Positions 1 through 64,000 are shown, numbered from the stretch's first letter. The stretch: DNA of 64,000 nucleotides from an uncultured Apibacter sp. (GCA_945280365.1 CALYQD010000001.1:286306-350305), one strand, 5' to 3'. Numbers and translations are program-made. Notes: generated by a model not told the origin, from the sequence alone.

Positions 1-38
1 TAAAGTAATTATTCATTTAAATCAATTTTAAGACAGAT

Positions 39-1013
39 TTGAAAAAAAAATTTCCATTAGTGAGTATTGTAGCTATTAATTATAATAATAGTAAATATGT
101 TATAGAAACATTAGATAGTATAGCTCAACAAACTTATGAAAATATAGAGCTAATAATTGTAGATGATTGTTCTACTGATGATAGTATTGAAAAAATTGAA
201 AAATGGTTACTTACGTATAATAAACCTTATAAATTTATAAAACATACTAAAAATAAAGGTATATGTGTCACGATTAATGATGGGTATAGAATAGCAAAAG
301 GGAAATACATTTCCTCTATAGCTACTGATGACATAATGTTACCCCAAAAAACTGAAATACAAGTACAGTTTTTAGAAAATACAAAAGAAGAAGTAGGAAT
401 GATTTTTTCAGATGCTTATCTTATTGATGAACATTCTAATCCTATGAGGAATACTTTCATACAAAAATATAAACCAGATTTATTTCATTTTAACTTCGAA
501 ATTACTTATAAAAATTTACTAAAAGGTAACTTTATACCAGCTATGTCTGTAATGATTAAGAATAAAATATTATCAGATACTGGGTATTTTGATGAAAATT
601 TAAATTATGAAGATTACGATATGTGGCTGAGAATTGCTCAGAAATATGAAATATTTTATTCAGAATTTATTTCAGTTAACTATAGAGTTCATAAAAGTAG
701 CCTTTCACAAAAATTTTCAAGTGATAAGTGGGCCATAGATGATATCAAAATATATACTAAACATAGAAATAATTCTCCAATAGCAGAATATTTACTTAAT
801 AATTTAATAAAAGAATCATTTACTAAAAATAACAAAAATGTATACGAATATCTAAAAAATAAAAAGATAAATAAACGAATAACATTTATGTGTAAAATCT
901 GGGGGCTAAGAAGGATTTCGCATAAAAATAAAGTATATTTATACAATAAAATAGTTACTTTATGGTCATATTATTATAAGCTTATTGGATTATTAAGAAA
1001 TGTATATAAATAA
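39..1013 (+). CDS. Family 2 glycosyltransferase
   Basis: The 324-aa protein has a GT-A fold N-terminal domain: 'VSIVAINYNN' at the first strand, 'IIVDDCSTDDS' at the nucleotide-binding Asp, and a 'TDD' metal-binding motif near residue 97. It probably transfers a sugar from a nucleotide-sugar to a lipid-linked glycan at the inner face of the cytoplasmic membrane. The start is TTG at 39 and gives the normal N terminus; no ATG fits better. It is followed by further glycosyltransferases and sugar-nucleotide genes, so a capsule or O-antigen role is likely. Donor and acceptor cannot be told from the sequence. Confidence 0.85.
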   Translation: MKKKFPLVSIVAINYNNSKYVIETLDSIAQQTYENIELIIVDDCSTDDSIEKIEKWLLTYNKPYKFIKHTKNKGICVTINDGYRIAKGKYISSIATDDIMLPQKTEIQVQFLENTKEEVGMIFSDAYLIDEHSNPMRNTFIQKYKPDLFHFNFEITYKNLLKGNFIPAMSVMIKNKILSDTGYFDENLNYEDYDMWLRIAQKYEIFYSEFISVNYRVHKSSLSQKFSSDKWAIDDIKIYTKHRNNSPIAEYLLNNLIKESFTKNNKNVYEYLKNKKINKRITFMCKIWGLRRISHKNKVYLYNKIVTLWSYYYKLIGLLRNVYK

Positions 1014-1523
1014 TTGAAAAAAAATAACATAAATTTAAGAAAATAACATTATGCTTTTATCTTTGATAATTATATAAAAAATATTAAAATAGCGTAGAAA
1101 ATTAAATTAAACAATATTTCCGATAAAAAATATATTATATTCTGAAAGCCAATTATCTTCTATACAATTAATTTATGATAAAGATTTTTAATTAATAAGT
1201 AAATAACTTATCTTATTTATATTTAATGATATAATTCAAATATAATGACTGAAATTATTAATTTATAAAAACATTATTTATCTAAAAATATTTATTGAAA
1301 AATTATTAAAACAAACTTTTTCAATAGAATTTTTTTTATTATAAAATGAGAATATTAAAAAAGTTATATAAAAAATTAGTAAATAAAAATATTTATTAAC
1401 TCATATAATAAAAATAATATTGAATAAATAATTTTATAATATTAAAAAAATATAAATTGTTATTCATGTAAAAATTATTAAATTCATATATTTAAAGATA
1501 TATAGTGTAAATAGAATTAACAT
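1014..1523. other. AT-rich intergenic gap, no gene seen
   Basis: This stretch of about 510 bases is extremely AT-rich. No reading frame with recognisable protein sequence, RNA gene or clear hairpin terminator is visible. Such gaps are frequent in exchanged polysaccharide loci and may be remnants of lost genes. Confidence 0.5.
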
Positions 1524-2399
1524 ATGATATCAATTATAGTTTCTTCATACAATAAAAAATATTTTCAATCATTTAGTAAAAGTGTCAAAGAAACTATTGG
1601 GGATGGTGTTTCATATGAAATTATTGATATTTGGAATCCAGGTAAAATAGGGATATGTTATGCATATAATCAGGGTGCTAATCAAGCTAAATATGATAAT
1701 TTACTTTTTATTCATGAAGATACTCTTTTTATAACAAAAGACTGGGGAAATAGATTATTAAATTTATTATATGATAAAAATATAGGAGTAGTAGGAGTTG
1801 CAGGATCTTCTTATGTTCCGAATGTACCAGCATTTTGGTGGGGGCTGAATGAAATATGTTTTTATAATTTAGTCCAATCCGATCAGAAAGATGAGAAAAT
1901 AATAATCTATAAATTAGATAAAAAATACGGAGGTAAAAAAAAAGTATATTCGTTAGATGGCGTTTTTTTAGCATGCAGAAAAAAGGTATATCTTGAATTT
2001 CAATTTAATAACAATTTAAAAGGATTTCATGGTTATGACATAGACTTTTCACTGCGCGTGGCCTCAAAATATATCAATATAGTAACAGGAGAAATACTTA
2101 TAAAACATTTTTCATACGGAAATCTTTCTCAAGATTGGTTTACCGAAATAATTAATATACGAAATAATTATATAATACCTAAGGATCAAATAAATAATAA
2201 AGAATATGAAATAAAGAAATATTTTGTATTTATTGATTATTTATCTAAATATAAATATCCTTTTTTTTGGTCATTAAATAAGCAGATAAAATATTTAAGT
2301 GTACAAAAATTAGGAATAAAAGGCTTTTTAAAAGTAAATATTAAAATTCTTAAGTATATTAAATTTTTTATTTTAAAAAAATTAAAATCCTGTAAATGA
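1524..2399 (+). CDS. Glycosyltransferase-like protein (Glyco_tranf_2_5 type)
   Basis: The 291-aa protein starts 'MISIIVSSYN' and contains 'IGICYAYNQGANQAKYDNLLF' followed by 'IHEDT', the pattern of the short GT-A proteins grouped as Glyco_tranf_2_5. The HED motif stands in for the usual DxD metal site. A hydrophobic, lysine-rich tail suggests peripheral membrane attachment. Its stop overlaps the start of the next gene by 4 bases (ATGA), so the two are translationally coupled and act in the same polysaccharide pathway. The exact linkage formed is unknown. Confidence 0.7.
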   Translation: MISIIVSSYNKKYFQSFSKSVKETIGDGVSYEIIDIWNPGKIGICYAYNQGANQAKYDNLLFIHEDTLFITKDWGNRLLNLLYDKNIGVVGVAGSSYVPNVPAFWWGLNEICFYNLVQSDQKDEKIIIYKLDKKYGGKKKVYSLDGVFLACRKKVYLEFQFNNNLKGFHGYDIDFSLRVASKYINIVTGEILIKHFSYGNLSQDWFTEIINIRNNYIIPKDQINNKEYEIKKYFVFIDYLSKYKYPFFWSLNKQIKYLSVQKLGIKGFLKVNIKILKYIKFFILKKLKSCK

Positions 2400-3331
2400 A
2401 GAGAAATATATTTGCTATAATTGTTATCTATAATGGAATGCAGAAACATTGGATACAGAAATGTTTTGATTCATTATTAAAATCAACTTTAAAGATAAAT
2501 ATTATAGCCATTGACAATGTATCAACTGATGAAAGTGTGGATTTTATTAAAAAAAACTATCCAACAATAGAGCTCATAGAAAATAAATCAAATGAAGGTT
2601 TTGGAAAAGCGAATAATATAGGAATAAAAAAAGCTTATGATAGAGGAGCAGATTATTTCTTTTTACTTAATCAGGATGCATGGGTAGAATATAACACAGT
2701 GGAAATATTAATTAAAAATAGCCATAAAAATCCGGACTATGGAATTATAAGTCCTTTGCATATGAATGGAGAAGGAAACCTAATAGATCAGGGATTTTAC
2801 AACTGCATAAATCCTTTTAAATGCCGTGAACTTTATTCCATATTAAGCAGTCAAAAAATAAGCGATGAAGTTATTTTGAATTTTGATTTTGTTCCAGCTG
2901 CTTGTTGGTTACTACCTAAAAAAACAATTGAGAATATTGGTGGCTTTAATCCGACATTTTATCATTATGCCGAAGATGATAATTATATACATAGAGCACG
3001 ATATAAATCTATGAAAATAGGAATTGTACCTTCGGTAAAAGTTTTCCATGATAGAGAAGAAAGACCTCCCCATACATATTATGATGCATTGTTAACTAAA
3101 TATAAAAGAAAAATTATATTAGACATTTCGAATCCCCTACTATCAGGAAAGAGAAAAACTATAGAGTACAGAATATTATTTTCTGATTTAGTAAGGGCGA
3201 TTCTTTTTTTAGATTATAAATCAATTAAATTGGTAGGAAATAAATTTAAAATATTAACAAAAATTCAAACAAAACCAATTTTAAAAAACAGAAAAATTTC
3301 GGAAAAAACGGGAATGAATTTTTTGCTATAA
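2396..3331 (+). CDS. Family 2 glycosyltransferase, rhamnosyltransferase-like
   Basis: The 311-aa protein shows 'AIIVIYNG', 'IAIDNVSTDES', 'GFGKANNIGIKKA' and 'LLNQDAWV', the ordered motifs of the GT2 subgroup that includes rhamnosyl- and galactofuranosyltransferases. A late 'HYAEDDNYIHRAR' segment carries the acidic residues expected of the catalytic base region. It is coupled to the preceding gene by the ATGA overlap. No terminator is obvious, and an 860-base AT-rich gap follows. The family call is firm, the sugar specificity is not. Confidence 0.85.
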   Translation: MKRNIFAIIVIYNGMQKHWIQKCFDSLLKSTLKINIIAIDNVSTDESVDFIKKNYPTIELIENKSNEGFGKANNIGIKKAYDRGADYFFLLNQDAWVEYNTVEILIKNSHKNPDYGIISPLHMNGEGNLIDQGFYNCINPFKCRELYSILSSQKISDEVILNFDFVPAACWLLPKKTIENIGGFNPTFYHYAEDDNYIHRARYKSMKIGIVPSVKVFHDREERPPHTYYDALLTKYKRKIILDISNPLLSGKRKTIEYRILFSDLVRAILFLDYKSIKLVGNKFKILTKIQTKPILKNRKISEKTGMNFLL

Positions 3332-4190
3332 TAGTTTATAAGAAAATCAAATTTTGATTACATTCTTAAAAATAACGGTTTGTTTTGAAATGATAGTAAC
3401 AATATAAATACCTAAATATTTTTTTTGTATATTAACATCAAAAATTATTTTTTCCGTTAAATTTCGTAGAAAAAATAATTTTACATTAAGTTTTTAAATG
3501 TCAATAGTTCCTTCGAAGATATCTTTTAAGCAAACAAAAGTAGTCTAATGTTAAAATTAGGATAAATACGAATTTGTAGCTCTGATGCGATAGCAACATT
3601 AATAACAAAGTTTATTCTTTGCACATAAATAACTAAATCTACATTGTCAAAGAAATTTATCTATTGATCTTTTCTCCATAAGGGTAAATATTTTCGATCA
3701 ATTGTGTCGCATTTACATAAACATATTTTCATATGAATTAGTTTTAATTTAAAAATAAATTTATTTAATATATACTAATAAACGAATATTGAGGAAGATT
3801 AATAAAATTTTATTTATACATAAAATTATTTTCAAATATATATTTATATTAATGCCTATATTGTGTAATTATTTGAAATTTAGCATTTTATATATTTTCG
3901 GTAAGACGTTAAGTAAACTGAACAATTAATTTAATAAAAAATAAATATATAAAAAACTTGTTTTTATTTTACAATCATAAACTTATAAGCAATGAATGTG
4001 AATATTATAAAATAGATATGAATTTTATATTTTGTTTATTACATAAATTGGAACTAAAACAATTTTAAATTTTATTTAAATATTTATCTAATCTAAATAA
4101 CATAAACTTGTTTTTTGATAATTTTGTATGAAAAAGCATAATTATAATTTATTTTTTAAATTAAACAGGGAATAAATAAATTTATTTAAT
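3332..4190. other. AT-rich gap with no supported gene
   Basis: About 860 bases without a convincing gene. On the minus strand around 3525-3700 there is a short open stretch interrupted by stops (reading roughly YLPLWRKDQ, then INFFDNVDLVIYVQRI) that could be the tail of a lost gene, but I do not recognise it. The rest is low-complexity A+T. Confidence 0.4.
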
Positions 4191-5237
4191 ATGAACCAGC
4201 CTTTAGTTTCGATAATAGTGCCAACTTATAATGTTGAACAATATATTGAGACAGGAATAGATAGTCTATTAAATCAAACGTATCCAAACTTAGAAATTTT
4301 AATTGTTGATGATTTATCTACTGATAGGACTGTTGATATAATAAAACATAAATATTCTGAGTATCGAAAAATAAATTTAATTCAAAAGTTAGAAAATACA
4401 GGTCCTGCTAATACTCGAAATATTGGTATTTCACAAGCAAAAGGAAAATATATTGCATTATTGGATGGGGATGATTATTATGATAAGGATAAAATTGCAA
4501 AACAAGTCCAATGGATGGAATCAAATCCTGATGTAACAGTATGTTCTACTTTCTTAAAAACCTTTGAGTTAGAAGAAAAAGTAATTAAGTTTTCATTATT
4601 TCATTCAGAAATAAAAGATCAGGTATTGCTAGGATGTCCCATAGCCCATGCTGCATCTATGTTTAGAGCAACTTTTTTAAAAGAGAATAATTTATGGTAT
4701 AATGAAAATTTGCGTTTCTCCGAAGACTATGAATTTTTTATTAGAATATTGGAGAAAGGAGGAAAATTGATAACTATTCCGGAAGGATTATACAATTATA
4801 GAATTACCGGAAATCAAGCTTCCTTTATAAGGAAGAAAAATAAGATAATAAAAAATAAAAATCAAGAAGAAATTTCAAAAAATCTTCATTATAAAGTGTT
4901 AAATAAATTAATAGAGGAAAACTCTGGATTATATAATCAAAAATGGATTGATGCTTTATTAGTGCATCAAGTTTTAAGAAATTTTGGTGATTTAAAGGAA
5001 TTTATTATTTGGGCGAAAAAATTAATTAAATATAATGAAGAAAAAGGATGTCCGTTTAATTCTAAATTTTTAGAAAAAATTTATAAGAAAAGTGTTTTAG
5101 GATATTTTCTTGCTCAAAAACAGTTATCATGGAAAGTGCTTTATCAATACATATTAACTTATCCTTATTGTGCTAAATTAAATTTAAATTATCAGATGAA
5201 ATACATCATTAAATCTTTGTTGTTTTTAAAGCACTAA
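4191..5237 (+). CDS. Family 2 glycosyltransferase
   Basis: The 348-aa protein has the full GT-A signature: 'VSIIVPTYNVEQYIETGIDSL' starts the fold, 'ILIVDDLSTDRT' binds the nucleotide, 'GPANTRNIGI' precedes 'LLDGDDYY' (DxD-like metal site), and 'SEDYEFFIRIL' carries the likely catalytic acid pair. It probably adds one sugar of the surface glycan. It converges on the next gene, with only 11 bases between the two stop codons, which marks the meeting of the plus and minus halves of the polysaccharide locus. Confidence 0.85.
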   Translation: MNQPLVSIIVPTYNVEQYIETGIDSLLNQTYPNLEILIVDDLSTDRTVDIIKHKYSEYRKINLIQKLENTGPANTRNIGISQAKGKYIALLDGDDYYDKDKIAKQVQWMESNPDVTVCSTFLKTFELEEKVIKFSLFHSEIKDQVLLGCPIAHAASMFRATFLKENNLWYNENLRFSEDYEFFIRILEKGGKLITIPEGLYNYRITGNQASFIRKKNKIIKNKNQEEISKNLHYKVLNKLIEENSGLYNQKWIDALLVHQVLRNFGDLKEFIIWAKKLIKYNEEKGCPFNSKFLEKIYKKSVLGYFLAQKQLSWKVLYQYILTYPYCAKLNLNYQMKYIIKSLLFLKH

Positions 5238-5248
5238 TTATTAAACAC

Positions 5249-6247
5249 TTATTCTCTTTCATATCTCCATTTAAATAATCTATATCCAATTGTAAGGGGT
5301 AAATTTTGGAAAAAATTTTTCTTCTTTTGATCTTTTGAAAAAAATGAAGAAAAATAATTAACAAATGATAGTGAAGGAGCCTTTTTTAATCGTTGATAAT
5401 TTTGTTTCCAGTAGGTAGTATCGTTTTTCATAAATTTCCATTGCATAGAAAGGGTAGTTTCCTTAAAAGAAATGATGTGTTTAAGCATAAATTTTCTTCT
5501 TAATGGACCTGATTCCTTATAAGCTTTCGTAAAATACTCCATGATGGTCTGATGATTTTCAAAATTTCTTTTAGTTTTATTAAAAATTATAGATTCTCCA
5601 TGTAAATAATAAAAATAAGTAGTTTTATGTAAAAAGGCAATGTTTTCAAGTTTTAAAGCAGTGTGAAAAGACCATAGCTCATCTTGCGAATACAAGCCTT
5701 TGATGAAATAGATCTTATTTTTTCTAAAAAAATCTACTTTAAAAAGCTTATTCCAAGCACTTACAGGCCAGAAACCTTTACAGAAATGTTCAAATATGTT
5801 ATCATTACCTTCAAGATAAGTAAGGGAATGAATAAAAGGAAAAATTTTATATTCAATATTTTTAAAGGTGTTCTTTGCCAAAGTTTCCCCTACAGCAATA
5901 GTGCATTTAGTTTTGGAAATTAACTCAAATAATTCTGTAATACAATTGGGAGAAATAGTATCATCAGAATCTAAAAAAAATAAGTATTCGCCTTTTGCTT
6001 GATCAATTCCCGTATTTCTAACTACAGACAAACCTTGATTGGATTCATGTTCAACAATTCGTATTTTGTCCATATGATTAGATTGAATTTCTTTTATAAT
6101 ATGAGAACTTGAATCATTTCCCTTATCATCTACCAATAAAATTTCTATATTAGGGTAGGTTTGTTGTAGAACAGAATTAATACTACGTTCAATATATTTT
6201 TCGCAATTATAGACAGGAATAGAAACTGTGATTAAAGGATACATCAT
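5249..6247 (-). CDS. Family 2 glycosyltransferase
   Basis: The GT-A domain is clear: 'MYPLITVSIPVYN', 'ILLVDDKGNDSS', 'GLSVVRNTGI', 'FLDSDDTI' and a late 'SQDELWSFHTAL'. The ORF track starts it at 6301, but those first 18 residues lie inside the upstream dehydrogenase gene. I place the start at the ATG ATG pair at 6247/6244, which leaves 8 bases after the dehydrogenase stop and gives the usual family N terminus. It is the last gene of a minus-strand operon epimerase-dehydrogenase-transferase, so its donor may be a uronic or N-acetyl-hexosaminuronic acid nucleotide. That is inference from context. Confidence 0.83.
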   Translation of the reverse strand: MMYPLITVSIPVYNCEKYIERSINSVLQQTYPNIEILLVDDKGNDSSSHIIKEIQSNHMDKIRIVEHESNQGLSVVRNTGIDQAKGEYLFFLDSDDTISPNCITELFELISKTKCTIAVGETLAKNTFKNIEYKIFPFIHSLTYLEGNDNIFEHFCKGFWPVSAWNKLFKVDFFRKNKIYFIKGLYSQDELWSFHTALKLENIAFLHKTTYFYYLHGESIIFNKTKRNFENHQTIMEYFTKAYKESGPLRRKFMLKHIISFKETTLSMQWKFMKNDTTYWKQNYQRLKKAPSLSFVNYFSSFFSKDQKKKNFFQNLPLTIGYRLFKWRYERE

Positions 6248-6255
6248 AAAATTTT

Positions 6256-7563
6256 TTATAATCGGGAATCTACAAGATCTCTGTCTAAGAAAGATTTGCA
6301 ATCATAAATAACAGAATTTTCTTTACAATATTTTTTGATATTTAGATCTTTAAATTCTTGATGAGGAACAGCTAATATTATAGTATCAAATTTTTCCGAT
6401 TCAGGAATCTTGTTAAATATATCTAAACCATATTCACATTTAACTTCTTCAGAATTAGCTAAAGGATCACATATTGATATATTTAAATCATATTCATGTA
6501 AGCATTTGACAATTGAAGCAACTTTAGTATTCCTTACATCAGGGCAATTTTCTTTAAAAGTAAAACCTAAAATTAAGATAGAAGAATTATTAATGACAAT
6601 ATCTTTTTTAATCATTAATTTAATTACTTCTGAAGCAATATAAGAAGGCATCGAATCATTTAATCGTCTTCCGGCAAGAATGATCTCAGAATGATATCCG
6701 ATTTCCATAGCCTTTTGTACTAAATAATAGGGATCTACGCCTATACAATAGCCGCCGACTAATCCAGGCCTAAAGGGTATAAAATTCCATTTAGTTCCGG
6801 CAGCTTCCAGAACTTCTGTTGTATCTATACCTAATAAATTAAATATTTTTGCCAATTCATTTACAAAGGCAATATTAATATCTCGTTGAGAATTTTCAAT
6901 TATTTTAGCAGATTCAGCTATTATAATGCTACTTGCTTGATAAGTACCTGCAGTAATAATGGAGTCATATAAATAAGTAACAAACTCAGCAACCTCCGGA
7001 GTTGAACCCGAAGTTACCTTTTTTATGTGGGTTAATGTGTTTACCTTATCTCCTGGATTTATTCTTTCAGGAGAATATCCGGCAAAAAAATCAATGTTAT
7101 ATTTCAGTCCTGATACTTCTTCAATAATAGGTATACATTTTTCTTCAGTACAACCAGGGTAAGTAGTAGATTCGTAAATAACAATATCTCCCTTTTTTAT
7201 TACTTTTCCTACTGTAGAACTAGCAGATAATAAAGGTGATAAATCCGGTCTATTAGAAGAATCTACGGGCGTCGGTACGGTAACAATATAGATAGTTGAA
7301 TCTTTAATATCACTGCTATCATGAGTAGGGTAAAAACCGTTTTTATTATCTAAGCTTTGTATGGAATTGACTAAAACTTTAGCTATTTCTTCTGAAGAAA
7401 CTTCTAATGTAATGTCTTCATGGTTAATTAATTGAGAGACTCTATTAGAAGATATATCAAAGCCTATCACCTTATATTTTTTTGCAAATTCTAAGGCTAA
7501 TGGCAATCCAACATATCCTAAACCGATAATGCAAATTTTTAAATTTTCAGTTGAAAAGCTCAT
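6256..7563 (-). CDS. Nucleotide-sugar 6-dehydrogenase (TviB/WbpO-like)
   Basis: The enzyme belongs to the UDP-glucose/GDP-mannose dehydrogenase family, which oxidises C6 of a nucleotide sugar twice with NAD to a uronic acid. Visible are the Rossmann motif 'IIGLGYVGLPLA', the central 'SQRDINIAFVNELA', and the catalytic cysteine in 'LVGGYCIGVDPYYL', followed by 'ILILGFTFKENCPDVRNTK'. The pattern 'GTKWNFIPFRPGLVGG' fits the UDP-HexNAc dehydrogenases (TviB, WbpO). The residue before the catalytic Cys is Tyr where His is usual. The TTG at 7602 lies in the upstream gene, so I start at ATG 7563 (7569 is also possible). Confidence 0.85.
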   Translation of the reverse strand: MSFSTENLKICIIGLGYVGLPLALEFAKKYKVIGFDISSNRVSQLINHEDITLEVSSEEIAKVLVNSIQSLDNKNGFYPTHDSSDIKDSTIYIVTVPTPVDSSNRPDLSPLLSASSTVGKVIKKGDIVIYESTTYPGCTEEKCIPIIEEVSGLKYNIDFFAGYSPERINPGDKVNTLTHIKKVTSGSTPEVAEFVTYLYDSIITAGTYQASSIIIAESAKIIENSQRDINIAFVNELAKIFNLLGIDTTEVLEAAGTKWNFIPFRPGLVGGYCIGVDPYYLVQKAMEIGYHSEIILAGRRLNDSMPSYIASEVIKLMIKKDIVINNSSILILGFTFKENCPDVRNTKVASIVKCLHEYDLNISICDPLANSEEVKCEYGLDIFNKIPESEKFDTIILAVPHQEFKDLNIKKYCKENSVIYDCKSFLDRDLVDSRL

Positions 7564-7574
7564 AATCATTTCAG

Positions 7575-8627
7575 TTAAAAAGAATAAAATTCTTTGTACC
7601 AATTAATAAAATTCCTAATACCTTCCTTAACAGAAACTTCGGGCTTGTAGCCCAGTGTTTCAGCTATATCTGTCACATCGGCATAAGTAGCCGGAACATC
7701 CCCGGGCTGTATAGGAAGTAAATTTATATGAGCTTTTATACCTAATTCTTCCTCTATGGTTTTAACAAAGCTCATAAGTTCGACTGGTTTATTATTACCT
7801 ATATTATAAATTTTATAAGGAGCCTTCGAAGAAGAAGGGTCCGGATTTTTAGGATTCCAGTTTTTATTTCTTTCAGGAGGATTATCATTGACTTTAACAA
7901 CTCCTTGAATTATGTCGGAAATGTATGTGAAATCTCGCTCCATCTTTCCATAGTTGTATACATCAATAGGTCTATTTTCCAAAATAGCTTTAGTGAAAAT
8001 GAAAAATGCCATATCGGGTCTACCCCATGGTCCATACACAGTAAAAAAACGTAAGCCTGTGGTTGGTATTCCAAATAAATGACTATAAGTATGTGCCATT
8101 AACTCATTGCTTTTTTTACTGGAAGCATATAAACTAACAGGATGATCAACATTATCTTTAGTAGAAAACGGTTGTTTTTCATTCAAACCATAAACGCTGG
8201 AGCTGCTTGCGTATGTTAAATGCTTGATATCATATTTTCTACAGCATTCTAAAATAGAAAGAAAACCAGTAATATTAGAATTGATATAAGCTTGAGGATT
8301 TATTAAAGAATATCTGACTCCAGCTTGTGCGGCAAGATTAACAACTTTGTCAAAATTTTCCTTTTTAAATAATTTTTCAATATTTTCTTTATCCTCAAGA
8401 TTTAATTTTATAAAAGAAAAATTTTGAAATTTAGAACTTAATATCAGTTTATTATATTCAATATCTGATTTTTCGATACCTAAATTCTTCAGTCTTCCAT
8501 ATTTTAAAGAAACATCATAATAATCATTAATGTTATCTAATCCGATTATATCATCTCCTCGATTAGCTAAATATTCGGATAAATAAAAGCCAATAAAACC
8601 TGCTGACCCAGTAATAAGGATTTTCAT
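7575..8627 (-). CDS. UDP-glucuronate 4-epimerase (CapI/LpsL-type)
   Basis: An extended short-chain dehydrogenase of 350 aa: NAD motif 'GSAGFIGFYLSEYLA', the subfamily-specific 'GLDNINDYYDVSLK', the Ser of the triad in 'YASSSSVYG', and the YxxxK motif in 'SLYASSKKSNE', then 'RFFTVYGPWGRPDM' and 'RDFTYISDI'. These identify the UDP-glucuronate 4-epimerases that supply UDP-galacturonate for capsule or LPS. It is the first gene of the minus-strand operon, with 11 bases to the dehydrogenase start. Together they make an acidic sugar nucleotide for the neighbouring transferases. Confidence 0.9.
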   Translation of the reverse strand: MKILITGSAGFIGFYLSEYLANRGDDIIGLDNINDYYDVSLKYGRLKNLGIEKSDIEYNKLILSSKFQNFSFIKLNLEDKENIEKLFKKENFDKVVNLAAQAGVRYSLINPQAYINSNITGFLSILECCRKYDIKHLTYASSSSVYGLNEKQPFSTKDNVDHPVSLYASSKKSNELMAHTYSHLFGIPTTGLRFFTVYGPWGRPDMAFFIFTKAILENRPIDVYNYGKMERDFTYISDIIQGVVKVNDNPPERNKNWNPKNPDPSSSKAPYKIYNIGNNKPVELMSFVKTIEEELGIKAHINLLPIQPGDVPATYADVTDIAETLGYKPEVSVKEGIRNFINWYKEFYSF

Positions 8628-8836
8628 CTAAATAAATAATTATAAACTTCACAAATATAAGTAATATTGCCTATCGCATGATCCTAATATAGAAGCTTTT
8701 TAAATTTCTAATTTAAGAAAAAATTAATTTTAAACAATAAATCTAGATACTAAAATTTGTAAAATATATAAGTAAAAAATGGATAAAATAATGTTAAGAA
8801 TAAATTCTTTATGTTGTATATAGAGTTTTGTATTGT

Positions 8837-9320
8837 TCAATAAATAAATAATAATCTGGTATCCAGAATATCTATTGTTATTTTAACATAGGATGCAAAG
8901 ATCAAAAAAATGGAAGTTATAAAGATAATTGTGAGCAAAATAACTTCTTTTCTTTTATAGTTTTTATTTTTAATAAATAAATAAATGTAAAAACATATAA
9001 ATAAAAAGGCTATAAAAGCAGAAATATTATAATGAATTTTCAATCCTAAAACTGACCTATTGAAGAATGGATTGAAAATGTATAATATTATAAAAACTTA
9101 AATAGAGATTAATTTTTTCAGGAATTGGAGCATTTCGTAATCCGGTAATATACCCAGTCAGATAATAATTAGTTGCCAAATAAATAATTATTAATAAAGG
9201 ACTAATAAATAAACTAACAAATATTGGGTGTATTAAATAATTTGATTTCTTTGTTAAAATAACGTAAGACAAAAACAAAAAATATCCCAGTAGAATAAAT
9301 ACACATGAGTATTTAGTCAA
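8837..9320 (-). pseudogene. Frameshifted polytopic membrane protein (remnant)
   Basis: Two adjacent minus-strand frames (9057-9320 and 8837-9043) encode membrane segments that join into one protein if one base is gained or lost near 9060-9090. The second frame reads back without a stop through 'IFNPFFNRSVLGLKIHYN', upstream of the apparent TTG start. About five hydrophobic segments are visible. The C terminus ends abruptly at '...ILDTRLLFIY', where membrane glycosyltransferases often continue 'RLLxPLY', so a GT39-like or polymerase remnant is possible. I read it as a broken gene of the polysaccharide locus. Function is uncertain. Confidence 0.55.
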
Positions 9321-9886
9321 ACATAAAAAAATAATAAAAAGCTATTAAAAAAAATATATCGTTTATTCGAGATTTTATTACATAAAAATTTATAATTAAT
9401 ATAGCAAAACAAAATCAAAATTGGAAAGAGGATTGTTTCTTACAGCTTATTGGTATTATCGAAAGAGTAACAGGAGATATTGATACAGTCCATATTTCAT
9501 TCCAAAAGGAATTTTTTAATCCTAAAAAATATAAAATAAAAGCCATGGATAATAAAGATATTAGAAGGCGTAAAGTAATCAATATTAAACATATGAATAA
9601 TCCTAATCGATATAGGATATAAAATGAGAAAGATACTTTCCTTTATTTTATGATGGTCATGACAATCATAAAATATACTTTAGAATCAGTTGATATTGTA
9701 TGGCAATATAAAGAGAAGTAACTTATTATATTAAATAATAAGCTATTAAGACAATTAGGTGTAGATATTTGACCTTAAACGCATAAAAATATTAAATATA
9801 ATGCGTAGATTTAAATAAATGTAATATTACCTAAACATTAGAATTTGTTATTTTTGAAAAGTTTTAGGTTTATAAATATCATAAAT
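9321..9886. other. Gap with one start-less relic reading frame
   Basis: A plus-strand frame is open from 9386 to the stop at 9620-9622 (78 codons). It reads through 'NWKEDCFLQLIGIIERVTGD' and 'ISFQKEFFNPKKYKIK' with normal protein composition but has no ATG before codon ~50. It looks like the tail of a deleted gene. I do not recognise the family. The rest of the gap is A+T-rich without features. Confidence 0.35.
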
Positions 9887-10642
9887 ATGAAAAAATTTCA
9901 AAAATTAATTCTTTTTTGCATTTTAATAGTGTTTATAATAAATTGCAAAACAACTAAATCAATAGGAATATTTAAAACCTATCTTAATCAAGAAATATAT
10001 GATTCAATCAAGTCTGACTCTCAATATATACAATATATCTACCCTTATAAAAAACAAATGGATTCAATAATGAATCAACCAATTAGCTATGCAAAGGTAG
10101 ATTTTACTAAGACCGGATATTCCAGTAACGAAGGTAATTTACTAGCCGATTTAGTATTAGATTATGCTAAAATATATGCAAAAAAGAATTCTATTCCTGA
10201 TCCCGATTTTTGCTTGTTAAATATTGGCGGAATTAGATCTATTATCCCTAAAGGAGTGGTAACCGTAGAAAATATATTTGAAGTAGCGCCTTTTGAAAAT
10301 GAATTGGTATATATACAGCTCGATGATTCACAAATGAAAGAAATGTTTGATTATATAAGAACAGAAAAGAAAGGACATCCTTTGGCTGGAATTAAGCTTA
10401 TTTATAAAAATGACCAATTGTATACTGCGAAAATCGGAGGTAAGGATTTTGACAATACTAAGAAATATTGGGTAGTAACAATAGATTATTTAATGAACGG
10501 GGGAGACAGAATGAATTTTTTTGTGAAGTCTGATTCTAAAAAAATAACGCATCTGAAATTACGAGATATACTTTTGGAACAAGTAAAAAAATACAAAGAA
10601 TTACCGGAGCTAACGGATCAAAGATTAATTTATGAAGATTAA
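9887..10642 (+). CDS. Lipoprotein with 5'-nucleotidase C-terminal domain
   Basis: From ATG 9887 the protein begins 'MKKFQKLILF', with a signal peptide ending in lipobox 'FIINC', so it should be a lipoprotein. The ORF-track TTG start at 9845 would bury the signal peptide and is rejected. Residues ~75-240 match the substrate-binding domain of 5'-nucleotidases: 'SNEGNLLADLVLDYA', 'LNIGGIRS', 'FENELVYIQL' and 'TIDYLMNGGDRM'. The catalytic metallophosphatase domain is absent here and is encoded separately by the next gene, 11 bases downstream. The pair together makes up a complete nucleotidase-type enzyme for periplasmic or surface phosphate or nucleoside salvage. Confidence 0.85.
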   Translation: MKKFQKLILFCILIVFIINCKTTKSIGIFKTYLNQEIYDSIKSDSQYIQYIYPYKKQMDSIMNQPISYAKVDFTKTGYSSNEGNLLADLVLDYAKIYAKKNSIPDPDFCLLNIGGIRSIIPKGVVTVENIFEVAPFENELVYIQLDDSQMKEMFDYIRTEKKGHPLAGIKLIYKNDQLYTAKIGGKDFDNTKKYWVVTIDYLMNGGDRMNFFVKSDSKKITHLKLRDILLEQVKKYKELPELTDQRLIYED

Positions 10643-10653
10643 AATAATTTCAT

Positions 10654-11586
10654 ATGAAAAGAAGAAATTTTATTAAAACAACCATATTAGCAGGAGGGGC
10701 ATTAAATCTTCCATCAATATCATTTGCTTCCCAAATTTTAAAGTCTGACAAAAAAGTAACTATACTGCATACAAATGATCAGCATAGTAGGATAGATCCA
10801 TTTCCTCCTACTTATGCTCATAGCTCAAATAAAGGTGGTTTTGCAAGAAGAGCGACCTTAATTGAAGCTATTAGACAGGAAGAACCGCAGGTATTATTGT
10901 TAGATTCGGGGGATGTTTTTCAGGGGACACCCTATTTTAATTTTTTCGGAGGAGAATTGGAATTTAAATTAATGTCCAAAATGGGGTATGAAGCATCAAC
11001 TATGGGGAATCATGAATTTGATAACGGTTTGGAAGGATTTAAAAAGCAGTTGCCTCATGCCCAATTTGACTTTCTTTGTTCCAACTATGATTTTACAAAC
11101 ACTATATTAGAAGGGTTGACCAAAGATTATAAGATTATAAACAAAGGAGGAATAAAAATAGGAATATTCGGCATTGGAGTCGAATTGGAAGGATTAGTTG
11201 AAAAAAAGAATTATTTAGAAACCATATATTTAGATCCTATTGAAATAGCTCAAGACCGGGCCTATATGTTGAAAAAAGAAAAAAAATGCGATTTAGTTAT
11301 TTGCCTTTCCCACATAGGATATAAATATCCGAATTTTCCAAATAAGGTATGTGATGTACAGCTTTGTCAGCAAACCTCACATATAGATTTAGTACTTGGT
11401 GGGCATACCCATACATTTTTTAAAGAGCCTGAAAAATATATAAACAAAGAAGGCAAAGAAGTACTTTTAAATCAAGTAGGTTGGGCCGGTTTATTATTAG
11501 GTAGAATAGATTATCTTTTTACTCAAAATAATAAATTAAAAGAAATTGCTTTCCAAACCATCCCGATTGAAGATTATACGGTGTAG
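10654..11586 (+). CDS. Metallophosphoesterase, 5'-nucleotidase N-terminal domain (Tat-type signal)
   Basis: The 310-aa protein starts 'MKRRNFIKTTILAGGALNLP', a twin-arginine signal. The calcineurin-like domain is complete: 'ILHTNDQHSR' (metal ligands D and H), 'LLLDSGDVFQGTPY', 'STMGNHEFDNG' (NHE/D motif), 'VICLSHIGYK' and 'LVLGGHTHTF'. This is the catalytic half of UshA/NT5E-type 5'-nucleotidases, lacking the C-terminal substrate domain, which the previous gene supplies. The last 13 bases overlap the end of the convergent yggS-like gene. Confidence 0.88.
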   Translation: MKRRNFIKTTILAGGALNLPSISFASQILKSDKKVTILHTNDQHSRIDPFPPTYAHSSNKGGFARRATLIEAIRQEEPQVLLLDSGDVFQGTPYFNFFGGELEFKLMSKMGYEASTMGNHEFDNGLEGFKKQLPHAQFDFLCSNYDFTNTILEGLTKDYKIINKGGIKIGIFGIGVELEGLVEKKNYLETIYLDPIEIAQDRAYMLKKEKKCDLVICLSHIGYKYPNFPNKVCDVQLCQQTSHIDLVLGGHTHTFFKEPEKYINKEGKEVLLNQVGWAGLLLGRIDYLFTQNNKLKEIAFQTIPIEDYTV

Positions 11587-12233
11587 TTTCGTTTTCCGAA
11601 TAATTTAGATCCAATTCTAACCATGTTGCTTCCACATTCAATAGCAAGCAAATAATCATCGGACATTCCCATAGATAAAATTTCCAAGCCAAATTCTTTT
11701 TGATGCGTTTCATAAAATTTATGAAGATAAGAAAATTCAGCCTTAATTTGTTCCTTATTGTCTGTAAAAGAGGCCATACCCATAAGACCTTTGATAGCAA
11801 CATGTGGAAATTTTCCTTCCTTTTTAAAAGTAAGTAATTCAAGGGCCGAACCCAAAGTTAAGCCATATTTAGATTCTTCTTGCGCTATTTTTACTTGTAA
11901 TAAAACAGCCAGAGGACGATTATTTTTTATCGCTTCTTTCTCAATGATTTCCAGCAATTCTAAACTATCAACAGAATGTATCAAATAGACAAAAGGAGCG
12001 ATGTATTTCACCTTGTTTTTCTGCAAATGTCCGATCTGGTGCCAACGAATGCTTTTAGGTAATTGTCCATATTTTTCCATTAATTCCTGAACTTTATTTT
12101 CCCCGAAATCAATTTGCCCATAAGAATGCATTTCTTCAATTTCTCTTGCAGGATGCATTTTAGAAACAGCAATCAAACTTACCTCCGATGGTATTGTTTG
12201 TAAAGTGGTTTGTAAAGAATCTTTTAAAGGCAT
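11574..12233 (-). CDS. YggS/PROSC-family PLP-binding protein
   Basis: A 219-aa single-domain alanine-racemase-fold protein. The PLP lysine lies in 'LIAVSKMHP', followed by the family signatures 'DFGENKVQEL', 'RWHQIGHLQKNKVK', 'IHSVDS', 'LMGMAS' and 'LSMGMSDDYLLAIECGSNMVRIG'. The family binds pyridoxal phosphate, has no known enzymatic turnover, and helps PLP and amino-acid homeostasis. Length and motifs are complete. Confidence 0.93.
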   Translation of the reverse strand: MPLKDSLQTTLQTIPSEVSLIAVSKMHPAREIEEMHSYGQIDFGENKVQELMEKYGQLPKSIRWHQIGHLQKNKVKYIAPFVYLIHSVDSLELLEIIEKEAIKNNRPLAVLLQVKIAQEESKYGLTLGSALELLTFKKEGKFPHVAIKGLMGMASFTDNKEQIKAEFSYLHKFYETHQKEFGLEILSMGMSDDYLLAIECGSNMVRIGSKLFGKRNYTV

Positions 12234-12318
12234 AAAATGAAAAATAAGTTAAGATGGCAAAAGTACAAATTAATTTTTTCAAAAAATAAATCGAATAGTA
12301 AAGATTTTATATAAAAAA

Positions 12319-12345
12319 GAGCGGAAAAATAATTTATTTCCACTC
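12319..12345 (-). terminator. Rho-independent terminator of the GH3 gene
   Basis: Read on the minus strand, GAGTGGAAA pairs with TTTCCGCTC (one G-T pair) and is followed directly by six T residues. It lies 26 bases after the glycosidase stop and upstream of the yggS-like gene. Confidence 0.75.
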
Positions 12346-12370
12346 TCAAAATCAAGTTTTATTTTATTTT

Positions 12371-14836
12371 TTATCTATTGGATTTTAAATCTTGAAAATT
12401 AAGATCGTTGTTAAGCACATTATTTACTTTTTCAACAATCAATTTATTAGGTAATGTAAAAGAAGAGGTTTGTTTACTGTTTAGAACGGAAGAACTGAAT
12501 TCAATTTTATAAACTCCGGCATCAGCAATCCAGGCAGAAGCTAAAGGATTGAAAGAGGCTAAATCTTTAGGTTGTAGTTCAAAAAAGACAACTTGAGTTT
12601 CTCCAGGGTTTAACAATTTTGTTTTTACAAAACCTTTTAGTTCTTTTGCAGGTTTATCAACTCCTCCTCTAGGAGCAGAAAGATAGAGTTGTACAACTTC
12701 TTTTCCAGCAACACTTCCTGTATTTTTAACTTTTAATGATATCACCAGTTTTTGATTGAATTGAGAGGAACTTAAAACAGGTTCTGAATAATCAAACTTT
12801 GTATAAGAAAGTCCATATCCAAATTCATAAGAAGGAGTTACGTTGAAAGTATTAAAATATCTATATCCAACATATATCCCTTCTCTATAAGATACATCTG
12901 TAGGTTTTTCTGCAGGAACCCCATCAAAATTTGATGAAGAAGAAACGTCGGAATACTTAACAGGTAAAGTTTGAGTTAATTTACCAGAAGGATTTACAGT
13001 ACCTGAAAGTACGTCTGTTATAGCATAACCTCCTTCTTGTCCTGGAAGACTTGCCCATAAAATTGCGTCTACTTTTCCTTTCCAGCTGGAGGTTTCAATA
13101 GCACTACCGGAATTAACAATTACTACAACTTTTTTATTTAATTTATGGAAAGCATTGGATACTTCAGAAATTAAATTTTGTTCTTTTTCCGAAAGATCAA
13201 AATCGTCTTTTATTTTTCTGTCTCCTGATTCACCGGCCTCGCGTCCGATTGTGATCACAGCTATATCATTTTCTTTGGCACTATTTTCAATGACTCTTTC
13301 TTTAATGGTAGGCTGAGTTAAAATGGGTAAAATAGCTAATAATTTTTTCCTTAACTCTTCAGTTTTTCTAAGTTCCTCTTTAACAAAAGAAGTATAGGTT
13401 TTGTCTAAATTTTTATCTATTTGAAAACCGTTTTCTTCCAAGCCTTTAGGTAAAGAAATTACATAAGCTTTGTTAACATTTCCACTTCCGGTTCCCCCTG
13501 CAATAATATTATAAGACCCGCTTCCGAATAATGCTATTTTACTTCCTTTGTTTAAAGGTAATGCTCCATTATCATTTTTTAACAAAATCATTCCTTCAGA
13601 AGCTGCTTTTCTACTTAAAAGCCCATGACTTTTTAAATCAGGATTATTATATGGCACATAGCCGGCTACACGTGGAGATTTAAAGATAATTTCCAATACT
13701 TTTCTTACGGAATTGTTTACATCTTCTATAGATAATCTTTTGGAATCTATATATTTTTTTAATGTTTCGAATTGTATCTGAGTACCAGGCATTAATAGAT
13801 TATTACCGGAATGAATTTGTTGGGCAAAAATTTTCTCTTCATATGAATCTTTACTTATACCGTCATGACTGGTATCACTAATAGCGGATACATCTGCATA
13901 ACCTCCAAACCAGTCTGTAATTACAGTTCCTTTAAAGCCCCATTCATGACGTAAAATGGTGGTTAACAAATCATAGCTTGCAGAAGTATAGGTGCCATTG
14001 ATCTTGTTATAAGATGACATTATAGTGGCGGGATTAGATTCTTTAACAGCAATTTCAAATCCGCGAAGATAAATTTCTCTTAAAGCTCTTTGAGAAAGAT
14101 GCACATTTAAATCCATACGGTTATTTTCGCTATTATTCGCTGCAAAGTGTTTAAGAGACACTCCTACACCGTTTTTTTGTATTCCTTGAGTGATTGCAGA
14201 AGCGAATTTACCTGCTATTAAAGGATCTTCTGAAAAATATTCATAGTTACGTCCACATAAAGGATTACGCATTATATTTAAGGCAGGAGCTAATTGAATA
14301 TCCGAACCATATTTTAAAGCTTCGTCTCCTATGGCTTTTCCAATTTCTTCAGCCAATTCCACATCCCATGTGGTGGAAATAAGCGCACCAACCGGAAAGC
14401 CTGTAGCATAATAGGTATTTGATTCTCCTTTTCTGGTTGCAGAAATACGTACCCCTGCCGGTCCATCAGTAAATATTACTGCAGGAATACCCAATTTGTC
14501 AATAGGAGTGGTAGAACCTGCAGATCCAGGTATAAGGTAGCTAGGAATTGTTACGCCTTTTGGGTCAATTGCTTCAAAACCTTTTAACATTTCAAATCCA
14601 ACCATTCCCGTTCCTAAAAGAAGATGTATTTTGTCCTCAACCGATAACCGAGAAATCAAATCATCAATTCTTTCATAATCTGATAATCGAGTATCTTCAT
14701 AAGGTTGTAGTTTTCCGTCTCTGTTCCAATCAGAAAATTTTTGATTATTAACTAAAATCTGAGGATAAGTTTGAGCCTTGCTTAGATTAAATGCGCAAAA
14801 TCCAATTAATGCACATAATACAAATCTCTTTTTCAT
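12371..14836 (-). CDS. Exported GH3 family beta-glucosidase
   Basis: From ATG 14836 the protein is ~821 aa and starts with signal peptide 'MKKRFVLCALIGFCAFNLSKAQ'. The upstream TTG start of the ORF track adds an unlikely tail. The N-terminal GH3 barrel is complete: 'FTDGPAGVR', 'NIMRNPLCGRNYEYFSEDP', 'SLKHFAANNSE', and the nucleophile Asp in 'GTVITDWFGG'. The GH3_C domain (near residues 430-660) and a fibronectin-III-like tail domain ('VQLYLSAPRGGVDKPAKELK') follow. It should hydrolyse beta-glucosides or related oligosaccharides outside the inner membrane. It stands alone, with its own terminator. Confidence 0.9.
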   Translation of the reverse strand: MKKRFVLCALIGFCAFNLSKAQTYPQILVNNQKFSDWNRDGKLQPYEDTRLSDYERIDDLISRLSVEDKIHLLLGTGMVGFEMLKGFEAIDPKGVTIPSYLIPGSAGSTTPIDKLGIPAVIFTDGPAGVRISATRKGESNTYYATGFPVGALISTTWDVELAEEIGKAIGDEALKYGSDIQLAPALNIMRNPLCGRNYEYFSEDPLIAGKFASAITQGIQKNGVGVSLKHFAANNSENNRMDLNVHLSQRALREIYLRGFEIAVKESNPATIMSSYNKINGTYTSASYDLLTTILRHEWGFKGTVITDWFGGYADVSAISDTSHDGISKDSYEEKIFAQQIHSGNNLLMPGTQIQFETLKKYIDSKRLSIEDVNNSVRKVLEIIFKSPRVAGYVPYNNPDLKSHGLLSRKAASEGMILLKNDNGALPLNKGSKIALFGSGSYNIIAGGTGSGNVNKAYVISLPKGLEENGFQIDKNLDKTYTSFVKEELRKTEELRKKLLAILPILTQPTIKERVIENSAKENDIAVITIGREAGESGDRKIKDDFDLSEKEQNLISEVSNAFHKLNKKVVVIVNSGSAIETSSWKGKVDAILWASLPGQEGGYAITDVLSGTVNPSGKLTQTLPVKYSDVSSSSNFDGVPAEKPTDVSYREGIYVGYRYFNTFNVTPSYEFGYGLSYTKFDYSEPVLSSSQFNQKLVISLKVKNTGSVAGKEVVQLYLSAPRGGVDKPAKELKGFVKTKLLNPGETQVVFFELQPKDLASFNPLASAWIADAGVYKIEFSSSVLNSKQTSSFTLPNKLIVEKVNNVLNNDLNFQDLKSNR

Positions 14837-15062
14837 CATATTATTTTTTTTTCTCATAAGGTACAAATTATTTATCATATATTGACATATACATGATATA
14901 AATTAGGTGTTTCATAAGTTGTTATTATTATACAATATTAAATTGTTGATATATAATAATAGTTATAATATAATTTTATATAATAAAAAATATGAAATAG
15001 TATTATAGTTGGATTTTCGTACAAAAATAACTAATTAAAACAATATTTTATCTTATTTTTAA

Positions 15063-15096
15063 TTGAATAATTTATCTTAAGAAAGTGCTATTTTTG
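15063..15096 (+). promoter_or_regulatory. Bacteroidota-type promoter of DUF3817 gene
   Basis: TTG at 15063 and TATTTTTG (fits TAnnTTTG) at 15089-15096, 23 bases apart, end 19 bases before the DUF3817 ATG. Position and match to the consensus are the only evidence. Confidence 0.4.
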
Positions 15097-15115
15097 TAAA
15101 TATAAATATAAACAA

Positions 15116-15415
15116 ATGCGCAAAATTAAATTAGAAAAGTATTTTAATATAGCTTGTTATGCAGAATGTGTAAGTTGTTTTTTGCTTTTTTTGATAGCCA
15201 TGCCTCTGAAATACTTTTTACAAAACACCCTATTAATGATACCGGTTGGAATGATACACGGCTTATTTTTTACTGTTTATATTATTTTATCCTTTAGGGT
15301 TAGAAAAATCTATAAATGGGATGATGAAGATTTTGTTTTTGTGCTTATGTCGGCATTTTTCCCGTTTGCAACCCTATGGGTTGAAAAAAAATTGGCAAAA
15401 ACGAATAGAAAATAA
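15116..15415 (+). CDS. DUF3817 small membrane protein
   Basis: A 99-aa integral membrane protein with three hydrophobic segments. The motifs 'AECVSCFLLFLIAMPLKY' and 'PVGMIHGLFFTVYI' and the C-terminal 'FFPFATLWVEKKL' match the DUF3817 (YdzA-like) family. Function is unknown. Members usually occur as single small genes, as here. A hairpin lies between it and the convergent yebC-type gene. Confidence 0.8.
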   Translation: MRKIKLEKYFNIACYAECVSCFLLFLIAMPLKYFLQNTLLMIPVGMIHGLFFTVYIILSFRVRKIYKWDDEDFVFVLMSAFFPFATLWVEKKLAKTNRK

Positions 15416-15522
15416 AAAAGTATATAGGACATATTTGTTTAAGATTTCAAATATGAAACCTTACTATATAATTGAATATTTAAGGTATTATGAATAATAT
15501 TAAAATATATAGGATAAAAAAA

Positions 15523-15552
15523 GAAAGTTTCTTATATACATAAGAAACTTTC
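15523..15552 (-). terminator. Terminator hairpin after yebC-type gene
   Basis: A perfect 13-bp inverted repeat GAAAGTTTCTTAT / ATAAGAAACTTTC with a 4-base loop. On the minus strand it is followed by seven T residues, so it terminates the yebC-type gene. It may also stop the convergent DUF3817 transcript. Confidence 0.8.
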
Positions 15553-15573
15553 AATCTTTATATATGTAAAATT

Positions 15574-16317
15574 CTAATTTATTGAATTCTGTAGCTCTTC
15601 AGTAATTTCCATATTATGAAATACTTGTTGAACATCATCATCATCTTCAAATTTTTCAAGCATTTTTAATATAGTTTGAGCTTGTTCCAATGGAAGTGAT
15701 TTCGTAGTATTAGGTAATCTTTGTAGTTCTGCACTTTTAGGTTCAATACCCAATTCCTCAAATTTATGATTGATAGAACCAAAATCTTCAAAGGAAGAAG
15801 TAATGATTACTTCATTATCATCTTCTTCAATTTCTTCAGCACCTGCATCAATCATTTCCAGTTCAAAACTATCCCAATCCATGGTGAGAGATGATTTATC
15901 TAGGGTAAAAATTCCTTTTCGATCAAATAAAAAAGTTAATTCCCCATTTTTTCCTAGGTTGCCATCAAATTTATTAAATATTGCTCGTACGTTAGCTACA
16001 GTACGGGTAGGATTATTGGTTGTACATTCCAAAAAAATAGCAATTCCTCCGGGGCCATACCCTTCATAAGTTATTTCATCGTATTGTTCTGCATCTGCTC
16101 CGGAAGCCTTTTTTATAGCTCTTTCTACATTGTCTTTAGGCATATTGGCTCCTTTGGCATTCAGTAGACAACGACGAAGCGCCGGGTTAGATTCAGGATT
16201 AGGACCTCCGGCTTTAACAGCTATTGCAATTTCTTTCCCTATGCGGCTGAATTGTTTGGCCATTTTGTCCCATCTAGCTAATTTTGAAGCTTTTCTATAT
16301 TCAAATGCGCGTCCCAT
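15574..16317 (-). CDS. YebC/PmpR-family regulatory protein
   Basis: The 247-aa protein begins 'MGRAFEYRKASKLARWDKMAK', the typical N terminus in Flavobacteriia, so ATG 16317 is preferred over the upstream TTG at 16323. 'NMPKDNVERAIKKA' and 'EGYGPGGIAIFLECTTNN' are family signatures. YebC/TACO1 proteins act in translation (relief of stalling at poly-proline) and have been described as transcription regulators. The acidic tail 'EKFEDDDDVQQVFHNME' is also typical. Length matches the family. Confidence 0.93.
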   Translation of the reverse strand: MGRAFEYRKASKLARWDKMAKQFSRIGKEIAIAVKAGGPNPESNPALRRCLLNAKGANMPKDNVERAIKKASGADAEQYDEITYEGYGPGGIAIFLECTTNNPTRTVANVRAIFNKFDGNLGKNGELTFLFDRKGIFTLDKSSLTMDWDSFELEMIDAGAEEIEEDDNEVIITSSFEDFGSINHKFEELGIEPKSAELQRLPNTTKSLPLEQAQTILKMLEKFEDDDDVQQVFHNMEITEELQNSIN

Positions 16318-16602
16318 AATCAAGTTTAATTTCTAAAACAAAAATAATAATTGAATGAATTATAGAAAAATAAATTATTAATTTTTAATACTTTTTGGAT
16401 AATTTACAGGCTTTATGACTTAGTATTTAAAGATTATATTATAAAATAAAATGATAAAAATATCATTAATAGTATGAAAATAATTTAATTTTCTATGTTA
16501 ATTGGAAATTTATATAAATTAATTTACCATGATTAATTATAAGTAATTTATTTGTAAAAGATTTATTGTTATCTTATTAAACTATAGAAATTTTATAGAG
16601 AA

Positions 16603-17391
16603 TTATTCCAGTAATTCTTTAGGTATTACACAAACAGGAATAGGTTCTATCTTATGTTGGGCAAGTTTATTCAACCTTTCATAAATATCAAAAACTTCGC
16701 GTTGTCTTCCTGAAAAGTCAGAAGCCTTATGGTCTTCATGTGCTTTCATAGCCCATTCCAATTCCGGATAGGAGGCTCCTATTTGATCTTCATCCGAACG
16801 GTCGTCAGTCCAAAGGCCATCTGTGGGTTTAGCTTTTTGAATTGATTCGGAAATTTTTAATTCTTTAGCGATTTCAAAAACCTGACTTTTTAATAAATCA
16901 GCAATGGGGCTAATGTCAACTCCACCATCTCCATATTTGGTAAAGAAACCTATACCGAAATCCTCTATTTTATTACCCGTTCCACAAACCAAATAGTTGT
17001 TAATTCCGGCATAATAATATAATGCCGTCATACGAAGGCGAGAACGTGTATTGGCTAGAGAAAGATTATTTTTTTCATGAGATTCGTCAGCATGTAAATC
17101 AGATTTTAGAGCTTCAAAAGAAGAAGTAAGATTTATGGTTTTTCCGGCAACATTTCCAAATTGATCGGTTAAAAATTTTATATGTTCTCTTGCGCGAGTA
17201 ACCTGATCTTCAGCTTGATGAATAGACATTTCTAATAGTAAAACCGGGCTGCCGGTTTTAGCGGCTAAAGTAGATACTACTGCGGAATCTATCCCTCCAG
17301 ATACACCAACCACTAATCCTTTTGCACCACTATTTTTCAGATAATCGTTTAACCAATTAACAATATAGGAAATTACCTTTGTTGTTTTCAT
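16603..17391 (-). CDS. nadE: NH3-dependent NAD+ synthetase
   Basis: A 262-aa N-type ATP pyrophosphatase with the PP-loop 'GVSGGIDSAVVSTLA'. 'YYYAGINNYLVCGTGNKIED' and 'GIGFFTKYGDGGVDISPIADL' are the deamido-NAD and ATP-binding signatures of NadE, and 'PTDGLWTDDRSDEDQIG' closes the active site. There is no glutaminase domain, so ammonia is used directly. It amidates nicotinic acid adenine dinucleotide, downstream of NadD, which is also in this window. It is divergent from gldB. Confidence 0.93.
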   Translation of the reverse strand: MKTTKVISYIVNWLNDYLKNSGAKGLVVGVSGGIDSAVVSTLAAKTGSPVLLLEMSIHQAEDQVTRAREHIKFLTDQFGNVAGKTINLTSSFEALKSDLHADESHEKNNLSLANTRSRLRMTALYYYAGINNYLVCGTGNKIEDFGIGFFTKYGDGGVDISPIADLLKSQVFEIAKELKISESIQKAKPTDGLWTDDRSDEDQIGASYPELEWAMKAHEDHKASDFSGRQREVFDIYERLNKLAQHKIEPIPVCVIPKELLE

Positions 17392-17406
17392 AATATTGTA
17401 TCTTTG
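17378..17406 (+). promoter_or_regulatory. Bacteroidota-type promoter of gldB
   Basis: TTTG (17378-17381) and TATCTTTG (17399-17406) are separated by 17 bases and match the -33/-7 consensus TTTG/TAnnTTTG. The gldB start is 38 bases downstream. It overlaps the 5' end of the divergent nadE gene. Confidence 0.55.
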
Positions 17407-17444
17407 CGCGTAAATTTATATATTTAAAACCAAGTGTAAAGATA

Positions 17445-18485
17445 ATGAAGTTTATTAAATATCTGGCGGTATTATTGGCAATGCTGGGCTGTACCCAAAA
17501 AAATAATAAAGATACTTTAAACAAAAGATGGAAAGCGGATGTAAGTAAAGTGCAGGTAGAAATTGATATGAGCGATATTGCTAGTGATTTTTATAATTTA
17601 AAACTAACTGTAGCCGATATCAGAAAAAAATATCCATTTTATCTGAGTCAAAATACTCCGGATTCAAGATTTGAAAAAGATAGAAGAGATAGTACAGAGC
17701 TTAATATTTATGCAGAAATAAGGAAAAATGTTCCAAATGATAAGATCAAAACAGAACTCAAGGATCTTTTTAAGCATATAAAGTTTTATTATCCGAATTT
17801 TAAAGAGCCTAAAGTATTCTTATATTCCTCTTTTACATCCGATTATTTGAATCCAATCACTTATATTCCCCAAAATAATTATTTGCTTATTGCTACTGAT
17901 TGCTTTTTAGGGTATAAGAATAAATATTATGATATGATGCAGATCGATAGGTACATACAAAGGACTATGAGTATGGAATACTTTTCATCAAAAGCTGCAA
18001 AAGAATTAATAAAAGAAATGAGGCTCATTCCCAGAGAAACTGATAGCCAATCGTTTGTTTCACAAATGATTTATCAAGGTAAAATACTAATATTAGAAGA
18101 TGCCTTCCTTCCTGAGGTAAAAGATTGTTACAAAATCGGTTATACTGAAGATCAAATGAATTGGGCAAAAGAAAATAAATATGAAATATGGAATTATTTT
18201 ATTGAAAATGGCTATGTTTTCAGTGATGATATTTCCCTTTCTGATCGATTCCTATCATTAGCGCCATTTTCTAAATTTTATACGGAAATTGATTCTCAAA
18301 GTCCGGGACAAATTGGCTGTTGGACAGGATGGCAAATTTGCAGAAAATATTTAATAGAAAATGATAAAGTTAGTTTGCAAGAATTTATAAAAGATACTAA
18401 TCACGGACAAATTTTTGCAAAAGCCAAATATAAGCCCAATCCTCTTGATGATGAGGTCTATGAAGATAAAAAAGTAAAAAAATAA
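17445..18485 (+). CDS. gldB: Gliding motility lipoprotein GldB
   Basis: The 346-aa protein has a lipoprotein signal peptide 'MKFIKYLAVLLAMLGC' with lipobox LGC. Internal motifs 'YIPQNNYLLIATDCFLG', 'YFSSKAAKEL' and the C-terminal 'GQIGCWTGWQICRKYL' match GldB. GldB is needed for gliding and type IX secretion-linked motility in Flavobacterium, but GldB and GldC also persist in non-gliding Bacteroidota. The gldC gene follows 23 bases later. Confidence 0.9.
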   Translation: MKFIKYLAVLLAMLGCTQKNNKDTLNKRWKADVSKVQVEIDMSDIASDFYNLKLTVADIRKKYPFYLSQNTPDSRFEKDRRDSTELNIYAEIRKNVPNDKIKTELKDLFKHIKFYYPNFKEPKVFLYSSFTSDYLNPITYIPQNNYLLIATDCFLGYKNKYYDMMQIDRYIQRTMSMEYFSSKAAKELIKEMRLIPRETDSQSFVSQMIYQGKILILEDAFLPEVKDCYKIGYTEDQMNWAKENKYEIWNYFIENGYVFSDDISLSDRFLSLAPFSKFYTEIDSQSPGQIGCWTGWQICRKYLIENDKVSLQEFIKDTNHGQIFAKAKYKPNPLDDEVYEDKKVKK

Positions 18486-18508
18486 ATAAGATTTATATAT
18501 CGAAAAGA

Positions 18509-18835
18509 ATGAAAGAAACAGAGATCAATTTAAATATACAGTTAGATGAAAATCATATCCCTGAAAAAATTGTTTGGGCTGCGCCAGATGGCGGTATAAT
18601 CGGAGCTGAAAGTAAAGCTATTTTGTTGTCTGTGTGGGATGACAAAACTAAAGAAGCTTTGAGGATTGATCTATGGACAAAGGAAATGCCTGTAGATGAA
18701 ATGAAACGTTTTTTTCATCAGGTATTGCTTTCTTTAGGAGATTCCTATCAAAAGGCAACAGATGAAGAAGAAATAGCAGAAGAAATTAGAAAATTCGCTG
18801 AATATTTTGCAGATAGAAGTGGCATAAAAATGTAG
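18509..18835 (+). CDS. gldC: Gliding motility protein GldC
   Basis: A 108-aa cytoplasmic protein whose whole length matches GldC: 'ITLDENHIPEKI'-like start, 'WAAPDGGIIG', 'SVWDDKTKEALRIDLWTKEMPVDEM' (split motif) and 'FHQVLLSLGDSYQKAT'. It lies directly after gldB, the conserved order in Flavobacteriia. It stabilises or supports the gliding machinery in Flavobacterium. Its biochemical role is not known. Confidence 0.92.
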   Translation: MKETEINLNIQLDENHIPEKIVWAAPDGGIIGAESKAILLSVWDDKTKEALRIDLWTKEMPVDEMKRFFHQVLLSLGDSYQKATDEEEIAEEIRKFAEYFADRSGIKM

Positions 18836-19018
18836 TAGATACTACTTTGCTGTCGAATGTTACTTTTATTAAGAAATTGAAATACTTCATCTTAATATAA
18901 ATGTATAATTATTTCAAAAACTTATCAAATGATTTCTTTAATGAGAATTTAATAACTGATTTAGTATGATAATTTTCTGACGAATTAAATTTTGAAAACA
19001 TAAAAACAATAAATAACG

Positions 19019-19996
19019 ATGATACTATATAATAGAAATAGAAGGTTAAGAGCGTCACAACCTGTGAGAGATTTAGTGAAAGAAACTGTTCTAACCACAG
19101 ATGATTTTATCATGCCCATATTCATTGCAGAAGGAGAAAATGTAAAAGAAGAAATATCATCTATGCCCGGAATATTCCGCCGGTCATTAGATCTTACAGT
19201 TAAAGAAGTAAAAGAATTATGGTCTTTGGGGGTAAAAGCTATAAATATTTATGTAAAAATCAGTGAAAATCTGAAAGATAATACCGGTAAAGAAGCTTGG
19301 AATAAAAATGGATTGATGCAAAACTCAATCAGGGCCATAAAAGATGCGATTCCGGAAATGGTAATCATGCCTGATGTGGCCTTAGATCCTTATTCTATTT
19401 ACGGACATGATGGAATTGTTGAAGACGGAAAGATAGTTAATGATGCCACTGTAGATGCATTAGTTAAGATGAGTCTTAGCCACGCGGAAGCGGGTGCAGA
19501 TTTTATAGCCCCTAGCGATATGATGGACGGAAGGGTAGCTGCTATTAGAGAAGCTCTAGAAGAAAATGGATTTCATGAAGTAGGAATTATGAGCTATGCG
19601 GCAAAATATGCAAGTTCCTATTACGGACCTTTTAGAGATGCATTAAATAGTGCTCCAGGATTTGGAGATAAAAAAACATATCAGATGGATTACGCTAATA
19701 GTAAAGAAGCTATAAATGAGGCGTTGAGAGATATAGAAGAAGGAGCTGACATTATTATGGTAAAGCCTGGGCTTCCTTATTTAGATATTGTTTCAAAATT
19801 AAGTCAAATCGTTGATGTTCCAATTTCCGTATTTCAGGTTAGTGGAGAATATGCGATGATTAAGGCCGCTGCAAAAAATGGATGGCTGGATAATGATAAA
19901 ATAATCATTGAAAGTTTGACATGTATAAAAAGAGCCGGAGCCAGTCTAATTTCAACTTATTTTGCAAAAGAAGCAGCAAAATTGTTAAATCGATAA
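19019..19996 (+). CDS. hemB: Delta-aminolevulinic acid dehydratase (porphobilinogen synthase)
   Basis: The 325-aa enzyme condenses two 5-aminolevulinate molecules to porphobilinogen in haem synthesis. Both active-site lysines are present, in 'SYAAKYASSYYGPFRDA' and 'DIIMVKPGLPYLD'. The metal-site loop reads 'DVALDPYSIYGHDG', with Asp where zinc enzymes have Cys, so this is the Asp-rich type that does not use the zinc-cysteine triad. It is a monocistronic unit followed by a strong hairpin. Confidence 0.95.
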   Translation: MILYNRNRRLRASQPVRDLVKETVLTTDDFIMPIFIAEGENVKEEISSMPGIFRRSLDLTVKEVKELWSLGVKAINIYVKISENLKDNTGKEAWNKNGLMQNSIRAIKDAIPEMVIMPDVALDPYSIYGHDGIVEDGKIVNDATVDALVKMSLSHAEAGADFIAPSDMMDGRVAAIREALEENGFHEVGIMSYAAKYASSYYGPFRDALNSAPGFGDKKTYQMDYANSKEAINEALRDIEEGADIIMVKPGLPYLDIVSKLSQIVDVPISVFQVSGEYAMIKAAAKNGWLDNDKIIIESLTCIKRAGASLISTYFAKEAAKLLNR

Positions 19997-20019
19997 AATT
20001 TTAGTTGTTCACTATAATT

Positions 20020-20060
20020 GAAAACTGCCTCTTTTATTTTTAATAAAAGAGGCAGTTTTC
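20020..20060 (+). terminator. Strong hairpin terminator after hemB
   Basis: GAAAACTGCCTCTTTTAT pairs perfectly with ATAAAAGAGGCAGTTTTC around a short T-rich loop, 24 bases after the hemB stop. The 18-bp stem ends in T residues. Confidence 0.85.
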
Positions 20061-20274
20061 ATTCATATAGAAAAATTGTTACTTAATATGATGTTTATAA
20101 AGCTGTTTTATATTTTTTAAAAACCTCTTCTGAATATTTTTTAAATTTTTCAAACAATAAATTAGACGTGACGATGCATATAGACTTTTTTTAGCGAATG
20201 CATGGATACGTGAATTACCTAAAAATATTTTTAAAGATTATTAATTTTAATTTTATATAATTATGAAAATAAAA

Positions 20275-20301
20275 AAAAGCATACTTAATTAGTATGCTTT
20301 T
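20275..20301 (-). terminator. Terminator after ppiD-like gene
   Basis: AAAAGCATACT / AGTATGCTTTT is an 11-bp perfect stem. On the minus strand it is followed by a T-rich run, and it lies 23 bases after the PpiD stop. The 200 bases between it and the hemB terminator hold no convincing gene. Confidence 0.75.
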
Positions 20302-20323
20302 AGATATTTATAAATAAATATAA

Positions 20324-22495
20324 TTATTTCTGTTGTTGATTTAGCAATATTCCCCTATAATCAGTAATATCAGCATCTTGATATAAGGATCTTAAAAATA
20401 AAGAAGGCATTTGTTGTGCATATTGATTCATCAATGAAGTTTTTAATTGTTTCTTATCTCCGATTTGACCTTTTGTAATCGATTTAGTGATGATTACATA
20501 CACTCCGTTTTTTCCTTCAATAGCTTTAGATTGAGCTCCTTGTTTTAAACCAAAAGCAGCTCCTCCTACTTTTGGTTCAAATTCCCCGTTGATTGACGGA
20601 TTATCGAAACTTAAAGAAGCACTACCTTTGGTGGTTTTAAAATCAACGGCTAAATTTTCCAATGATTTGTTGTCCTTATTTATTTTTTCAGCGATAGCTT
20701 TTCCCAGCTTTTCGTTTCTTACTACCGTTTCGATTTCATCTCTAACCAAAGAAGGATCTGCTAAGCCTTTACTGAATAAAGAAGAAACTCTAGCTACTAT
20801 ATAGCTTTGATCGCTAGTAGTAAATGTTTCAGAATCTCCGAGTTTTCGTTTGGAATCAAAAGCCCAAGCAATTATATCGGAGTCTTTATCTGTATTTAAT
20901 CCATTTATCATAGAACCAAAACGTAAGATTCCTCTTTGCTGTTGAGGTTTGTAATTAGATTTTTTTGCAAGTTCAATGAATTCTTTAGAAGATTTTCCTT
21001 GAATTGATTGTATAAAATTGGTAGATTGTTTTCGAGCCGCCTCAATAGTTGCATTAGAAGGTTCTATTTTCTTTGCTAGATCTGCTAATTTATAGACAAT
21101 TTCATCTGGTTTTCTTTGAGTGATCATTAGAACTAAGTATCCTTGCGGAGTTTCAATAACTTCTGCTTTATTGGAAGGAGAAGATTCTAAGAAACGTTGT
21201 AATTTTTTAGAAGAAGCAGAAAAATCTTGGGAAGTAGTTAATTTCATTACTCCATTATTTGATGAAATGCTCGGATCATCTGATTGATTAACTAGTGTTG
21301 AAAAATCATTAGGATTTGCATTTAATTTAGCAGCTAATTCTTCTGCTTGCTTTTTAGCTTGCTCTTTATTTCTAGCCGTTTTTGGCTGAATTTGCTGAGC
21401 TCCTGTATAGCTTATCAATATATTTTTTACCGTTAGGGAGTCTGTATTTTTTTTACCAATTAACTTGGATATAATAAAGTATCCATCGTCTTTGTATGCC
21501 GTTGAAATTTGACCTATTGAAGCATTTTTAACCCAACTTTGTATAAATCGAGGTAATTGTTTTTCACTTCTGTATTGTGAGATAAATGGTCTGTCAGCTA
21601 TTTGTGCCGTATTAAGCTCACTTATATAAAGAGAATCGTTTTTTACGGAACTGAATGCTTGAATGGTATCTCCTTCAACAATAGATTTAGACAATAAGGC
21701 ATTTAAAGAATTGAGAGTATTATTTTCATCCGAAGGAGTAGGTTTTGCAGAAAAAAACACATAATCTATGGTTCTATTTTCATCAATTTTAAATAAAGAT
21801 TTATGTTTTTCAATATAGGCTTTTAAATCATCGTCAGAAACCTTCATCGGATTTGTTTTTTGGTAAGCATCATAATCAATTTTAACAAACTCTATGTTGG
21901 CTATATTTGATTGGTTTTGCGCTAAAGTTTCAATTTCCTTGTTGTTTGTTAACATTGCGGAACCGTAAGCTCCAAAATATTCTTTACTCATTGCCTGATA
22001 ACCGAAATTTTTCTTCAGAGTCATCATGTTTTGGAAATATTCCCTAAATTCAGGGGATGCATTTTGATTTTCTTCCATTTTTTCGAATTCATCCTGAATA
22101 AGCTTAATATTGATGTTTCCGTTTTTATCTTTAAATTGAGGGCTGTTAAATATTGGTGAAGATTTAGCAATATCCCATATCATTTTATCAGTTAATAGTA
22201 AGCCGGATGAATTAAATTTTTGTTCAATTAATTTATTCTCAATTAATGAATTCCAAACTTGTCCTTCAAGTAAATTTTCCGGATATCGACCTTGGTATTG
22301 AAAAGATAAAAAACGTAATTGACTATAATATTCCTGTCGGGAAATAGCTTCTTTATTTACTTTTCCAAAAACATTGGGGTCTTTTTTGCCCAGCCGGCTC
22401 CAATCAATTCCTCCCAATAAAAATAACAATAATGCTACAGCAACAAAACCTATTAATAATCCGTTTCTTTTTCTTATTTGTCCAAGAATAGCCAT
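20324..22495 (-). CDS. ppiD: Periplasmic peptidyl-prolyl isomerase, PpiD-like
   Basis: The 723-aa protein starts 'MAILGQIRKRNGLLIGFVAVALLLFLLGG', a single N-terminal membrane anchor. A SurA-N-like helical chaperone domain comes next ('VNKEAISRQEYYSQLRFL'), followed by a parvulin rotamase domain near residues 340-460 ('KQAEELAAKLNANPNDFSTL', 'GYLVLMITQRKPDE') and a second C-terminal PPIase-like segment. This is the Bacteroidota PpiD layout: a membrane-tethered foldase for outer-membrane and exported proteins. It has its own terminator. Confidence 0.88.
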   Translation of the reverse strand: MAILGQIRKRNGLLIGFVAVALLLFLLGGIDWSRLGKKDPNVFGKVNKEAISRQEYYSQLRFLSFQYQGRYPENLLEGQVWNSLIENKLIEQKFNSSGLLLTDKMIWDIAKSSPIFNSPQFKDKNGNINIKLIQDEFEKMEENQNASPEFREYFQNMMTLKKNFGYQAMSKEYFGAYGSAMLTNNKEIETLAQNQSNIANIEFVKIDYDAYQKTNPMKVSDDDLKAYIEKHKSLFKIDENRTIDYVFFSAKPTPSDENNTLNSLNALLSKSIVEGDTIQAFSSVKNDSLYISELNTAQIADRPFISQYRSEKQLPRFIQSWVKNASIGQISTAYKDDGYFIISKLIGKKNTDSLTVKNILISYTGAQQIQPKTARNKEQAKKQAEELAAKLNANPNDFSTLVNQSDDPSISSNNGVMKLTTSQDFSASSKKLQRFLESSPSNKAEVIETPQGYLVLMITQRKPDEIVYKLADLAKKIEPSNATIEAARKQSTNFIQSIQGKSSKEFIELAKKSNYKPQQQRGILRFGSMINGLNTDKDSDIIAWAFDSKRKLGDSETFTTSDQSYIVARVSSLFSKGLADPSLVRDEIETVVRNEKLGKAIAEKINKDNKSLENLAVDFKTTKGSASLSFDNPSINGEFEPKVGGAAFGLKQGAQSKAIEGKNGVYVIITKSITKGQIGDKKQLKTSLMNQYAQQMPSLFLRSLYQDADITDYRGILLNQQQK

Positions 22496-22591
22496 TTATT
22501 CGTAAATTTAATTTATTTTAATTTACGAAATTACGGTTTCAACATGAAATATGAAAATAATATTTAGCATATACTGTCTTTTTTTAAATAT

Positions 22592-22624
22592 AAAATCCTT
22601 GCAATAGCATTTTGCAAGGATTTT
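22592..22624 (-). terminator. Terminator of the peroxiredoxin operon
   Basis: AAAATCCTTGCAA / TTGCAAGGATTTT form a 13-bp stem with a 7-base loop, 27 bases after the stop of the 85-aa gene, in the minus-strand reading direction. Confidence 0.75.
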
Positions 22625-22650
22625 TATAATGAATTAAAAAAAATTTAGGT

Positions 22651-22908
22651 TTATTTATCTATTGACCCTAGTACTCGTTTCATAAATGCGTTTAAAGCAT
22701 CTTTTTCATCCATACCTTCATTCATTAATTTAGCCACTTCAATAGCTCCATACATATTAGATATTACTTCTCCTAAAACATCTAATTCTTCATCTTTTAT
22801 ACCCGGAGCTTCTGTTAAATGTTCTAAAGTTTCAATAGTTTCATTGATATAATCTTCATCATTATTTACAATGAATTGAGTAAGATGTTTAATTATTGGT
22901 AACTTCAT
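22651..22908 (-). CDS. Conserved small protein of the peroxiredoxin operon (DUF6952-like)
   Basis: An 85-aa acidic, all-helical protein ('IKHLTQFIVNNDEDYINETI', 'LTEAPGIKDEELDVLGEVIS', 'FMKRVLGS') that I recognise as a conserved partner of thioredoxin/peroxiredoxin genes in Flavobacteriia (DUF6952-like). It overlaps the thioredoxin gene by 20 bases, so the two are translationally coupled. No catalytic motif or cysteine is present. The function is unknown. A regulatory or adaptor role in peroxide defence is inference. Confidence 0.7.
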   Translation of the reverse strand: MKLPIIKHLTQFIVNNDEDYINETIETLEHLTEAPGIKDEELDVLGEVISNMYGAIEVAKLMNEGMDEKDALNAFMKRVLGSIDK

Positions 22909-23203
22909 TTACTAACACTTGTAAAGGTTCTAATTTATTAGTCTGTATTTGATTCACTAATTTTCCGTCTTTAAAAGAAGCAAAAGTAGGCAAGTTGGTT
23001 ACATTTGCTAATTTTCGAGATTCAGGGAATTTTTCCGCATCTACAATCAAAAACGGAATCGTGCTGTTTTCTTCCCCCAATTTTTTAAATTTTGGCTTCA
23101 TAATTTTACAGTTTCCACACCAAGAGGCAGCATACTGAACCAAAACTACAGGAGATTCTTTTATAATATCACTTAAATTATCTTGTTCTAATTCTTTTAC
23201 CAT
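22889..23203 (-). CDS. Thioredoxin family protein
   Basis: A 104-aa thioredoxin fold with the active site written 'WCGNCK', differing from the classical WCGPCK by Asn for Pro, and the cis-proline in 'NLPTFASFKDG'. There is no signal peptide, so it acts in the cytoplasm. It lies 21 bases after the peroxiredoxin gene and overlaps the small partner gene, so it is the likely electron donor for that peroxiredoxin. Confidence 0.88.
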   Translation of the reverse strand: MVKELEQDNLSDIIKESPVVLVQYAASWCGNCKIMKPKFKKLGEENSTIPFLIVDAEKFPESRKLANVTNLPTFASFKDGKLVNQIQTNKLEPLQVLVNEVTNN

Positions 23204-23224
23204 TTTCTTTATTTTTTTTATTAA

Positions 23225-23863
23225 TTAATGAGAGGATAAGTATTCTGATACGCCTTTACGATTAGCGTTCATAGCATCTTTTCCTTCTTCCCAGTTAGCT
23301 GGACAAACTTCGCCGAATTTTTGAACGTGTGTATAAGCGTCAATAAGACGTAAGTATTCTTGTACATTTCTTCCCAGTGGCATGTCGTTGATACTTTCGT
23401 GAAAAACTTTACCTTCCTCGTCAATTAAGAATGTCGCTCTGTAGGCTACATTAGAACCTTTTAAAATAACTGTTTCATAATCTTCATCATACTCAGAAGA
23501 TTCGATATCTAAAATTCCTAAAATATTCGAAAGATTACGAGTACTATCTGCTAATATAGGGTATGTAACCCCTTCTATGCCTCCATTATCTTTTGGAGTA
23601 TTTAACCAAGCAAAATGAACTTCATTAGTATCGCATGAGGCCCCTATAACGATTGTATTTCTTTTTTCAAATTCAGGTAGTGCTTGTTGAAAAGCATGTA
23701 ATTCAGTAGGACAAACGAAAGTAAAATCTTTAGGATACCAGAATAATAAAACTTTTTTATTTTTTTTAGTCGCCTCCTCAAAAATGTTAATTTTTAAATC
23801 ATCCCCCATGTGGTCCATGGCATCTATTGAAATGTTTGGAAATTTTTTACCTACTATAGACAT
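23225..23863 (-). CDS. 2-Cys peroxiredoxin (AhpC/Prx type)
   Basis: The 212-aa protein has the peroxidatic Cys in 'PKDFTFVCPTELHAF', the Arg of the active site in 'YRATFLIDEEGKV', and the resolving Cys in 'FGEVCPANWEEGKD'. This is the typical 2-Cys Prx1/AhpC layout that reduces peroxides and peroxynitrite. It is the first gene of an operon with thioredoxin and the DUF6952-like protein. Length and motifs are complete. Confidence 0.93.
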   Translation of the reverse strand: MSIVGKKFPNISIDAMDHMGDDLKINIFEEATKKNKKVLLFWYPKDFTFVCPTELHAFQQALPEFEKRNTIVIGASCDTNEVHFAWLNTPKDNGGIEGVTYPILADSTRNLSNILGILDIESSEYDEDYETVILKGSNVAYRATFLIDEEGKVFHESINDMPLGRNVQEYLRLIDAYTHVQKFGEVCPANWEEGKDAMNANRKGVSEYLSSH

Positions 23864-24230
23864 AATTACTTTTTTGTTTATTAAATTATTGTTTCACTTT
23901 TACTTTTCAAAAGTATTAATAATTCAAGGATTGGATTTAAATAATTTATAATTCTTTTTTATTGAAGAATAAAAAAAAATTATATACAAACGAATAGATT
24001 CTTGGTGAAATCTTATTTTGATTATTAAAATAGCAAAAAAACTGTATAATATAACGAATGATATGAATTTTTGGAATGATTTCTATATAAGAATGTTTAT
24101 TGCTTTTTTATAAGTGTAAAAACAAAGGTTTTTCTATATGACTCTCAACAGGAATACATAGGTTTAACCCGGAAAAAGATATAGAGTGGTTATTGTCAGT
24201 TCTACAGCATTACTTATATAAAAAATTGAG
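23864..24230. other. Gap upstream of the peroxiredoxin operon
   Basis: About 370 bases. On the minus strand, a -7-like TACTTTTG lies ~40 bases before the peroxiredoxin ATG, but no good -33 is at the right distance. Near 24145-24234 a short plus-strand frame (reading 'RFNPEKDIEWLLSVLQHYL') looks like a gene tail with no start. I do not call it. Confidence 0.35.
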
Positions 24231-24860
24231 TTAGGGTATATTTAAATATTTGTGGGTTTGTAATGAAATATGCCATTTAGGATTTCTCATTACATAATCA
24301 ATGATTTTAGTAGTCATTTTATCCCTATTACTCCATTCCGGTTGTAAATATAGTATAGCGTTATTATTAGTCTTTGAAGCTTGTTCTTCCGCAAAGATAA
24401 AATCATGATTATTGTAAATAATTACTTTTAATTCATTTGCTTTAGCATAAACTCCTTCTAGAGGCAAGGAAGTTTTCTTAGGAGAAAGGCAGATCCAATC
24501 AATATGCCCTGATAAATTGTAAGCCCCTGAAGTCTCAATATGTATGGTGCATCCTAAATTTTTAAGTATGGCAGTTAATGGCTCTAGATTCCACATGAGA
24601 GGTTCCCCACCGGTCAATACGATAGTTTTAGATTTAGAAGCAGCCATTTTGGCAATTTCCTCAACTGAACTAACTGGATGAATGCTCGGATTCCAACTTT
24701 CTTTTACATCACACCAATGGCATCCTACATCACAACCACCAATCCTGATGAAGTAAGCAGCAGTACCTGTATGTCTTCCTTCTCCCTGAATGGTATAAAA
24801 ATGCTCCATAATAGGTAATGAAAGCCCGGATTTTAACTCCTCGTTCATAAATTCTTTCAT
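24231..24860 (-). CDS. queE: 7-carboxy-7-deazaguanine synthase (radical SAM)
   Basis: The 209-aa enzyme carries the radical-SAM CxxxCxxC cluster in 'GGCDVGCHWCDVKESW' and the QueE-specific 'FYTIQGEGRHTGTAAYFIR', 'LTGGEPL' and 'IHIETSG'. It converts 6-carboxy-tetrahydropterin to 7-carboxy-7-deazaguanine in queuosine synthesis. The start could be M1 or M5; both precede the conserved region. The nadD gene lies downstream on the same strand. Confidence 0.93.
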   Translation of the reverse strand: MKEFMNEELKSGLSLPIMEHFYTIQGEGRHTGTAAYFIRIGGCDVGCHWCDVKESWNPSIHPVSSVEEIAKMAASKSKTIVLTGGEPLMWNLEPLTAILKNLGCTIHIETSGAYNLSGHIDWICLSPKKTSLPLEGVYAKANELKVIIYNNHDFIFAEEQASKTNNNAILYLQPEWSNRDKMTTKIIDYVMRNPKWHISLQTHKYLNIP

Positions 24861-24909
24861 TTAATTATAATTTATTGCAAAAACAACTTGCAAAATTACA
24901 AAAAAGTAA

Positions 24910-25485
24910 TTATTTGTAAAGATTACTTCCGTCAATGTAATGAAATACCTCCGGAGGAAGCATAGGACGTACATTTTTATTTTCTTTAATCATTGACCGT
25001 ATTAATGTTGATGATATTTCAATGATAGGAGCAGGGATTTTATGTATGTTGGGATGACTAATGGCAATTTCTTTTTGTGTGCTATCCATACGTGGATAAA
25101 CCAATATAGAATGATATTTTAGAATTTGATCATAATTTTTCCATTTATGGAAAGTAGTAAGGTTATCTTCTCCCATTAACAAAACAAAATCGTAAGATGG
25201 ATACTTTTCCTTGAGGACAACCAAAGTATCGATAGTATAGGAGGGTTTAGGTAATGAAAATTCAATATTGGAGGACCTGAAATCAGGATATTTTTCAATG
25301 GCAAGATTTACCATTTCAAGTCTGTGGTGGTCTTTCAGTAAAGTAGACTTTTGTTTAAAAGGATTTTGAGGGGTAACAATAAACCAAATATTAGTAAGAT
25401 CGGAATATTCAATTATGTAATTTGCAATAATTAAGTGCCCGATATGAATGGGATTGAATGACCCGAAAAATAAACCTACTTTCAT
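24910..25485 (-). CDS. nadD: Nicotinate-nucleotide adenylyltransferase
   Basis: The 191-aa enzyme starts 'MKVGLFFGSFNPIHIGHLIIANYI', with the GxFxPxHxGH nucleotidyltransferase motif, and ends with the 'ISSTLIRSMI' ISSTxIR motif. It adenylates nicotinate mononucleotide to NaAD, the substrate of NadE (also in this window). It lies 13 bases after recJ, probably in one transcript recJ-nadD-queE. Confidence 0.94.
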   Translation of the reverse strand: MKVGLFFGSFNPIHIGHLIIANYIIEYSDLTNIWFIVTPQNPFKQKSTLLKDHHRLEMVNLAIEKYPDFRSSNIEFSLPKPSYTIDTLVVLKEKYPSYDFVLLMGEDNLTTFHKWKNYDQILKYHSILVYPRMDSTQKEIAISHPNIHKIPAPIIEISSTLIRSMIKENKNVRPMLPPEVFHYIDGSNLYK

Positions 25486-25498
25486 TCTTCAAAGGTAG

Positions 25499-27208
25499 TT
25501 AATCCTCATAAAATTTAACATCTTTAATTTGTAGCTGATAAAAAGTCTTGCCTTGCCAATAATTTTCATATAAGGTAAAAACCATATCAAAAGGATATTT
25601 TTCAAATTTTGATAAAAGATGTCCCATTTTGAAAGCAATAGCTTCAAAAGAATTTTTGATAGTATCTTGAAAAACAATAATTTTTAAATGAGAACGATCT
25701 TTCCCCATAAGAGTATAATCTCCGGCAAAATGTACATTTTTGGCAAGAAAAACCGGACGTAAGTTAGCCGGACCAAAAGGAGCAAAATAGCTGATTAGTT
25801 TAAAGAAACGCCTATTAATGCTTGACAACAAAATTTCTTGGTCAATTTCAATGGTAGGAGTTCTTTGGCTTTCCTTAATAGTTTCTTTAACAACCGATTC
25901 AAATTTTTCTTTAAATGGTAGAAAATTCTCTTTTTTTATGGAAAGACCGGCAGCATACATATGTCCCCCAAATTGCTCCAGATATTCAGAGGTTCTCTCA
26001 AGAGTTTTATAAATATCAAATCCGGTAACGCTTCTTGCCGAAGCAACAAGGTCTTTATTTTTACCTTCAGTAAATACCAAAGTAGGCCTGTAATATTCTT
26101 CAATAAGTCTGGACGCAACAATACCAATGACTCCTTTATGCCAATTGCGATTAAAAACTACAGTAGAATAAGTATTGGTCTGTCCCGTTTTTATAATTTC
26201 TTGAATTGCTTCGGAAGTAATGTTCGCATCAAGTTCCCGACGTTCATTATTGAGTTCATTGATTTGAGTATAAATTTTCCTGGCTTCAATATCATTGGTA
26301 GTAATTAGAAGTTTTACTGCATTACTAGCATGACTGATTCTTCCTGCCGCATTAATTTTCGGTGCTATACCGAATACAATATTACTGACCGAGAAAGCTT
26401 CTCGAGTTTCTTTTGGTAAAAAAACCTTGAGCCCTACTCTGGGTTTTTCTAATAATTGTTTTATTCCGAAAGCTGTTAAAATCCGATTTTCTCCGGTTAT
26501 AGGAACTATATCGGCAGCAATACTGATAGCAACTAAATCTAAATATGGATATATTTTTTCAGAGGCTATTTGTCTTTTTACTGATAATGCTTGTATAAGT
26601 TTAAAGCCAACCCCGCAACCACTTAAAAACTTATAGGGATAATTACAATCAGACCTTTGAGGATCTAAAATAGCAACCGCATCCGGTAAATCCTCATCCG
26701 GTAAATGATGATCACAGATAATAAAATCGATATTTTTTTCATTAGCATAAGAAATCTTATTCTTTTCCTTTATGCCGCAGTCCAAAGCTATAATTAATGA
26801 AAATCCATGAGCATAGGCAAAATCAATGCCCTGGTACGATATTCCATAGCCCTCTTCGTATCGATCTGGTATATAAAAATCGATATTTTTGTAAATTGAG
26901 TTTAGGAAAAGATACATCATTGATACAGATGTAGTTCCGTCTACATCATAGTCCCCATAGATAAGTATCTTTTCATCATTATTTATAGCTTGTTCAATTC
27001 TTTTCACAGCTACATTCATATCCTTTAAAAGAAAAGGATCATGAAGATGATCAAGCGAAGGTTTAAAAAAGGTTTTAGTTTCTTCAAAAGTAGAAACACC
27101 TCGTTGTAAAAGTAAACTGGTAATTTCCTTTGGAAATCCGAGTTCCTCAGCCAATTCATGCGCTTTATTAGATTCAGGTTGAGGTAAAATTAACCAACGA
27201 TTTCTCAT
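25499..27208 (-). CDS. recJ: Single-strand DNA 5'-3' exonuclease RecJ
   Basis: The 569-aa DHH phosphoesterase has motif I 'IYGDYDVDGTTS', motif III 'IICDHHLPDE', 'LSGCGVGFKLIQAL', and the DHHA1 domain with 'YLEQFGGHMYAAGLSI'. RecJ degrades 5' single-stranded ends in recombination and mismatch repair. Length agrees with the family. It is the first gene of the recJ-nadD-queE run. Confidence 0.94.
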   Translation of the reverse strand: MRNRWLILPQPESNKAHELAEELGFPKEITSLLLQRGVSTFEETKTFFKPSLDHLHDPFLLKDMNVAVKRIEQAINNDEKILIYGDYDVDGTTSVSMMYLFLNSIYKNIDFYIPDRYEEGYGISYQGIDFAYAHGFSLIIALDCGIKEKNKISYANEKNIDFIICDHHLPDEDLPDAVAILDPQRSDCNYPYKFLSGCGVGFKLIQALSVKRQIASEKIYPYLDLVAISIAADIVPITGENRILTAFGIKQLLEKPRVGLKVFLPKETREAFSVSNIVFGIAPKINAAGRISHASNAVKLLITTNDIEARKIYTQINELNNERRELDANITSEAIQEIIKTGQTNTYSTVVFNRNWHKGVIGIVASRLIEEYYRPTLVFTEGKNKDLVASARSVTGFDIYKTLERTSEYLEQFGGHMYAAGLSIKKENFLPFKEKFESVVKETIKESQRTPTIEIDQEILLSSINRRFFKLISYFAPFGPANLRPVFLAKNVHFAGDYTLMGKDRSHLKIIVFQDTIKNSFEAIAFKMGHLLSKFEKYPFDMVFTLYENYWQGKTFYQLQIKDVKFYED

Positions 27209-27275
27209 AGCCTACAAATGTATATAAATTTACTAAAAAAGAATAATTTCATTTTATCTTTTATATTTATATAAG

Positions 27276-27310
27276 TTTGACTCAAAAAGAGTTAAGTTTT
27301 TCTATATTTG
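27276..27310 (+). promoter_or_regulatory. Bacteroidota-type promoter
   Basis: TTTG at 27276-27279 and TATATTTG at 27303-27310, 23 bases apart, lie 18 bases upstream of the lipoprotein ATG at 27329. This supports that start rather than the in-promoter start of the ORF track. Confidence 0.45.
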
Positions 27311-27328
27311 ATTAAAAATAAATTGTTT

Positions 27329-27817
27329 ATGCGAAAATTAAGAATTTTATTATTGTTTATAGTTTTATTTACCTTATCATCTTGTGGACCCAATCCTGGA
27401 AAATTCAATGATAATTTAATAGAAAATCTAAATAAAGCAGACAGAGAATATACAACATTCTACGCGTTGGCTGATCAGTACTCAGATAATGATAATTTTA
27501 TCATTGTTACGGAAAAAGGGAAAGTAACAATAAAAGAAATGGAAGAACTAATTAAGCAGATAAATAAGTATAATACACCCAAGGAGGGTGATGATTTTAA
27601 AAATTTAACTGTAGAGTATATTAAAAATATGGTGAATTCAGTAAAAGGATTTACACAAGATGAAAAATTGACAAAAGATCAATTTGAAAAGGCTCTTGAA
27701 AACATGGATAAAAATGAAGTAAAATTAAATGAAATTGATAATAAAATCATAGAAGCACAAAAATCGTTTGCCAGCAAAAGAGGATTTGAACTTAAAGGAG
27801 TATCATCAAAAAAGTAG
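27329..27817 (+). CDS. Small lipoprotein of unknown function
   Basis: From ATG 27329 the protein is ~162 aa: 'MRKLRILLLFIVLFTLSSC' is a clear lipoprotein signal with lipobox SSC. The mature part is charged and helical ('LNKADREYTTFYALADQY', 'EEMEELIKQINKYNTPKE'), with no catalytic motif. The ORF-track start at 27308 adds seven residues before the signal peptide and overlaps the promoter. It stands alone upstream of the UMP synthase gene. I do not recognise the family. Confidence 0.75.
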   Translation: MRKLRILLLFIVLFTLSSCGPNPGKFNDNLIENLNKADREYTTFYALADQYSDNDNFIIVTEKGKVTIKEMEELIKQINKYNTPKEGDDFKNLTVEYIKNMVNSVKGFTQDEKLTKDQFEKALENMDKNEVKLNEIDNKIIEAQKSFASKRGFELKGVSSKK

Positions 27818-27894
27818 AGATTGCTCATTTCTATGGTTGTTACTAAGGTGTTAAATATAGTATGAATTTAATTTCGCTTATCTTTTCACAAACA

Positions 27895-27921
27895 TTGAAA
27901 ATTATTAATTTATTACCTTTG
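27895..27921 (+). promoter_or_regulatory. Bacteroidota-type promoter of the UMP synthase gene
   Basis: TTG at 27895-27897 and TACCTTTG at 27914-27921, with 16 bases between them, lie 17 bases before the ATG of the bifunctional pyrimidine gene. The match to TTG/TAnnTTTG is exact. Confidence 0.5.
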
Positions 27922-27938
27922 CTTAAATCAAAATAAAG

Positions 27939-29297
27939 ATGATTAACAAAGAAAAATTTTTACTCAAGTCCTATGAATTGGGAATAATTAAGTTTGGTGA
28001 GTTTACATTAAAAAGCGGGATCCTTTCTCCTTTTTACGTAGATTTACGTCCCTTAGCCTCAAGCCCTGTATTATTAAAGGAGTTATCGCAATTGTTGCTG
28101 GGAATGATAAAAGACTGTAGACATGAACTTATATGCGGAGTTCCCTATGCAGCTTTACCTATGGCAACAGCAATGTCTTTAGATTCTAATATCCCATTAA
28201 TTATAAAAAGAAAAGAGAGTAAAAATTATGGTACAAAGAAAATGTTGGAAGGAATTTTTGCTCAAGGTCAATATTGTATATTGGTAGAAGATGTAATAAC
28301 TAGCGGCAAAAGCTTGCTTGAAACTATTGAAGAAGTTGAAAAAGAAGGGTTAAAAGTAAAAGACATAGTGGTTGTTCTTGATAGACAGCAAGGAGGAAAA
28401 GAATTATTAGAAAATAAAGGCTACCAAGTGCATACCTTATTCAGTATAGAGGATGTTATTGATATCCTTTACAATCACGAATTTTTAAACCAATCTCAGG
28501 TAATAAAAATAAAAGATTTTATTAAGGAAAAACCCAAGGTACAAGTTAGCATACCTCGATTGACATATGAGCAAAAATTGGAAATGCAAAAACATCCAGT
28601 TTCTAAAAAGTTAATTGAAATAGCTTTATCCAAAAAGACGAATTTAATTGCCTCATTGGATATCAGTAAAGCACAAGAAATTTTGAATTTGGCAGATAAA
28701 ATTGGAGAATATCTAGTAGCCATTAAATTACATACAGATATAATTTCAGATTTTTCTGAAAATTTTATTCATGAATTAAAGAAGATATCGGCGGCCAAAA
28801 ATTTCTTACTATTTGAAGATAGAAAATTCGCAGATATTGGAAATACGCAACAGATGCAGTTTAGCGGCGGAATCTATAAAATATCTGAATGGGCGGATCT
28901 AATAACCTCACATGTAATAGCAGGTGAAGCAAGTTTAGAAGTTTTTGGAGAATCGACAGGAGTGGTAACCATAGCGGAAATGTCTTCAAAAGGAACGTTA
29001 ACTGATGAAAATTATAAAACTAAAGCAGTAGAGATTTCCAATAAAATAACTAATGTGATAGGATGTGTAGCCCAATCCAAATTACCGGCCTCTTTATTAT
29101 TATTTACCCCAGGGGTTAATTTAACCGAATCCGGAGATGAAAAAGGGCAGCAATTTAATACTCCTGAGAAAGTTTTCTCTGAATATCATACAGATTTTAT
29201 CATTGTAGGAAGAGGAATTTACGGGGCTCTAGACCCTCAAAAATCAGCTAAAAAATATCAGGAGGAGGGCTGGAAAGCATATTTAAAAAGTATATAA
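27939..29297 (+). CDS. Bifunctional UMP synthase: OPRT-OMP decarboxylase fusion
   Basis: The 452-aa protein joins two enzymes. Residues 1-~205 are orotate phosphoribosyltransferase: 'GEFTLKSGILSPFYVDLRPL' and PRPP loop 'CILVEDVITSGKSLLETI'. Residues ~215-452 are OMP decarboxylase: 'LIASLDISKAQEIL', 'AIKLHTDII' and the catalytic 'LLFEDRKFADIGNT'. The PyrE-then-PyrF order and the DRKFADIGNT motif resemble eukaryotic UMPS rather than the separate bacterial genes. It performs the last two steps of UMP synthesis. RuvC follows after 21 bases. Confidence 0.92.
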   Translation: MINKEKFLLKSYELGIIKFGEFTLKSGILSPFYVDLRPLASSPVLLKELSQLLLGMIKDCRHELICGVPYAALPMATAMSLDSNIPLIIKRKESKNYGTKKMLEGIFAQGQYCILVEDVITSGKSLLETIEEVEKEGLKVKDIVVVLDRQQGGKELLENKGYQVHTLFSIEDVIDILYNHEFLNQSQVIKIKDFIKEKPKVQVSIPRLTYEQKLEMQKHPVSKKLIEIALSKKTNLIASLDISKAQEILNLADKIGEYLVAIKLHTDIISDFSENFIHELKKISAAKNFLLFEDRKFADIGNTQQMQFSGGIYKISEWADLITSHVIAGEASLEVFGESTGVVTIAEMSSKGTLTDENYKTKAVEISNKITNVIGCVAQSKLPASLLLFTPGVNLTESGDEKGQQFNTPEKVFSEYHTDFIIVGRGIYGALDPQKSAKKYQEEGWKAYLKSI

Positions 29298-29318
29298 GCA
29301 CCATTTATTTTACACATT

Positions 29319-29882
29319 TTGACGGAAAGAATTATTATTGGGATCGATCCAGGTACTAATGTAATGGGATTTGGAATAATTAAGGTGGTAGGCAACAAAA
29401 TGACATTGATATGCATTGATGAATTGATTCTTAAAAAGGTTGAATCACATGCGCTAAAGCTGAAAAGAATATTTGATAAAACCTTATCTCTCATTGATAC
29501 CTATCATCCCGATGAATTAGCTATTGAAGAACCTTTTTATGCAAAAAATGTACAGTCAATGCTAAAGTTGGGAAGAGCGCAGGGTGTAGCTATGGCGGCA
29601 GGTTTATTGAGAGAAATCCCCATTACAGAATACTTTCCCAAAAAGGTAAAAATGTCAATCACTGGAAACGGAAATGCATCCAAAGAACAAGTAGCAGGGA
29701 TGTTAAAAACTTTGTTGAATTTAAAAGATTTTCCAACAAAATATTTGGATGCTTCCGATGGATTGGCTTTAGCAGTTTGCCACTTTTTAAATAGTGGAAC
29801 CAAAGCTTCTGGAAATGACACTAAATCTTATACAGGATGGAGCTCTTTCGTTAAAAATAATCCTAAAAGAATTGAAGGTTAA
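29319..29882 (+). CDS. ruvC: Holliday junction resolvase RuvC
   Basis: The 187-aa RNase-H-fold nuclease starts 'TERIIIGIDPGTNVMGFGII', with the first catalytic Asp in GIDPG. 'LAIEEPFYAKN' holds the Glu, and 'KYLDASDGLALAVCH' holds the C-terminal DAxDA-type acidic motif. The start codon is TTG (29319). There is no ATG before residue 16 and the conserved N terminus begins at once, so TTG is accepted. RuvC cleaves Holliday junctions with RuvAB. Confidence 0.93.
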   Translation: MTERIIIGIDPGTNVMGFGIIKVVGNKMTLICIDELILKKVESHALKLKRIFDKTLSLIDTYHPDELAIEEPFYAKNVQSMLKLGRAQGVAMAAGLLREIPITEYFPKKVKMSITGNGNASKEQVAGMLKTLLNLKDFPTKYLDASDGLALAVCHFLNSGTKASGNDTKSYTGWSSFVKNNPKRIEG

Positions 29883-29901
29883 CCGCTGACAATGACATGA
29901 G

Positions 29902-30693
29902 ATGAATAAAAATAAGTATAGGTTTTTTATAAAAAACCAATGTTGGGTTTCACTCATGATTTCTTTATTATGTTTATTTTTCGGATTCTTACATCATTCT
30001 ATACACTACAATAGAATAGGAATTGTTTTTTTATTAACATTATCAGCCTATAATTTTATCTGTTATCAAAGCTCATGGGCAGAAAATCGGTTTAAAAAAA
30101 AATCTTTCTACCTGGTTTTCATATGCTTATTGTTAGTGGTATGTCTACTATATCAAGAAAAAGATATACGACAATTTTTTCATATTTTGCTTGTTGGAAG
30201 TATCGTCATCATGTATAAATCGGACTTTGTAAAAGTATCGCTCCGAAATGTTCCTTTATTAAAAATTTTTCTTATTGCCTTTGCTTGGGCATATACAGTC
30301 TTATGGATTGGAAACGAGTGGGATGCTAATGATTTCACGGCGTTTATACTTATTTATTTATTTATTATCGGGATAACTATTCCTTTCGATATTTGTGATA
30401 TGCATACCGATGAAATAATTACCTTACCTAAATGGTTAGGGATACGTACGAGCAAAGGCATATCTTGCATTTGTCTAAGTTTATCTGCACTATTGTTTAT
30501 TTTGTCCTTTTACAATCAAATAGATATGCAATACGTCTGGGCATGGGTAATAACTTGTTTGTCGGCAATAGGTATGGTAGTTCTTATGGGGGAGAAGGAT
30601 TTGTTCTTCTTTACGCGTTTTTGGATGGAAACCTGTTCTGGCTTGCCTGTTTTATTGGTAGTGTTACAAAAAATAAGAGTCGTTTTATTATAA
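29902..30693 (+). CDS. UbiA-like polytopic membrane protein
   Basis: The 263-aa protein has about eight hydrophobic segments. 'IPFDICDMHTDEIITLPKWLGIRTSKG' resembles the second Asp-rich motif of UbiA prenyltransferases. The first motif (NxxxDxxxD) is missing: the region expected to hold it reads 'YNFICYQSSWAENRFKKKS'. It may be a degenerate or repurposed UbiA relative. Flavobacteria often carry such a gene. It follows ruvC by 19 bases, and its stop codon sits inside a terminator hairpin. Confidence 0.6.
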   Translation: MNKNKYRFFIKNQCWVSLMISLLCLFFGFLHHSIHYNRIGIVFLLTLSAYNFICYQSSWAENRFKKKSFYLVFICLLLVVCLLYQEKDIRQFFHILLVGSIVIMYKSDFVKVSLRNVPLLKIFLIAFAWAYTVLWIGNEWDANDFTAFILIYLFIIGITIPFDICDMHTDEIITLPKWLGIRTSKGISCICLSLSALLFILSFYNQIDMQYVWAWVITCLSAIGMVVLMGEKDLFFFTRFWMETCSGLPVLLVVLQKIRVVLL

Positions 30694-30704
30694 AAACGAC
30701 TCTT
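30675..30704 (+). terminator. Hairpin terminator overlapping a stop codon
   Basis: AAGAGTCGTTTT / AAAACGACTCTT pair in a 12-bp stem. The stop codon of the UbiA-like gene is in the loop side of the stem. It lies between two convergent genes and may act in both directions. Confidence 0.65.
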
Positions 30705-30730
30705 GCACTCATTAAAAGTTGTTATGAGTT

Positions 30731-31114
30731 TTAACGGAATCTATCTACTGATTTTATGAGCTTTTCATCCTTATTGATGTACTTATTTGCCATGGCAAGC
30801 AGAATAATCAGCAGAACCGGGACGAGTAGCTCAACACCTTTCTCAGAAAGCGAAATACTTTCTCCAGATGAATTTAGCAAATCATAAACCATAAAACCGA
30901 TCAACACTAAGTTTATAATTATATTTATATAATTAATTTTTTTCTGTACATTTCTGCTTTTAAAGCAGAAGAGCGAAATAAAAGCCAAGAGACCGATACT
31001 GAATAAAAGTATCATATCTGTTAATTCATTAGGAATAAAATCAATTAAATATCCGACAATAAAACCGATAAAACCGGCTGCTGATAGATATATGCTTTGA
31101 ATTCGTTGGATCAA
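30731..31114 (-). CDS. DUF4293 membrane protein
   Basis: The 127-aa protein starts 'MIQRIQSIYLSAAGFIGFIVG', the hallmark of the Bacteroidota DUF4293 family, and has four predicted membrane segments. 'NKYINKDEKLIKSVDRFR' is the typical cytoplasmic tail. Function is unknown. It is usually found beside rho, as here, divergently transcribed. Confidence 0.85.
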   Translation of the reverse strand: MIQRIQSIYLSAAGFIGFIVGYLIDFIPNELTDMILLFSIGLLAFISLFCFKSRNVQKKINYINIIINLVLIGFMVYDLLNSSGESISLSEKGVELLVPVLLIILLAMANKYINKDEKLIKSVDRFR

Positions 31115-31307
31115 AATTTCGCTTTTTTAAAAGCAAATGTATAAAAAATTAGCGTTTTAATAAAATTTTTTGTAATATTGCTGAATAATCTACTAAAGAT
31201 TAGTGCATTATTTTTCATAAAGTTACTACTTTATTCTTTTATAAAATAATCAAAATCAATATTTTACGAAATTTTCGAGTAATTTTAAATCATACTAAAC
31301 ATAACCT

Positions 31308-32975
31308 ATGTTTGAGGAACAAAAGCTTAAAGCAATGAAAGTGGCTGATTTGCAGTCTGTTGCTAATGAATTAAAAATTAAAAGTTCAGGATTAAAAAAA
31401 TCAGAATTAATTGAATTAATTTTAGCTCATCAAAATAATCAAATTAACCTCAGTAATTCGGTAACTTCTACCGAAAAAGAACCCGTTATAACGGAAAAAA
31501 GACAACGAAAGAGAATACCTGCTAAACAGCAGAGAGAAACCATATTTCCTAAAGATGAGGAAATAGAGAAAAGTTCCCCTGATGTTGAGGATTTGACAGA
31601 TGTGAATGGTAAAGAAACTTCGGAAAATGATGAAGATTTTAAGGTAGATATTCCTGTATATAGGAAACCACAGGTGATATTAAGAAAAAGTGCTGATAGT
31701 ACACATTTTCAAAAAACTACAGCAACCAAAGATGATAAAAAGTTTTTTGATGATGAGCCTAAAAATAATTTTCAAAATCAGAAAAAAAATAATGCTAAAA
31801 ACGAATACACAAACAAACAGCATACAAACGGGAATAAATACCGTTCTTCTGATTATGAATTTGAAGGAATTATAAAAACAGAAGGAGTATTGGAAATCAC
31901 ACAGGACGGCTATGGTTTTTTACGTTCTTCGGATTTTAATTATCTTTCTTCTCCAGATGATGTATATGTTTCACCTTCCCAGATTAAGCTTTTCGGGCTT
32001 AAGACGGGAGATACCGTTACCGGTGAAGTTCGTCCTCCTAAAGAAGGTGAAAAGTTTTTTCCTCTGGTAAAAATTATAGAAATTAACGGAAGAGATCCTT
32101 TATTTGTAAGAGATAGAGTTTCTTTTGAACATTTAACTCCTTTATTTCCTGAAGAAAAATTTAAATTGGCAGGAACAGGAGCCACTTTATCGACTCGTGT
32201 GGTAGATTTATTCTCTCCGATTGGTAAAGGGCAGAGGGGTATGATCGTAGCCCAACCTAAAACAGGTAAAACGATTTTATTAAAAGATATTGCCAATGTA
32301 ATTTCAATTAATCACCCAGAAGTCTATATGATTGTCTTGTTGATTGATGAACGTCCGGAAGAAGTTACCGATATGCAGAGAAGCGTGAAAGGGGAAGTTA
32401 TAGCTTCTACCTTCGATGAATCTGCGGAAAAACACGTGAAAGTAGCTAATATTGTCCTATCTAAGGCCCAAAGAATGGTTGAATGTGGGCATGATGTGGT
32501 AATACTGTTAGATTCTATTACCCGATTGGCTCGTGCTTATAATACGGTATCTCCTGCATCAGGAAAAGTATTGTCGGGAGGAGTGGATGCTAATGCTCTG
32601 CATAAGCCTAAACGTTTCTTCGGTGCTGCTAGAAATATAGAAGGGGGAGGTTCTTTGACCATCATTGCAACCGCATTGATTGACACAGGTTCTAAAATGG
32701 ATGAAGTTATCTTCGAAGAATTTAAAGGAACAGGAAATATGGAGCTCCAGCTGGATAGGAAAATCGCCAATAAACGTATTTATCCGGCCATTGATTTGGT
32801 TTCGTCTTCTACACGTCGCGATGATCTTTTGTTAGATCAGGTTTCGCAGCAAAGAATGTGGATATTAAGAAATCATCTTGCAGATATGAATCCATTGGAA
32901 GCCATGGAATTCTTGAAAACGAGATTAGAACGATCTCTTACCAATGAAGAATTCTTGTTAACCATGAATCAATAA
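31308..32975 (+). CDS. rho: Transcription termination factor Rho
   Basis: The 555-aa protein starts with a SAP/Rho-N helical domain ('[19 protein letters not shown]'), followed by a ~130-residue charged low-complexity linker common in Bacteroidota, the RNA-binding cold-shock domain ('[20 protein letters not shown]'), and the RecA-like ATPase: Walker A '[13 protein letters not shown]', '[13 protein letters not shown]', Walker B '[16 protein letters not shown]', and Q-loop and R-loop '[16 protein letters not shown]'. It is an ATP-dependent hexameric RNA translocase. It has its own terminator. Confidence 0.97.
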
Positions 32976-32994
32976 TAAATAAAGATAGAAAAAG

Positions 32995-33020
32995 ACTGTT
33001 TTTTAATAAACAGTTTTTTT
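32995..33020 (+). terminator. Terminator after rho
   Basis: ACTGTTT / AAACAGT pair around TTTAAT and are followed by seven T residues, 20 bases after the rho stop. Confidence 0.7.
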
Positions 33021-33055
33021 ATTTTATCTTCATAAAATTTATCTTGATAGGGGGA

Positions 33056-34135
33056 TTATCCTTTATGATAAGTGAATTTTTTATTTAAATAAGGTTTTAA
33101 CTCCGTATAAGACACAAATAAAGAAAAATATCCGTAAGAATAAGGAGTTAATTCATATATGTTATAGTGAAATGTAATCCCTTTGTCACTTAAAGTAAAA
33201 TTTTTAGAATAAGAAATAGAGTCAGAAATAAAAATAGAATATTCCGGCTCATATAATTTTACATTAGCCGGAATATTATACTTTCTTCTAGCTTCCCTAT
33301 CTAAAATTTGATTAATTTCTTTTTCATGAGTTAAATCCAATACATTATCTATACTAAGCCATTTTTTTGATTTTTTATCATAAGTAAAGAATACTTTTTC
33401 AAAAATACCATGAGCTCCTCCTTCATAATCATAAGTAGATAAAACTGTAACATAATAATTAGAATTATTGATGATAGGATATATATAGCTATGATGCTCA
33501 TTAATAAGTGAATATAAATTTAGGTCAGTAGGATCATTTTCATTTAGAACAGCTTCTACATTTAATTTATAATCAGATTTAAAGTCAGAAATTGCTTTCT
33601 TTGTAAAAGATTCGAATTTTGTATACTTAGGATAAGAAAGCTGAATGAGTTCCTTTTGCAAGTTAGCTTTACTAGGTACAAACCAGTTAAAAACCATAGA
33701 CCATACAATAGTGTCTGTTATAACAGGTATAAAATCCGCCGCATATAAATGAGAAACATCCGTAGCTTCCCCATTGTTGGTGTTTTTCAGTTCAAAATTT
33801 AGTGAGGACGATTCTTTTTTCCATTTTCCTATATAAGTCTTACCATTAAAGGTTCCGGAAAATAATTCTTTTGCTACATTAGAATCTTGGTTTTCTTCAG
33901 TGGAAAGACTGAAGTTTTGTGAATTATTATCCTTAACTAAGTAAATAGGGGCATTTTGCGAGAGATAGTAATAGTTAGCAAAGCACTTACTGTCATCCTG
34001 GTTACAAATTAGTTCCATATTTACAGGATGGCTTCCTATTTTCCCCTCTAAATGATAATAATGGTTATAGGTAACTATTTGAGAATTTAGCGAACAGACA
34101 GTAAGTAACATCATATTAAATAATGTAACTTTCAT
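33056..34135 (-). CDS. Exported DUF3298-type protein (RsiV/PdaC-like)
   Basis: The 359-aa protein has a signal peptide ('MKVTLFNMMLLTVCSLNSQ'). The C-terminal ~130 residues carry 'YEGGAHGIFEKVFFTYDKKSKKWL' and 'LTPYSYGYFSLFVSYTELKPYL', the pattern of DUF3298 found in RsiV and PdaC. The GGAHG motif sits in the lysozyme-binding fold of RsiV, but binding here is not shown. A DUF4163-like domain precedes it. It is periplasmic or surface-exposed. The next gene upstream on the strand is 17 bases away. Confidence 0.7.
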   Translation of the reverse strand: MKVTLFNMMLLTVCSLNSQIVTYNHYYHLEGKIGSHPVNMELICNQDDSKCFANYYYLSQNAPIYLVKDNNSQNFSLSTEENQDSNVAKELFSGTFNGKTYIGKWKKESSSLNFELKNTNNGEATDVSHLYAADFIPVITDTIVWSMVFNWFVPSKANLQKELIQLSYPKYTKFESFTKKAISDFKSDYKLNVEAVLNENDPTDLNLYSLINEHHSYIYPIINNSNYYVTVLSTYDYEGGAHGIFEKVFFTYDKKSKKWLSIDNVLDLTHEKEINQILDREARRKYNIPANVKLYEPEYSIFISDSISYSKNFTLSDKGITFHYNIYELTPYSYGYFSLFVSYTELKPYLNKKFTYHKG

Positions 34136-34152
34136 AAGGTGAAATTTTATTT

Positions 34153-34728
34153 TTATCTCATAAACTTAGATCGATTATTCCTTACATTGGGATTAATCAT
34201 GGAACTTTTAGAAACATTTACCCTTTTTAGTTGTTCCTTCATCATTTTAATTTGATCTCCCAGCATATTAGAAGAATCCAACCTTTTTGCTTCATTAAGG
34301 AGGCGATCTGCTTCATTTTTGTTTCCTCTCACCATAGCTCCTGCAGCTAAATTTAAAGTAGCCAATGCCCGGTCGTGTTTAAAACTTAATCCGTAATCCA
34401 ATGCCGTTTTCATATAATTCTCAGCTTTGGCAGGATTTCCCTGAGCTTCTGTAATACCCATAAGATAGTTATAATATCCGTACTGTTTTCTAACCAATTG
34501 ACTTTTTATATTGGTAACTTTATCGAGCCATGAACGTGCTCCTACAAGGTCTTGTTTACGCAGTTTCCAAAATGCTAGTAAGATATATTCATTTCTGAAA
34601 AATAATATAATGGGAATGGCTGAAAGAAATACCATTAAAATTCCGAATCCAATCTGACGATTAAACATTAGATAAATTCCGAATCCGATTATGATGGCTG
34701 CAATAACAAGTTTTATATATTTATTCAT
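34153..34728 (-). CDS. Membrane-anchored TPR-like protein
   Basis: From ATG 34728 (not the TTG at 34761, whose first residues are an untypical extension) the ~191-aa protein has two adjacent membrane segments ('LVIAAIIIGFGIYLMF', 'GILMVFLSAIPIILFF'), followed by helical repeats ('QYGYYNYLMGITEAQGNPAK', 'ALATLNLAAGAMVRGN') of TPR type. It is a common Flavobacteriia protein near era. A scaffold role is likely, but no function is known. Confidence 0.7.
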   Translation of the reverse strand: MNKYIKLVIAAIIIGFGIYLMFNRQIGFGILMVFLSAIPIILFFRNEYILLAFWKLRKQDLVGARSWLDKVTNIKSQLVRKQYGYYNYLMGITEAQGNPAKAENYMKTALDYGLSFKHDRALATLNLAAGAMVRGNKNEADRLLNEAKRLDSSNMLGDQIKMMKEQLKRVNVSKSSMINPNVRNNRSKFMR

Positions 34729-34843
34729 TGTAATTTCTTCAAGTTTCGACAAAGGTAACAATAACAGTTGAAAAAATCAGGGCAAAAACTATAGCAAGAG
34801 ATTATTTTAGATGGAAAAATATAATTATGGATAATAAAACATA

Positions 34844-35734
34844 TCATCCAGTAACATATCCGAAATTTTTTAAATCGCGATCATTCGATCTCCAATCTTT
34901 TTTAACTTTAACATAAAGATTTAAATAAATTTTTTTGTTAAAAAACTTCTCTAAATCCAAACGTGCTTCTGTACCTACTTTTTGTATTTTTTGTCCTTTA
35001 TGACCGATTAGAATCCCTTTTTGCGTATTTCTTTCAACATAAATTGTAGATTCAATACGAATCAGATGATCTTCTTCCTTAAAACTTTCAGTAACGACTT
35101 CTACGGAATAGGGAATTTCTTTTTGATAGTTGAGTAATATTTTTTCACGAACGGTTTCATTTACAAAGAAACGCTCGGATAATGTTGTAAATTGCTCTTT
35201 ATCATAATAAGGAGGCATTTCCGGTAACATGCCTTTAATTTTTGGGAGAATTAACTCCGTGTTTAATGAATGTAAAGCTGATATAGGAAGGATTTCAGCA
35301 TTGGGCAATTGATTATGCCAGAATTCTACACTATTTGAGATTTGAGAAGCCTCTTTTGCCTTGTCTACTTTATTTAGTAGCACGATGACGGGAACTTTTA
35401 CTGAATTTAATTTTTTAATTAAAAATTCCGAAGGATTTTTTTCTTCTCCAAATTCGGTTATAAAAAGAATCACATCTGCATCATCAAAAGATTCTTTTAC
35501 AAAATCGTTCATTTTTTCCTGTAGTTCATAAGCAGGATTTTGTATAATTCCCGGAGTGTCGGAAAAGATAATTTGCGTATTTTCATCGTTCCAAATTCCA
35601 AAAACCCTATGGCGAGTTGTTTGTACTTTAGGGGTAACGATGGATAGTTTTTCTCCGATTAGTGTATTTATCAAAGTGGATTTTCCTACATTGGGTTTTC
35701 CTACAATGCTGACAAATCCTGATTTATGTGACAT
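34844..35734 (-). CDS. era: GTPase Era
   Basis: The 296-aa GTPase has G1 'GKPNVGKSTLIN', G2 'TTRHR', G3 'DTPGI', G4 'LLNKVDKA' and G5 'ISAL', followed by the KH domain ('IYVERNTQKGILIGHKGQKIQKVG'). Era binds the 3' end of 16S rRNA and assists 30S assembly. Length is normal. Confidence 0.96.
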   Translation of the reverse strand: MSHKSGFVSIVGKPNVGKSTLINTLIGEKLSIVTPKVQTTRHRVFGIWNDENTQIIFSDTPGIIQNPAYELQEKMNDFVKESFDDADVILFITEFGEEKNPSEFLIKKLNSVKVPVIVLLNKVDKAKEASQISNSVEFWHNQLPNAEILPISALHSLNTELILPKIKGMLPEMPPYYDKEQFTTLSERFFVNETVREKILLNYQKEIPYSVEVVTESFKEEDHLIRIESTIYVERNTQKGILIGHKGQKIQKVGTEARLDLEKFFNKKIYLNLYVKVKKDWRSNDRDLKNFGYVTG

Positions 35735-35765
35735 GAATTTATTTTTTTGATAAAATTAAATTTAT

Positions 35766-36686
35766 TTATTTTTTTGAGCGATATTTTTTAATGAGAGCTT
35801 GTAAAATTGCCCAAGTTTCAGCATCTACAATTCCGTCTGCTTTTTCCGGTCTGAAATGCCATTGAAAAGCTCTAACAGTAAGAAAGGTGTTTTTGTCCCA
35901 TTCTCCGGAAAGGTTCAACTTATATCCGTATTTTTGTAGGGCTTTTTGAAATTCAAGGGGAGAGCTGTACGGATAAGTATCAGGAATGTATTGAGACAGA
36001 AAATATTCTTTATCATATTCTTCATACCACGCACCAATGCCGTATTGAGTATAAAGTTCTTTCCAAGGGAATAGAGGGCCGGGATCTTGTTTTCTTAACG
36101 GAGCAATATCGCTATGTCCCACTACATTTACCGGATCAATTTCATACCGGTCGATAATATTTTTTGACAATGCCGCAACTTTCTCAATCTGATAACTAGG
36201 AAAAGGGGTAAAAATTAAAGAATCTTTTACTTTAATGTATCCTTTATTTACTATTTCAATACCGATAGAAGTGTCATTAAGATTTTCTGTTCCGTTCCAG
36301 GCGCTTACTCCTGCATGCCAAGCACGTTTATCTTCGCTTACTAATATATCAATGGTATCATTGGGCTGGTCTGTAATCAAATAATGAGAGCTTACCTCTC
36401 CTTTTTTCGCTAATATTTTAACAGAGATAGGATAATCGGATACGGTATAATGTAAAACCAAAAATTTGACTCTTTCATTAAATGCAACTGATGGGAAATT
36501 TTCTTTAGAAATAACATATCCCGGAAGATTTGCTTCTGTGATGAAATGATATTTCGGATTTGTATTTGAGATATATACGGTATCTCGTATTATCTTGGTA
36601 TCAACAATGATTTTTTTTTGTGAACCGCAACTTATTAATAATAAGAGTGTAAGGCACAGTAAATTGCATTTTATTAATTGTATCAT
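35766..36686 (-). CDS. Lipoprotein N-acetylmuramoyl-L-alanine amidase (AmiD-like)
   Basis: From ATG 36686 (~306 aa) the protein has a lipobox 'LLISC'. The amidase_2 domain shows 'FLVLHYTVSD' (zinc His), 'SHYLI', 'RAWHAGVSAWNG', 'SIGIEIVNKG' and 'VVGHSDIAPLRKQDPGPLFPW', with all three zinc ligands. A PG_binding_1 domain follows near residues 240-300 ('LQKYGYKLNLSGEWDKNTFL', 'FRPEKADGIVDAETW'). It cleaves the amide between muramic acid and the stem peptide in the periplasm for wall recycling. The ORF-track TTG start adds seven residues before the signal peptide. Confidence 0.9.
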   Translation of the reverse strand: MIQLIKCNLLCLTLLLLISCGSQKKIIVDTKIIRDTVYISNTNPKYHFITEANLPGYVISKENFPSVAFNERVKFLVLHYTVSDYPISVKILAKKGEVSSHYLITDQPNDTIDILVSEDKRAWHAGVSAWNGTENLNDTSIGIEIVNKGYIKVKDSLIFTPFPSYQIEKVAALSKNIIDRYEIDPVNVVGHSDIAPLRKQDPGPLFPWKELYTQYGIGAWYEEYDKEYFLSQYIPDTYPYSSPLEFQKALQKYGYKLNLSGEWDKNTFLTVRAFQWHFRPEKADGIVDAETWAILQALIKKYRSKK

Positions 36687-36756
36687 ATATTTAATTAAGT
36701 ATAACAAAGTTAAAAAACAGAGAAATAAATATAAGTTAAAAATTTTAAAAAAATAC

Positions 36757-36787
36757 TTGCATAAGTAAAATCTTACTATTACTTTTG
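36757..36787 (+). promoter_or_regulatory. Promoter of the tRNA cluster
   Basis: TTG at 36757-36759 and TACTTTTG at 36780-36787, 20 bases apart, match the TTG/TAnnTTTG consensus. tRNA-Ser begins 34 bases after the -7 element. Confidence 0.6.
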
Positions 36788-36820
36788 CACTCCAAATTAG
36801 TTCGAATGCAAACTAAATTT

Positions 36821-36905
36821 GGAGAGTTGCCGGAGTGGTTAACGGAGCAGTTTGCTAAACTGTCGACAGGAAACTGTCGCGTGGGTTCGAATCCCACACT
36901 CTCCG
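36821..36905 (+). tRNA. tRNA-Ser(GCU)
   Basis: The 7-bp acceptor stem GGAGAGT/ACTCTCC is perfect, and the anticodon loop is TTGCTAA (anticodon GCT). A long variable arm ('GTCGACAGGAAACTGTCGC') identifies a class II tRNA. The T arm 'GTGGGTTCGAATCCCAC' is canonical. Confidence 0.95.
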
Positions 36906-36926
36906 CATAAACACACAAGGTAAATT

Positions 36927-36999
<73 letters not shown>

Positions 37000-37020
37000 C
37001 TTGATAAATCATCAGAAAGG

Positions 37021-37094
37021 GGTCGCGTAGCTCAGCTGGATAGAGCATCTGCCTTCTAAGCAGACGGTCAAAGGTTCGAATCCTTTCGCGATCA
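37021..37094 (+). tRNA. tRNA-Arg(UCU), integration target
   Basis: Acceptor GGTCGCG/CGCGATC (one G-T pair), anticodon stem TCTGC/GCAGA with loop CTTCTAA (anticodon TCT), T arm AGGTTCGAATCCT. Its last 15 bases are repeated at 48363, so the 3' end is the attachment site of the island that follows. Confidence 0.95.
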
Positions 37095-37095
37095 C
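37080..37095 (+). repeat. attL: left attachment repeat of the island
   Basis: ATCCTTTCGCGATCAC, the 3' end of tRNA-Arg plus one base, recurs exactly at 48363-48378. A recombinase remnant starts 350 bases inside the left copy. This is the standard layout of tRNA-targeted integrative elements. Confidence 0.85.
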
Positions 37096-37130
37096 AATCT
37101 TCAAGAGTAACTTACTCGAAAAATATTATA

Positions 37131-37161
37131 AAACCTCTGTAAATAGCATTTATAGTGGTTT
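37131..37161 (+). terminator. Terminator just inside the island's left end
   Basis: AAACC...GGTTT with an inner CTGTAAAT/ATTTATAG stem and a run of seven T residues. It lies 36 bases after tRNA-Arg, inside the island, and would end the tRNA transcript that lost its own terminator through the insertion. Confidence 0.65.
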
Positions 37162-37444
37162 TTTTATTTATAAAGGCAAAATACAATTCGTCACTTTTAG
37201 TCAAAAATCACTAAATTTCTTCCCCCTATAGTGTCCCCCTTTATTATCTAACTATAAATTGTAGAGAACCTATTGATTAGGGTTATTTACTATTTAATTA
37301 TTATTTTCCTTGTTTTTTAAAAGTTTGATAATTTAGGGTAATATTCAATTAATCAATGAATTGCTTTGATATTTGCTGTCAAAATGCGAATTTAGCTCAT
37401 GTAAATAATTACTGTTTACAAACTGTAGAAAAAAGAATAAAACT

Positions 37445-38584
37445 ATGCCCCTAAAAGTAAGCTATTCCGTATCTGCCCCTTTTGCGGAAAGATAAAATCA
37501 AAGTAAGCGGACAATGTCCCTTGTACCTCCTTATTATTTTAAATTCTCATAAATTAAAAATTCCCTTGGGGGTATCAGAAGACCCCAAAGACCGAGATAG
37601 CCTAAAAAAGAGGTTCAAAGGAAAAGGCTATGCCACTTTGAACAACCTCTTAGACAGAGAAGAGCGAAAAATAAAAGACTTCATCAACCAGACTATTTCA
37701 GCCGAGCAAAATATAAAGTTGGAAAAAATAAATAATTTTGTAAATAAAAAGAACCTCCATGACTTCTTTACCTTCTTTGAAAAAATATTCTGTCCCCTGA
37801 GGCTTCAAAACATAGAAGAAGGAACCCAATATCATTACAAGCTATTAGGAAAAGTCCTGAAAGAATACAGGCCCGGTTTAAGTCTGCAAGACATGGACTT
37901 AAATTTTATACAGGAGTTTGATTGATACCTGAAAGACAACAATAAAGGAGTATGGAGTACCCATAAAAACCTGAAATCAGTACTCCTTTAGGCAAAAAAG
38001 CTGAATTACATGGAAGATAATCACTCACTACGATGAATTTAAAGTTCCCAGCCCAAACATAAAACCCATTTCCTGACTTCCCCGGAAGTAGAAAAAAATC
38101 AAAAACCTTGAACTCAATGAAAGCCTGGGCCAGACCAGGGATAAATTCCTGTTAACCTGTTATACCGGGCTTCGGTTTTTCGATATTCTCCAAATTATCC
38201 GCGAGAACTGGGGAAGAGTTCACGGAACCGTTCATATGGAAATGCAAAATGGTACGAGTTCCTTTAACCAGAAATTCCTTAAAAATAATCCAGAAATACC
38301 AAAAGTTCAAACCCAAGGACGAGCCTATATTTAAAAAAGTTTCCAACCAGAAATTAAACGATATGCTCAAAGTAATAGACAAAAAAGCCGGGGTAAACCC
38401 CAGCCTGTCCTTTCACTGGGCAAAGCATACCTATGGTACATTGTTAGCTAACAGTAGGTTTAATGCCTTTGAGATAAGGAAGCTACTGGGGCATAAAGAC
38501 CTGAAACAGTCTTTGGTTTATGTAAATTCCACTGATAAAATGATGAAGGAGAAAATAAAGGATGCAGATTTCTTTAATAAGTAA
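37445..38584 (+). pseudogene. Degraded tyrosine recombinase (island integrase)
   Basis: The frames 37445, 37482-37925 and 38249-38584 together spell a Bacteroidota phage-type integrase: an Arm-like N terminus ('KIKVSGQCPLYLLIIL'), a core-binding domain ('YHYKLLGKVLKEYRPGL'), and a catalytic domain with 'CYTGLRF' (Arg I), 'FHWAKHTYGTLL' and 'LLGHKDLKQSLVYV' (His and nucleophile Tyr). There is a frameshift near 37480, in-frame stops at 37922 and near 37989, and further frame changes before 38249. The HxxR box reads HWAK, so the catalytic Arg is Lys. The enzyme is dead, and the island is no longer self-mobile. Confidence 0.85.
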
Positions 38585-38644
38585 GAGAAAAGAGATAAGA
38601 AGTAAGGAATAAAAAAAAACGAGTAATCTAAAAGAATCATACCA

Positions 38645-39250
38645 TTGATGAACCCAATAAATAAAGATTTCCTGCAAGAGACGGAAAACTATCTAAGTAT
38701 CCCTGAAAAAAATAAAAACAAACAATACGATTTTATAGCTGAAATTGAAAGCTACAAGCACTTGGGTTATTCTCTTCTATCCATACTAAGGGTTTGCCAT
38801 AGTGCTTTAGTAGCCAAAGAAGAAGATATACGCTACCATACCGATTTGGATATTTACAGCCTATTGGATTTAGCAAAAAGCTTAATCCCAGAACCCGAAT
38901 TTGAATTTTTAGATAAATTGAAAAAAGAGATTGAAAAACGAAAAAGTAAAATAAACAGCAGAAAAATAAGTAAAAAACTAAAAATCCTTGAAAAACTCCT
39001 GGATAGACAGGATTTTTATAAGGTAATACAAATTATTCAGGGTATTCCCTTTTTGCAGGGTACAGGAAACTTCATAGATAGTTGGTTTTCCATAAATAGG
39101 ATTAAAGGAAAGGGAATTTTTTTAAGATTTATCTTTATTTCTGCTTTTGGTTTTTCTGAATTTATTTTCCTATTCTCCTGTGCAGGAAGCAGAATAAAAT
39201 TGAGATGCTTAGGGATTTTAGAGCCGATTAAATCCTTTAATTCACAGTGA
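38645..39250 (+). CDS. Hypothetical protein, C-terminal part doubtful
   Basis: The first ~115 residues have normal protein character ('IAEIESYKHLGYSLLSILRV', 'YSLLDLAKSLIPEPEFEFLD') and are helical and charged. From about residue 130 the frame runs antisense to the convergent LysM gene and turns into hydrophobic, unlikely sequence. The native end was therefore probably lost at a recombination junction. I do not recognise the family. ATG ATG at 38645/38648 are alternative starts. Confidence 0.4.
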   Translation: MMNPINKDFLQETENYLSIPEKNKNKQYDFIAEIESYKHLGYSLLSILRVCHSALVAKEEDIRYHTDLDIYSLLDLAKSLIPEPEFEFLDKLKKEIEKRKSKINSRKISKKLKILEKLLDRQDFYKVIQIIQGIPFLQGTGNFIDSWFSINRIKGKGIFLRFIFISAFGFSEFIFLFSCAGSRIKLRCLGILEPIKSFNSQ

Positions 39251-39351
39251 TTATTATGAAAATTTTTTAGTTCAAAAGGAGTAATATCCAATTTCTTAGA
39301 AATGCTTTCTAAGGTATCTCCTTTTTGGATTTTATAGGTTTTATGATTCAT
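39037..39351 (-). CDS. LysM-domain protein, probably truncated
   Basis: The N terminus 'YKIQKGDTLESISKKLDIT' with 'LIGSKIPKHLNFILLP' is a single LysM domain. There is no signal peptide, as in the cytoplasmic LysM proteins linked to Bacteroidota T6SS cargo. After ~80 residues the sequence loses character and ends at 39037, facing the tail of the 38645 gene, so the C-terminal part seems to be missing. Confidence 0.55.
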   Translation of the reverse strand: MNHKTYKIQKGDTLESISKKLDITPFELKNFHNNHCELKDLIGSKIPKHLNFILLPAQENRKINSEKPKAEIKINLKKIPFPLILFMENQLSMKFPVPCKKGIP

Positions 39352-39560
39352 AGTTATCCCCTATCTTATTACGTTAAATATAGGATAAAATAAAAAACAT
39401 ACAAGATAAAAGATAAAAATAGTATCATATTTGATGACAATTCTGAAAATACAGGATAATTTATTACACAGTTTTTCCGTAATACTCTTCGGTAATTTCG
39501 TGTATAAAATCTAAAATAGATAATTCCCTATATATAACTCTACAGTAGATTTTAGATTTT

Positions 39561-39998
39561 TTACAAGAAAAACCCCTTATCAGCAAAACTGAAATAAGTT
39601 TCCTTAGTTGTTACTAAATGATCTACAAATACTAAATCCAAAAACTTACAAGCCTGTTGTATTCTCTCCGTTAAATTCCAGTCACTTTTAGAAGGATTTT
39701 GATTAGAACTTGGATGATTGTGTATAACTACAATGGCAGAAGCATTCGCTTTTAAAGCCACACTTAATATAATTCGTATATTTACTAAACAAGCAGAAAT
39801 TCCTCCTTTAGCTAAACTATAATATCCTAATATAAGATTGTTTCTATTTAAATACAATACTTTTACTTCTTCTTGTAATTCAATAGTTTTCATATTCCAA
39901 ATGGATATTGCTAAATCATATAATTGATTACTATTCTCTATTTTTATTTTCTCCTGGTTTTTATTGGTATAGGAGACTTTTATTTCTGATACTCTCAT
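39561..39998 (-). CDS. JAB/RadC-like domain protein
   Basis: From ATG 39998 the protein is 145 aa. The zinc-site motif 'VVIHNHPSSNQNPSKSDWNLT' (split here) is the HxHPS...SxxD signature of RadC/JAB metal-dependent domains, and 'GYYSLAKGG' precedes it. It lacks the N-terminal helix-hairpin-helix of full RadC. Such short forms are common on Bacteroidota mobile elements. The TTG start of the ORF track adds nine odd residues. Function is not established. Confidence 0.8.
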   Translation of the reverse strand: MRVSEIKVSYTNKNQEKIKIENSNQLYDLAISIWNMKTIELQEEVKVLYLNRNNLILGYYSLAKGGISACLVNIRIILSVALKANASAIVVIHNHPSSNQNPSKSDWNLTERIQQACKFLDLVFVDHLVTTKETYFSFADKGFFL

Positions 39999-40091
39999 GT
40001 TAAAACAAATAAAAAGTACGTCCACTTCTTGCAGAACTTATATAATAAGAATACAAAAAATGGACGTACTAAAAATTAAACAGTTAATTCT

Positions 40092-40493
40092 TCATTCAGG
40101 GAAAATGTATGATTCTCTGTTAATTCCTTTTGAATGTAGGAAGAAGTATTTTCCTTGTGGATAATTTGATTGGGTTTGTGGTGCTAGTGGATTATTTGTA
40201 CTAGTAAGATAAGTATATCGGTGTGTAAGGAGTAAAACTTCTCCAGTATCTTTTACCGTATATTCATAAGGTTCACATTCCTGTTTTTCTATACTTCCTG
40301 TTAGTTCTGAACCGATTAAGGATTGACAAATCTGTTCATCAAAAGTGCAGGATAAATAGGCTTTTTTAACAGTTGCATAATAATTCCCTGTTTTTTGGCT
40401 TAACAGCATTTCTATTCCACCAGAGATTTCCAATACAAAAAAGGAAGTTCCGTCTTCCCTTTTTCTTTCTTTGTAGTTGATAATTTTTACCAT
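40092..40493 (-). CDS. Mobile-element hypothetical protein
   Basis: From ATG 40493 the protein is 133 aa, starting 'MVKIINYKERKREDGTSFFVLEI'. 'YYATVKKAYLSCTFDE' and 'TGEVLLLTHRYTYLT' suggest a small beta-rich protein. It sits beside the RadC-like gene on the same strand, an arrangement often seen in Bacteroidota conjugative or plasmid-like elements. I know of no function for it. The ORF-track start includes ten residues upstream of this ATG. Confidence 0.55.
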   Translation of the reverse strand: MVKIINYKERKREDGTSFFVLEISGGIEMLLSQKTGNYYATVKKAYLSCTFDEQICQSLIGSELTGSIEKQECEPYEYTVKDTGEVLLLTHRYTYLTSTNNPLAPQTQSNYPQGKYFFLHSKGINRESYIFPE

Positions 40494-40523
40494 TGATTTA
40501 TGTTTTTGAGTTAGTAAGACCAC

Positions 40524-40843
40524 CAGGAAACAAAAATCCAGAGGAAAAAAGATTCAGCTTTCATCTTGAATTTTTATACAATCTGGAAATCGTCTTGTTT
40601 CCTATATAAGTGGTGGGGGAGGTTTTCCCTTTAATACTAGTGGGGATATTTAATTAGGGTAGGTTAGGCGTAGAAATTTATTATAATTTTTTTATGAAAA
40701 TTATAATAAATGATTCCTTTCATTAATAACTATTTGTTGAACAATATTTTTGGTTTATTGATGTGTTTTTAATAAGATAAATATTTTGATTAGAATTATA
40801 TTTGTAACTTTCATATCATAAAAACTATTTTAAATAAAAAATT
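40524..40843. other. Intergenic region upstream of the candidate defence pair
   Basis: About 320 A+T-rich bases between divergent genes. A good -7-like TATATTTG lies at 40797-40804, 39 bases before the ATG of the small helical protein, but no -33 TTG sits at the right distance. No other feature is visible. Confidence 0.35.
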
Positions 40844-41233
40844 ATGGCTATTTTAACTACTTCAATAATAACAGTTATAGTTACATTTTTAGCAAAAGAG
40901 GGTGCAACTAAAGTTTATGAAACTGTTATCGAAACTCTTTCAATAGAAGCAATCAATAAAATTAAAAATGTTTTCACAAAAGATGGTAAACCGAAAGAGG
41001 TTATATCTGAGTTACAGGAAAAACCTGATAGTGTAGCTAGACAAAATGCCGTAAAAGCCTTAATTGAAAAGTCAATTGAAGATGATCCAGAAATAGAAAA
41101 TGCTTTTATGGAATTTTTTCAAAAAATTCCTAATGGAATAACAACTAATATTTCACATAGTAAGAATGTAAACACTGGAGATATAAATAGTGCTGGAGGC
41201 GATATAGATTTGCGCATTGGAGATGGAATTTAA
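40844..41233 (+). CDS. Small helical protein with C-terminal amyloid-like motif (candidate effector)
   Basis: The 129-aa protein starts with a hydrophobic helix ('TTSIITVIVTFLAKEGATKV'), followed by amphipathic helices ('ALIEKSIEDDPEIENAFMEF'). The last ~25 residues are a Gly/Asn-rich tail 'KNVNTGDINSAGGDIDLRIG'. This matches the general plan of small membrane-active effector domains (Bell-like) with a C-terminal amyloid signalling motif. The next gene overlaps by 11-17 bases and begins with a matching motif. I infer that the receptor nucleates this protein's tail, and the N-terminal helices then damage the membrane. The family assignment is by pattern only. Confidence 0.55.
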   Translation: MAILTTSIITVIVTFLAKEGATKVYETVIETLSIEAINKIKNVFTKDGKPKEVISELQEKPDSVARQNAVKALIEKSIEDDPEIENAFMEFFQKIPNGITTNISHSKNVNTGDINSAGGDIDLRIGDGI

Positions 41234-41294
41234 AAATATAAATACTGGAAATATAGATAGTGGAGGAGCTCCTATAAATATTAATATAGGTGAT
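41162..41294 (+). repeat. Two-copy direct repeat encoding the shared motif
   Basis: The segments 41162-41224 and 41232-41294 align without gaps at an offset of 70 bases, with 44 of 63 bases identical by hand count. Copy 1 encodes the C-terminal motif of the small protein. Copy 2, in a different reading frame, encodes the N-terminal motif of the large protein. At protein level 12 of 21 residues are identical. Confidence 0.8.
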
Positions 41295-44200
41295 AAGAAT
41301 ATTTTTAATGATTTGACTATTTTATTAGAAGAATATAAATATCAACTTAGAGATATAGAAAAGTTATTAAATGAATTTAAACCTAAAACGGCACTACAAC
41401 AACTTAATAAGTTAGAAGAAAGGATTAATTCTTCTCCTTTAAAGGTAGATAATATAACATCTAGTAAAATTTTATTCGTTAAAGCTTTATGTCAAAGTCA
41501 CTTAAATGAATTCTCCAGAGAGACTTCTGCACAAAACTTTATTAAAGCCTATAAAAAGGACAATTATAATGAAAAACTAAGAATAAGAGCTTGTCTTGAA
41601 TATTTATTTATAAATGAATATGATAAAGCCCTTGAATTAGCTGAAGAAATTATTATAGAAGATGAATTTAATTTAGCTGCTTGGTATGTAAAAATGGTTA
41701 CTATACCTAACAAAGAATTAAAAAGGTTTATTAAAAATATACCTGAAATCGTAAGAAATGACAACAATTTTCAATATAATATACTTTATCACTTAATTTT
41801 AATAAACCAAGCTGATGATAATAAATTTGATACATTAGAAGAAATAGAGAATGAGTATGGGATTATTTTAAATATCAATTTTGATAATTTTAAAGAGTTG
41901 AGATTTGAAAATTTAAATACTTGGAAATTAATTATTGATTTAGCCTCAACTTTGATATTTAATGAATATGAATTTATTTTAAAGCAAATTTCTGAGAAAC
42001 AAGGTCTACAGATAGAAGCAAATATTACATTAAGTTCTACTTTAAGCTTATTAAATATTTTTATTAATACTCTTAAGGATAGTGAGATTGAATGTTTTCA
42101 TCAAAAATTTTACTACAATTTTTTTAATTATATTTTAAATAATGATAAAGATTATGTTAATGAATTAGAAAATATTTATAAAATTCATTATTCCAATAAA
42201 ACAGAGTGGTTTGCTACATATCTGATATGTAAAGTCTTAATAAACGAGAAAGATTATTCAAAGGGATTAGATATTATTAGTCATTATGAAACAAAGAAAG
42301 GTGAATTAACTTCAGATCTATATTATATTAAAATTATTCTCACATTTTTATTGAAAGATAATAACGATATAGTAGTTTTTTTTAGCGAGCATTTAAAAAA
42401 GGTTGGAATAATTGATGAGAAGTCTGGGATAAATATTTTGAATACTTTTATTCCTTTTTTTTTCAGAAGAAATATTGAGTTGAAACCTCAAGTAGATAAA
42501 TTATTAAATAGTCAATTTCAGTCAGAAGAATTAAAGGATTTATTAGAATGTTCTATAATTATAAAATCTACTCAAGATTTTGATAAAGATACGATTTATA
42601 AAAGGTTATTAATATTAAAAAGATTTCCTTTTAGCTATATAGGTAAAGATTTAATAGCTCAAAATTTTGCTTTAATAGGGAAAATTAAAGATGCTATTAA
42701 TTTGTTAAATTCTTATATTGACAAATCTCGAATATCATCTTCCTTACATTTGTATATAATGCTTATTTATCAGCAATTAAGTGATAAAAGTGATACAGAA
42801 CAAGGGAAGTATAAAGAATTATTAGAACTACTCAAGTTTTGGAGGATAAATAGCAATATTATTGATATTAGCTTTTTTGAAATAGAATCTAAATTATATG
42901 AATGGAAAAATGATTGGGAGAGTTTTAAAGAGTTACAAGAATTTATATATTTAAAAGACCCTAATGATTTAATAAATTTTACAAACTACTTAATATCTCT
43001 TGATAACTTGAAATTAGTAGATAAAATAGAGGACTTGTCTTCATCTATTCCTATTGAATTTGAAGATGAAAATATTGGATTAACTTTTTTCAATATTTTA
43101 ATTAAAAATAATATTGCTTTAGATAAATCTTTCTATATACTTTATAATTTAGCCATTAATTCAGGAAACAGACAAGCAAGAGAAAATTATTTTTTTAAAA
43201 GTCACTTATTCAAAGACAAATTTTTTAAACATTATAAAATAGTAAAACCTAATTATTGGGTACAATATGAATTAAATAAGAAGATTCAAGAGATAAAAAT
43301 CACAAATCCAAAAGATAAAAATCAAAATTATTTTTTAAATAAAAAAAATGGTGAAATATTCACTATAAAAACGAATCCTTTTAATGCCTTAAATCAAATA
43401 AAAATAATTAATATTTATAATGATTATTTGCACCTTTATTATGAAATTGTAAAAGAAGCTAAAAATCCCATAAATTCATTAGAAATTTATAATATGGAAA
43501 TTCCTGCCAGCCCGGAAGAATTCAATGAATATTTAAAGGAAAATTTTGGTGAAGAAGGGTCTTTAGAAAAGAGGAAAAAAGAAAAATATTTAAATGACTA
43601 TTACAATTATAGAATAGGGCTTACTGAAATAACAAGAGTTTTCAGAGAAAAATATATAGATACATATTTATACCTAACAAGTGAAAATAATCAAATTTTC
43701 ACTACGTTACCTTCACTAGCAACTATTAATATTGATATTCATAATACTTTTATCTTAGATTTCAGCACATTAATATTATTCTATCAATTAGAAAAAGAAC
43801 TTCATTTTAAATTTAAGCATAAATATATTTTATCATATCTTGTTAAAGAAAATATTGAAGATATTATTTTAGAAGAAAAAAACTCACCAAAATCTGAACT
43901 TAGTCTACAAATTACAAATGAAAAAGTAATTCCTTATTTTTTTCCAGAAAATTATAATCAACTAAGAATTGATTTCTTTGAATCTCTTTTAAGCTGGATT
44001 AATCATAATTGTATTATAGATTTAGTTGAAGAGAAATTAGATATTGCATTTAAACTTGAAAAGAATAATAAAAAATTTGGAAAATTCATGAAAATTTTCA
44101 TTGATAGTATGTATTTATCTACAAGACAAAAATCTAATTTGATTAGTAGTGATTCTTCTTTATTCCTATTCCTGAAAAAATCTAATCAACAAGCAAATAT

Positions 44201-44645
44201 AATTAATCCAGAAAAATACTTAAATTATTTTTACCCAGAAAAATGCAATACACAATTTTATAGGTACCTTTTAAAATCTAATTATTTAGGTGTTAATATA
44301 AATTTTGAAGTGATAAAAAACGAATTTTACGATTATTTATTGTCAAAAGAAAATTATTATATAAAATGTTTAGAAAATTTACAATTTTCAGTTAATGGAA
44401 ATCCTCAAATTATAAAAACGGTATGTGATTTTATTAAGGAATTGTATTTAATAAATTCCTTAAAAATTACAGAGAAGAATAGGTATGCATTTGAAATATT
44501 TAAACATACGCTTTATGGTATGCCCTCTAAATTAGCTATTGATTTGTTAAAAAATTTAGAAAAAGAATTTAAACTTTTAGGAGATTATTATATTCAAGTT
44601 TTAACTACATTTAAAAGTTGTATGGATTTTTATAAAAAACTCTAA
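41223..44645 (+). CDS. Large helical-repeat protein with N-terminal amyloid-like motif and PIN-like C-terminal region (candidate receptor)
   Basis: About 1140 aa from ATG 41223 (the ORF track uses TTG 41217). Residues ~3-24 carry 'KNINTGNIDSGGAPININIG', which matches the tail of the preceding protein. The following ~750 residues are helical repeats of TPR type ('YDKALELAEEIIIEDEFNLA', 'IGKIKDAINLLNSYIDKSRI'). The C-terminal third has 'NTFILDFSTLILFYQLEKEL' and later 'LISSDSSLFLFLK', spaced like the first and later acidic motifs of PIN-domain nucleases. No P-loop or NACHT/NB-ARC motif is seen. There is no signal peptide, so it is cytoplasmic. I propose a sensor in an island-encoded defence system. 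The PIN call is tentative. Confidence 0.5.
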   Translation: MEFKNINTGNIDSGGAPININIGDKNIFNDLTILLEEYKYQLRDIEKLLNEFKPKTALQQLNKLEERINSSPLKVDNITSSKILFVKALCQSHLNEFSRETSAQNFIKAYKKDNYNEKLRIRACLEYLFINEYDKALELAEEIIIEDEFNLAAWYVKMVTIPNKELKRFIKNIPEIVRNDNNFQYNILYHLILINQADDNKFDTLEEIENEYGIILNINFDNFKELRFENLNTWKLIIDLASTLIFNEYEFILKQISEKQGLQIEANITLSSTLSLLNIFINTLKDSEIECFHQKFYYNFFNYILNNDKDYVNELENIYKIHYSNKTEWFATYLICKVLINEKDYSKGLDIISHYETKKGELTSDLYYIKIILTFLLKDNNDIVVFFSEHLKKVGIIDEKSGINILNTFIPFFFRRNIELKPQVDKLLNSQFQSEELKDLLECSIIIKSTQDFDKDTIYKRLLILKRFPFSYIGKDLIAQNFALIGKIKDAINLLNSYIDKSRISSSLHLYIMLIYQQLSDKSDTEQGKYKELLELLKFWRINSNIIDISFFEIESKLYEWKNDWESFKELQEFIYLKDPNDLINFTNYLISLDNLKLVDKIEDLSSSIPIEFEDENIGLTFFNILIKNNIALDKSFYILYNLAINSGNRQARENYFFKSHLFKDKFFKHYKIVKPNYWVQYELNKKIQEIKITNPKDKNQNYFLNKKNGEIFTIKTNPFNALNQIKIINIYNDYLHLYYEIVKEAKNPINSLEIYNMEIPASPEEFNEYLKENFGEEGSLEKRKKEKYLNDYYNYRIGLTEITRVFREKYIDTYLYLTSENNQIFTTLPSLATINIDIHNTFILDFSTLILFYQLEKELHFKFKHKYILSYLVKENIEDIILEEKNSPKSELSLQITNEKVIPYFFPENYNQLRIDFFESLLSWINHNCIIDLVEEKLDIAFKLEKNNKKFGKFMKIFIDSMYLSTRQKSNLISSDSSLFLFLKKSNQQANIINPEKYLNYFYPEKCNTQFYRYLLKSNYLGVNINFEVIKNEFYDYLLSKENYYIKCLENLQFSVNGNPQIIKTVCDFIKELYLINSLKITEKNRYAFEIFKHTLYGMPSKLAIDLLKNLEKEFKLLGDYYIQVLTTFKSCMDFYKKL

Positions 44646-44729
44646 TAATAAAAAGTATAATTACTAATTGTAAGATTTATAATAAATTATATTTATTATA
44701 GATTGTAAGTAATTTTACAAATTATTCAT

Positions 44730-45251
44730 TCAAAAAAGTAGGTTTCTTCGGTTTATTTGTGTCTTTGTCTTTCCAATGAAAAAAATCATAAGGATAAATT
44801 GATTATTTCTTAAAATACTATCATCTAAACCTTTTATTTTTACTAAAGCTCCTGCTTCCCAACACCAGTATCCGTAGAAGTTTCTGCCATTTTCAAATTT
44901 ATGCGTATTGTATTCATAATCTAAATTTTCAAGAGTGTAATAATATATTTTTAATTTTTTTAATGCTTCGATTTTATCTTCGGTTTTTAATATATCAGCA
45001 AAGAAGTTTACAGATTTGTTATCATCTATTAGTAATTTTTCTTTTATGGGGTAATCGGATATCTGGCTATTTATAAAATAATCAATAACAAAGTCTTGAA
45101 ATTTTTTTTCTTTTATAGTAGTTGCTAAATCCTCAAAATATTCTTTCTCTACATCTGCAAGTATCCCTAAAGAAATTATCTCTAACAGACTCCAGACGTT
45201 GGATTCTGTTACCTTCCCATGACAAAAAATTCCTCTAAAAAAAGAAGACAA
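44730..45251 (-). CDS. DUF1911-type (PoNi-like) immunity protein, N-terminally truncated
   Basis: The 173-aa frame contains 'LEIISLGILADVEKEYFEDL' and 'GYWCWEAGALVKIKGLDDS', the core of DUF1911 proteins, some of which (PoNi) neutralise PD-(D/E)xK nuclease toxins. The usual N-terminal DUF1910 half is missing. The first ~17 residues ('MSSFFRGIFCHGKVTES') come from a sequence repeated at 53.6 kb. No cognate toxin is next to it. It is probably an orphan or residual immunity gene left by cargo exchange. The last residues ('KTKTQINRRNLLF') are also untypical. Confidence 0.65.
   Translation of the reverse strand: MSSFFRGIFCHGKVTESNVWSLLEIISLGILADVEKEYFEDLATTIKEKKFQDFVIDYFINSQISDYPIKEKLLIDDNKSVNFFADILKTEDKIEALKKLKIYYYTLENLDYEYNTHKFENGRNFYGYWCWEAGALVKIKGLDDSILRNNQFILMIFFIGKTKTQINRRNLLF
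45195..45235. repeat. Dispersed ~40-bp repeat, copy A
   Basis: GACGTTGGATTCTGTTACCT and the following ~20 bases match 53579-53619 with only a few mismatches. This copy lies at the truncated 5' end of the DUF1911 gene. The other lies upstream of a decayed minus-strand gene. Confidence 0.6.
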
Positions 45252-45311
45252 AACATTTTATCCAATAATGTGCGAAAAATAGTACATTTGAGAGATAAAA
45301 GCCCAAATAAT

Positions 45312-45377
45312 ATGAAAGGAGGGAAAATAGTTCGCACCATAGGGGGAGAAAGTATAAAAAGGGCAAAAGGCCTATAA
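45312..45377 (+). other. Frameshifted leader of the metallopeptidase effector
   Basis: ATG 45312 opens 'MKGGKIVRTIGGESIKRAKG', ending at a TAA at 45375. The main ORF's frame reads in from 'PITLTANGGDLTFNAKKVT' just after. Adding one C in the GGCC run near 45371 would fuse them into one protein. Start sequences of this type (short 'GKIVKI.GG' leaders) are typical of Bacteroidota T6SS effectors. Confidence 0.6.
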
Positions 45378-45427
45378 CCCTTACAGCCAATGGAGGAGAT
45401 CTTACTTTTAATGCAAAAAAGGTTACT

Positions 45428-46795
45428 ATGGTAGGTAAGGATGGAGGAGTAAAATACCTAAATAATTATAAACCACCGGAATCCCTACGGGTAATTAAGT
45501 TGGAAGGTCCATTTAATGAAGAAGGAGAAAAGGTTACAGTATTGAAGAAAGGAAAGTCCTATAAATACAAAGTTACTGAATTTAATAGGGAGTTGCGTAA
45601 TGAGATAGAATTAAAAAGAATAAAATGGTCTTTACAGAATAATGGTGAAAATCTTATATCTATATCTCAAGTAATGGGAAAAAAGGAGGTTACTCTTAGT
45701 GTTTCAGAGACTGAATCCTCAAAGAAAATTACTATTTATGCTTATTTTGAAAATCCAGAGGAAGAAGGAGTTGCTGAATCTAGCTTAGGGGAAGGCGGAA
45801 TTCATACAAGGTTTTATGATGAACAAGGACAACAGGTATATGAAATTCCCGAAAAACTCCACAAGGCTTTTAATGAAGAATACGGTATAAAGATTGCCTA
45901 TGACAAGGAAAATGAAATGCTGTATTATGAAGGGGAATGTACTCCGGCTTATGAAAAGACATCTCCTACTGCAATAAACCACTGGAAAAAGGAATTGAAC
46001 CGGGAAGAAATCTCGAAAGGAAAGTTACTTTTTGGGTATAGCTTTGGTTATGAAGCTTATTCTGCCAGTAAAGATAAGAATGGGAATACTTATGATAGAG
46101 ATGGTGTTTTGATTGAGGATATATATGCAAAACAACCTGTAAATAGAGGAATAGTCCCGGGATATAGGAAAGAAGTTTATAAAAAATATGAGGATGGAAG
46201 TAAAGGATATGTAAAAGATACATTTATTGGTAATATAGCCTGTATTGATTTAGGGGATTTTGAAGATGATTTAATGGTTAAGTTTACATATTATGAATTA
46301 CCTAGTTCTAGAGAGCTTCATTTTAAAGAATTTAATATACCATTACCAGAATTAACTCCTAGATATAGTGGTTTAACTAGAATATTAGAACATGAGTTTA
46401 TAGGACATGTTTTATTGAAGTTGACAGATGATAGATATGAACTATTATCTAATGAATATAAGACAGAAGGGCCAACACAAGTGGAGGCTAAATTATGTAA
46501 TGTAATAAGAAGAGAAATTGGAATACCAGAACGGATTTCTTACGGAGGAATGGCTACGAATTCATCAAGAGCTGGACGAAGTGAAATAGAATTTGGGTAT
46601 CTTAATGGGGATAATGAGCGTTATAGTTCCAGTGTTGATAGTCGAGATACTAATTATCCTAGTCCACCTAGAAAATATCCTGAACGTCATGGGACAGCAA
46701 TAATTGATGCACAAGATGTTAAAAAATTAGTTATAATAAAAAATATAATTAAAATTAAATATGATGTACAACAAGAAGGTTTTACTTTTTCTTAG
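45428..46795 (+). CDS. Putative effector with HEXXGH metallopeptidase motif
   Basis: The 455-aa ORF has an Ig-like N-terminal segment ('GKSYKYKVTEFNREL', 'KKITIYAYFENPEEE') similar to the linker of the 55265 effector. The C-terminal domain contains 'RILEHEFIGHVLLKL' (HEXXGH zinc motif as in M49-type peptidases) and a downstream 'PTQVEAKLCNVIRREIGIPER' that could give the third ligand. The true N terminus is frameshifted (see 45312-45377). It has no PAAR or VgrG domain. Two similar exported proteins follow and overlap its end, as expected for immunity. I infer a T6SS-delivered antibacterial peptidase. Confidence 0.6.
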   Translation: MVGKDGGVKYLNNYKPPESLRVIKLEGPFNEEGEKVTVLKKGKSYKYKVTEFNRELRNEIELKRIKWSLQNNGENLISISQVMGKKEVTLSVSETESSKKITIYAYFENPEEEGVAESSLGEGGIHTRFYDEQGQQVYEIPEKLHKAFNEEYGIKIAYDKENEMLYYEGECTPAYEKTSPTAINHWKKELNREEISKGKLLFGYSFGYEAYSASKDKNGNTYDRDGVLIEDIYAKQPVNRGIVPGYRKEVYKKYEDGSKGYVKDTFIGNIACIDLGDFEDDLMVKFTYYELPSSRELHFKEFNIPLPELTPRYSGLTRILEHEFIGHVLLKLTDDRYELLSNEYKTEGPTQVEAKLCNVIRREIGIPERISYGGMATNSSRAGRSEIEFGYLNGDNERYSSSVDSRDTNYPSPPRKYPERHGTAIIDAQDVKKLVIIKNIIKIKYDVQQEGFTFS

Positions 46796-47417
46796 TTTAT
46801 TCTTTTTTGAAATAGCATTACTTAGTGGGCAAATTAAGGATAGTTGTTCTATGTATAGTATTTGTAATTCTAGAATAGATACAGTTAAATTGAATATTTA
46901 TAAATCAATTCTTCTTTCTAAAGAACTGCAAAATAATAAAAAATGTCATATAGTGGGAGTTAATCCTATTTCTTTAGATATGAAATATTCGCCGGGCTAT
47001 GGAGCAATGTTTTATGATATAAAAGAAATTGAGGATTCTACATCTATTAATAATTTGAAAAAATCTTTCCCTAAATCTTATAGATTTTATTCAATTAATG
47101 ATAAATTATCTAATTCTTTGCAAAATAAAGAATATATATATTATTTAGAAAGATCAACAAAAAATGATGATGTTTATTCTTTATATTATTTTTATGATGA
47201 AATATGTGATAATAATTTTGATATAATAAAAATACAAGAACCTTTAGACAATTGGATTAGGATTTATGAAGCGAACATCTTATTAAATAAAGCAAATGTA
47301 GTAATCCCTGTTATTTATGAATCTTTTATAGATAAACCTAAATATCTTTTATATAAAATAGAATTATATGAAGGAAGTACAAAAGTAAAATCTGTGAAAA
47401 CAGTAGAATTAGAGTAA
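46764..47417 (+). CDS. Exported putative immunity protein, copy 1
   Basis: The ~217-aa protein has a signal peptide 'MYNKKVLLFLSLFFFEIALLSGQ'; mature cysteines ('DSCSMYSICNS') may form disulfides. It overlaps the effector's 3' end by about 30 bases. The first ATG is 46761; the second (46764) matches the start of the downstream copy. Its last 40 residues ('VVIPVIYESFIDKPKYLLYK' onward) are identical to those of the next gene. A periplasmic location suits protection from a periplasm-acting peptidase. Function is inferred from context. Confidence 0.55.
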   Translation: MYNKKVLLFLSLFFFEIALLSGQIKDSCSMYSICNSRIDTVKLNIYKSILLSKELQNNKKCHIVGVNPISLDMKYSPGYGAMFYDIKEIEDSTSINNLKKSFPKSYRFYSINDKLSNSLQNKEYIYYLERSTKNDDVYSLYYFYDEICDNNFDIIKIQEPLDNWIRIYEANILLNKANVVIPVIYESFIDKPKYLLYKIELYEGSTKVKSVKTVELE

Positions 47418-47427
47418 ACTAACATTT
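47298..47427 (+). repeat. 130-bp direct repeat, copy 1
   Basis: The segment is identical to 48006-48135 except for one base (CCTA versus CCAA), and runs past the stop codon into 'ACTAACATTT'. It is the 3' end of a tandem duplication of the putative immunity gene. Confidence 0.9.
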
Positions 47428-47489
47428 TATTAGTTCTCAAAATGTTACTAAATTATTTCTGGTCAAAAGTATAATTAAAATAAAATACG

Positions 47490-48125
47490 ATGTACAGCAA
47501 AAAGGTTTTACTTTTTCTTAGTTTATTATTTTTATGTATAATAAGGGGTAATGGACAAAACAATTGCTCTTATTATGGAAATTTATGTCAGGCAGAGATA
47601 GATACAGTTAAGTTGAATGTATATAAATCTATTCTTCTTTCAAAAGAAATAAAAGGTGATGAAAAATGTCATATAGTTATTATTCAGCCTGTTTCTTTGA
47701 GTATGAATTTTGCTAGCCAGATAGGTTTTTTTAATATAAAAGATGAAAAAGATAGTGTATCTGTAATTAATTTAAGAAGCTCATTACCTAAGTCCTATTG
47801 GATTTATTCTATTGAGTATAAATTATCTAATACAATTCAAAAATATGAGCTTATTTCTAAATTACTAAAAATAGATAGTTTATATACTCCGAGATATTTA
47901 CAGGAAGATATATGTGAAGATAGTTTTGATGTTATAAAAATACAAGAGCCTTTGGATAATTGGATGGATATCTACCAACAAAATATATTCAAAGGAAAAG
48001 CTAGCGTAGTAATCCCTGTTATTTATGAATCTTTTATAGATAAACCAAAATATCTTTTATATAAAATAGAATTATATGAAGGAAGTACAAAAGTAAAATC
48101 TGTGAAAACAGTAGAATTAGAGTAA
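47490..48125 (+). CDS. Exported putative immunity protein, copy 2
   Basis: A 211-aa paralogue of the preceding gene, with signal peptide 'MYSKKVLLFLSLLFLCIIRGNGQ'. The middle has diverged ('SMNFASQIGFFNIKDEKDSV') while both ends are nearly identical. The ~60 bases before its start repeat the last codons of the effector gene, so the duplicated unit covered the effector tail plus the immunity gene. Divergence of the middle could reflect selection to match different toxin variants. Confidence 0.55.
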   Translation: MYSKKVLLFLSLLFLCIIRGNGQNNCSYYGNLCQAEIDTVKLNVYKSILLSKEIKGDEKCHIVIIQPVSLSMNFASQIGFFNIKDEKDSVSVINLRSSLPKSYWIYSIEYKLSNTIQKYELISKLLKIDSLYTPRYLQEDICEDSFDVIKIQEPLDNWMDIYQQNIFKGKASVVIPVIYESFIDKPKYLLYKIELYEGSTKVKSVKTVELE

Positions 48126-48135
48126 ACTAACATTT
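48006..48135 (+). repeat. 130-bp direct repeat, copy 2
   Basis: Second copy of the repeat at 47298-47427, offset 708 bases, one mismatch. Confidence 0.9.
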
Positions 48136-48280
48136 GCCACCACTTGGTCTTTATCTATTTTGTCTGATATTAAAAATAAGGGCTTAAAAAACACTAAATG
48201 AAAATAATTAAAAACAATTAAATTATTTTATCTAAAATGTAATTATTATTTTAAAATAATAACTAATATGATAAATTGAA

Positions 48281-48332
48281 ATAATTCCCCCTATACGTAC
48301 CCTTTACAATTTTAAAATTTGTTATATGTTGG
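48281..48332. repeat. Dispersed repeat at the island's right end
   Basis: ATAATTCCCCCTATACGTAC followed by ~30 bases ending TTTGTTATATGTTG. A closely similar sequence lies at 63072-63124, and a shorter relative (CCCCCTATAGTGTCCCCC) lies at 37220, near the island's left end. It lies 30 bases inside attR. Confidence 0.6.
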
Positions 48333-48362
48333 AAATTAAGTATGTTACAAGATTGGGTTTCT

Positions 48363-48378
48363 ATCCTTTCGCGATCAC
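48363..48378 (+). repeat. attR: right attachment repeat of the island
   Basis: ATCCTTTCGCGATCAC, an exact copy of the tRNA-Arg 3' end at 37080-37095. The rest of the tRNA is absent here. It defines an 11,283-bp element between the two repeats. Confidence 0.85.
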
Positions 48379-48384
48379 TGTATT

Positions 48385-48421
48385 AAATCGCAAGTAGTTA
48401 ATTTTTAACTGATTGCGATTT
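48385..48421 (+). terminator. Probable original terminator of the tRNA operon
   Basis: AAATCGCA...TGCGATTT with an inner AGTTAA/TTAACT stem and a T run. It lies 7 bases after attR, the distance expected downstream of tRNA-Arg before the island inserted. The ~300 bases that follow, up to 48732, hold no gene I can support. Confidence 0.65.
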
Positions 48422-48732
48422 TTTATTTCGTCCTTTAGACAACGAATTTAGTTTAAGAATTTTTATGGGGTGTAATTTTAAAATCAATCTTTAAAATATA
48501 ATTTTTTATTACTAATTACTGTGGATTGTATAACTCCTTATTTTCAAAATTAACTTAAGATAATAAGTTTTGTATTTATTACCATATATCTATTCACCCG
48601 GTAAACTTTTAATTAAATTGTATGTAGTTAATTATATTTATATTAACTTTTAAATTATTATACTTTTTTTCTTTCCATTATTGCAAAAGATAAATTTTTT
48701 CCTTTTTCTCTGTGCCGTTTTGTGCTAATGTA

Positions 48733-49017
48733 TTAAAATTTACCCATAGCCATTCTTATATACTGAATAATCAGTATGATAATAGTAATTACGGCTATGG
48801 TTACAGGAATCCACCAAAAAGAAATTTTATTTTCAGAGTTAAAAAAAAGAAAATAAGAGAGTACCAGTACAATCAGGTTAAAAATTCCCAAAATGTTAAA
48901 TATGATCCATGCAATAGGAACATCGGCATGTCCATGTTTGTTTCCATAAAATAGAAACATATAGCCTGCAATTTGGAGAAGCAGAATAATAATAGGGATA
49001 ATAATTAATTTACTCAT
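48733..49017 (-). CDS. Small membrane protein, candidate immunity protein
   Basis: The 94-aa protein has three membrane segments ('LIIIPIIILLLQIAGYMFLF', 'IAWIIFNILGIFNLIVLVLS', 'WWIPVTIAVITIIILIIQYI'). It starts 11 bases after the effector gene on the same strand, the usual place of an immunity gene. A membrane location would suit protection against a phospholipase- or membrane-acting toxin. I do not recognise the family. Confidence 0.5.
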   Translation of the reverse strand: MSKLIIIPIIILLLQIAGYMFLFYGNKHGHADVPIAWIIFNILGIFNLIVLVLSYFLFFNSENKISFWWIPVTIAVITIIILIIQYIRMAMGKF

Positions 49018-49028
49018 AATCTGTTACG

Positions 49029-50606
49029 TTATTTTTGATATGCAGGTAATGAACCTCCGGCATTAACATTTTCTCTGTTAGGAACTATGGGATAAACGGT
49101 ATTGCTCAGATAATATCTTAACGCCCGTAATACGCCTGCTTCTGAAGTAAATTTACCTTCTCTGTATTCTTTATAAAAATTTAAAATCTGTGTGGAGGCA
49201 GTTAAAGCATTCTGAGCTCCTTTGGAATGCCCATCTTTGTCCGGATGAGCATGTTTATCAGGATCTTGTGCATCATACCCCTGAAATTGTACAATTTGAT
49301 TATTAGCGTCTCTTTGAACGTGAGAAAGTGAATAGGAATCCTGAACCATATGAAGTATTTTTCCTATGAAGAATAAACCATCATTTCCATCTTTCTTCCC
49401 GCTATAGGAATTTCCGATAGGGCTGTGAAACCATGACAGCTTTTTATTATTTTCAGGGTTAATTCCTTGTTTAAACCATTCTTCTGCCTGGTTAAGAATT
49501 AATTCTTTTACCTGTTGGTTGGTGTAATTTCCTGAAGGGGCCATAGAGTGCCAGTATTGCTTGGCACCATTATGACTTTCATAAGCAAGAGTTCCTTCTT
49601 TATTTAGATTTATCCATGTTTTTAAATAGCAGGTTTCAATGGAAGATTGATTTTCACAAGGTACATCCGGCCAGGCACTTCCTTCATCTAGCCGATAGTC
49701 ATAAATTACCCCGGCTGCTTTTGCTGCCTGTTTGGTAATATTTTCATGGATGGCACCTCCTCCCCGGATTTTAAAGAATTCTACTTGTACTTCTTCCCCA
49801 TTATCTAAAATTACAATTCCATGATCGTCTTCTTTCTTTTCTGCATAAAATAAGTCTTTTGATTTAATTTCAATATTCGGAATATTTTTTAACACTTTTG
49901 CGGTAAAGGTTCTGGTCTGTTTAATTTTATCTTCTATCTCAAATTCAGCAAATGTAAATTCTTTAAACAATAATCTATTATAATGAATAAAATCTATGGC
50001 AAACCTTGTTCCTTCATCTCCGGGTGCATCTCCTCCAATATCATCATACTTATTTCTGAGTAAGTCATCTATATAATGTCCGATTTCTTCAATCATTATC
50101 TGAAACAATAACCAGCTTTTTTCCGGATCATTTTCGGCTTCCAGAATTATTTTTTCATTAATATAAATGGTTTTATTCTTTTCATTATAAAACCCGCCCT
50201 GATAATTTGATAGAGGTATTGCCTTCCACTTTGGTAAGGGAACATTATTTGCCAATAAATCCAACATAAATTTTTTGGCAGCTGTATGTTTTATATCATC
50301 TCCGAAGATAGCCCTGATGCCGGCAATAAAAGGTTTTGAGCTTTCATAATTGAGAATTTTGGATATATCTAGGTAAGGTGTTTGTAATTCCTGAGAATTC
50401 CGTATATATAAGTCTGATTTGATGTTGATAACTCTTTCTCCTTCTCTTATATATTCTTCAGGATCTCCCAGTACAACTCCCTCTTGTTTTCCATTTTCAA
50501 ATATCCTTCCCATAGATCTAGTGATTATATTCTCTTTGGAATACATATTATGATTGCCGTGGGTAATTTTAGTAATATTACCTTTTACATATCGGTCCCT
50601 ACTCAT
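49029..50606 (-). CDS. T6SS cargo effector with EExGH/GDEG domain and zinc phospholipase-C-like domain
   Basis: The 525-aa protein begins with a leader of the effector type ('YVKGNITKITHGNHNMYS'). A middle domain (~130-220) has 'MIEEIGHYIDDLLRNKYDDI' and 'APGDEGTRFA', the EExGH...GDEG motif of a family seen in secreted and calcium-binding proteins. The C-terminal half has 'GGGAIHENITKQAAKAAG', 'WHSM' and 'GKILHMVQDSYSLSHVQRD', the His/Asp pattern of zinc phospholipase C/S1-P1 nuclease-like folds. It lies 2 bases after vgrG, so it is probable VgrG cargo. Substrate (lipid or nucleic acid) is unknown. Confidence 0.65.
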   Translation of the reverse strand: MSRDRYVKGNITKITHGNHNMYSKENIITRSMGRIFENGKQEGVVLGDPEEYIREGERVINIKSDLYIRNSQELQTPYLDISKILNYESSKPFIAGIRAIFGDDIKHTAAKKFMLDLLANNVPLPKWKAIPLSNYQGGFYNEKNKTIYINEKIILEAENDPEKSWLLFQIMIEEIGHYIDDLLRNKYDDIGGDAPGDEGTRFAIDFIHYNRLLFKEFTFAEFEIEDKIKQTRTFTAKVLKNIPNIEIKSKDLFYAEKKEDDHGIVILDNGEEVQVEFFKIRGGGAIHENITKQAAKAAGVIYDYRLDEGSAWPDVPCENQSSIETCYLKTWINLNKEGTLAYESHNGAKQYWHSMAPSGNYTNQQVKELILNQAEEWFKQGINPENNKKLSWFHSPIGNSYSGKKDGNDGLFFIGKILHMVQDSYSLSHVQRDANNQIVQFQGYDAQDPDKHAHPDKDGHSKGAQNALTASTQILNFYKEYREGKFTSEAGVLRALRYYLSNTVYPIVPNRENVNAGGSLPAYQK

Positions 50607-50608
50607 GG

Positions 50609-52558
50609 CTAAAATAAATTGGATTTTTCTCCACTGTTATTATTAACCCGTATTTCAGCATTTTTGGAAACTTTTTCTTTACCGATGATCTCAAAGTTTT
50701 TCATGCTTACTTCGTTACGGGTTTGTTTGGCTTCGGAAACAAAGTCACCATCAATAAATTCGGAATATTTTCCGGTAACATTCACTGTATAATTGGCTCC
50801 GACAGTAAGTGAATTCATCTGGCCTATTGTAGTAGATTTATCAGAACCTACAAAAGTATGCATGTTTTCTCCGGCCTGTAGAATGATGTCTTTACCTGCC
50901 TTAACGGAAAAATTATTAGGCGCATTCACCTTTATATTTCCTTCTCCGTCCATAAACATTTTGTTACCGCTGGGGTCTTCAATCAGGATAGAACCTTGCC
51001 CTTCCGCATCATTAAAGATAATTTTGGTTCCACTTCTTGTTTGTATCACCTTAATATCATTTCCCTCGGTGTAATAGGCAGCTATCTCACCTCCGTTATA
51101 AGCTGTTCCCAATACTACCGGATATTCCGCATTTCCTCCCTGAAAGGCCACTAGTACGGTTTCTCCTATCTCTGGGTTGATATAAGTTCCCTTATCTGCT
51201 CCTGCATGGGGTTGAATTATCTGTATCCAGGGAGTTTGCTGATTGTATGGCTTTTGCCATACAAACTGTACTCGGATTCTCCCCATCCTAAGCGGATCTT
51301 TGTTGTCCGTTACAGTGGCATGTTGTATATCTGCTTTGGGGTAATCGTTTTCATTATAATCAGCGGGTACTGATAAGTCCTTAGGTATTCCCACAAAGCT
51401 GTTGGTATAGCCTTCTCCATCTGCAAAAGTATGCGAAATGGAAATAATTTTGTACGATTCCACCGGGACCCGTCCAGACTTAAAGGTATTGTGTCCCGGC
51501 ATCCAGGCCATCATTTTAACCACTGTACCTATTTGTAGTTCCGGATTATTGCTTGTGGCTTCCATATACACCAGATTCTGTCTTTTTCTTTTTTCCCTTT
51601 CCACCGACCTTTGAATATCTATTTGGTTGTTTGGGTTCTGTAGGTAATGATTTGTTGGGGAAACATTGTAGGCTTTTTCTGAAGCATTAATGGCAAACTG
51701 CTGAAAAGGGTTTTCTGAGGATTGTACTTGCTGGGAAGCAGAATCTACAGTATAATCTGCGCTTTGCTTAGGATCATAAACGGTAGTGCTGAAGCCCTGG
51801 GGCTGAATTTCCATTTTAAGCTCATAATCAAATACATCTTCCCCTTCCATCAGTTCCACTATTTTAGCTCCCCAGGCTGAAAACCGGAAACGGTCGCCTG
51901 TATAGTGGAAATTTTCCCCGTAACGATGGGATAATCTCTGAAGAAAAGAGAAATCGCTTTCATTCATCTGAACGGTATAAGGTAGTTTATTCTTGTAATT
52001 GGGATTTATGTCAAAACTGATTAAATCTTGGGGATAGCCCTTGTTTACTTCTTTAATGATTTGTTCAAAGGTTTGTTCTTCAAAACTACGGCAGTGAAGC
52101 CCGTTTTCCATAAGTATGGAAGGGGATTTTCCCCTGAGGATAATATGCTTGGAACCGTCTTTAATTCGTGTGGAGATTTGGGTGATAACCCCAATAAATT
52201 GGGAGGCTGTTTTTCCAAACTGTTTGAAAAAGAAAGTGATTCTTTTCCCCAGATGCTGACGGGAATTCTCCAACAGATAGGCTTTTCCTTCTCCAAACTC
52301 ATCTGGATCTGCAGTAAGTTCAAAGGTATGATGTCCGTTAAAGTTTTGTTTGAGCTCCAGCCGAAGGTTGGTTTGAGTGAAATAATCAACTCCCTGAATT
52401 TGAACGCCTATTGAAACCAGAGAACCGTCCCCATACAGGTTGTCTTTCAGACCTCCGTACCGTGCATAAGTGCCGGTTTTGTTTATTTTTTCTATTTCCT
52501 GTTGTGATAATACTTTAAAGGGCTGATTTCCAAAGTTATCTGAATTAGATGAATTCAT
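50609..52558 (-). CDS. vgrG: Type VI secretion spike protein VgrG
   Basis: The 649-aa protein has the gp27-like N-terminal domain ('YFTQTNLRLELKQNFNGHHT', 'QRLSHRYGENFHYTGDRFRF'), the gp5 OB-fold ('DPLRMGRIRVQFVWQKPYNQ', 'PWIQIIQPHAGADKGTYINP', 'NAEYPVVLGTAYNGG') and a C-terminal beta-helix with repeats ('GKDIILQAGENMH'). This is the Bacteroidota VgrG layout; the trimer forms the T6SS tip that carries the neighbouring effector. It is the first gene of a minus-strand run vgrG-effector-membrane protein. Confidence 0.93.
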   Translation of the reverse strand: MNSSNSDNFGNQPFKVLSQQEIEKINKTGTYARYGGLKDNLYGDGSLVSIGVQIQGVDYFTQTNLRLELKQNFNGHHTFELTADPDEFGEGKAYLLENSRQHLGKRITFFFKQFGKTASQFIGVITQISTRIKDGSKHIILRGKSPSILMENGLHCRSFEEQTFEQIIKEVNKGYPQDLISFDINPNYKNKLPYTVQMNESDFSFLQRLSHRYGENFHYTGDRFRFSAWGAKIVELMEGEDVFDYELKMEIQPQGFSTTVYDPKQSADYTVDSASQQVQSSENPFQQFAINASEKAYNVSPTNHYLQNPNNQIDIQRSVEREKRKRQNLVYMEATSNNPELQIGTVVKMMAWMPGHNTFKSGRVPVESYKIISISHTFADGEGYTNSFVGIPKDLSVPADYNENDYPKADIQHATVTDNKDPLRMGRIRVQFVWQKPYNQQTPWIQIIQPHAGADKGTYINPEIGETVLVAFQGGNAEYPVVLGTAYNGGEIAAYYTEGNDIKVIQTRSGTKIIFNDAEGQGSILIEDPSGNKMFMDGEGNIKVNAPNNFSVKAGKDIILQAGENMHTFVGSDKSTTIGQMNSLTVGANYTVNVTGKYSEFIDGDFVSEAKQTRNEVSMKNFEIIGKEKVSKNAEIRVNNNSGEKSNLF

Positions 52559-52745
52559 AAGGTATGAGCGAATATAAGGTTAATATTAGTAATACTATAA
52601 TTTAAATAGATAAAGTAAAAGTACTGATTATTTTTTATATGAAAAATAAATTCAGCTAATTTTTATTAAAGATATAATATTGGTTTTTTAAGTATGTATG
52701 AGATGGATTAATCTGTATTTTTTATTTTAAAGTTTTTTGTATTTG

Positions 52746-53451
52746 TTAAGACAACTCTCTGTTCACAGATTTACCCAACAAGTAAGAAAGATCAAAAGAG
52801 GTTATATATTTGGTAAGACATTCCCCGGTGGTGGAGGTATTTACCCCGTTGTTTACCTTCAGGTCGTATTCCCGGTTTTCAAAATCAAAAACTAAGTTAG
52901 ATTTTGGCTAAATTTTTTAGGAAGATTAAACCCGAAATATTCAAAAATTCGTTTTCTTTTTATAGTTATAAAGATGTTATCTGGACCTTGTGTATAAATT
53001 ACAGGAGGAAGAGAGCTTTTTCTTTTTGGAATTTATTACTTTACGACCGGTTTTTTGAATATTTTACTTCCGTACTTGATACCCTCAATCAGACCCCTTT
53101 CCAGATTTTTTCACTTTCCGTATGAATTGAACCTTGCGAGAAAGGACTATTTTACAAGGTATCTTCTCTTTATGTAACCAAGGTTCGGGCCATTCTCTTT
53201 TTAGAACCTCAACAATTTCTTTAGAAGCTGTGATAATAGGAAAATGGGGATTATGGGTTTTCCTATGGGGGGAGAAATTGCACTTCAAAGATTTGATTCT
53301 CACAAACTGGATTCTCTTTTTTCTTTGAAGCCACTTCTTCTACTTTTTCATACTCAAAGAAAAAGCGCGGAACATTCCGTTAATCCATTTATTAAGGCTA
53401 CTTGTTTTAATCGCCTTTACTGTGAGGTTTATAAAATGAGACTCTTTTCAT
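52746..53451 (-). pseudogene. Decayed gene upstream of vgrG
   Basis: Pieces of one protein can be read on the minus strand in alternating frames: 'MKRVSFYKPHSKG', 'TSSLNKWINGMFRA', 'FEYEKVEEVASKKKENPVC', 'NPHFPIITASKEIVEVLKRE', 'SSLPPVIYTQGPDNIFITIK', and finally 'FDFENREYDLKVNNG' to the stop at 52746. At least four frameshifts and two stops are needed. The protein would be ~220 aa and soluble. I do not recognise it. Its position suggests a lost cargo, chaperone or immunity gene. The plus-strand ORFs over this area are shadows. Confidence 0.55.
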
Positions 53452-53578
53452 GTTTTCAGGATGGGGATAGTATCGGTTGGCAAAGCTGCTTTGCGTATGG
53501 GAGAATAAACGAATTATAATTTTAAAAAAAATTGAAAACGATTTAGATGAGCTTTCGTGTATTGAATTACATAGCCTT

Positions 53579-53619
53579 GACGTAGGATTCTGTTACTTTC
53601 CCGAAACAAAAAATCTCTG
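53579..53619. repeat. Dispersed ~40-bp repeat, copy B
   Basis: GACGTAGGATTCTGTTACTT and flanking bases match 45195-45235. In minus-strand reading both encode a GKVTES peptide; here it is followed by a stop. Confidence 0.6.
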
Positions 53620-53726
53620 TAAAAGAATAAAATACAGATATTTCATAAAAATAAAATTTATTTTATTTAACAATAAGCGAAAATAATTATATTTGGAGGA
53701 TAAATATTTGCTTATTTTATAGTACA

Positions 53727-54641
53727 ATGGACAACATTCCTTTATTTTTTACCCCTTCTTCCAATAATTTAAAAGAGCCTGTATTTAAGGCCGATTTTTC
53801 TTCTTTGTATCATAAGTATGAAGTCGTCATAGAAATTGAAAAAGAAAATACCAAGACTAAAATAGAATATAGGGCAGGAGTAAAGCTTGAAAGGAAATCG
53901 CCAAGTTCAAAAAATCCGATACTAAGCATACAAAAGCTAACCAAAGTTCTTATTAATGGAATAGAACCCGACCTTATAACAGAAAAAATATCTGCTCTGG
54001 TAGGAAGTATCTTCCAACCGTTACAAATAGAATTGGGCCCCCAAGGAGAAATTTTGAATATTTCCAACTATGAATCTATCCTGAAAAAATGGGAAGAGGT
54101 AAAGGAAAACCTACAAATGAATTATGCCGGGCAAACGTTGGATAGTTATATAAATAACATCAATCAAACGTTGAAATCCCCGGAACTGGTTTTAAAAAAA
54201 CTAAAAAACGATTGGTTCCTCTCTTTATACTGTGTACCCCTGTATACTGAATATACGAATCCTCCGGAAAAAGAAAAATGGAAATTTCCTTCCTTGTTGA
54301 AAGGAGAGGCAGCAAAAGAATACTCGGTTATTAAGTCTTCTGAAAATTTAAATGATTCAGAAAACTCTATTTTGATTTTTGTACAAGACTTAGATACCCC
54401 GGATACCTTTACCAGTATTTATACTTTGGATAATAAAACCAAGCTCATAAAAAACATAGAAGCAGTTATAACTGAAAAAGAAGGATATTCCATTAGAGCA
54501 GACATACAATGTATAGAAATCCATAAAAAAGAAAAAGAAAATACGCCGATACCCGCAAAAAAGAAAGATTTTGATGAACAAGCTGAATGGCAGAAATACC
54601 AAAGGAAGAAAAAAGGATTTTGGGGACGGTTGTTTGATTGA
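53727..54641 (+). CDS. T6SS cargo-locus protein of unknown function
   Basis: The 304-aa cytoplasmic protein has no signal peptide and no catalytic motif that I can name. It has an alpha/beta N-terminal part ('YHKYEVVIEIEKENTKTKIE') and helices ('LKKWEEVKENLQMNYAGQTL'), and ends in a lysine-rich tail with 'QKYQRKKKGFWGRLFD'. It sits 73 bases before the PAAR-like gene and the wall-hydrolase effector. In Bacteroidota such proteins precede DUF4280 genes and could act as adaptors or chaperones for loading. That role is inferred from context. Confidence 0.55.
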   Translation: MDNIPLFFTPSSNNLKEPVFKADFSSLYHKYEVVIEIEKENTKTKIEYRAGVKLERKSPSSKNPILSIQKLTKVLINGIEPDLITEKISALVGSIFQPLQIELGPQGEILNISNYESILKKWEEVKENLQMNYAGQTLDSYINNINQTLKSPELVLKKLKNDWFLSLYCVPLYTEYTNPPEKEKWKFPSLLKGEAAKEYSVIKSSENLNDSENSILIFVQDLDTPDTFTSIYTLDNKTKLIKNIEAVITEKEGYSIRADIQCIEIHKKEKENTPIPAKKKDFDEQAEWQKYQRKKKGFWGRLFD

Positions 54642-54714
54642 AAAAAAAAATACCTGTAGGTAGCCATGATCGTTAAAAAAACTAAAAAAGAGATAAAAAT
54701 CTAATAAAAAACCT

Positions 54715-55182
54715 ATGAGTCAGAAATATTTTGTATGCCAGGGGGCTATTTGTAAATGTGATTTTGGAAGTACTCCTGATAAACTTTTAGTGAAAACCCA
54801 AACTTCTGTCTATTTAAATGATGGTGAAGGATTGTACAAACTGGCTGCTACAACCAAAGAATTAGGACAAACCTTTGAAAAAAATACCTTTGGGAGCTGT
54901 TCAAAGAAAAATGGAAATTCTTGTATGGCGAATGTAACCGGGTGGAAGGATTATAAAGATAATCAGAAAATAGTAGAAAATGATTCTTGTCTCTTACTGG
55001 AAGATAGTACGGCAGATTGCCCGTTAGGAGGAAGTGGCTGTATAAAGATTACTTTTCATGGCCAGGTTACCGATGTTCATTCTCTGCATTTTGAAAAATC
55101 AGATGAAACAGTATTACAGCAATTGATGCCTTTAACTAATTTCAATGAAATAATTAACGATACAGAAAATTGGGTAGAATGA
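54715..55182 (+). CDS. DUF4280 PAAR-like spike-tip protein
   Basis: The 155-aa protein starts 'YFVCQGAICKCDFGSTPDKL' and contains 'FGSCSKKNGNSCMA', 'DSCLLLEDSTADCPLGGSGC' and 'IKITFHGQV'. The ordered cysteines and the PAAR-like beta pattern identify DUF4280, the PAAR-like cap of Bacteroidota T6SS spikes. It should sit on VgrG and bind the downstream effector. Confidence 0.88.
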   Translation: MSQKYFVCQGAICKCDFGSTPDKLLVKTQTSVYLNDGEGLYKLAATTKELGQTFEKNTFGSCSKKNGNSCMANVTGWKDYKDNQKIVENDSCLLLEDSTADCPLGGSGCIKITFHGQVTDVHSLHFEKSDETVLQQLMPLTNFNEIINDTENWVE

Positions 55183-55264
55183 GTAAAGTTGGAATTAAGA
55201 AATAAGGTGTAAAGCGTGAAATTCTTATGTCTTATCCCTTACTAACTAATAAAAAGATAAATCC

Positions 55265-57631
55265 ATGCCTGAATATACTTACATCAGCCATAAAGTAAAA
55301 AAAGGAGAAACCCTTTATGGAATATCAAGACAGTATACTGTAGAAGAACATAAAATACTGCAAGCAAATCCCGAAATAAAAATAACCCCCAAAGGAAAAG
55401 GGAAATATGAAATAGCTAACCTCAAAGAAGGACAGATACTAAGGATTCCCCAGAAAAAAAAGATTGGAAAACGAGGGGTAAAAGCCATAACCGGGAATAC
55501 CACCCCCAAAGCGGGAATAAAAGAAAAGTACCGGGTAACAGAGTGGTATCCCGGAACACCTACAGAAATGAAAAACCCTGCTAATGTAAAATGGGCAGTT
55601 TATTACAAAGAAAAAGGAAAATATATCTTGAAGTTTAAAAAAGAAATCGGAGAATTTACCTTTCATGAACAAGCCATAGGAAAAGACATAAAAATAGTAG
55701 GGTATTTATATTCACCTGAACTAGACAATGACAGTGCCTTATCTGTAAAAGTATCTCCCAATCAAAAACCCTCCCTTACCTCCCTTACCTTGTATGATGT
55801 AAAGAAAGACAAACCCTTGAGCCAGAATGCAAAACTGAAACTAGGACAGATTCTCTATGTAGTAGCCAATACAACGGGAAGCGTGGGAAAGAAAATAGAA
55901 TTCACGTTACTAAAAAAAGAAGAAAAACAAGGGAAAACCGAATATAAAACCGTAACAAACACTACTGAAAAAGTAAGCACTAAAGGGACAGCAACTACTG
56001 CTTTTCCTCTGAATGACTATAAGCTTTTAGTAAACCCCATAAAGAAGCATGAGTATAAAGTTAAGGCCCAACTTGAAGAGGGGAACGCAAAAAAGGATAA
56101 GCCCAAACAACAGCCTAAAAAAGAAGAAAGTATCATTTATAAGGGAACTATTTTTTTTAAAGAAGGATGGAACAAATTCAGGGAGACATACAAGAAAATG
56201 ACCACTTCCGAAGAACCCCAAATTCAGAAAGTAAGCTTATATATTCCCGGAGGAAAGGAAAAAGTATCTTATGGAGAAATCCTGAAATTAAAGATTGAGG
56301 GCAAAAACCTGAAAGGACAGAGCATAGAATATACCGTTTATGAAGATGACTGGCCACTCAAAGACGAATTAGACAGCAGTATAGTCCAGATGAAAGCAGA
56401 TGTTCAGGAACTGGATATACAGCTTACCAAAGAAATGTATAAAAAAGGAGGAACCAGTTGGCTGGAATTGGCAGACGGCAAACATGAAATCTATGTAGAT
56501 GTAAAGCTAAAAGGGGAAATCTTAGCCAAGAGTACCAAAATCATAGAAGTAGATACCTCTACGATTAAAATGGAACCCATACCCGGAAACCGGGCAGTTA
56601 TGACCGGAGAGGATAAGAAGATTGAGAATTGTTTATGTAAACAATATGATTTAATTTGGGGAGCAAAAGTAAGTTGTGAATTTAGGAAAAAAGTAGTGGA
56701 GATTTGTAAGGAATTATGGGGAGAAAGTAGAAAAATAGACATGGCTAATGGACTAATGGCTGTTATGAAAGTAGAAACCTCTGGAACTTTTTCTCCTTCT
56801 AAAATTGAATTAAAACCTACAGGTAAGTATAGACCAAATGGACAACCTAAAAAAGACTATAGAGGTTTAAATAGAGAAGAAATATTATTACTAGATGAAA
56901 ATTTTTCGGGGGCTGTTGGTTTAATTCAATTTACATCAATAGCTATACAAGATTTAAATAAAAAATATTCTATATCATTGACTAAAAGAAAATTAGCATT
57001 AATGACGAATGTGGAACAGCTAGATTATGTAGAGAAATATTTTAGACTTTTTGATAGATATAAGAAAGTAAAATCTCCAGAAGATATTTATTTAATAGTA
57101 TTTGCGCCTATAGGAGTAGGAAAAGATGATGATTATGTGCTTTATGATAAAGATACGACTAAAAAGGAATATGAATGGAATGAAAGTGTTGATAAAAAAG
57201 ATGGGAATAATGATGGAAAAATTCAAAGAAGAGAAATCTTAAATAGGTACTATAATTCTGTTAAAGAAGGTAAAGGTAAAAAAACTACTACTTTTGATTG
57301 TGGAGTAATTCCAATAAAAAAAGAACCTAATAAGGAAAGTTCGAGTAAATGGCATGATCCTGTAGATAATCCAAGGTTAACAAAATATAATTGGGATGGA
57401 AATGTAAAACCTTCTAGCGCAACTTATGGTTGGTGTAGAAGATATGCCAATGGAAATAAAAAATACCATTCAGGAGTTGACTTTTTTGCAATCCCAGGTA
57501 AAGACAAGGTATATTCTTGTTTAAAAGGGAATATACATCAAGTAAGATATTCTGCTAGTGCAGGATGGATAGTACGAGTAAAGATTCAAAATGTCAAAGA
57601 TTTGTTAGAACAGGAAAGAAAAGTAAATTAA
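55265..57631 (+). CDS. T6SS wall-hydrolase effector: LysM, Ig-like, lysozyme-like, M23 (frameshifted)
   Basis: The 788-aa ORF has LysM at residues 5-58 ('VKKGETLYGISRQYTVEEHK'), two Ig-like linker domains (~75-290 and ~320-435), then a lysozyme-like domain (~455-660) with 'NGLMAVMKVETSGTFSPS' (likely catalytic Glu) and 'FSGAVGLIQFTS'. An M23 peptidase starts at ~690: 'KKYHSGVDFFAIPG' gives the first zinc His and Asp. The frame ends early at 57631. The rest of M23 is in the +1 frame (57565-57972). It should cut both glycan and peptide of peptidoglycan in rival cells. It is preceded by the PAAR-like gene. Confidence 0.85.
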   Translation: MPEYTYISHKVKKGETLYGISRQYTVEEHKILQANPEIKITPKGKGKYEIANLKEGQILRIPQKKKIGKRGVKAITGNTTPKAGIKEKYRVTEWYPGTPTEMKNPANVKWAVYYKEKGKYILKFKKEIGEFTFHEQAIGKDIKIVGYLYSPELDNDSALSVKVSPNQKPSLTSLTLYDVKKDKPLSQNAKLKLGQILYVVANTTGSVGKKIEFTLLKKEEKQGKTEYKTVTNTTEKVSTKGTATTAFPLNDYKLLVNPIKKHEYKVKAQLEEGNAKKDKPKQQPKKEESIIYKGTIFFKEGWNKFRETYKKMTTSEEPQIQKVSLYIPGGKEKVSYGEILKLKIEGKNLKGQSIEYTVYEDDWPLKDELDSSIVQMKADVQELDIQLTKEMYKKGGTSWLELADGKHEIYVDVKLKGEILAKSTKIIEVDTSTIKMEPIPGNRAVMTGEDKKIENCLCKQYDLIWGAKVSCEFRKKVVEICKELWGESRKIDMANGLMAVMKVETSGTFSPSKIELKPTGKYRPNGQPKKDYRGLNREEILLLDENFSGAVGLIQFTSIAIQDLNKKYSISLTKRKLALMTNVEQLDYVEKYFRLFDRYKKVKSPEDIYLIVFAPIGVGKDDDYVLYDKDTTKKEYEWNESVDKKDGNNDGKIQRREILNRYYNSVKEGKGKKTTTFDCGVIPIKKEPNKESSSKWHDPVDNPRLTKYNWDGNVKPSSATYGWCRRYANGNKKYHSGVDFFAIPGKDKVYSCLKGNIHQVRYSASAGWIVRVKIQNVKDLLEQERKVN
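57469..57523 (+). repeat. M23 coding segment also found at the window end
   Basis: These 55 bases (TTCAGGAGTTGAC to CTTGTTTA) are identical to 63946-64000, where the window stops. They encode the first zinc-binding segment of the M23 domain. Confidence 0.92.
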
Positions 57632-57972
57632 AAACACAATATACGGATGAATTAAAAGGGATTGATCTTAAAGAAACAGATAATGTATATTTTATTTATA
57701 TGCACCTTCAAAGTGTATTTTTTACAGAAAAAGATGGGATAAACAAAACAGAGGTTGATGCTGGAACTCCTTTAGGTTATGCGGGAGTGTCTGGCTCTAT
57801 AGCTAATAAAGGACATGCTCCACATTTACACTTAGAAATAGCGACAGTGCTGGATGCGTATAAAAAGGGCGAAGGAGTAAGAACTAATCCTGCAAGATTT
57901 GTTAAATTAAATTCATATAATACAAAAGATCAAGATAATGAAAACAAACCGCACTATCATAAAGGTTCATAA
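57565..57972 (+). CDS. C-terminal part of the M23 peptidase in the shifted frame
   Basis: The coding part begins at about 57612 ('GKKSKLKTQYTDELKGIDL') and contains 'YMHLQSVF', 'AGTPLGYAGVSGS' and 'KGHAPHLHLEIA', the HxH zinc motif that completes the M23 active site. The first ~15 residues of the ORF are a shadow of the previous frame. Adding one G in 'CAGGAAAG' near 57612 joins it to the 55265 ORF without gap, so this is one gene with a single-base deletion, or a sequencing error. Confidence 0.75.
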   Translation: MDSTSKDSKCQRFVRTGKKSKLKTQYTDELKGIDLKETDNVYFIYMHLQSVFFTEKDGINKTEVDAGTPLGYAGVSGSIANKGHAPHLHLEIATVLDAYKKGEGVRTNPARFVKLNSYNTKDQDNENKPHYHKGS

Positions 57973-58876
57973 AATAAAATATTTGATTAGTTTATTTTTA
58001 ACAATAGTATTATTCTACAATTGCAATTCTCAAAAGAATAAATATATAGATACTAAATTTGACTATAAACAAGAATATGATTCAAATAGAGAATATTTTA
58101 AATCAAAAGAATTAGATAGGCTTTTTAATCTTAATAATAAAAAATATTTCATCCCAGATATTTATGGTCTTAATACGGATACTTATTATATTAAACCTAT
58201 TTCAATTAAGGATGATCATGAAAAATCATATATTTTATTATATGATAAAAATGATATATTAAGAGATACTCTTTCTATTTCGAATGAATATAGTTATTCT
58301 ATTAATGTTCGATTAGAAAATAATAAAAAAGGTATTTGCTTGGGGAGATTTAAGGAAGAAAATACTTTTTTTGAGATAGAAAAAATTTATGAAGTATCTA
58401 ACAAAATAAAGTTAAAACCAATATCAATTGAAACAAGGATATTGTACTGTCCAGTGCCTGTTGAATATATTTCAGAGGAGAATGTAGGAATAGAAGATTA
58501 CTTTAAATATGGGAAAAATAATAATATTGCTAAAAAATATATTATTCCTTTTGAGTGGTATGGGGTATATAGTAAAACTATAGAAACCGATATGACTATT
58601 ACAGGAATGGCAAGTATAACGTATAATTTTGCTATTACTAAAGATAAAATACTTTTAAAAATTAATACTTACCATGAGCCTATAAGTTGTGATGGTGAAT
58701 ATTATGCTATAGAGAATAGTAATATATTGGAACTTTATTATAATGAGAATGATGCCTTATGTAAATCAGAAGCTCCCAATTTTATGATAAAAAAACAAAA
58801 TGGGAAATATTATATAAAAGGTTTAGGAGGGGGAGAAACAATTAATGAATGGATAGAAGTAAAAAAAGAAAAATAA
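57938..58876 (+). CDS. Lipoprotein, candidate immunity to the wall hydrolase
   Basis: The 312-aa protein has a signal peptide ending in lipobox 'LFYNC' (residues ~18-30). The mature part is beta-rich ('IPFEWYGVYSKTIETDMTIT', 'DGEYYAIENSNILELYYNEN'), recalling small-molecule or lysozyme-inhibitor-like folds, but I cannot place it in a family. It overlaps the effector's M23 end by 35 bases, so it is translationally coupled. A periplasmic lipoprotein is the expected form of immunity to a peptidoglycan-cutting effector. Confidence 0.6.
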   Translation: MKTNRTIIKVHKIKYLISLFLTIVLFYNCNSQKNKYIDTKFDYKQEYDSNREYFKSKELDRLFNLNNKKYFIPDIYGLNTDTYYIKPISIKDDHEKSYILLYDKNDILRDTLSISNEYSYSINVRLENNKKGICLGRFKEENTFFEIEKIYEVSNKIKLKPISIETRILYCPVPVEYISEENVGIEDYFKYGKNNNIAKKYIIPFEWYGVYSKTIETDMTITGMASITYNFAITKDKILLKINTYHEPISCDGEYYAIENSNILELYYNENDALCKSEAPNFMIKKQNGKYYIKGLGGGETINEWIEVKKEK

Positions 58877-58912
58877 CTAAGGAATATATTTCATATAGAA
58901 ATAATTCATAAA

Positions 58913-59353
58913 ATGAAATTCAGTAAGAAAGCAAAAATTATAACAGGAGTGTTTATCTGTTTATTAACCATATTATCTATAGGTGTCATATACATAATAT
59001 CTCAAATAAATAAATTCGAAATCTCAAAGAATGATGATTATGAAAAAGAAATGTCGAGTATATTCTTTATTTCAGAATATAATGAGTTTGTCCCTGTTGA
59101 GTATAAGGAATGCATACATAGATATTTTATTCAAAATGATTTCCTTTACGGAGAGAAAAGAGATAAATATTTTTTAACTACTATTAAAAGCAGAGCAAAA
59201 GATGTAATTGCTTTTGGTGATCTTTCTAATCAGGATAGTAATGCCAAGCCAGATATAGCTTTTTTATTGGAGGAAAATGATTTTAAAAGTAATTTTATCC
59301 TATTTTTTTGTATTCTTCAAAAAATAATAAAAATTAGGTCTAAAAAATGCTGA
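58913..59353 (+). CDS. Membrane-anchored protein, C-terminus probably broken
   Basis: The 146-aa ORF starts 'MKFSKKAKIITGVFICLLTI', with one membrane helix, followed by a globular part ('YKECIHRYFIQNDFLYGEKR', 'SNAKPDIAFLLEENDFKSN'). After that the frame degenerates into hydrophobic residues and ends at 'RSKKC'. A -1 frame continues 'YPIFLYSSKNNKN', so the 3' part may be frameshifted or lost. Similar anchored proteins occur in Bacteroidota T6SS cargo loci. Function is unknown. Confidence 0.5.
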   Translation: MKFSKKAKIITGVFICLLTILSIGVIYIISQINKFEISKNDDYEKEMSSIFFISEYNEFVPVEYKECIHRYFIQNDFLYGEKRDKYFLTTIKSRAKDVIAFGDLSNQDSNAKPDIAFLLEENDFKSNFILFFCILQKIIKIRSKKC

Positions 59354-59550
59354 ATACATATGTTTAAAAATACTACACTGATTTAGTCTAATATTTAAAT
59401 AATTGTTAGCCCCTGATGATTATGAGGGAGATTTAATTCCATTACTGTATAAGAAAAGCTCATTTCTTTGCCCAAAGTATAGAAGAATCCGGGAGGGATT
59501 TATTAGGAGCATTAGAAGGAGAAGATTTTAAGCATTATACACCAAAAAGG

Positions 59551-60807
59551 TTGGTAGAAGTATTTGATACCTTTAGAAGTAAATACGAAGATTATGGACG
59601 AGGCAATAAACGAAATATTTATAAAGGGATGAATGACGAACGCTTAGCTTATGAGGATCGAAAAAAAGCAAAACCCATTGCGGAAGCTTATTTATACGGA
59701 AAAACTCAAGGGAGGGAAACCGCTTCAAATCCAATAGCCTTAGCCAATATTGCCTACAGTACTAAAAGCGATATAGGAAACCAAGGAGGCAATGACGGTT
59801 GGAATTTTAAAGGACGGGGATTGTTGCAAGTAACCGGAAGAGGGAATTATGAAAAAATACAGAAAGTAATAGATAAACTAGCACCGGAGAGTAAAGTTAA
59901 TGTTTTTGATTCAGTACCAGAAAGTGGGTATACCCCACATCAGGCGGCTATTACCGGGATGGCTGAATGGGTAGAAAAATCTTTGTATGCCTTAGCGTCT
60001 CAATCCACCAAAAATAACGATGATAAAATTGTAAACAATATAGTGAATGAACTAAATGAGAAAACAGATTCCAGAGCAAAAAGGATTGTACATTACCGGG
60101 GTGGTAGTGCCACAGCTACTATATCAGGAAGCAGTAAAAAAGTAAATTATACAGCTCCAAAAGATAAAAATGGGAATCCGAAATACAAGTCTACCAAAGA
60201 AATATTTAAAATTGATGAATGTATTTTACTAACAGGAGAGAAAAAGGAGAAAAAAGAAGAACGAAAGAGAGCTCCGTGGATGGAAATTGCTTGGGAACAA
60301 GAGGCTAAAAAATTAGTAGAAACAGGTAGTAATAAAGAAATACAAAAATTCTTTAAAGGTACTGCTTATGAAAAAACAATGGGTACCATTGATCAAAAAA
60401 CAAAGAGGCCTATTAATGAAAAAACAATATCTTGGTGTGCATCATTTGTAAATTGGGTAATGGTAAAGTATGGTTATAAAGGTATCACAACAGATGGAGG
60501 ATATGATGCAACAAGAGCATTAAAATGGGCGAAGTGGCCAGAAGGAAATAATATAGGTAAACCAGTCTATGGAGCAATAGCTGTAAAAACACGAAATGGA
60601 GGAGGGCATGTAGGTTTCGTAGCAGGAAGAAAAGGAGATTTTATTGTAGTACTTGGTGGAAATCAAGGAAATAAATTACAATGTTCAACATATAATATAT
60701 CTGATTTTTTTGCTTATGTAATACCAAACGATTATAAAATAACAGATGAAGATTATAATTTGCCTGAATATAAGGGAAATCCAGCAGCAAAAGGTTCTGA
60801 ATCTTAA
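59551..60807 (+). CDS. 5'-truncated effector: GH19-like muramidase plus cysteine peptidase (CHAP/TIGR02594-like)
   Basis: The frame is open from 59437, before the TTG used here, and reads 'RKAHFFAQSIEESGRDLL', the first catalytic Glu motif of GH19 chitinase/lysozyme-like enzymes. It then has 'PIALANIAYSTKSDIGNQGG', 'WNFKGRGLLQVTGRGNY' and 'TGMAEWVE'. There is no start codon ahead of that motif, so the gene lacks its 5' part. The C-terminal ~170 residues have 'ISWCASFVNWVM' (Cys), 'GGGHVGFVAG' (His) and 'VLGGNQGN', a CHAP/TIGR02594-type amidase. It looks like an orphan C-terminal toxin module of a T6SS effector. Confidence 0.75.
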   Translation: MVEVFDTFRSKYEDYGRGNKRNIYKGMNDERLAYEDRKKAKPIAEAYLYGKTQGRETASNPIALANIAYSTKSDIGNQGGNDGWNFKGRGLLQVTGRGNYEKIQKVIDKLAPESKVNVFDSVPESGYTPHQAAITGMAEWVEKSLYALASQSTKNNDDKIVNNIVNELNEKTDSRAKRIVHYRGGSATATISGSSKKVNYTAPKDKNGNPKYKSTKEIFKIDECILLTGEKKEKKEERKRAPWMEIAWEQEAKKLVETGSNKEIQKFFKGTAYEKTMGTIDQKTKRPINEKTISWCASFVNWVMVKYGYKGITTDGGYDATRALKWAKWPEGNNIGKPVYGAIAVKTRNGGGHVGFVAGRKGDFIVVLGGNQGNKLQCSTYNISDFFAYVIPNDYKITDEDYNLPEYKGNPAAKGSES

Positions 60808-60818
60808 ATATTTAAGTT

Positions 60819-62036
60819 ATGAGAAAAATATCATTTTTATTATTTGTAGGATTTTTATCTATCAATATCCTACAATGTAAAGGACAAGATAATAAGGATA
60901 AAACAAAAGATGATTTTAATTCCAAAAATAATTTATACAACAGTTATAATAAAGATACCATTATGTTATATAATATATTACAAGAACAGTTAAAATATGG
61001 ACATCCACAATATGATGATTTATATACTCCTTATGATTATTCAGAAAGAGATTATACAATTATATTGCCTTATATAAAAGATATATTAGAAAAAAATGGT
61101 TATAGACAAATATCTCAAAATGAGTTTAAAGAAAAAGTGAAACTTATATTTAATAGAATTTTAGATTATAATAATTCAAATAAATATATTTATGTTAATT
61201 TTTTGGATAAATGCAATGATAAAGTTATATTTCAGCAAAATGATATAATAGAAGCTTTTGGGGTTTATGTTAATAAAGATTTAAGATGTATTTCTGATTT
61301 TTATGCTATTCCAGAAATATTGGATTATCAAAATATTAAAGGAATTAAACAATACGAATTGAATTTATCTAATAAACAAAAAACAAGGGATGGTGGGGAA
61401 ATTAGATTAGATTTGTGGAAAGATGAAGAAAACTTATCTCAACAAAGACACTTTAACCACCAATTATTAATCAACCGCAATAAATATTTATTTAATGATA
61501 GCAAGGCAAGCTTAGCATGGTTGAAAGTTAATGATGAATATTTTTTAGAATCTTTAGTAACTACCTTTGGTTATACTAAAGATAAGGACTTATTAGATTG
61601 GGTAATGCAGAGGAATCGTTCAAAAGCAGTAGAATTTATAAATAATTATGTTTTTGTAAGGAATTGCAAAGGGGAATTAGAGATACGTGAAGATATATTA
61701 AAATATATAGAGCAGAAAACAACCGATGAAGAAAACACCCATGACTATGCCAAAGCTCTCTATCATTATGAAGTTTATGAAAACCCGAATAAATGGACAG
61801 AAAAGGAAGCCTACAAAATATTAGCATATAAATCAAATACCTACGATTATCTTTTTATGAAATATAAAAACATTAGATATAACAACCGTTGGAACATATT
61901 AGGGAGTATATATTATTATTCAAATAGAGGAGATGAAAAAGAATGGAAGGAAATAGAAAAGAATTTTGAAAAGAATAATTATTATAATTTACCTCATTTG
62001 AAGGAAGCCTTAGAATATGCTTATATTTTTGAATAG
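60819..62036 (+). CDS. Lipoprotein, candidate immunity protein
   Basis: The 405-aa protein has the signal peptide 'MRKISFLLFVGFLSINILQC' with lipobox LQC. The mature part is helical and charged ('YAKALYHYEVYENPNKWTEK', 'GDEKEWKEIEKNFEKNNYYN'). It starts 11 bases after the truncated GH19/CHAP module. No catalytic motif is visible. I do not recognise the family. The position suggests immunity to the preceding toxin module. Confidence 0.55.
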   Translation: MRKISFLLFVGFLSINILQCKGQDNKDKTKDDFNSKNNLYNSYNKDTIMLYNILQEQLKYGHPQYDDLYTPYDYSERDYTIILPYIKDILEKNGYRQISQNEFKEKVKLIFNRILDYNNSNKYIYVNFLDKCNDKVIFQQNDIIEAFGVYVNKDLRCISDFYAIPEILDYQNIKGIKQYELNLSNKQKTRDGGEIRLDLWKDEENLSQQRHFNHQLLINRNKYLFNDSKASLAWLKVNDEYFLESLVTTFGYTKDKDLLDWVMQRNRSKAVEFINNYVFVRNCKGELEIREDILKYIEQKTTDEENTHDYAKALYHYEVYENPNKWTEKEAYKILAYKSNTYDYLFMKYKNIRYNNRWNILGSIYYYSNRGDEKEWKEIEKNFEKNNYYNLPHLKEALEYAYIFE

Positions 62037-62095
62037 TTAGGGATTTAAATTAAAATAATATCTAGACAGTTTCAGGAACTAAAAATTTAACTACT

Positions 62096-62890
62096 ATGAG
62101 ATTAATTACAGTTATTGTATTCTTTTTATGTTTTTGTATGGATGCTAATACTGTTGTATTAACAGAAAAACAACTTAACGGAAAGAAAGATAATGATAAT
62201 TCGAAATTTGAAACAATTGCTTTAAAATATTTAGGCTTAGAAGAAAATGATTGCGCTATGCATCTAATTGTTCAAAAAAAATTACCTTATGCAGATCAAA
62301 CTGTTATTGTAATTCCCGAATATATCACTGAAAGTCGTAATGAAGATGATGAATTTGATGTTAACTTACATATCCTTCTAATCGATACCACTAGTGAAAA
62401 AGTAATTTCCTATTACCCTGATGAATTTGTTGAAATTTCTGATGCCATTAAACTGGGTTCAATTTCAATAGATACCGGATTATTTATTTTGAATGAGGAA
62501 TATAGGGCTTTTGGAATAGTAGTCCATCACAATAATTTCAGAAGGCATGGACATTATACTTCCTCTACAATATCTTTGTTTATTCAAAAAAATAAGACCT
62601 TGCAAATGGTTTTAGATAGTTTGATTACAAACTATACCCGAGGAGAATATTCTGGTTGTGAGGGAGATACAGAAACAATGAAATCTGTATTAATAATGTC
62701 GGATAAACAAACTAATAATTTTAAAAATATTATTGTTAAAAATACTGAAAACCATACATTTTTTGAAAGGGATAAAGGTATAACAATAGAAGATGAATTT
62801 GAAGATTATCCTTGTATTGAAAGAGAAGAAAATTTTACAAATCAATATACTTTAAAGTATGTTAATGGAAGGTATCAAAAAATAAATTAA
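62096..62890 (+). CDS. Exported protein of unknown function
   Basis: The 264-aa protein has a short signal peptide 'MRLITVIVFFLCFCMDAN'. The mature part is beta-rich and acidic ('QTVIVIPEYITESRNEDDEF', 'AFGIVVHHNNFRRHGHYTSS'), with paired cysteines. It follows the previous lipoprotein after 60 bases. It may be another immunity or orphan protein of the cargo array. I do not recognise the family. Confidence 0.5.
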   Translation: MRLITVIVFFLCFCMDANTVVLTEKQLNGKKDNDNSKFETIALKYLGLEENDCAMHLIVQKKLPYADQTVIVIPEYITESRNEDDEFDVNLHILLIDTTSEKVISYYPDEFVEISDAIKLGSISIDTGLFILNEEYRAFGIVVHHNNFRRHGHYTSSTISLFIQKNKTLQMVLDSLITNYTRGEYSGCEGDTETMKSVLIMSDKQTNNFKNIIVKNTENHTFFERDKGITIEDEFEDYPCIEREENFTNQYTLKYVNGRYQKIN

Positions 62891-63071
62891 CGTTATCCGA
62901 TCTTTATACATTTATCTTATTTTTCAAAAAACAATAAAAAATGGGTAAAAAAAATCCAATAAACATATTCGAAAAAATCGCAATGATTTTATCTATTATT
63001 TAAATAATTCATAAATAATAGCAAAAAAAAGACATAAATATAATAATTAATAAATTAAATTGATAATTGTA

Positions 63072-63124
63072 AATAATTTTCCCTATACGTCCCCCTGTCT
63101 AAATTTTAAATTTGTTATATGTTG
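63072..63124. repeat. Dispersed repeat, second copy
   Basis: AATAATTTTCCCTATACGTC and the following ~30 bases ending TTTGTTATATGTTG match 48281-48332 with few differences. It lies 44 bases before the SH3b lipoprotein gene. Confidence 0.6.
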
Positions 63125-63167
63125 AATATTATTATTTGAATACTGAAACTAACCCATATAAATCAAA

Positions 63168-63908
63168 ATGAAAAAATTAATAATAGTAATTATTCTTTTC
63201 TCTTTTTTTTCATGTCAATGGAAAAAAAATATAAAACACGATGATAATTTAAATAGAGAAAACAATCAAGCTTCTTCATATATAGAAAAAATTAAAGAGT
63301 ATTGGATAACTGATAAGATTTCTTTAAAAGATATAAGTAATAGGAATACTACAAGAGTAAATTTTTCAGGGTTTGTTACTGATTTTCATATCAAAAATCG
63401 AAATATTGTTCAAGTAATTGAAAATAAAGAAGATAGTTTAAATTTAATTTGTGTCTTTAGTTTTAAAGATAACACTAACTATAAAGTACTTTATGCGCAA
63501 TATTTAGGAGGGAGTTCTCCTTTTGATTTCTTTTTTGTATTTAATAAAAATAATTATTATGTATCATCTCTAGACTTTTCATCTTTCGAATATGATATAG
63601 ACTTTTCATTAGATAAAAATGGAGTATTGTATTATGAAATGTTTATAGAGAATGAAAATGATAAAATAAAAAATAATTACTTTTTAGATGAAAAAGGACA
63701 ATTCATCAAATTTGAATATAAAATAAAAGATCCAGATGGGTTCGCTAATTTAAGGGAGCAGCCTAATACTACATCTAAAATTATAAGTAAGATTATTAAT
63801 GGAACTTATGTTTGCCTTATAGATAATGCGCCTAATAATTGGTATTATGTTTACGTTTTAGATATTGGATATGGATATTTACATAAAAGCAGACTTATAA
63901 CAGAATAA
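63168..63908 (+). CDS. Lipoprotein with C-terminal bacterial SH3 domain
   Basis: The 246-aa protein has signal peptide 'MKKLIIVIILFSFFSC' with lipobox FSC. The last ~55 residues ('DPDGFANLREQPNTTSKIIS', 'NNWYYVYVLDIGYGYLHKSRL' in part) are an SH3b domain: the GFxNLRxxPxxxSKII start and the GYLHKSRL end are diagnostic. SH3b domains bind peptidoglycan peptides, so it could shield the wall from hydrolase effectors. It is followed after ~40 bases by a copy of the M23 coding segment. Confidence 0.65.
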   Translation: MKKLIIVIILFSFFSCQWKKNIKHDDNLNRENNQASSYIEKIKEYWITDKISLKDISNRNTTRVNFSGFVTDFHIKNRNIVQVIENKEDSLNLICVFSFKDNTNYKVLYAQYLGGSSPFDFFFVFNKNNYYVSSLDFSSFEYDIDFSLDKNGVLYYEMFIENENDKIKNNYFLDEKGQFIKFEYKIKDPDGFANLREQPNTTSKIISKIINGTYVCLIDNAPNNWYYVYVLDIGYGYLHKSRLITE

Positions 63909-63945
63909 TTTGTTAATAATTTCTGATTGAAGTATGATTGTAATG

Positions 63946-64000
63946 TTCAGGAGTTGACTTTTTTGCAATCCCAGGTAAAGACAAGGTATATTCTTGTTTA
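63946..64000 (+). repeat. Second copy of the M23 coding segment, cut by window end
   Basis: Identical to 57469-57523 for all 55 bases up to the window edge. It starts without the upstream effector domains, so it looks like an orphan copy of the M23 toxin tip. Confidence 0.92.

What the first reader, a model, noticed from the sequence alone, without database searches (positions are those of the whole stretch)
40844..44645. Candidate amyloid-coupled defence or cell-death gene pair
Seen: a 129-aa protein with a hydrophobic N-terminal helix ends in KNVNTGDI...IGD. The overlapping next gene, ~1140 aa of helical repeats, begins with KNINTGNI...IGD (12 of 21 residues identical). Known: bacterial amyloid signalling pairs place a small membrane-active (Bell-like) effector with a C-terminal motif beside an NLR-type receptor carrying the same motif at its N terminus. 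Inference: this pair follows that logic, but the receptor has TPR-like repeats and a PIN-like end, with no visible NACHT/NB-ARC switch. It sits on a tRNA-borne island next to other conflict genes, and it may be an undescribed architecture.
Basis: partly seen in the sequence, partly recalled or inferred. Interest (0 to 1): 0.87.

Follow-up and report, generated by a model that had tools for sequence, protein, structure and literature searches.

The report
Motif-linked effector and non-NLR receptor pair
Two neighbouring bacterial genes, a small helical effector and a large TPR/PIN-nuclease receptor, carry matching short tags that change together from species to species, which suggests that the receptor switches the effector on by an amyloid-like contact without the usual NLR molecular switch.

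Summary
The pair is real and goes well beyond chance. The 129-aa protein (40844-41233) ends, and the overlapping ~1140-aa protein (ATG 41223-44645) begins, with the same 21-residue motif (12/21 identical). The large protein is a TPR-GreA/B-C-PIN protein (PF20698), a predicted conflict system described in 2021 as mostly standalone genes. About ten more such pairs turned up in Chryseobacterium, Kaistella and other Flavobacteriales, always adjacent, some in defence islands. Motif letters co-vary within pairs (0 of 200,000 permutations reach the observed fit; 26 of 362,880 with nine representatives). In Weeksellaceae relatives the same effector family is paired instead with an nSTAND3 NTPase (NLR-type), again with the matching motif at its N terminus: receptor swapped, effector and motif kept. 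Eight TPR-GreA/B-C-PIN loci without the motif lack the effector gene. AlphaFold2 leaves both motifs disordered. Best reading: a homotypic, probably amyloid-type motif couples a surveillance receptor to a membrane-type death effector. Amyloid formation, toxicity and phage defence are untested. Both halves resemble known things (Bell/BASS-NLR signalosomes; TPR-GreA/B-C-PIN), but I found no account of the combination in papers I could read. It makes the published question of NLR-independent bacterial amyloid signalling testable.

The parts
40844..41233 (+). Effector gene, 129 aa: helical bundle with hydrophobic N-terminal helix and disordered C-terminal motif tail
   Evidence: AlphaFold2; homologues
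41162..41224 (+). Effector-side motif KNVNTGDINSAGGDIDLRIGD
   Evidence: pLDDT below 50
41223..44645 (+). Receptor gene, TPR-GreA/B-C-PIN protein, 1140 aa from ATG 41223 (1142 aa from TTG 41217)
   Evidence: PF20698 32.3 bits against cut-off 27.8; fold
41232..41294 (+). Receptor-side motif KNINTGNIDSGGAPININIGD
   Evidence: disordered residues 1-28
41328..43202 (+). TPR-like helical solenoid (residues 38-662)
   Evidence: AlphaFold2; Foldseek TPR proteins
43257..43418 (+). Beta-rich segment at the place expected for the GreA/B-C domain (residues 681-734); assignment inferred from position and the KKxGE-type sequence, no model match
   Evidence: description in PMC8195603
43752..44159 (+). PIN domain; acidic D848, E939, D963, D979 invariant in 12 homologues
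37073..37095 (+). 3' end of tRNA-Arg, left attachment repeat of the island
48356..48378 (+). Imperfect copy of the tRNA-Arg end, right attachment repeat of the island
37482..38584 (+). Broken tyrosine integrase in two fragments (37482-37925 Arm-DNA-bind_5; 38249-38584 Phage_integrase)

Best explanation
This is a two-gene immune or cell-death module. The large protein is a surveillance receptor with TPR repeats, a GreA/B-C-like part (proposed in the literature to sit on RNA polymerase) and a PIN RNase. The small protein is a helical-bundle, probably membrane-acting effector. Both carry the same short motif, on the effector's disordered C-terminal tail and on the receptor's disordered N-terminal tip. 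When the receptor detects a hijacked transcription complex or another sign of invasion, its motif is exposed or clustered and templates the effector's motif into a cross-beta assembly. That gathers the effectors and drives their N-terminal hydrophobic helix into the membrane, killing or stalling the infected cell. Shown here: the pair, the motif match, within-pair co-variation, strict linkage, receptor swap with an nSTAND3 NTPase, disorder of the motif, defence-island and mobile-element context. Inferred: the trigger, the amyloid nature of the contact, membrane action and phage defence.
For: Pair and motif conserved in all seven loci of a genome scan and in more from profile searches. Cognate motif score 65.8 against 46.5 non-cognate; 0 of 200,000 permutations, 26 of 362,880 with nine representatives. 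L029 and L030: bodies 77% and 75% identical, receptor motif 38%. Same effector family with nSTAND3 NTPases bearing the matching motif. Motif-less TPR-GreA/B-C-PIN loci lack the effector. Motifs disordered. Neighbours include type I RM, Old/Gabija-like, HEC-01, Hachiman HamB and Cas9 genes. Published precedent for the motif layout in Bell-NLR pairs (PMC7889193).
Against: No amyloid predictor or assay was run. Resemblance to published BASS3 peptides is weak. The effector's fold matches no solved pore-former, its model is of modest confidence (mean pLDDT 68), and its first helix is only borderline hydrophobic for membrane insertion. PADLOC finds nothing in either protein. Defence context is by association only.
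Confidence: 0.55

Rival explanations
1. The matching motifs are a non-amyloid docking tag: a simple beta-pairing or other heterotypic contact that holds effector and receptor in a resting complex, with release or conformational change as the signal. The module is still a defence pair, but nothing prion-like happens.
For: The co-variation, linkage and receptor swap require only a specific contact, not a fibril. No amyloid evidence was obtained.
Against: Both motifs are short, G/N/I/V-rich and disordered in isolation, and the layout equals that of pairs whose motifs were shown to be amyloid (PMC8086366). The two sides resemble each other, as homotypic stacking would need; a docking tag would more often be complementary than alike.
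Confidence: 0.25
2. The pair is toxin-antitoxin-like: the small protein restrains the PIN nuclease of the large one (or the reverse), and the motif is the binding site.
For: Small gene first, tight overlap with a large putative nuclease; PIN acidic residues intact.
Against: The same small protein family is kept with an unrelated nSTAND3 NTPase receptor that shows no PIN hit, so it is not a dedicated PIN inhibitor. The shared element lies at the far N terminus, ~820 residues from the PIN domain, and is alike on both sides.
Confidence: 0.12
3. The motif similarity is a by-product of DNA duplication or gene conversion between neighbouring genes, or of fission of a once fused protein, without signalling meaning.
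For: The two motif-coding stretches start only 70 bp apart and are about 70% identical in DNA in the window.
Against: Identical residues often use different codons (2 of 10 identical codons in L024, 5 of 12 in L030). The match is retained across about 15 pairs and two unrelated receptor types.
Confidence: 0.04

Closest known systems
Bell/BASS-NLR bacterial amyloid signalling pairs (Dyrka et al. 2020 J Mol Biol, known here only through PMC7889193, PMC8086366, PMC9815663)
   Same: Adjacent or overlapping genes; small helical protein with hydrophobic N-terminal helix and C-terminal ~20-residue motif; large receptor with the same motif at its N terminus. The nSTAND3-paired relatives found here fit this layout fully.
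   Different: The window's receptor has no NTPase switch; it is TPR-GreA/B-C-PIN. Described BASS families come mainly from actinomycetes, cyanobacteria and archaea; these are Flavobacteriales. The motif could not be assigned to BASS1-10.
TPR-GreA/B-C-PIN conflict system (Kaur et al. 2021 eLife, PMC8195603; Pfam PF20698)
   Same: Receptor core: TPR solenoid, beta-rich segment at the GreA/B-C position, PIN domain above Pfam cut-off.
   Different: Published form carries a fused N-terminal effector or EAD10 and is said to occur mostly as standalone genes; here the effector is a separate conserved upstream gene joined by a short shared motif.
Effector-associated domains (EADs) of ternary conflict systems (PMC8195603)
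   Same: Homotypic adaptors that tie separate effectors to sensors.
   Different: EADs are folded alpha-helical domains; this is a ~21-residue disordered G/N-rich motif.
nSTAND3 NTPase receptors (PF20720)
   Same: Serve as the receptor for the same effector family and motif in related genomes.
   Different: The window's receptor shares no detectable homology with them beyond the motif.

Membership tests
TPR-GreA/B-C-PIN (PF20698) | PIN domain of the PIN-TPR-GreABC type above the curated cut-off | tested here: met
   32.3 bits against cut-off 27.8
TPR-GreA/B-C-PIN (PF20698) | TPR repeat region ahead of the PIN domain | tested here: met
   helical solenoid in the model, best PDB matches are TPR proteins; no single Pfam TPR model reached threshold
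TPR-GreA/B-C-PIN (PF20698) | GreA/B-C (FKBP-like) domain | tested here: inconclusive
   beta-rich segment at residues 681-734, but no domain model matched
TPR-GreA/B-C-PIN (PF20698) | Fused variable N-terminal effector or EAD10 | tested here: not met
   only a ~30-residue motif precedes the TPRs; the effector is a separate gene. The claim made is therefore a split variant of the system
Bell/BASS-NLR amyloid signalling pair | Adjacent genes with one motif at effector C terminus and receptor N terminus | tested here: met
Bell/BASS-NLR amyloid signalling pair | Receptor is an NLR (NACHT, NB-ARC or other STAND NTPase) | tested here: not met
   no NTPase match in the window receptor; met only in the nSTAND3-paired relatives
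Bell/BASS-NLR amyloid signalling pair | Effector belongs to the Bell domain family | tested here: inconclusive
   profile match 88%, E 2.8e-6 to a two-member actinobacterial set beside an NTPase; published Bell models not available; no fold match
Bell/BASS-NLR amyloid signalling pair | Motif belongs to BASS1-10 | not testable with these tools
   BASS models not held; comparison with two published BASS3-type peptides weak
Bell/BASS-NLR amyloid signalling pair | Motif forms amyloid and cross-seeds its partner | not testable with these tools
   needs peptide or cell assays
HetE-N (PF20701) | Effector scores above the Pfam cut-off of 25 bits | tested here: not met
   14.4 bits, E 0.049; 2 of 8 family members match, all weakly
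Toxin-antitoxin | Small partner dedicated to neutralising the toxin | tested here: inconclusive
   same small family pairs with an unrelated receptor type, which argues against it; no toxicity test

The most novel reading that the evidence does not exclude
A bacterial amyloid signalosome that does not depend on an NLR: a TPR-GreA/B-C-PIN protein, which may survey RNA polymerase, templates a small membrane-type death effector through a cognate, fast-evolving prion-like motif. The motif is a plug that lets one effector family be wired either to a STAND NTPase or to a nuclease receptor.
Probability: 0.5. Interest if true: 0.9.

Novelty: new variant of a known kind. Interest (0 to 1): 0.8.

Why it matters
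A 2021 review asks outright whether signalling amyloids exist in bacterial pathways that do not depend on NLRs (PMC7889193). This pair, with a natural receptor swap and natural motif variants, makes that question directly testable. It also gives the predicted TPR-GreA/B-C-PIN system a conserved partner, and so a route to its output.

Tried and rejected
Viral-contig scans with receptor, effector and the actinobacterial relative found nothing. Plasmid searches gave only distant receptors with other N termini and one weak effector relative; phage records gave none. HetE-N membership failed the cut-off, and no HetE-N protein was found in 248 genomes for a profile comparison; that search rang nowhere, so it is uninformative. 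PDB sequence and fold searches of the effector gave nothing. Similarity of the motif to published BASS3-type peptides is weak and not convincing after multiple comparisons. PF20698 alone is not sensitive enough to count the receptor: it found 6 of 323 family genomes, most below cut-off. Gene conversion as the cause of motif similarity was rejected on codon differences.

Full report
Observation. The two ORFs and the shared motif are as described. The second gene most likely starts at ATG 41223, overlapping the first by 11 nt. The motif pair scores 69; the best of 5000 shuffles scores 48. Against all adjacent same-strand gene pairs in 31 loci (438 kb, 167 pairs), pairs of this kind score 46-81 and everything else at most 31. 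A profile comparison of the effector family with the receptor family recovers the motif alone, effector tail to receptor head.

What the receptor is. Pfam finds one domain, PIN-TPR-GreABC (PF20698), above its cut-off. AlphaFold2 gives a long helical solenoid, a beta-rich segment at residues 681-734 and a PIN-like end; the best PDB matches are TPR-type solenoids from IFT-A, Ski and Paf1 complexes. D848, E939, D963 and D979 are invariant in 12 sequences, so the nuclease is probably active. There is no NTPase match. This is the core of a conflict system predicted by Kaur et al. (PMC8195603): TPR, GreA/B-C and PIN with a variable fused N-terminal effector or EAD10, proposed to act on RNA polymerase and to occur mostly as standalone genes.

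What the effector is. AlphaFold2 (mean pLDDT 68) gives a bundle of helices with a hydrophobic first helix; residues 98-129, which include the motif, are below 50. Hydrophobicity of the first helix is borderline for membrane insertion. No solved structure matches. A profile comparison links the family to a two-member actinobacterial set (88%, E 2.8e-6 for one comparison). The Arthrobacter member of that set overlaps a P-loop NTPase gene with WD-like repeats. This is consistent with a Bell-like protein but is not proof of Bell membership.

Relatives. One scan of genome contigs returned seven Flavobacteriales loci, in Chryseobacterium, Kaistella and Flavobacterium. In all seven the small gene directly precedes the large one and both carry the motif. 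Profile searches with the effector found matches in 13 of 323 genomes of the window's own family and in 8 of 400 of a second family, some of the latter distant. Coordinates show that genome G454 is the Chryseobacterium record of L025, so the window comes from the same family, Weeksellaceae. None of the eight other genomes of the window's genus listed has it, so it is accessory.

Receptor swap. In G463, G586, G509, G653 and, cut by a contig end, G671, a homologous effector precedes a protein of another family, about 1450 aa. It begins with the matching motif (for example effector GGNFINGDGNQMS, receptor GGDFINGNNNF), followed by an nSTAND3 NTPase just at the Pfam cut-off (27.3 against 27.2 bits) with a Walker A GEAGSGKS. 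The effector tree groups these with TPR-paired effectors of Chryseobacterium (92/90 support); the bodies of L024 and L055 effectors are 64% identical while their receptors are unrelated. The motif therefore behaves as a modular coupler.

Co-variation. For 15 pairs the mean cognate motif score is 65.8 and the mean non-cognate score 46.5. None of 200,000 permutations, and 26 of 362,880 with nine representatives, reach the observed fit. L029 and L030 have 77% and 75% identical effector and receptor bodies, yet their receptor motifs share only 38%, while each still resembles its own partner. Identical residues often use different codons, so selection on a protein contact explains this better than recent copying.

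Linkage control. Eight TPR-GreA/B-C-PIN loci without the motif (L016-L023) have other N-terminal regions and no effector homologue in the locus.

Context. The window pair sits in an 11.3-kb island integrated at tRNA-Arg: an imperfect 23-bp repeat at 48356, a broken integrase, and two same-genus genomes in which the right flank follows the tRNA directly. Elsewhere the pair neighbours type I RM genes, an Old/Gabija-like ATPase, HEC-01, Hachiman HamB or Cas9, or integrases. This supports a defence role by association only.

Mechanism. The best-supported reading is receptor-to-effector signalling through a homotypic motif, as in Bell/BASS-NLR signalosomes. The amyloid step is inferred from layout, composition, disorder and precedent; no amyloid predictor or assay was available, and resemblance to published BASS3-type peptides is weak. 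The trigger, RNA polymerase status, follows the proposal for TPR-GreA/B-C-PIN and is untested. Membrane killing is inferred.

Novelty. I found no account of a TPR-GreA/B-C-PIN protein linked to a separate effector by a shared motif in the papers I could search. The primary BASS paper was not held, so a mention there cannot be excluded. I therefore call it a new variant of a known kind.

Noticed in passing
L058:2890-5180 (G824): A caspase (Peptidase_C14) with TPR-S is followed by a distant effector relative whose tail holds the motif twice, then by a 104-aa membrane-type protein whose N terminus carries the motif again. Possibly a third way of wiring the same motif.
   Followed up: partly
L057:5173-9037 (G955): Another small helical protein ending in NVNGNNNNVFSDINGSTITL next to an AAA/ATPase whose N terminus reads TNGNNNNILNNIQNSTIII: a different motif class with the same logic.
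   Followed up: partly
L068:4986-7350 (Arthrobacter plasmid pA58H2): Effector-like protein overlapping an NTPase gene with WD-like repeats; tail and head share an NxxGDVG-type stretch. Looks like a canonical bacterial amyloid pair on a plasmid.
   Followed up: partly
window 44730-45251: PoNi-type immunity gene (PF08929) inside the same tRNA island, with no recognised toxin partner found.
   Followed up: no
window 45428-47417: 455-aa protein without any Pfam match that holds an HEFIGH (HExxH-type) sequence, followed by a 218-aa protein with a signal-like N terminus.
   Followed up: no
window 49029-55182: Just right of the island: a VgrG-like spike protein (50609-52558), a neighbour with weak phospholipase C similarity (49029-50606) and a DUF4280 protein (54715-55182), perhaps a type VI secretion cargo cluster.
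   Followed up: no
L078:2458-6993 (G399): Same-genus genome with a related integrase at the same tRNA-Arg and different cargo (354- and 416-aa proteins) between exact att repeats, so the site is reused.
   Followed up: partly
L027:4989-8405 (Flavobacterium sp. 28A): The receptor gene is split into two ORFs (872 and 248 aa), apparently broken, while the effector gene upstream is intact.
   Followed up: no
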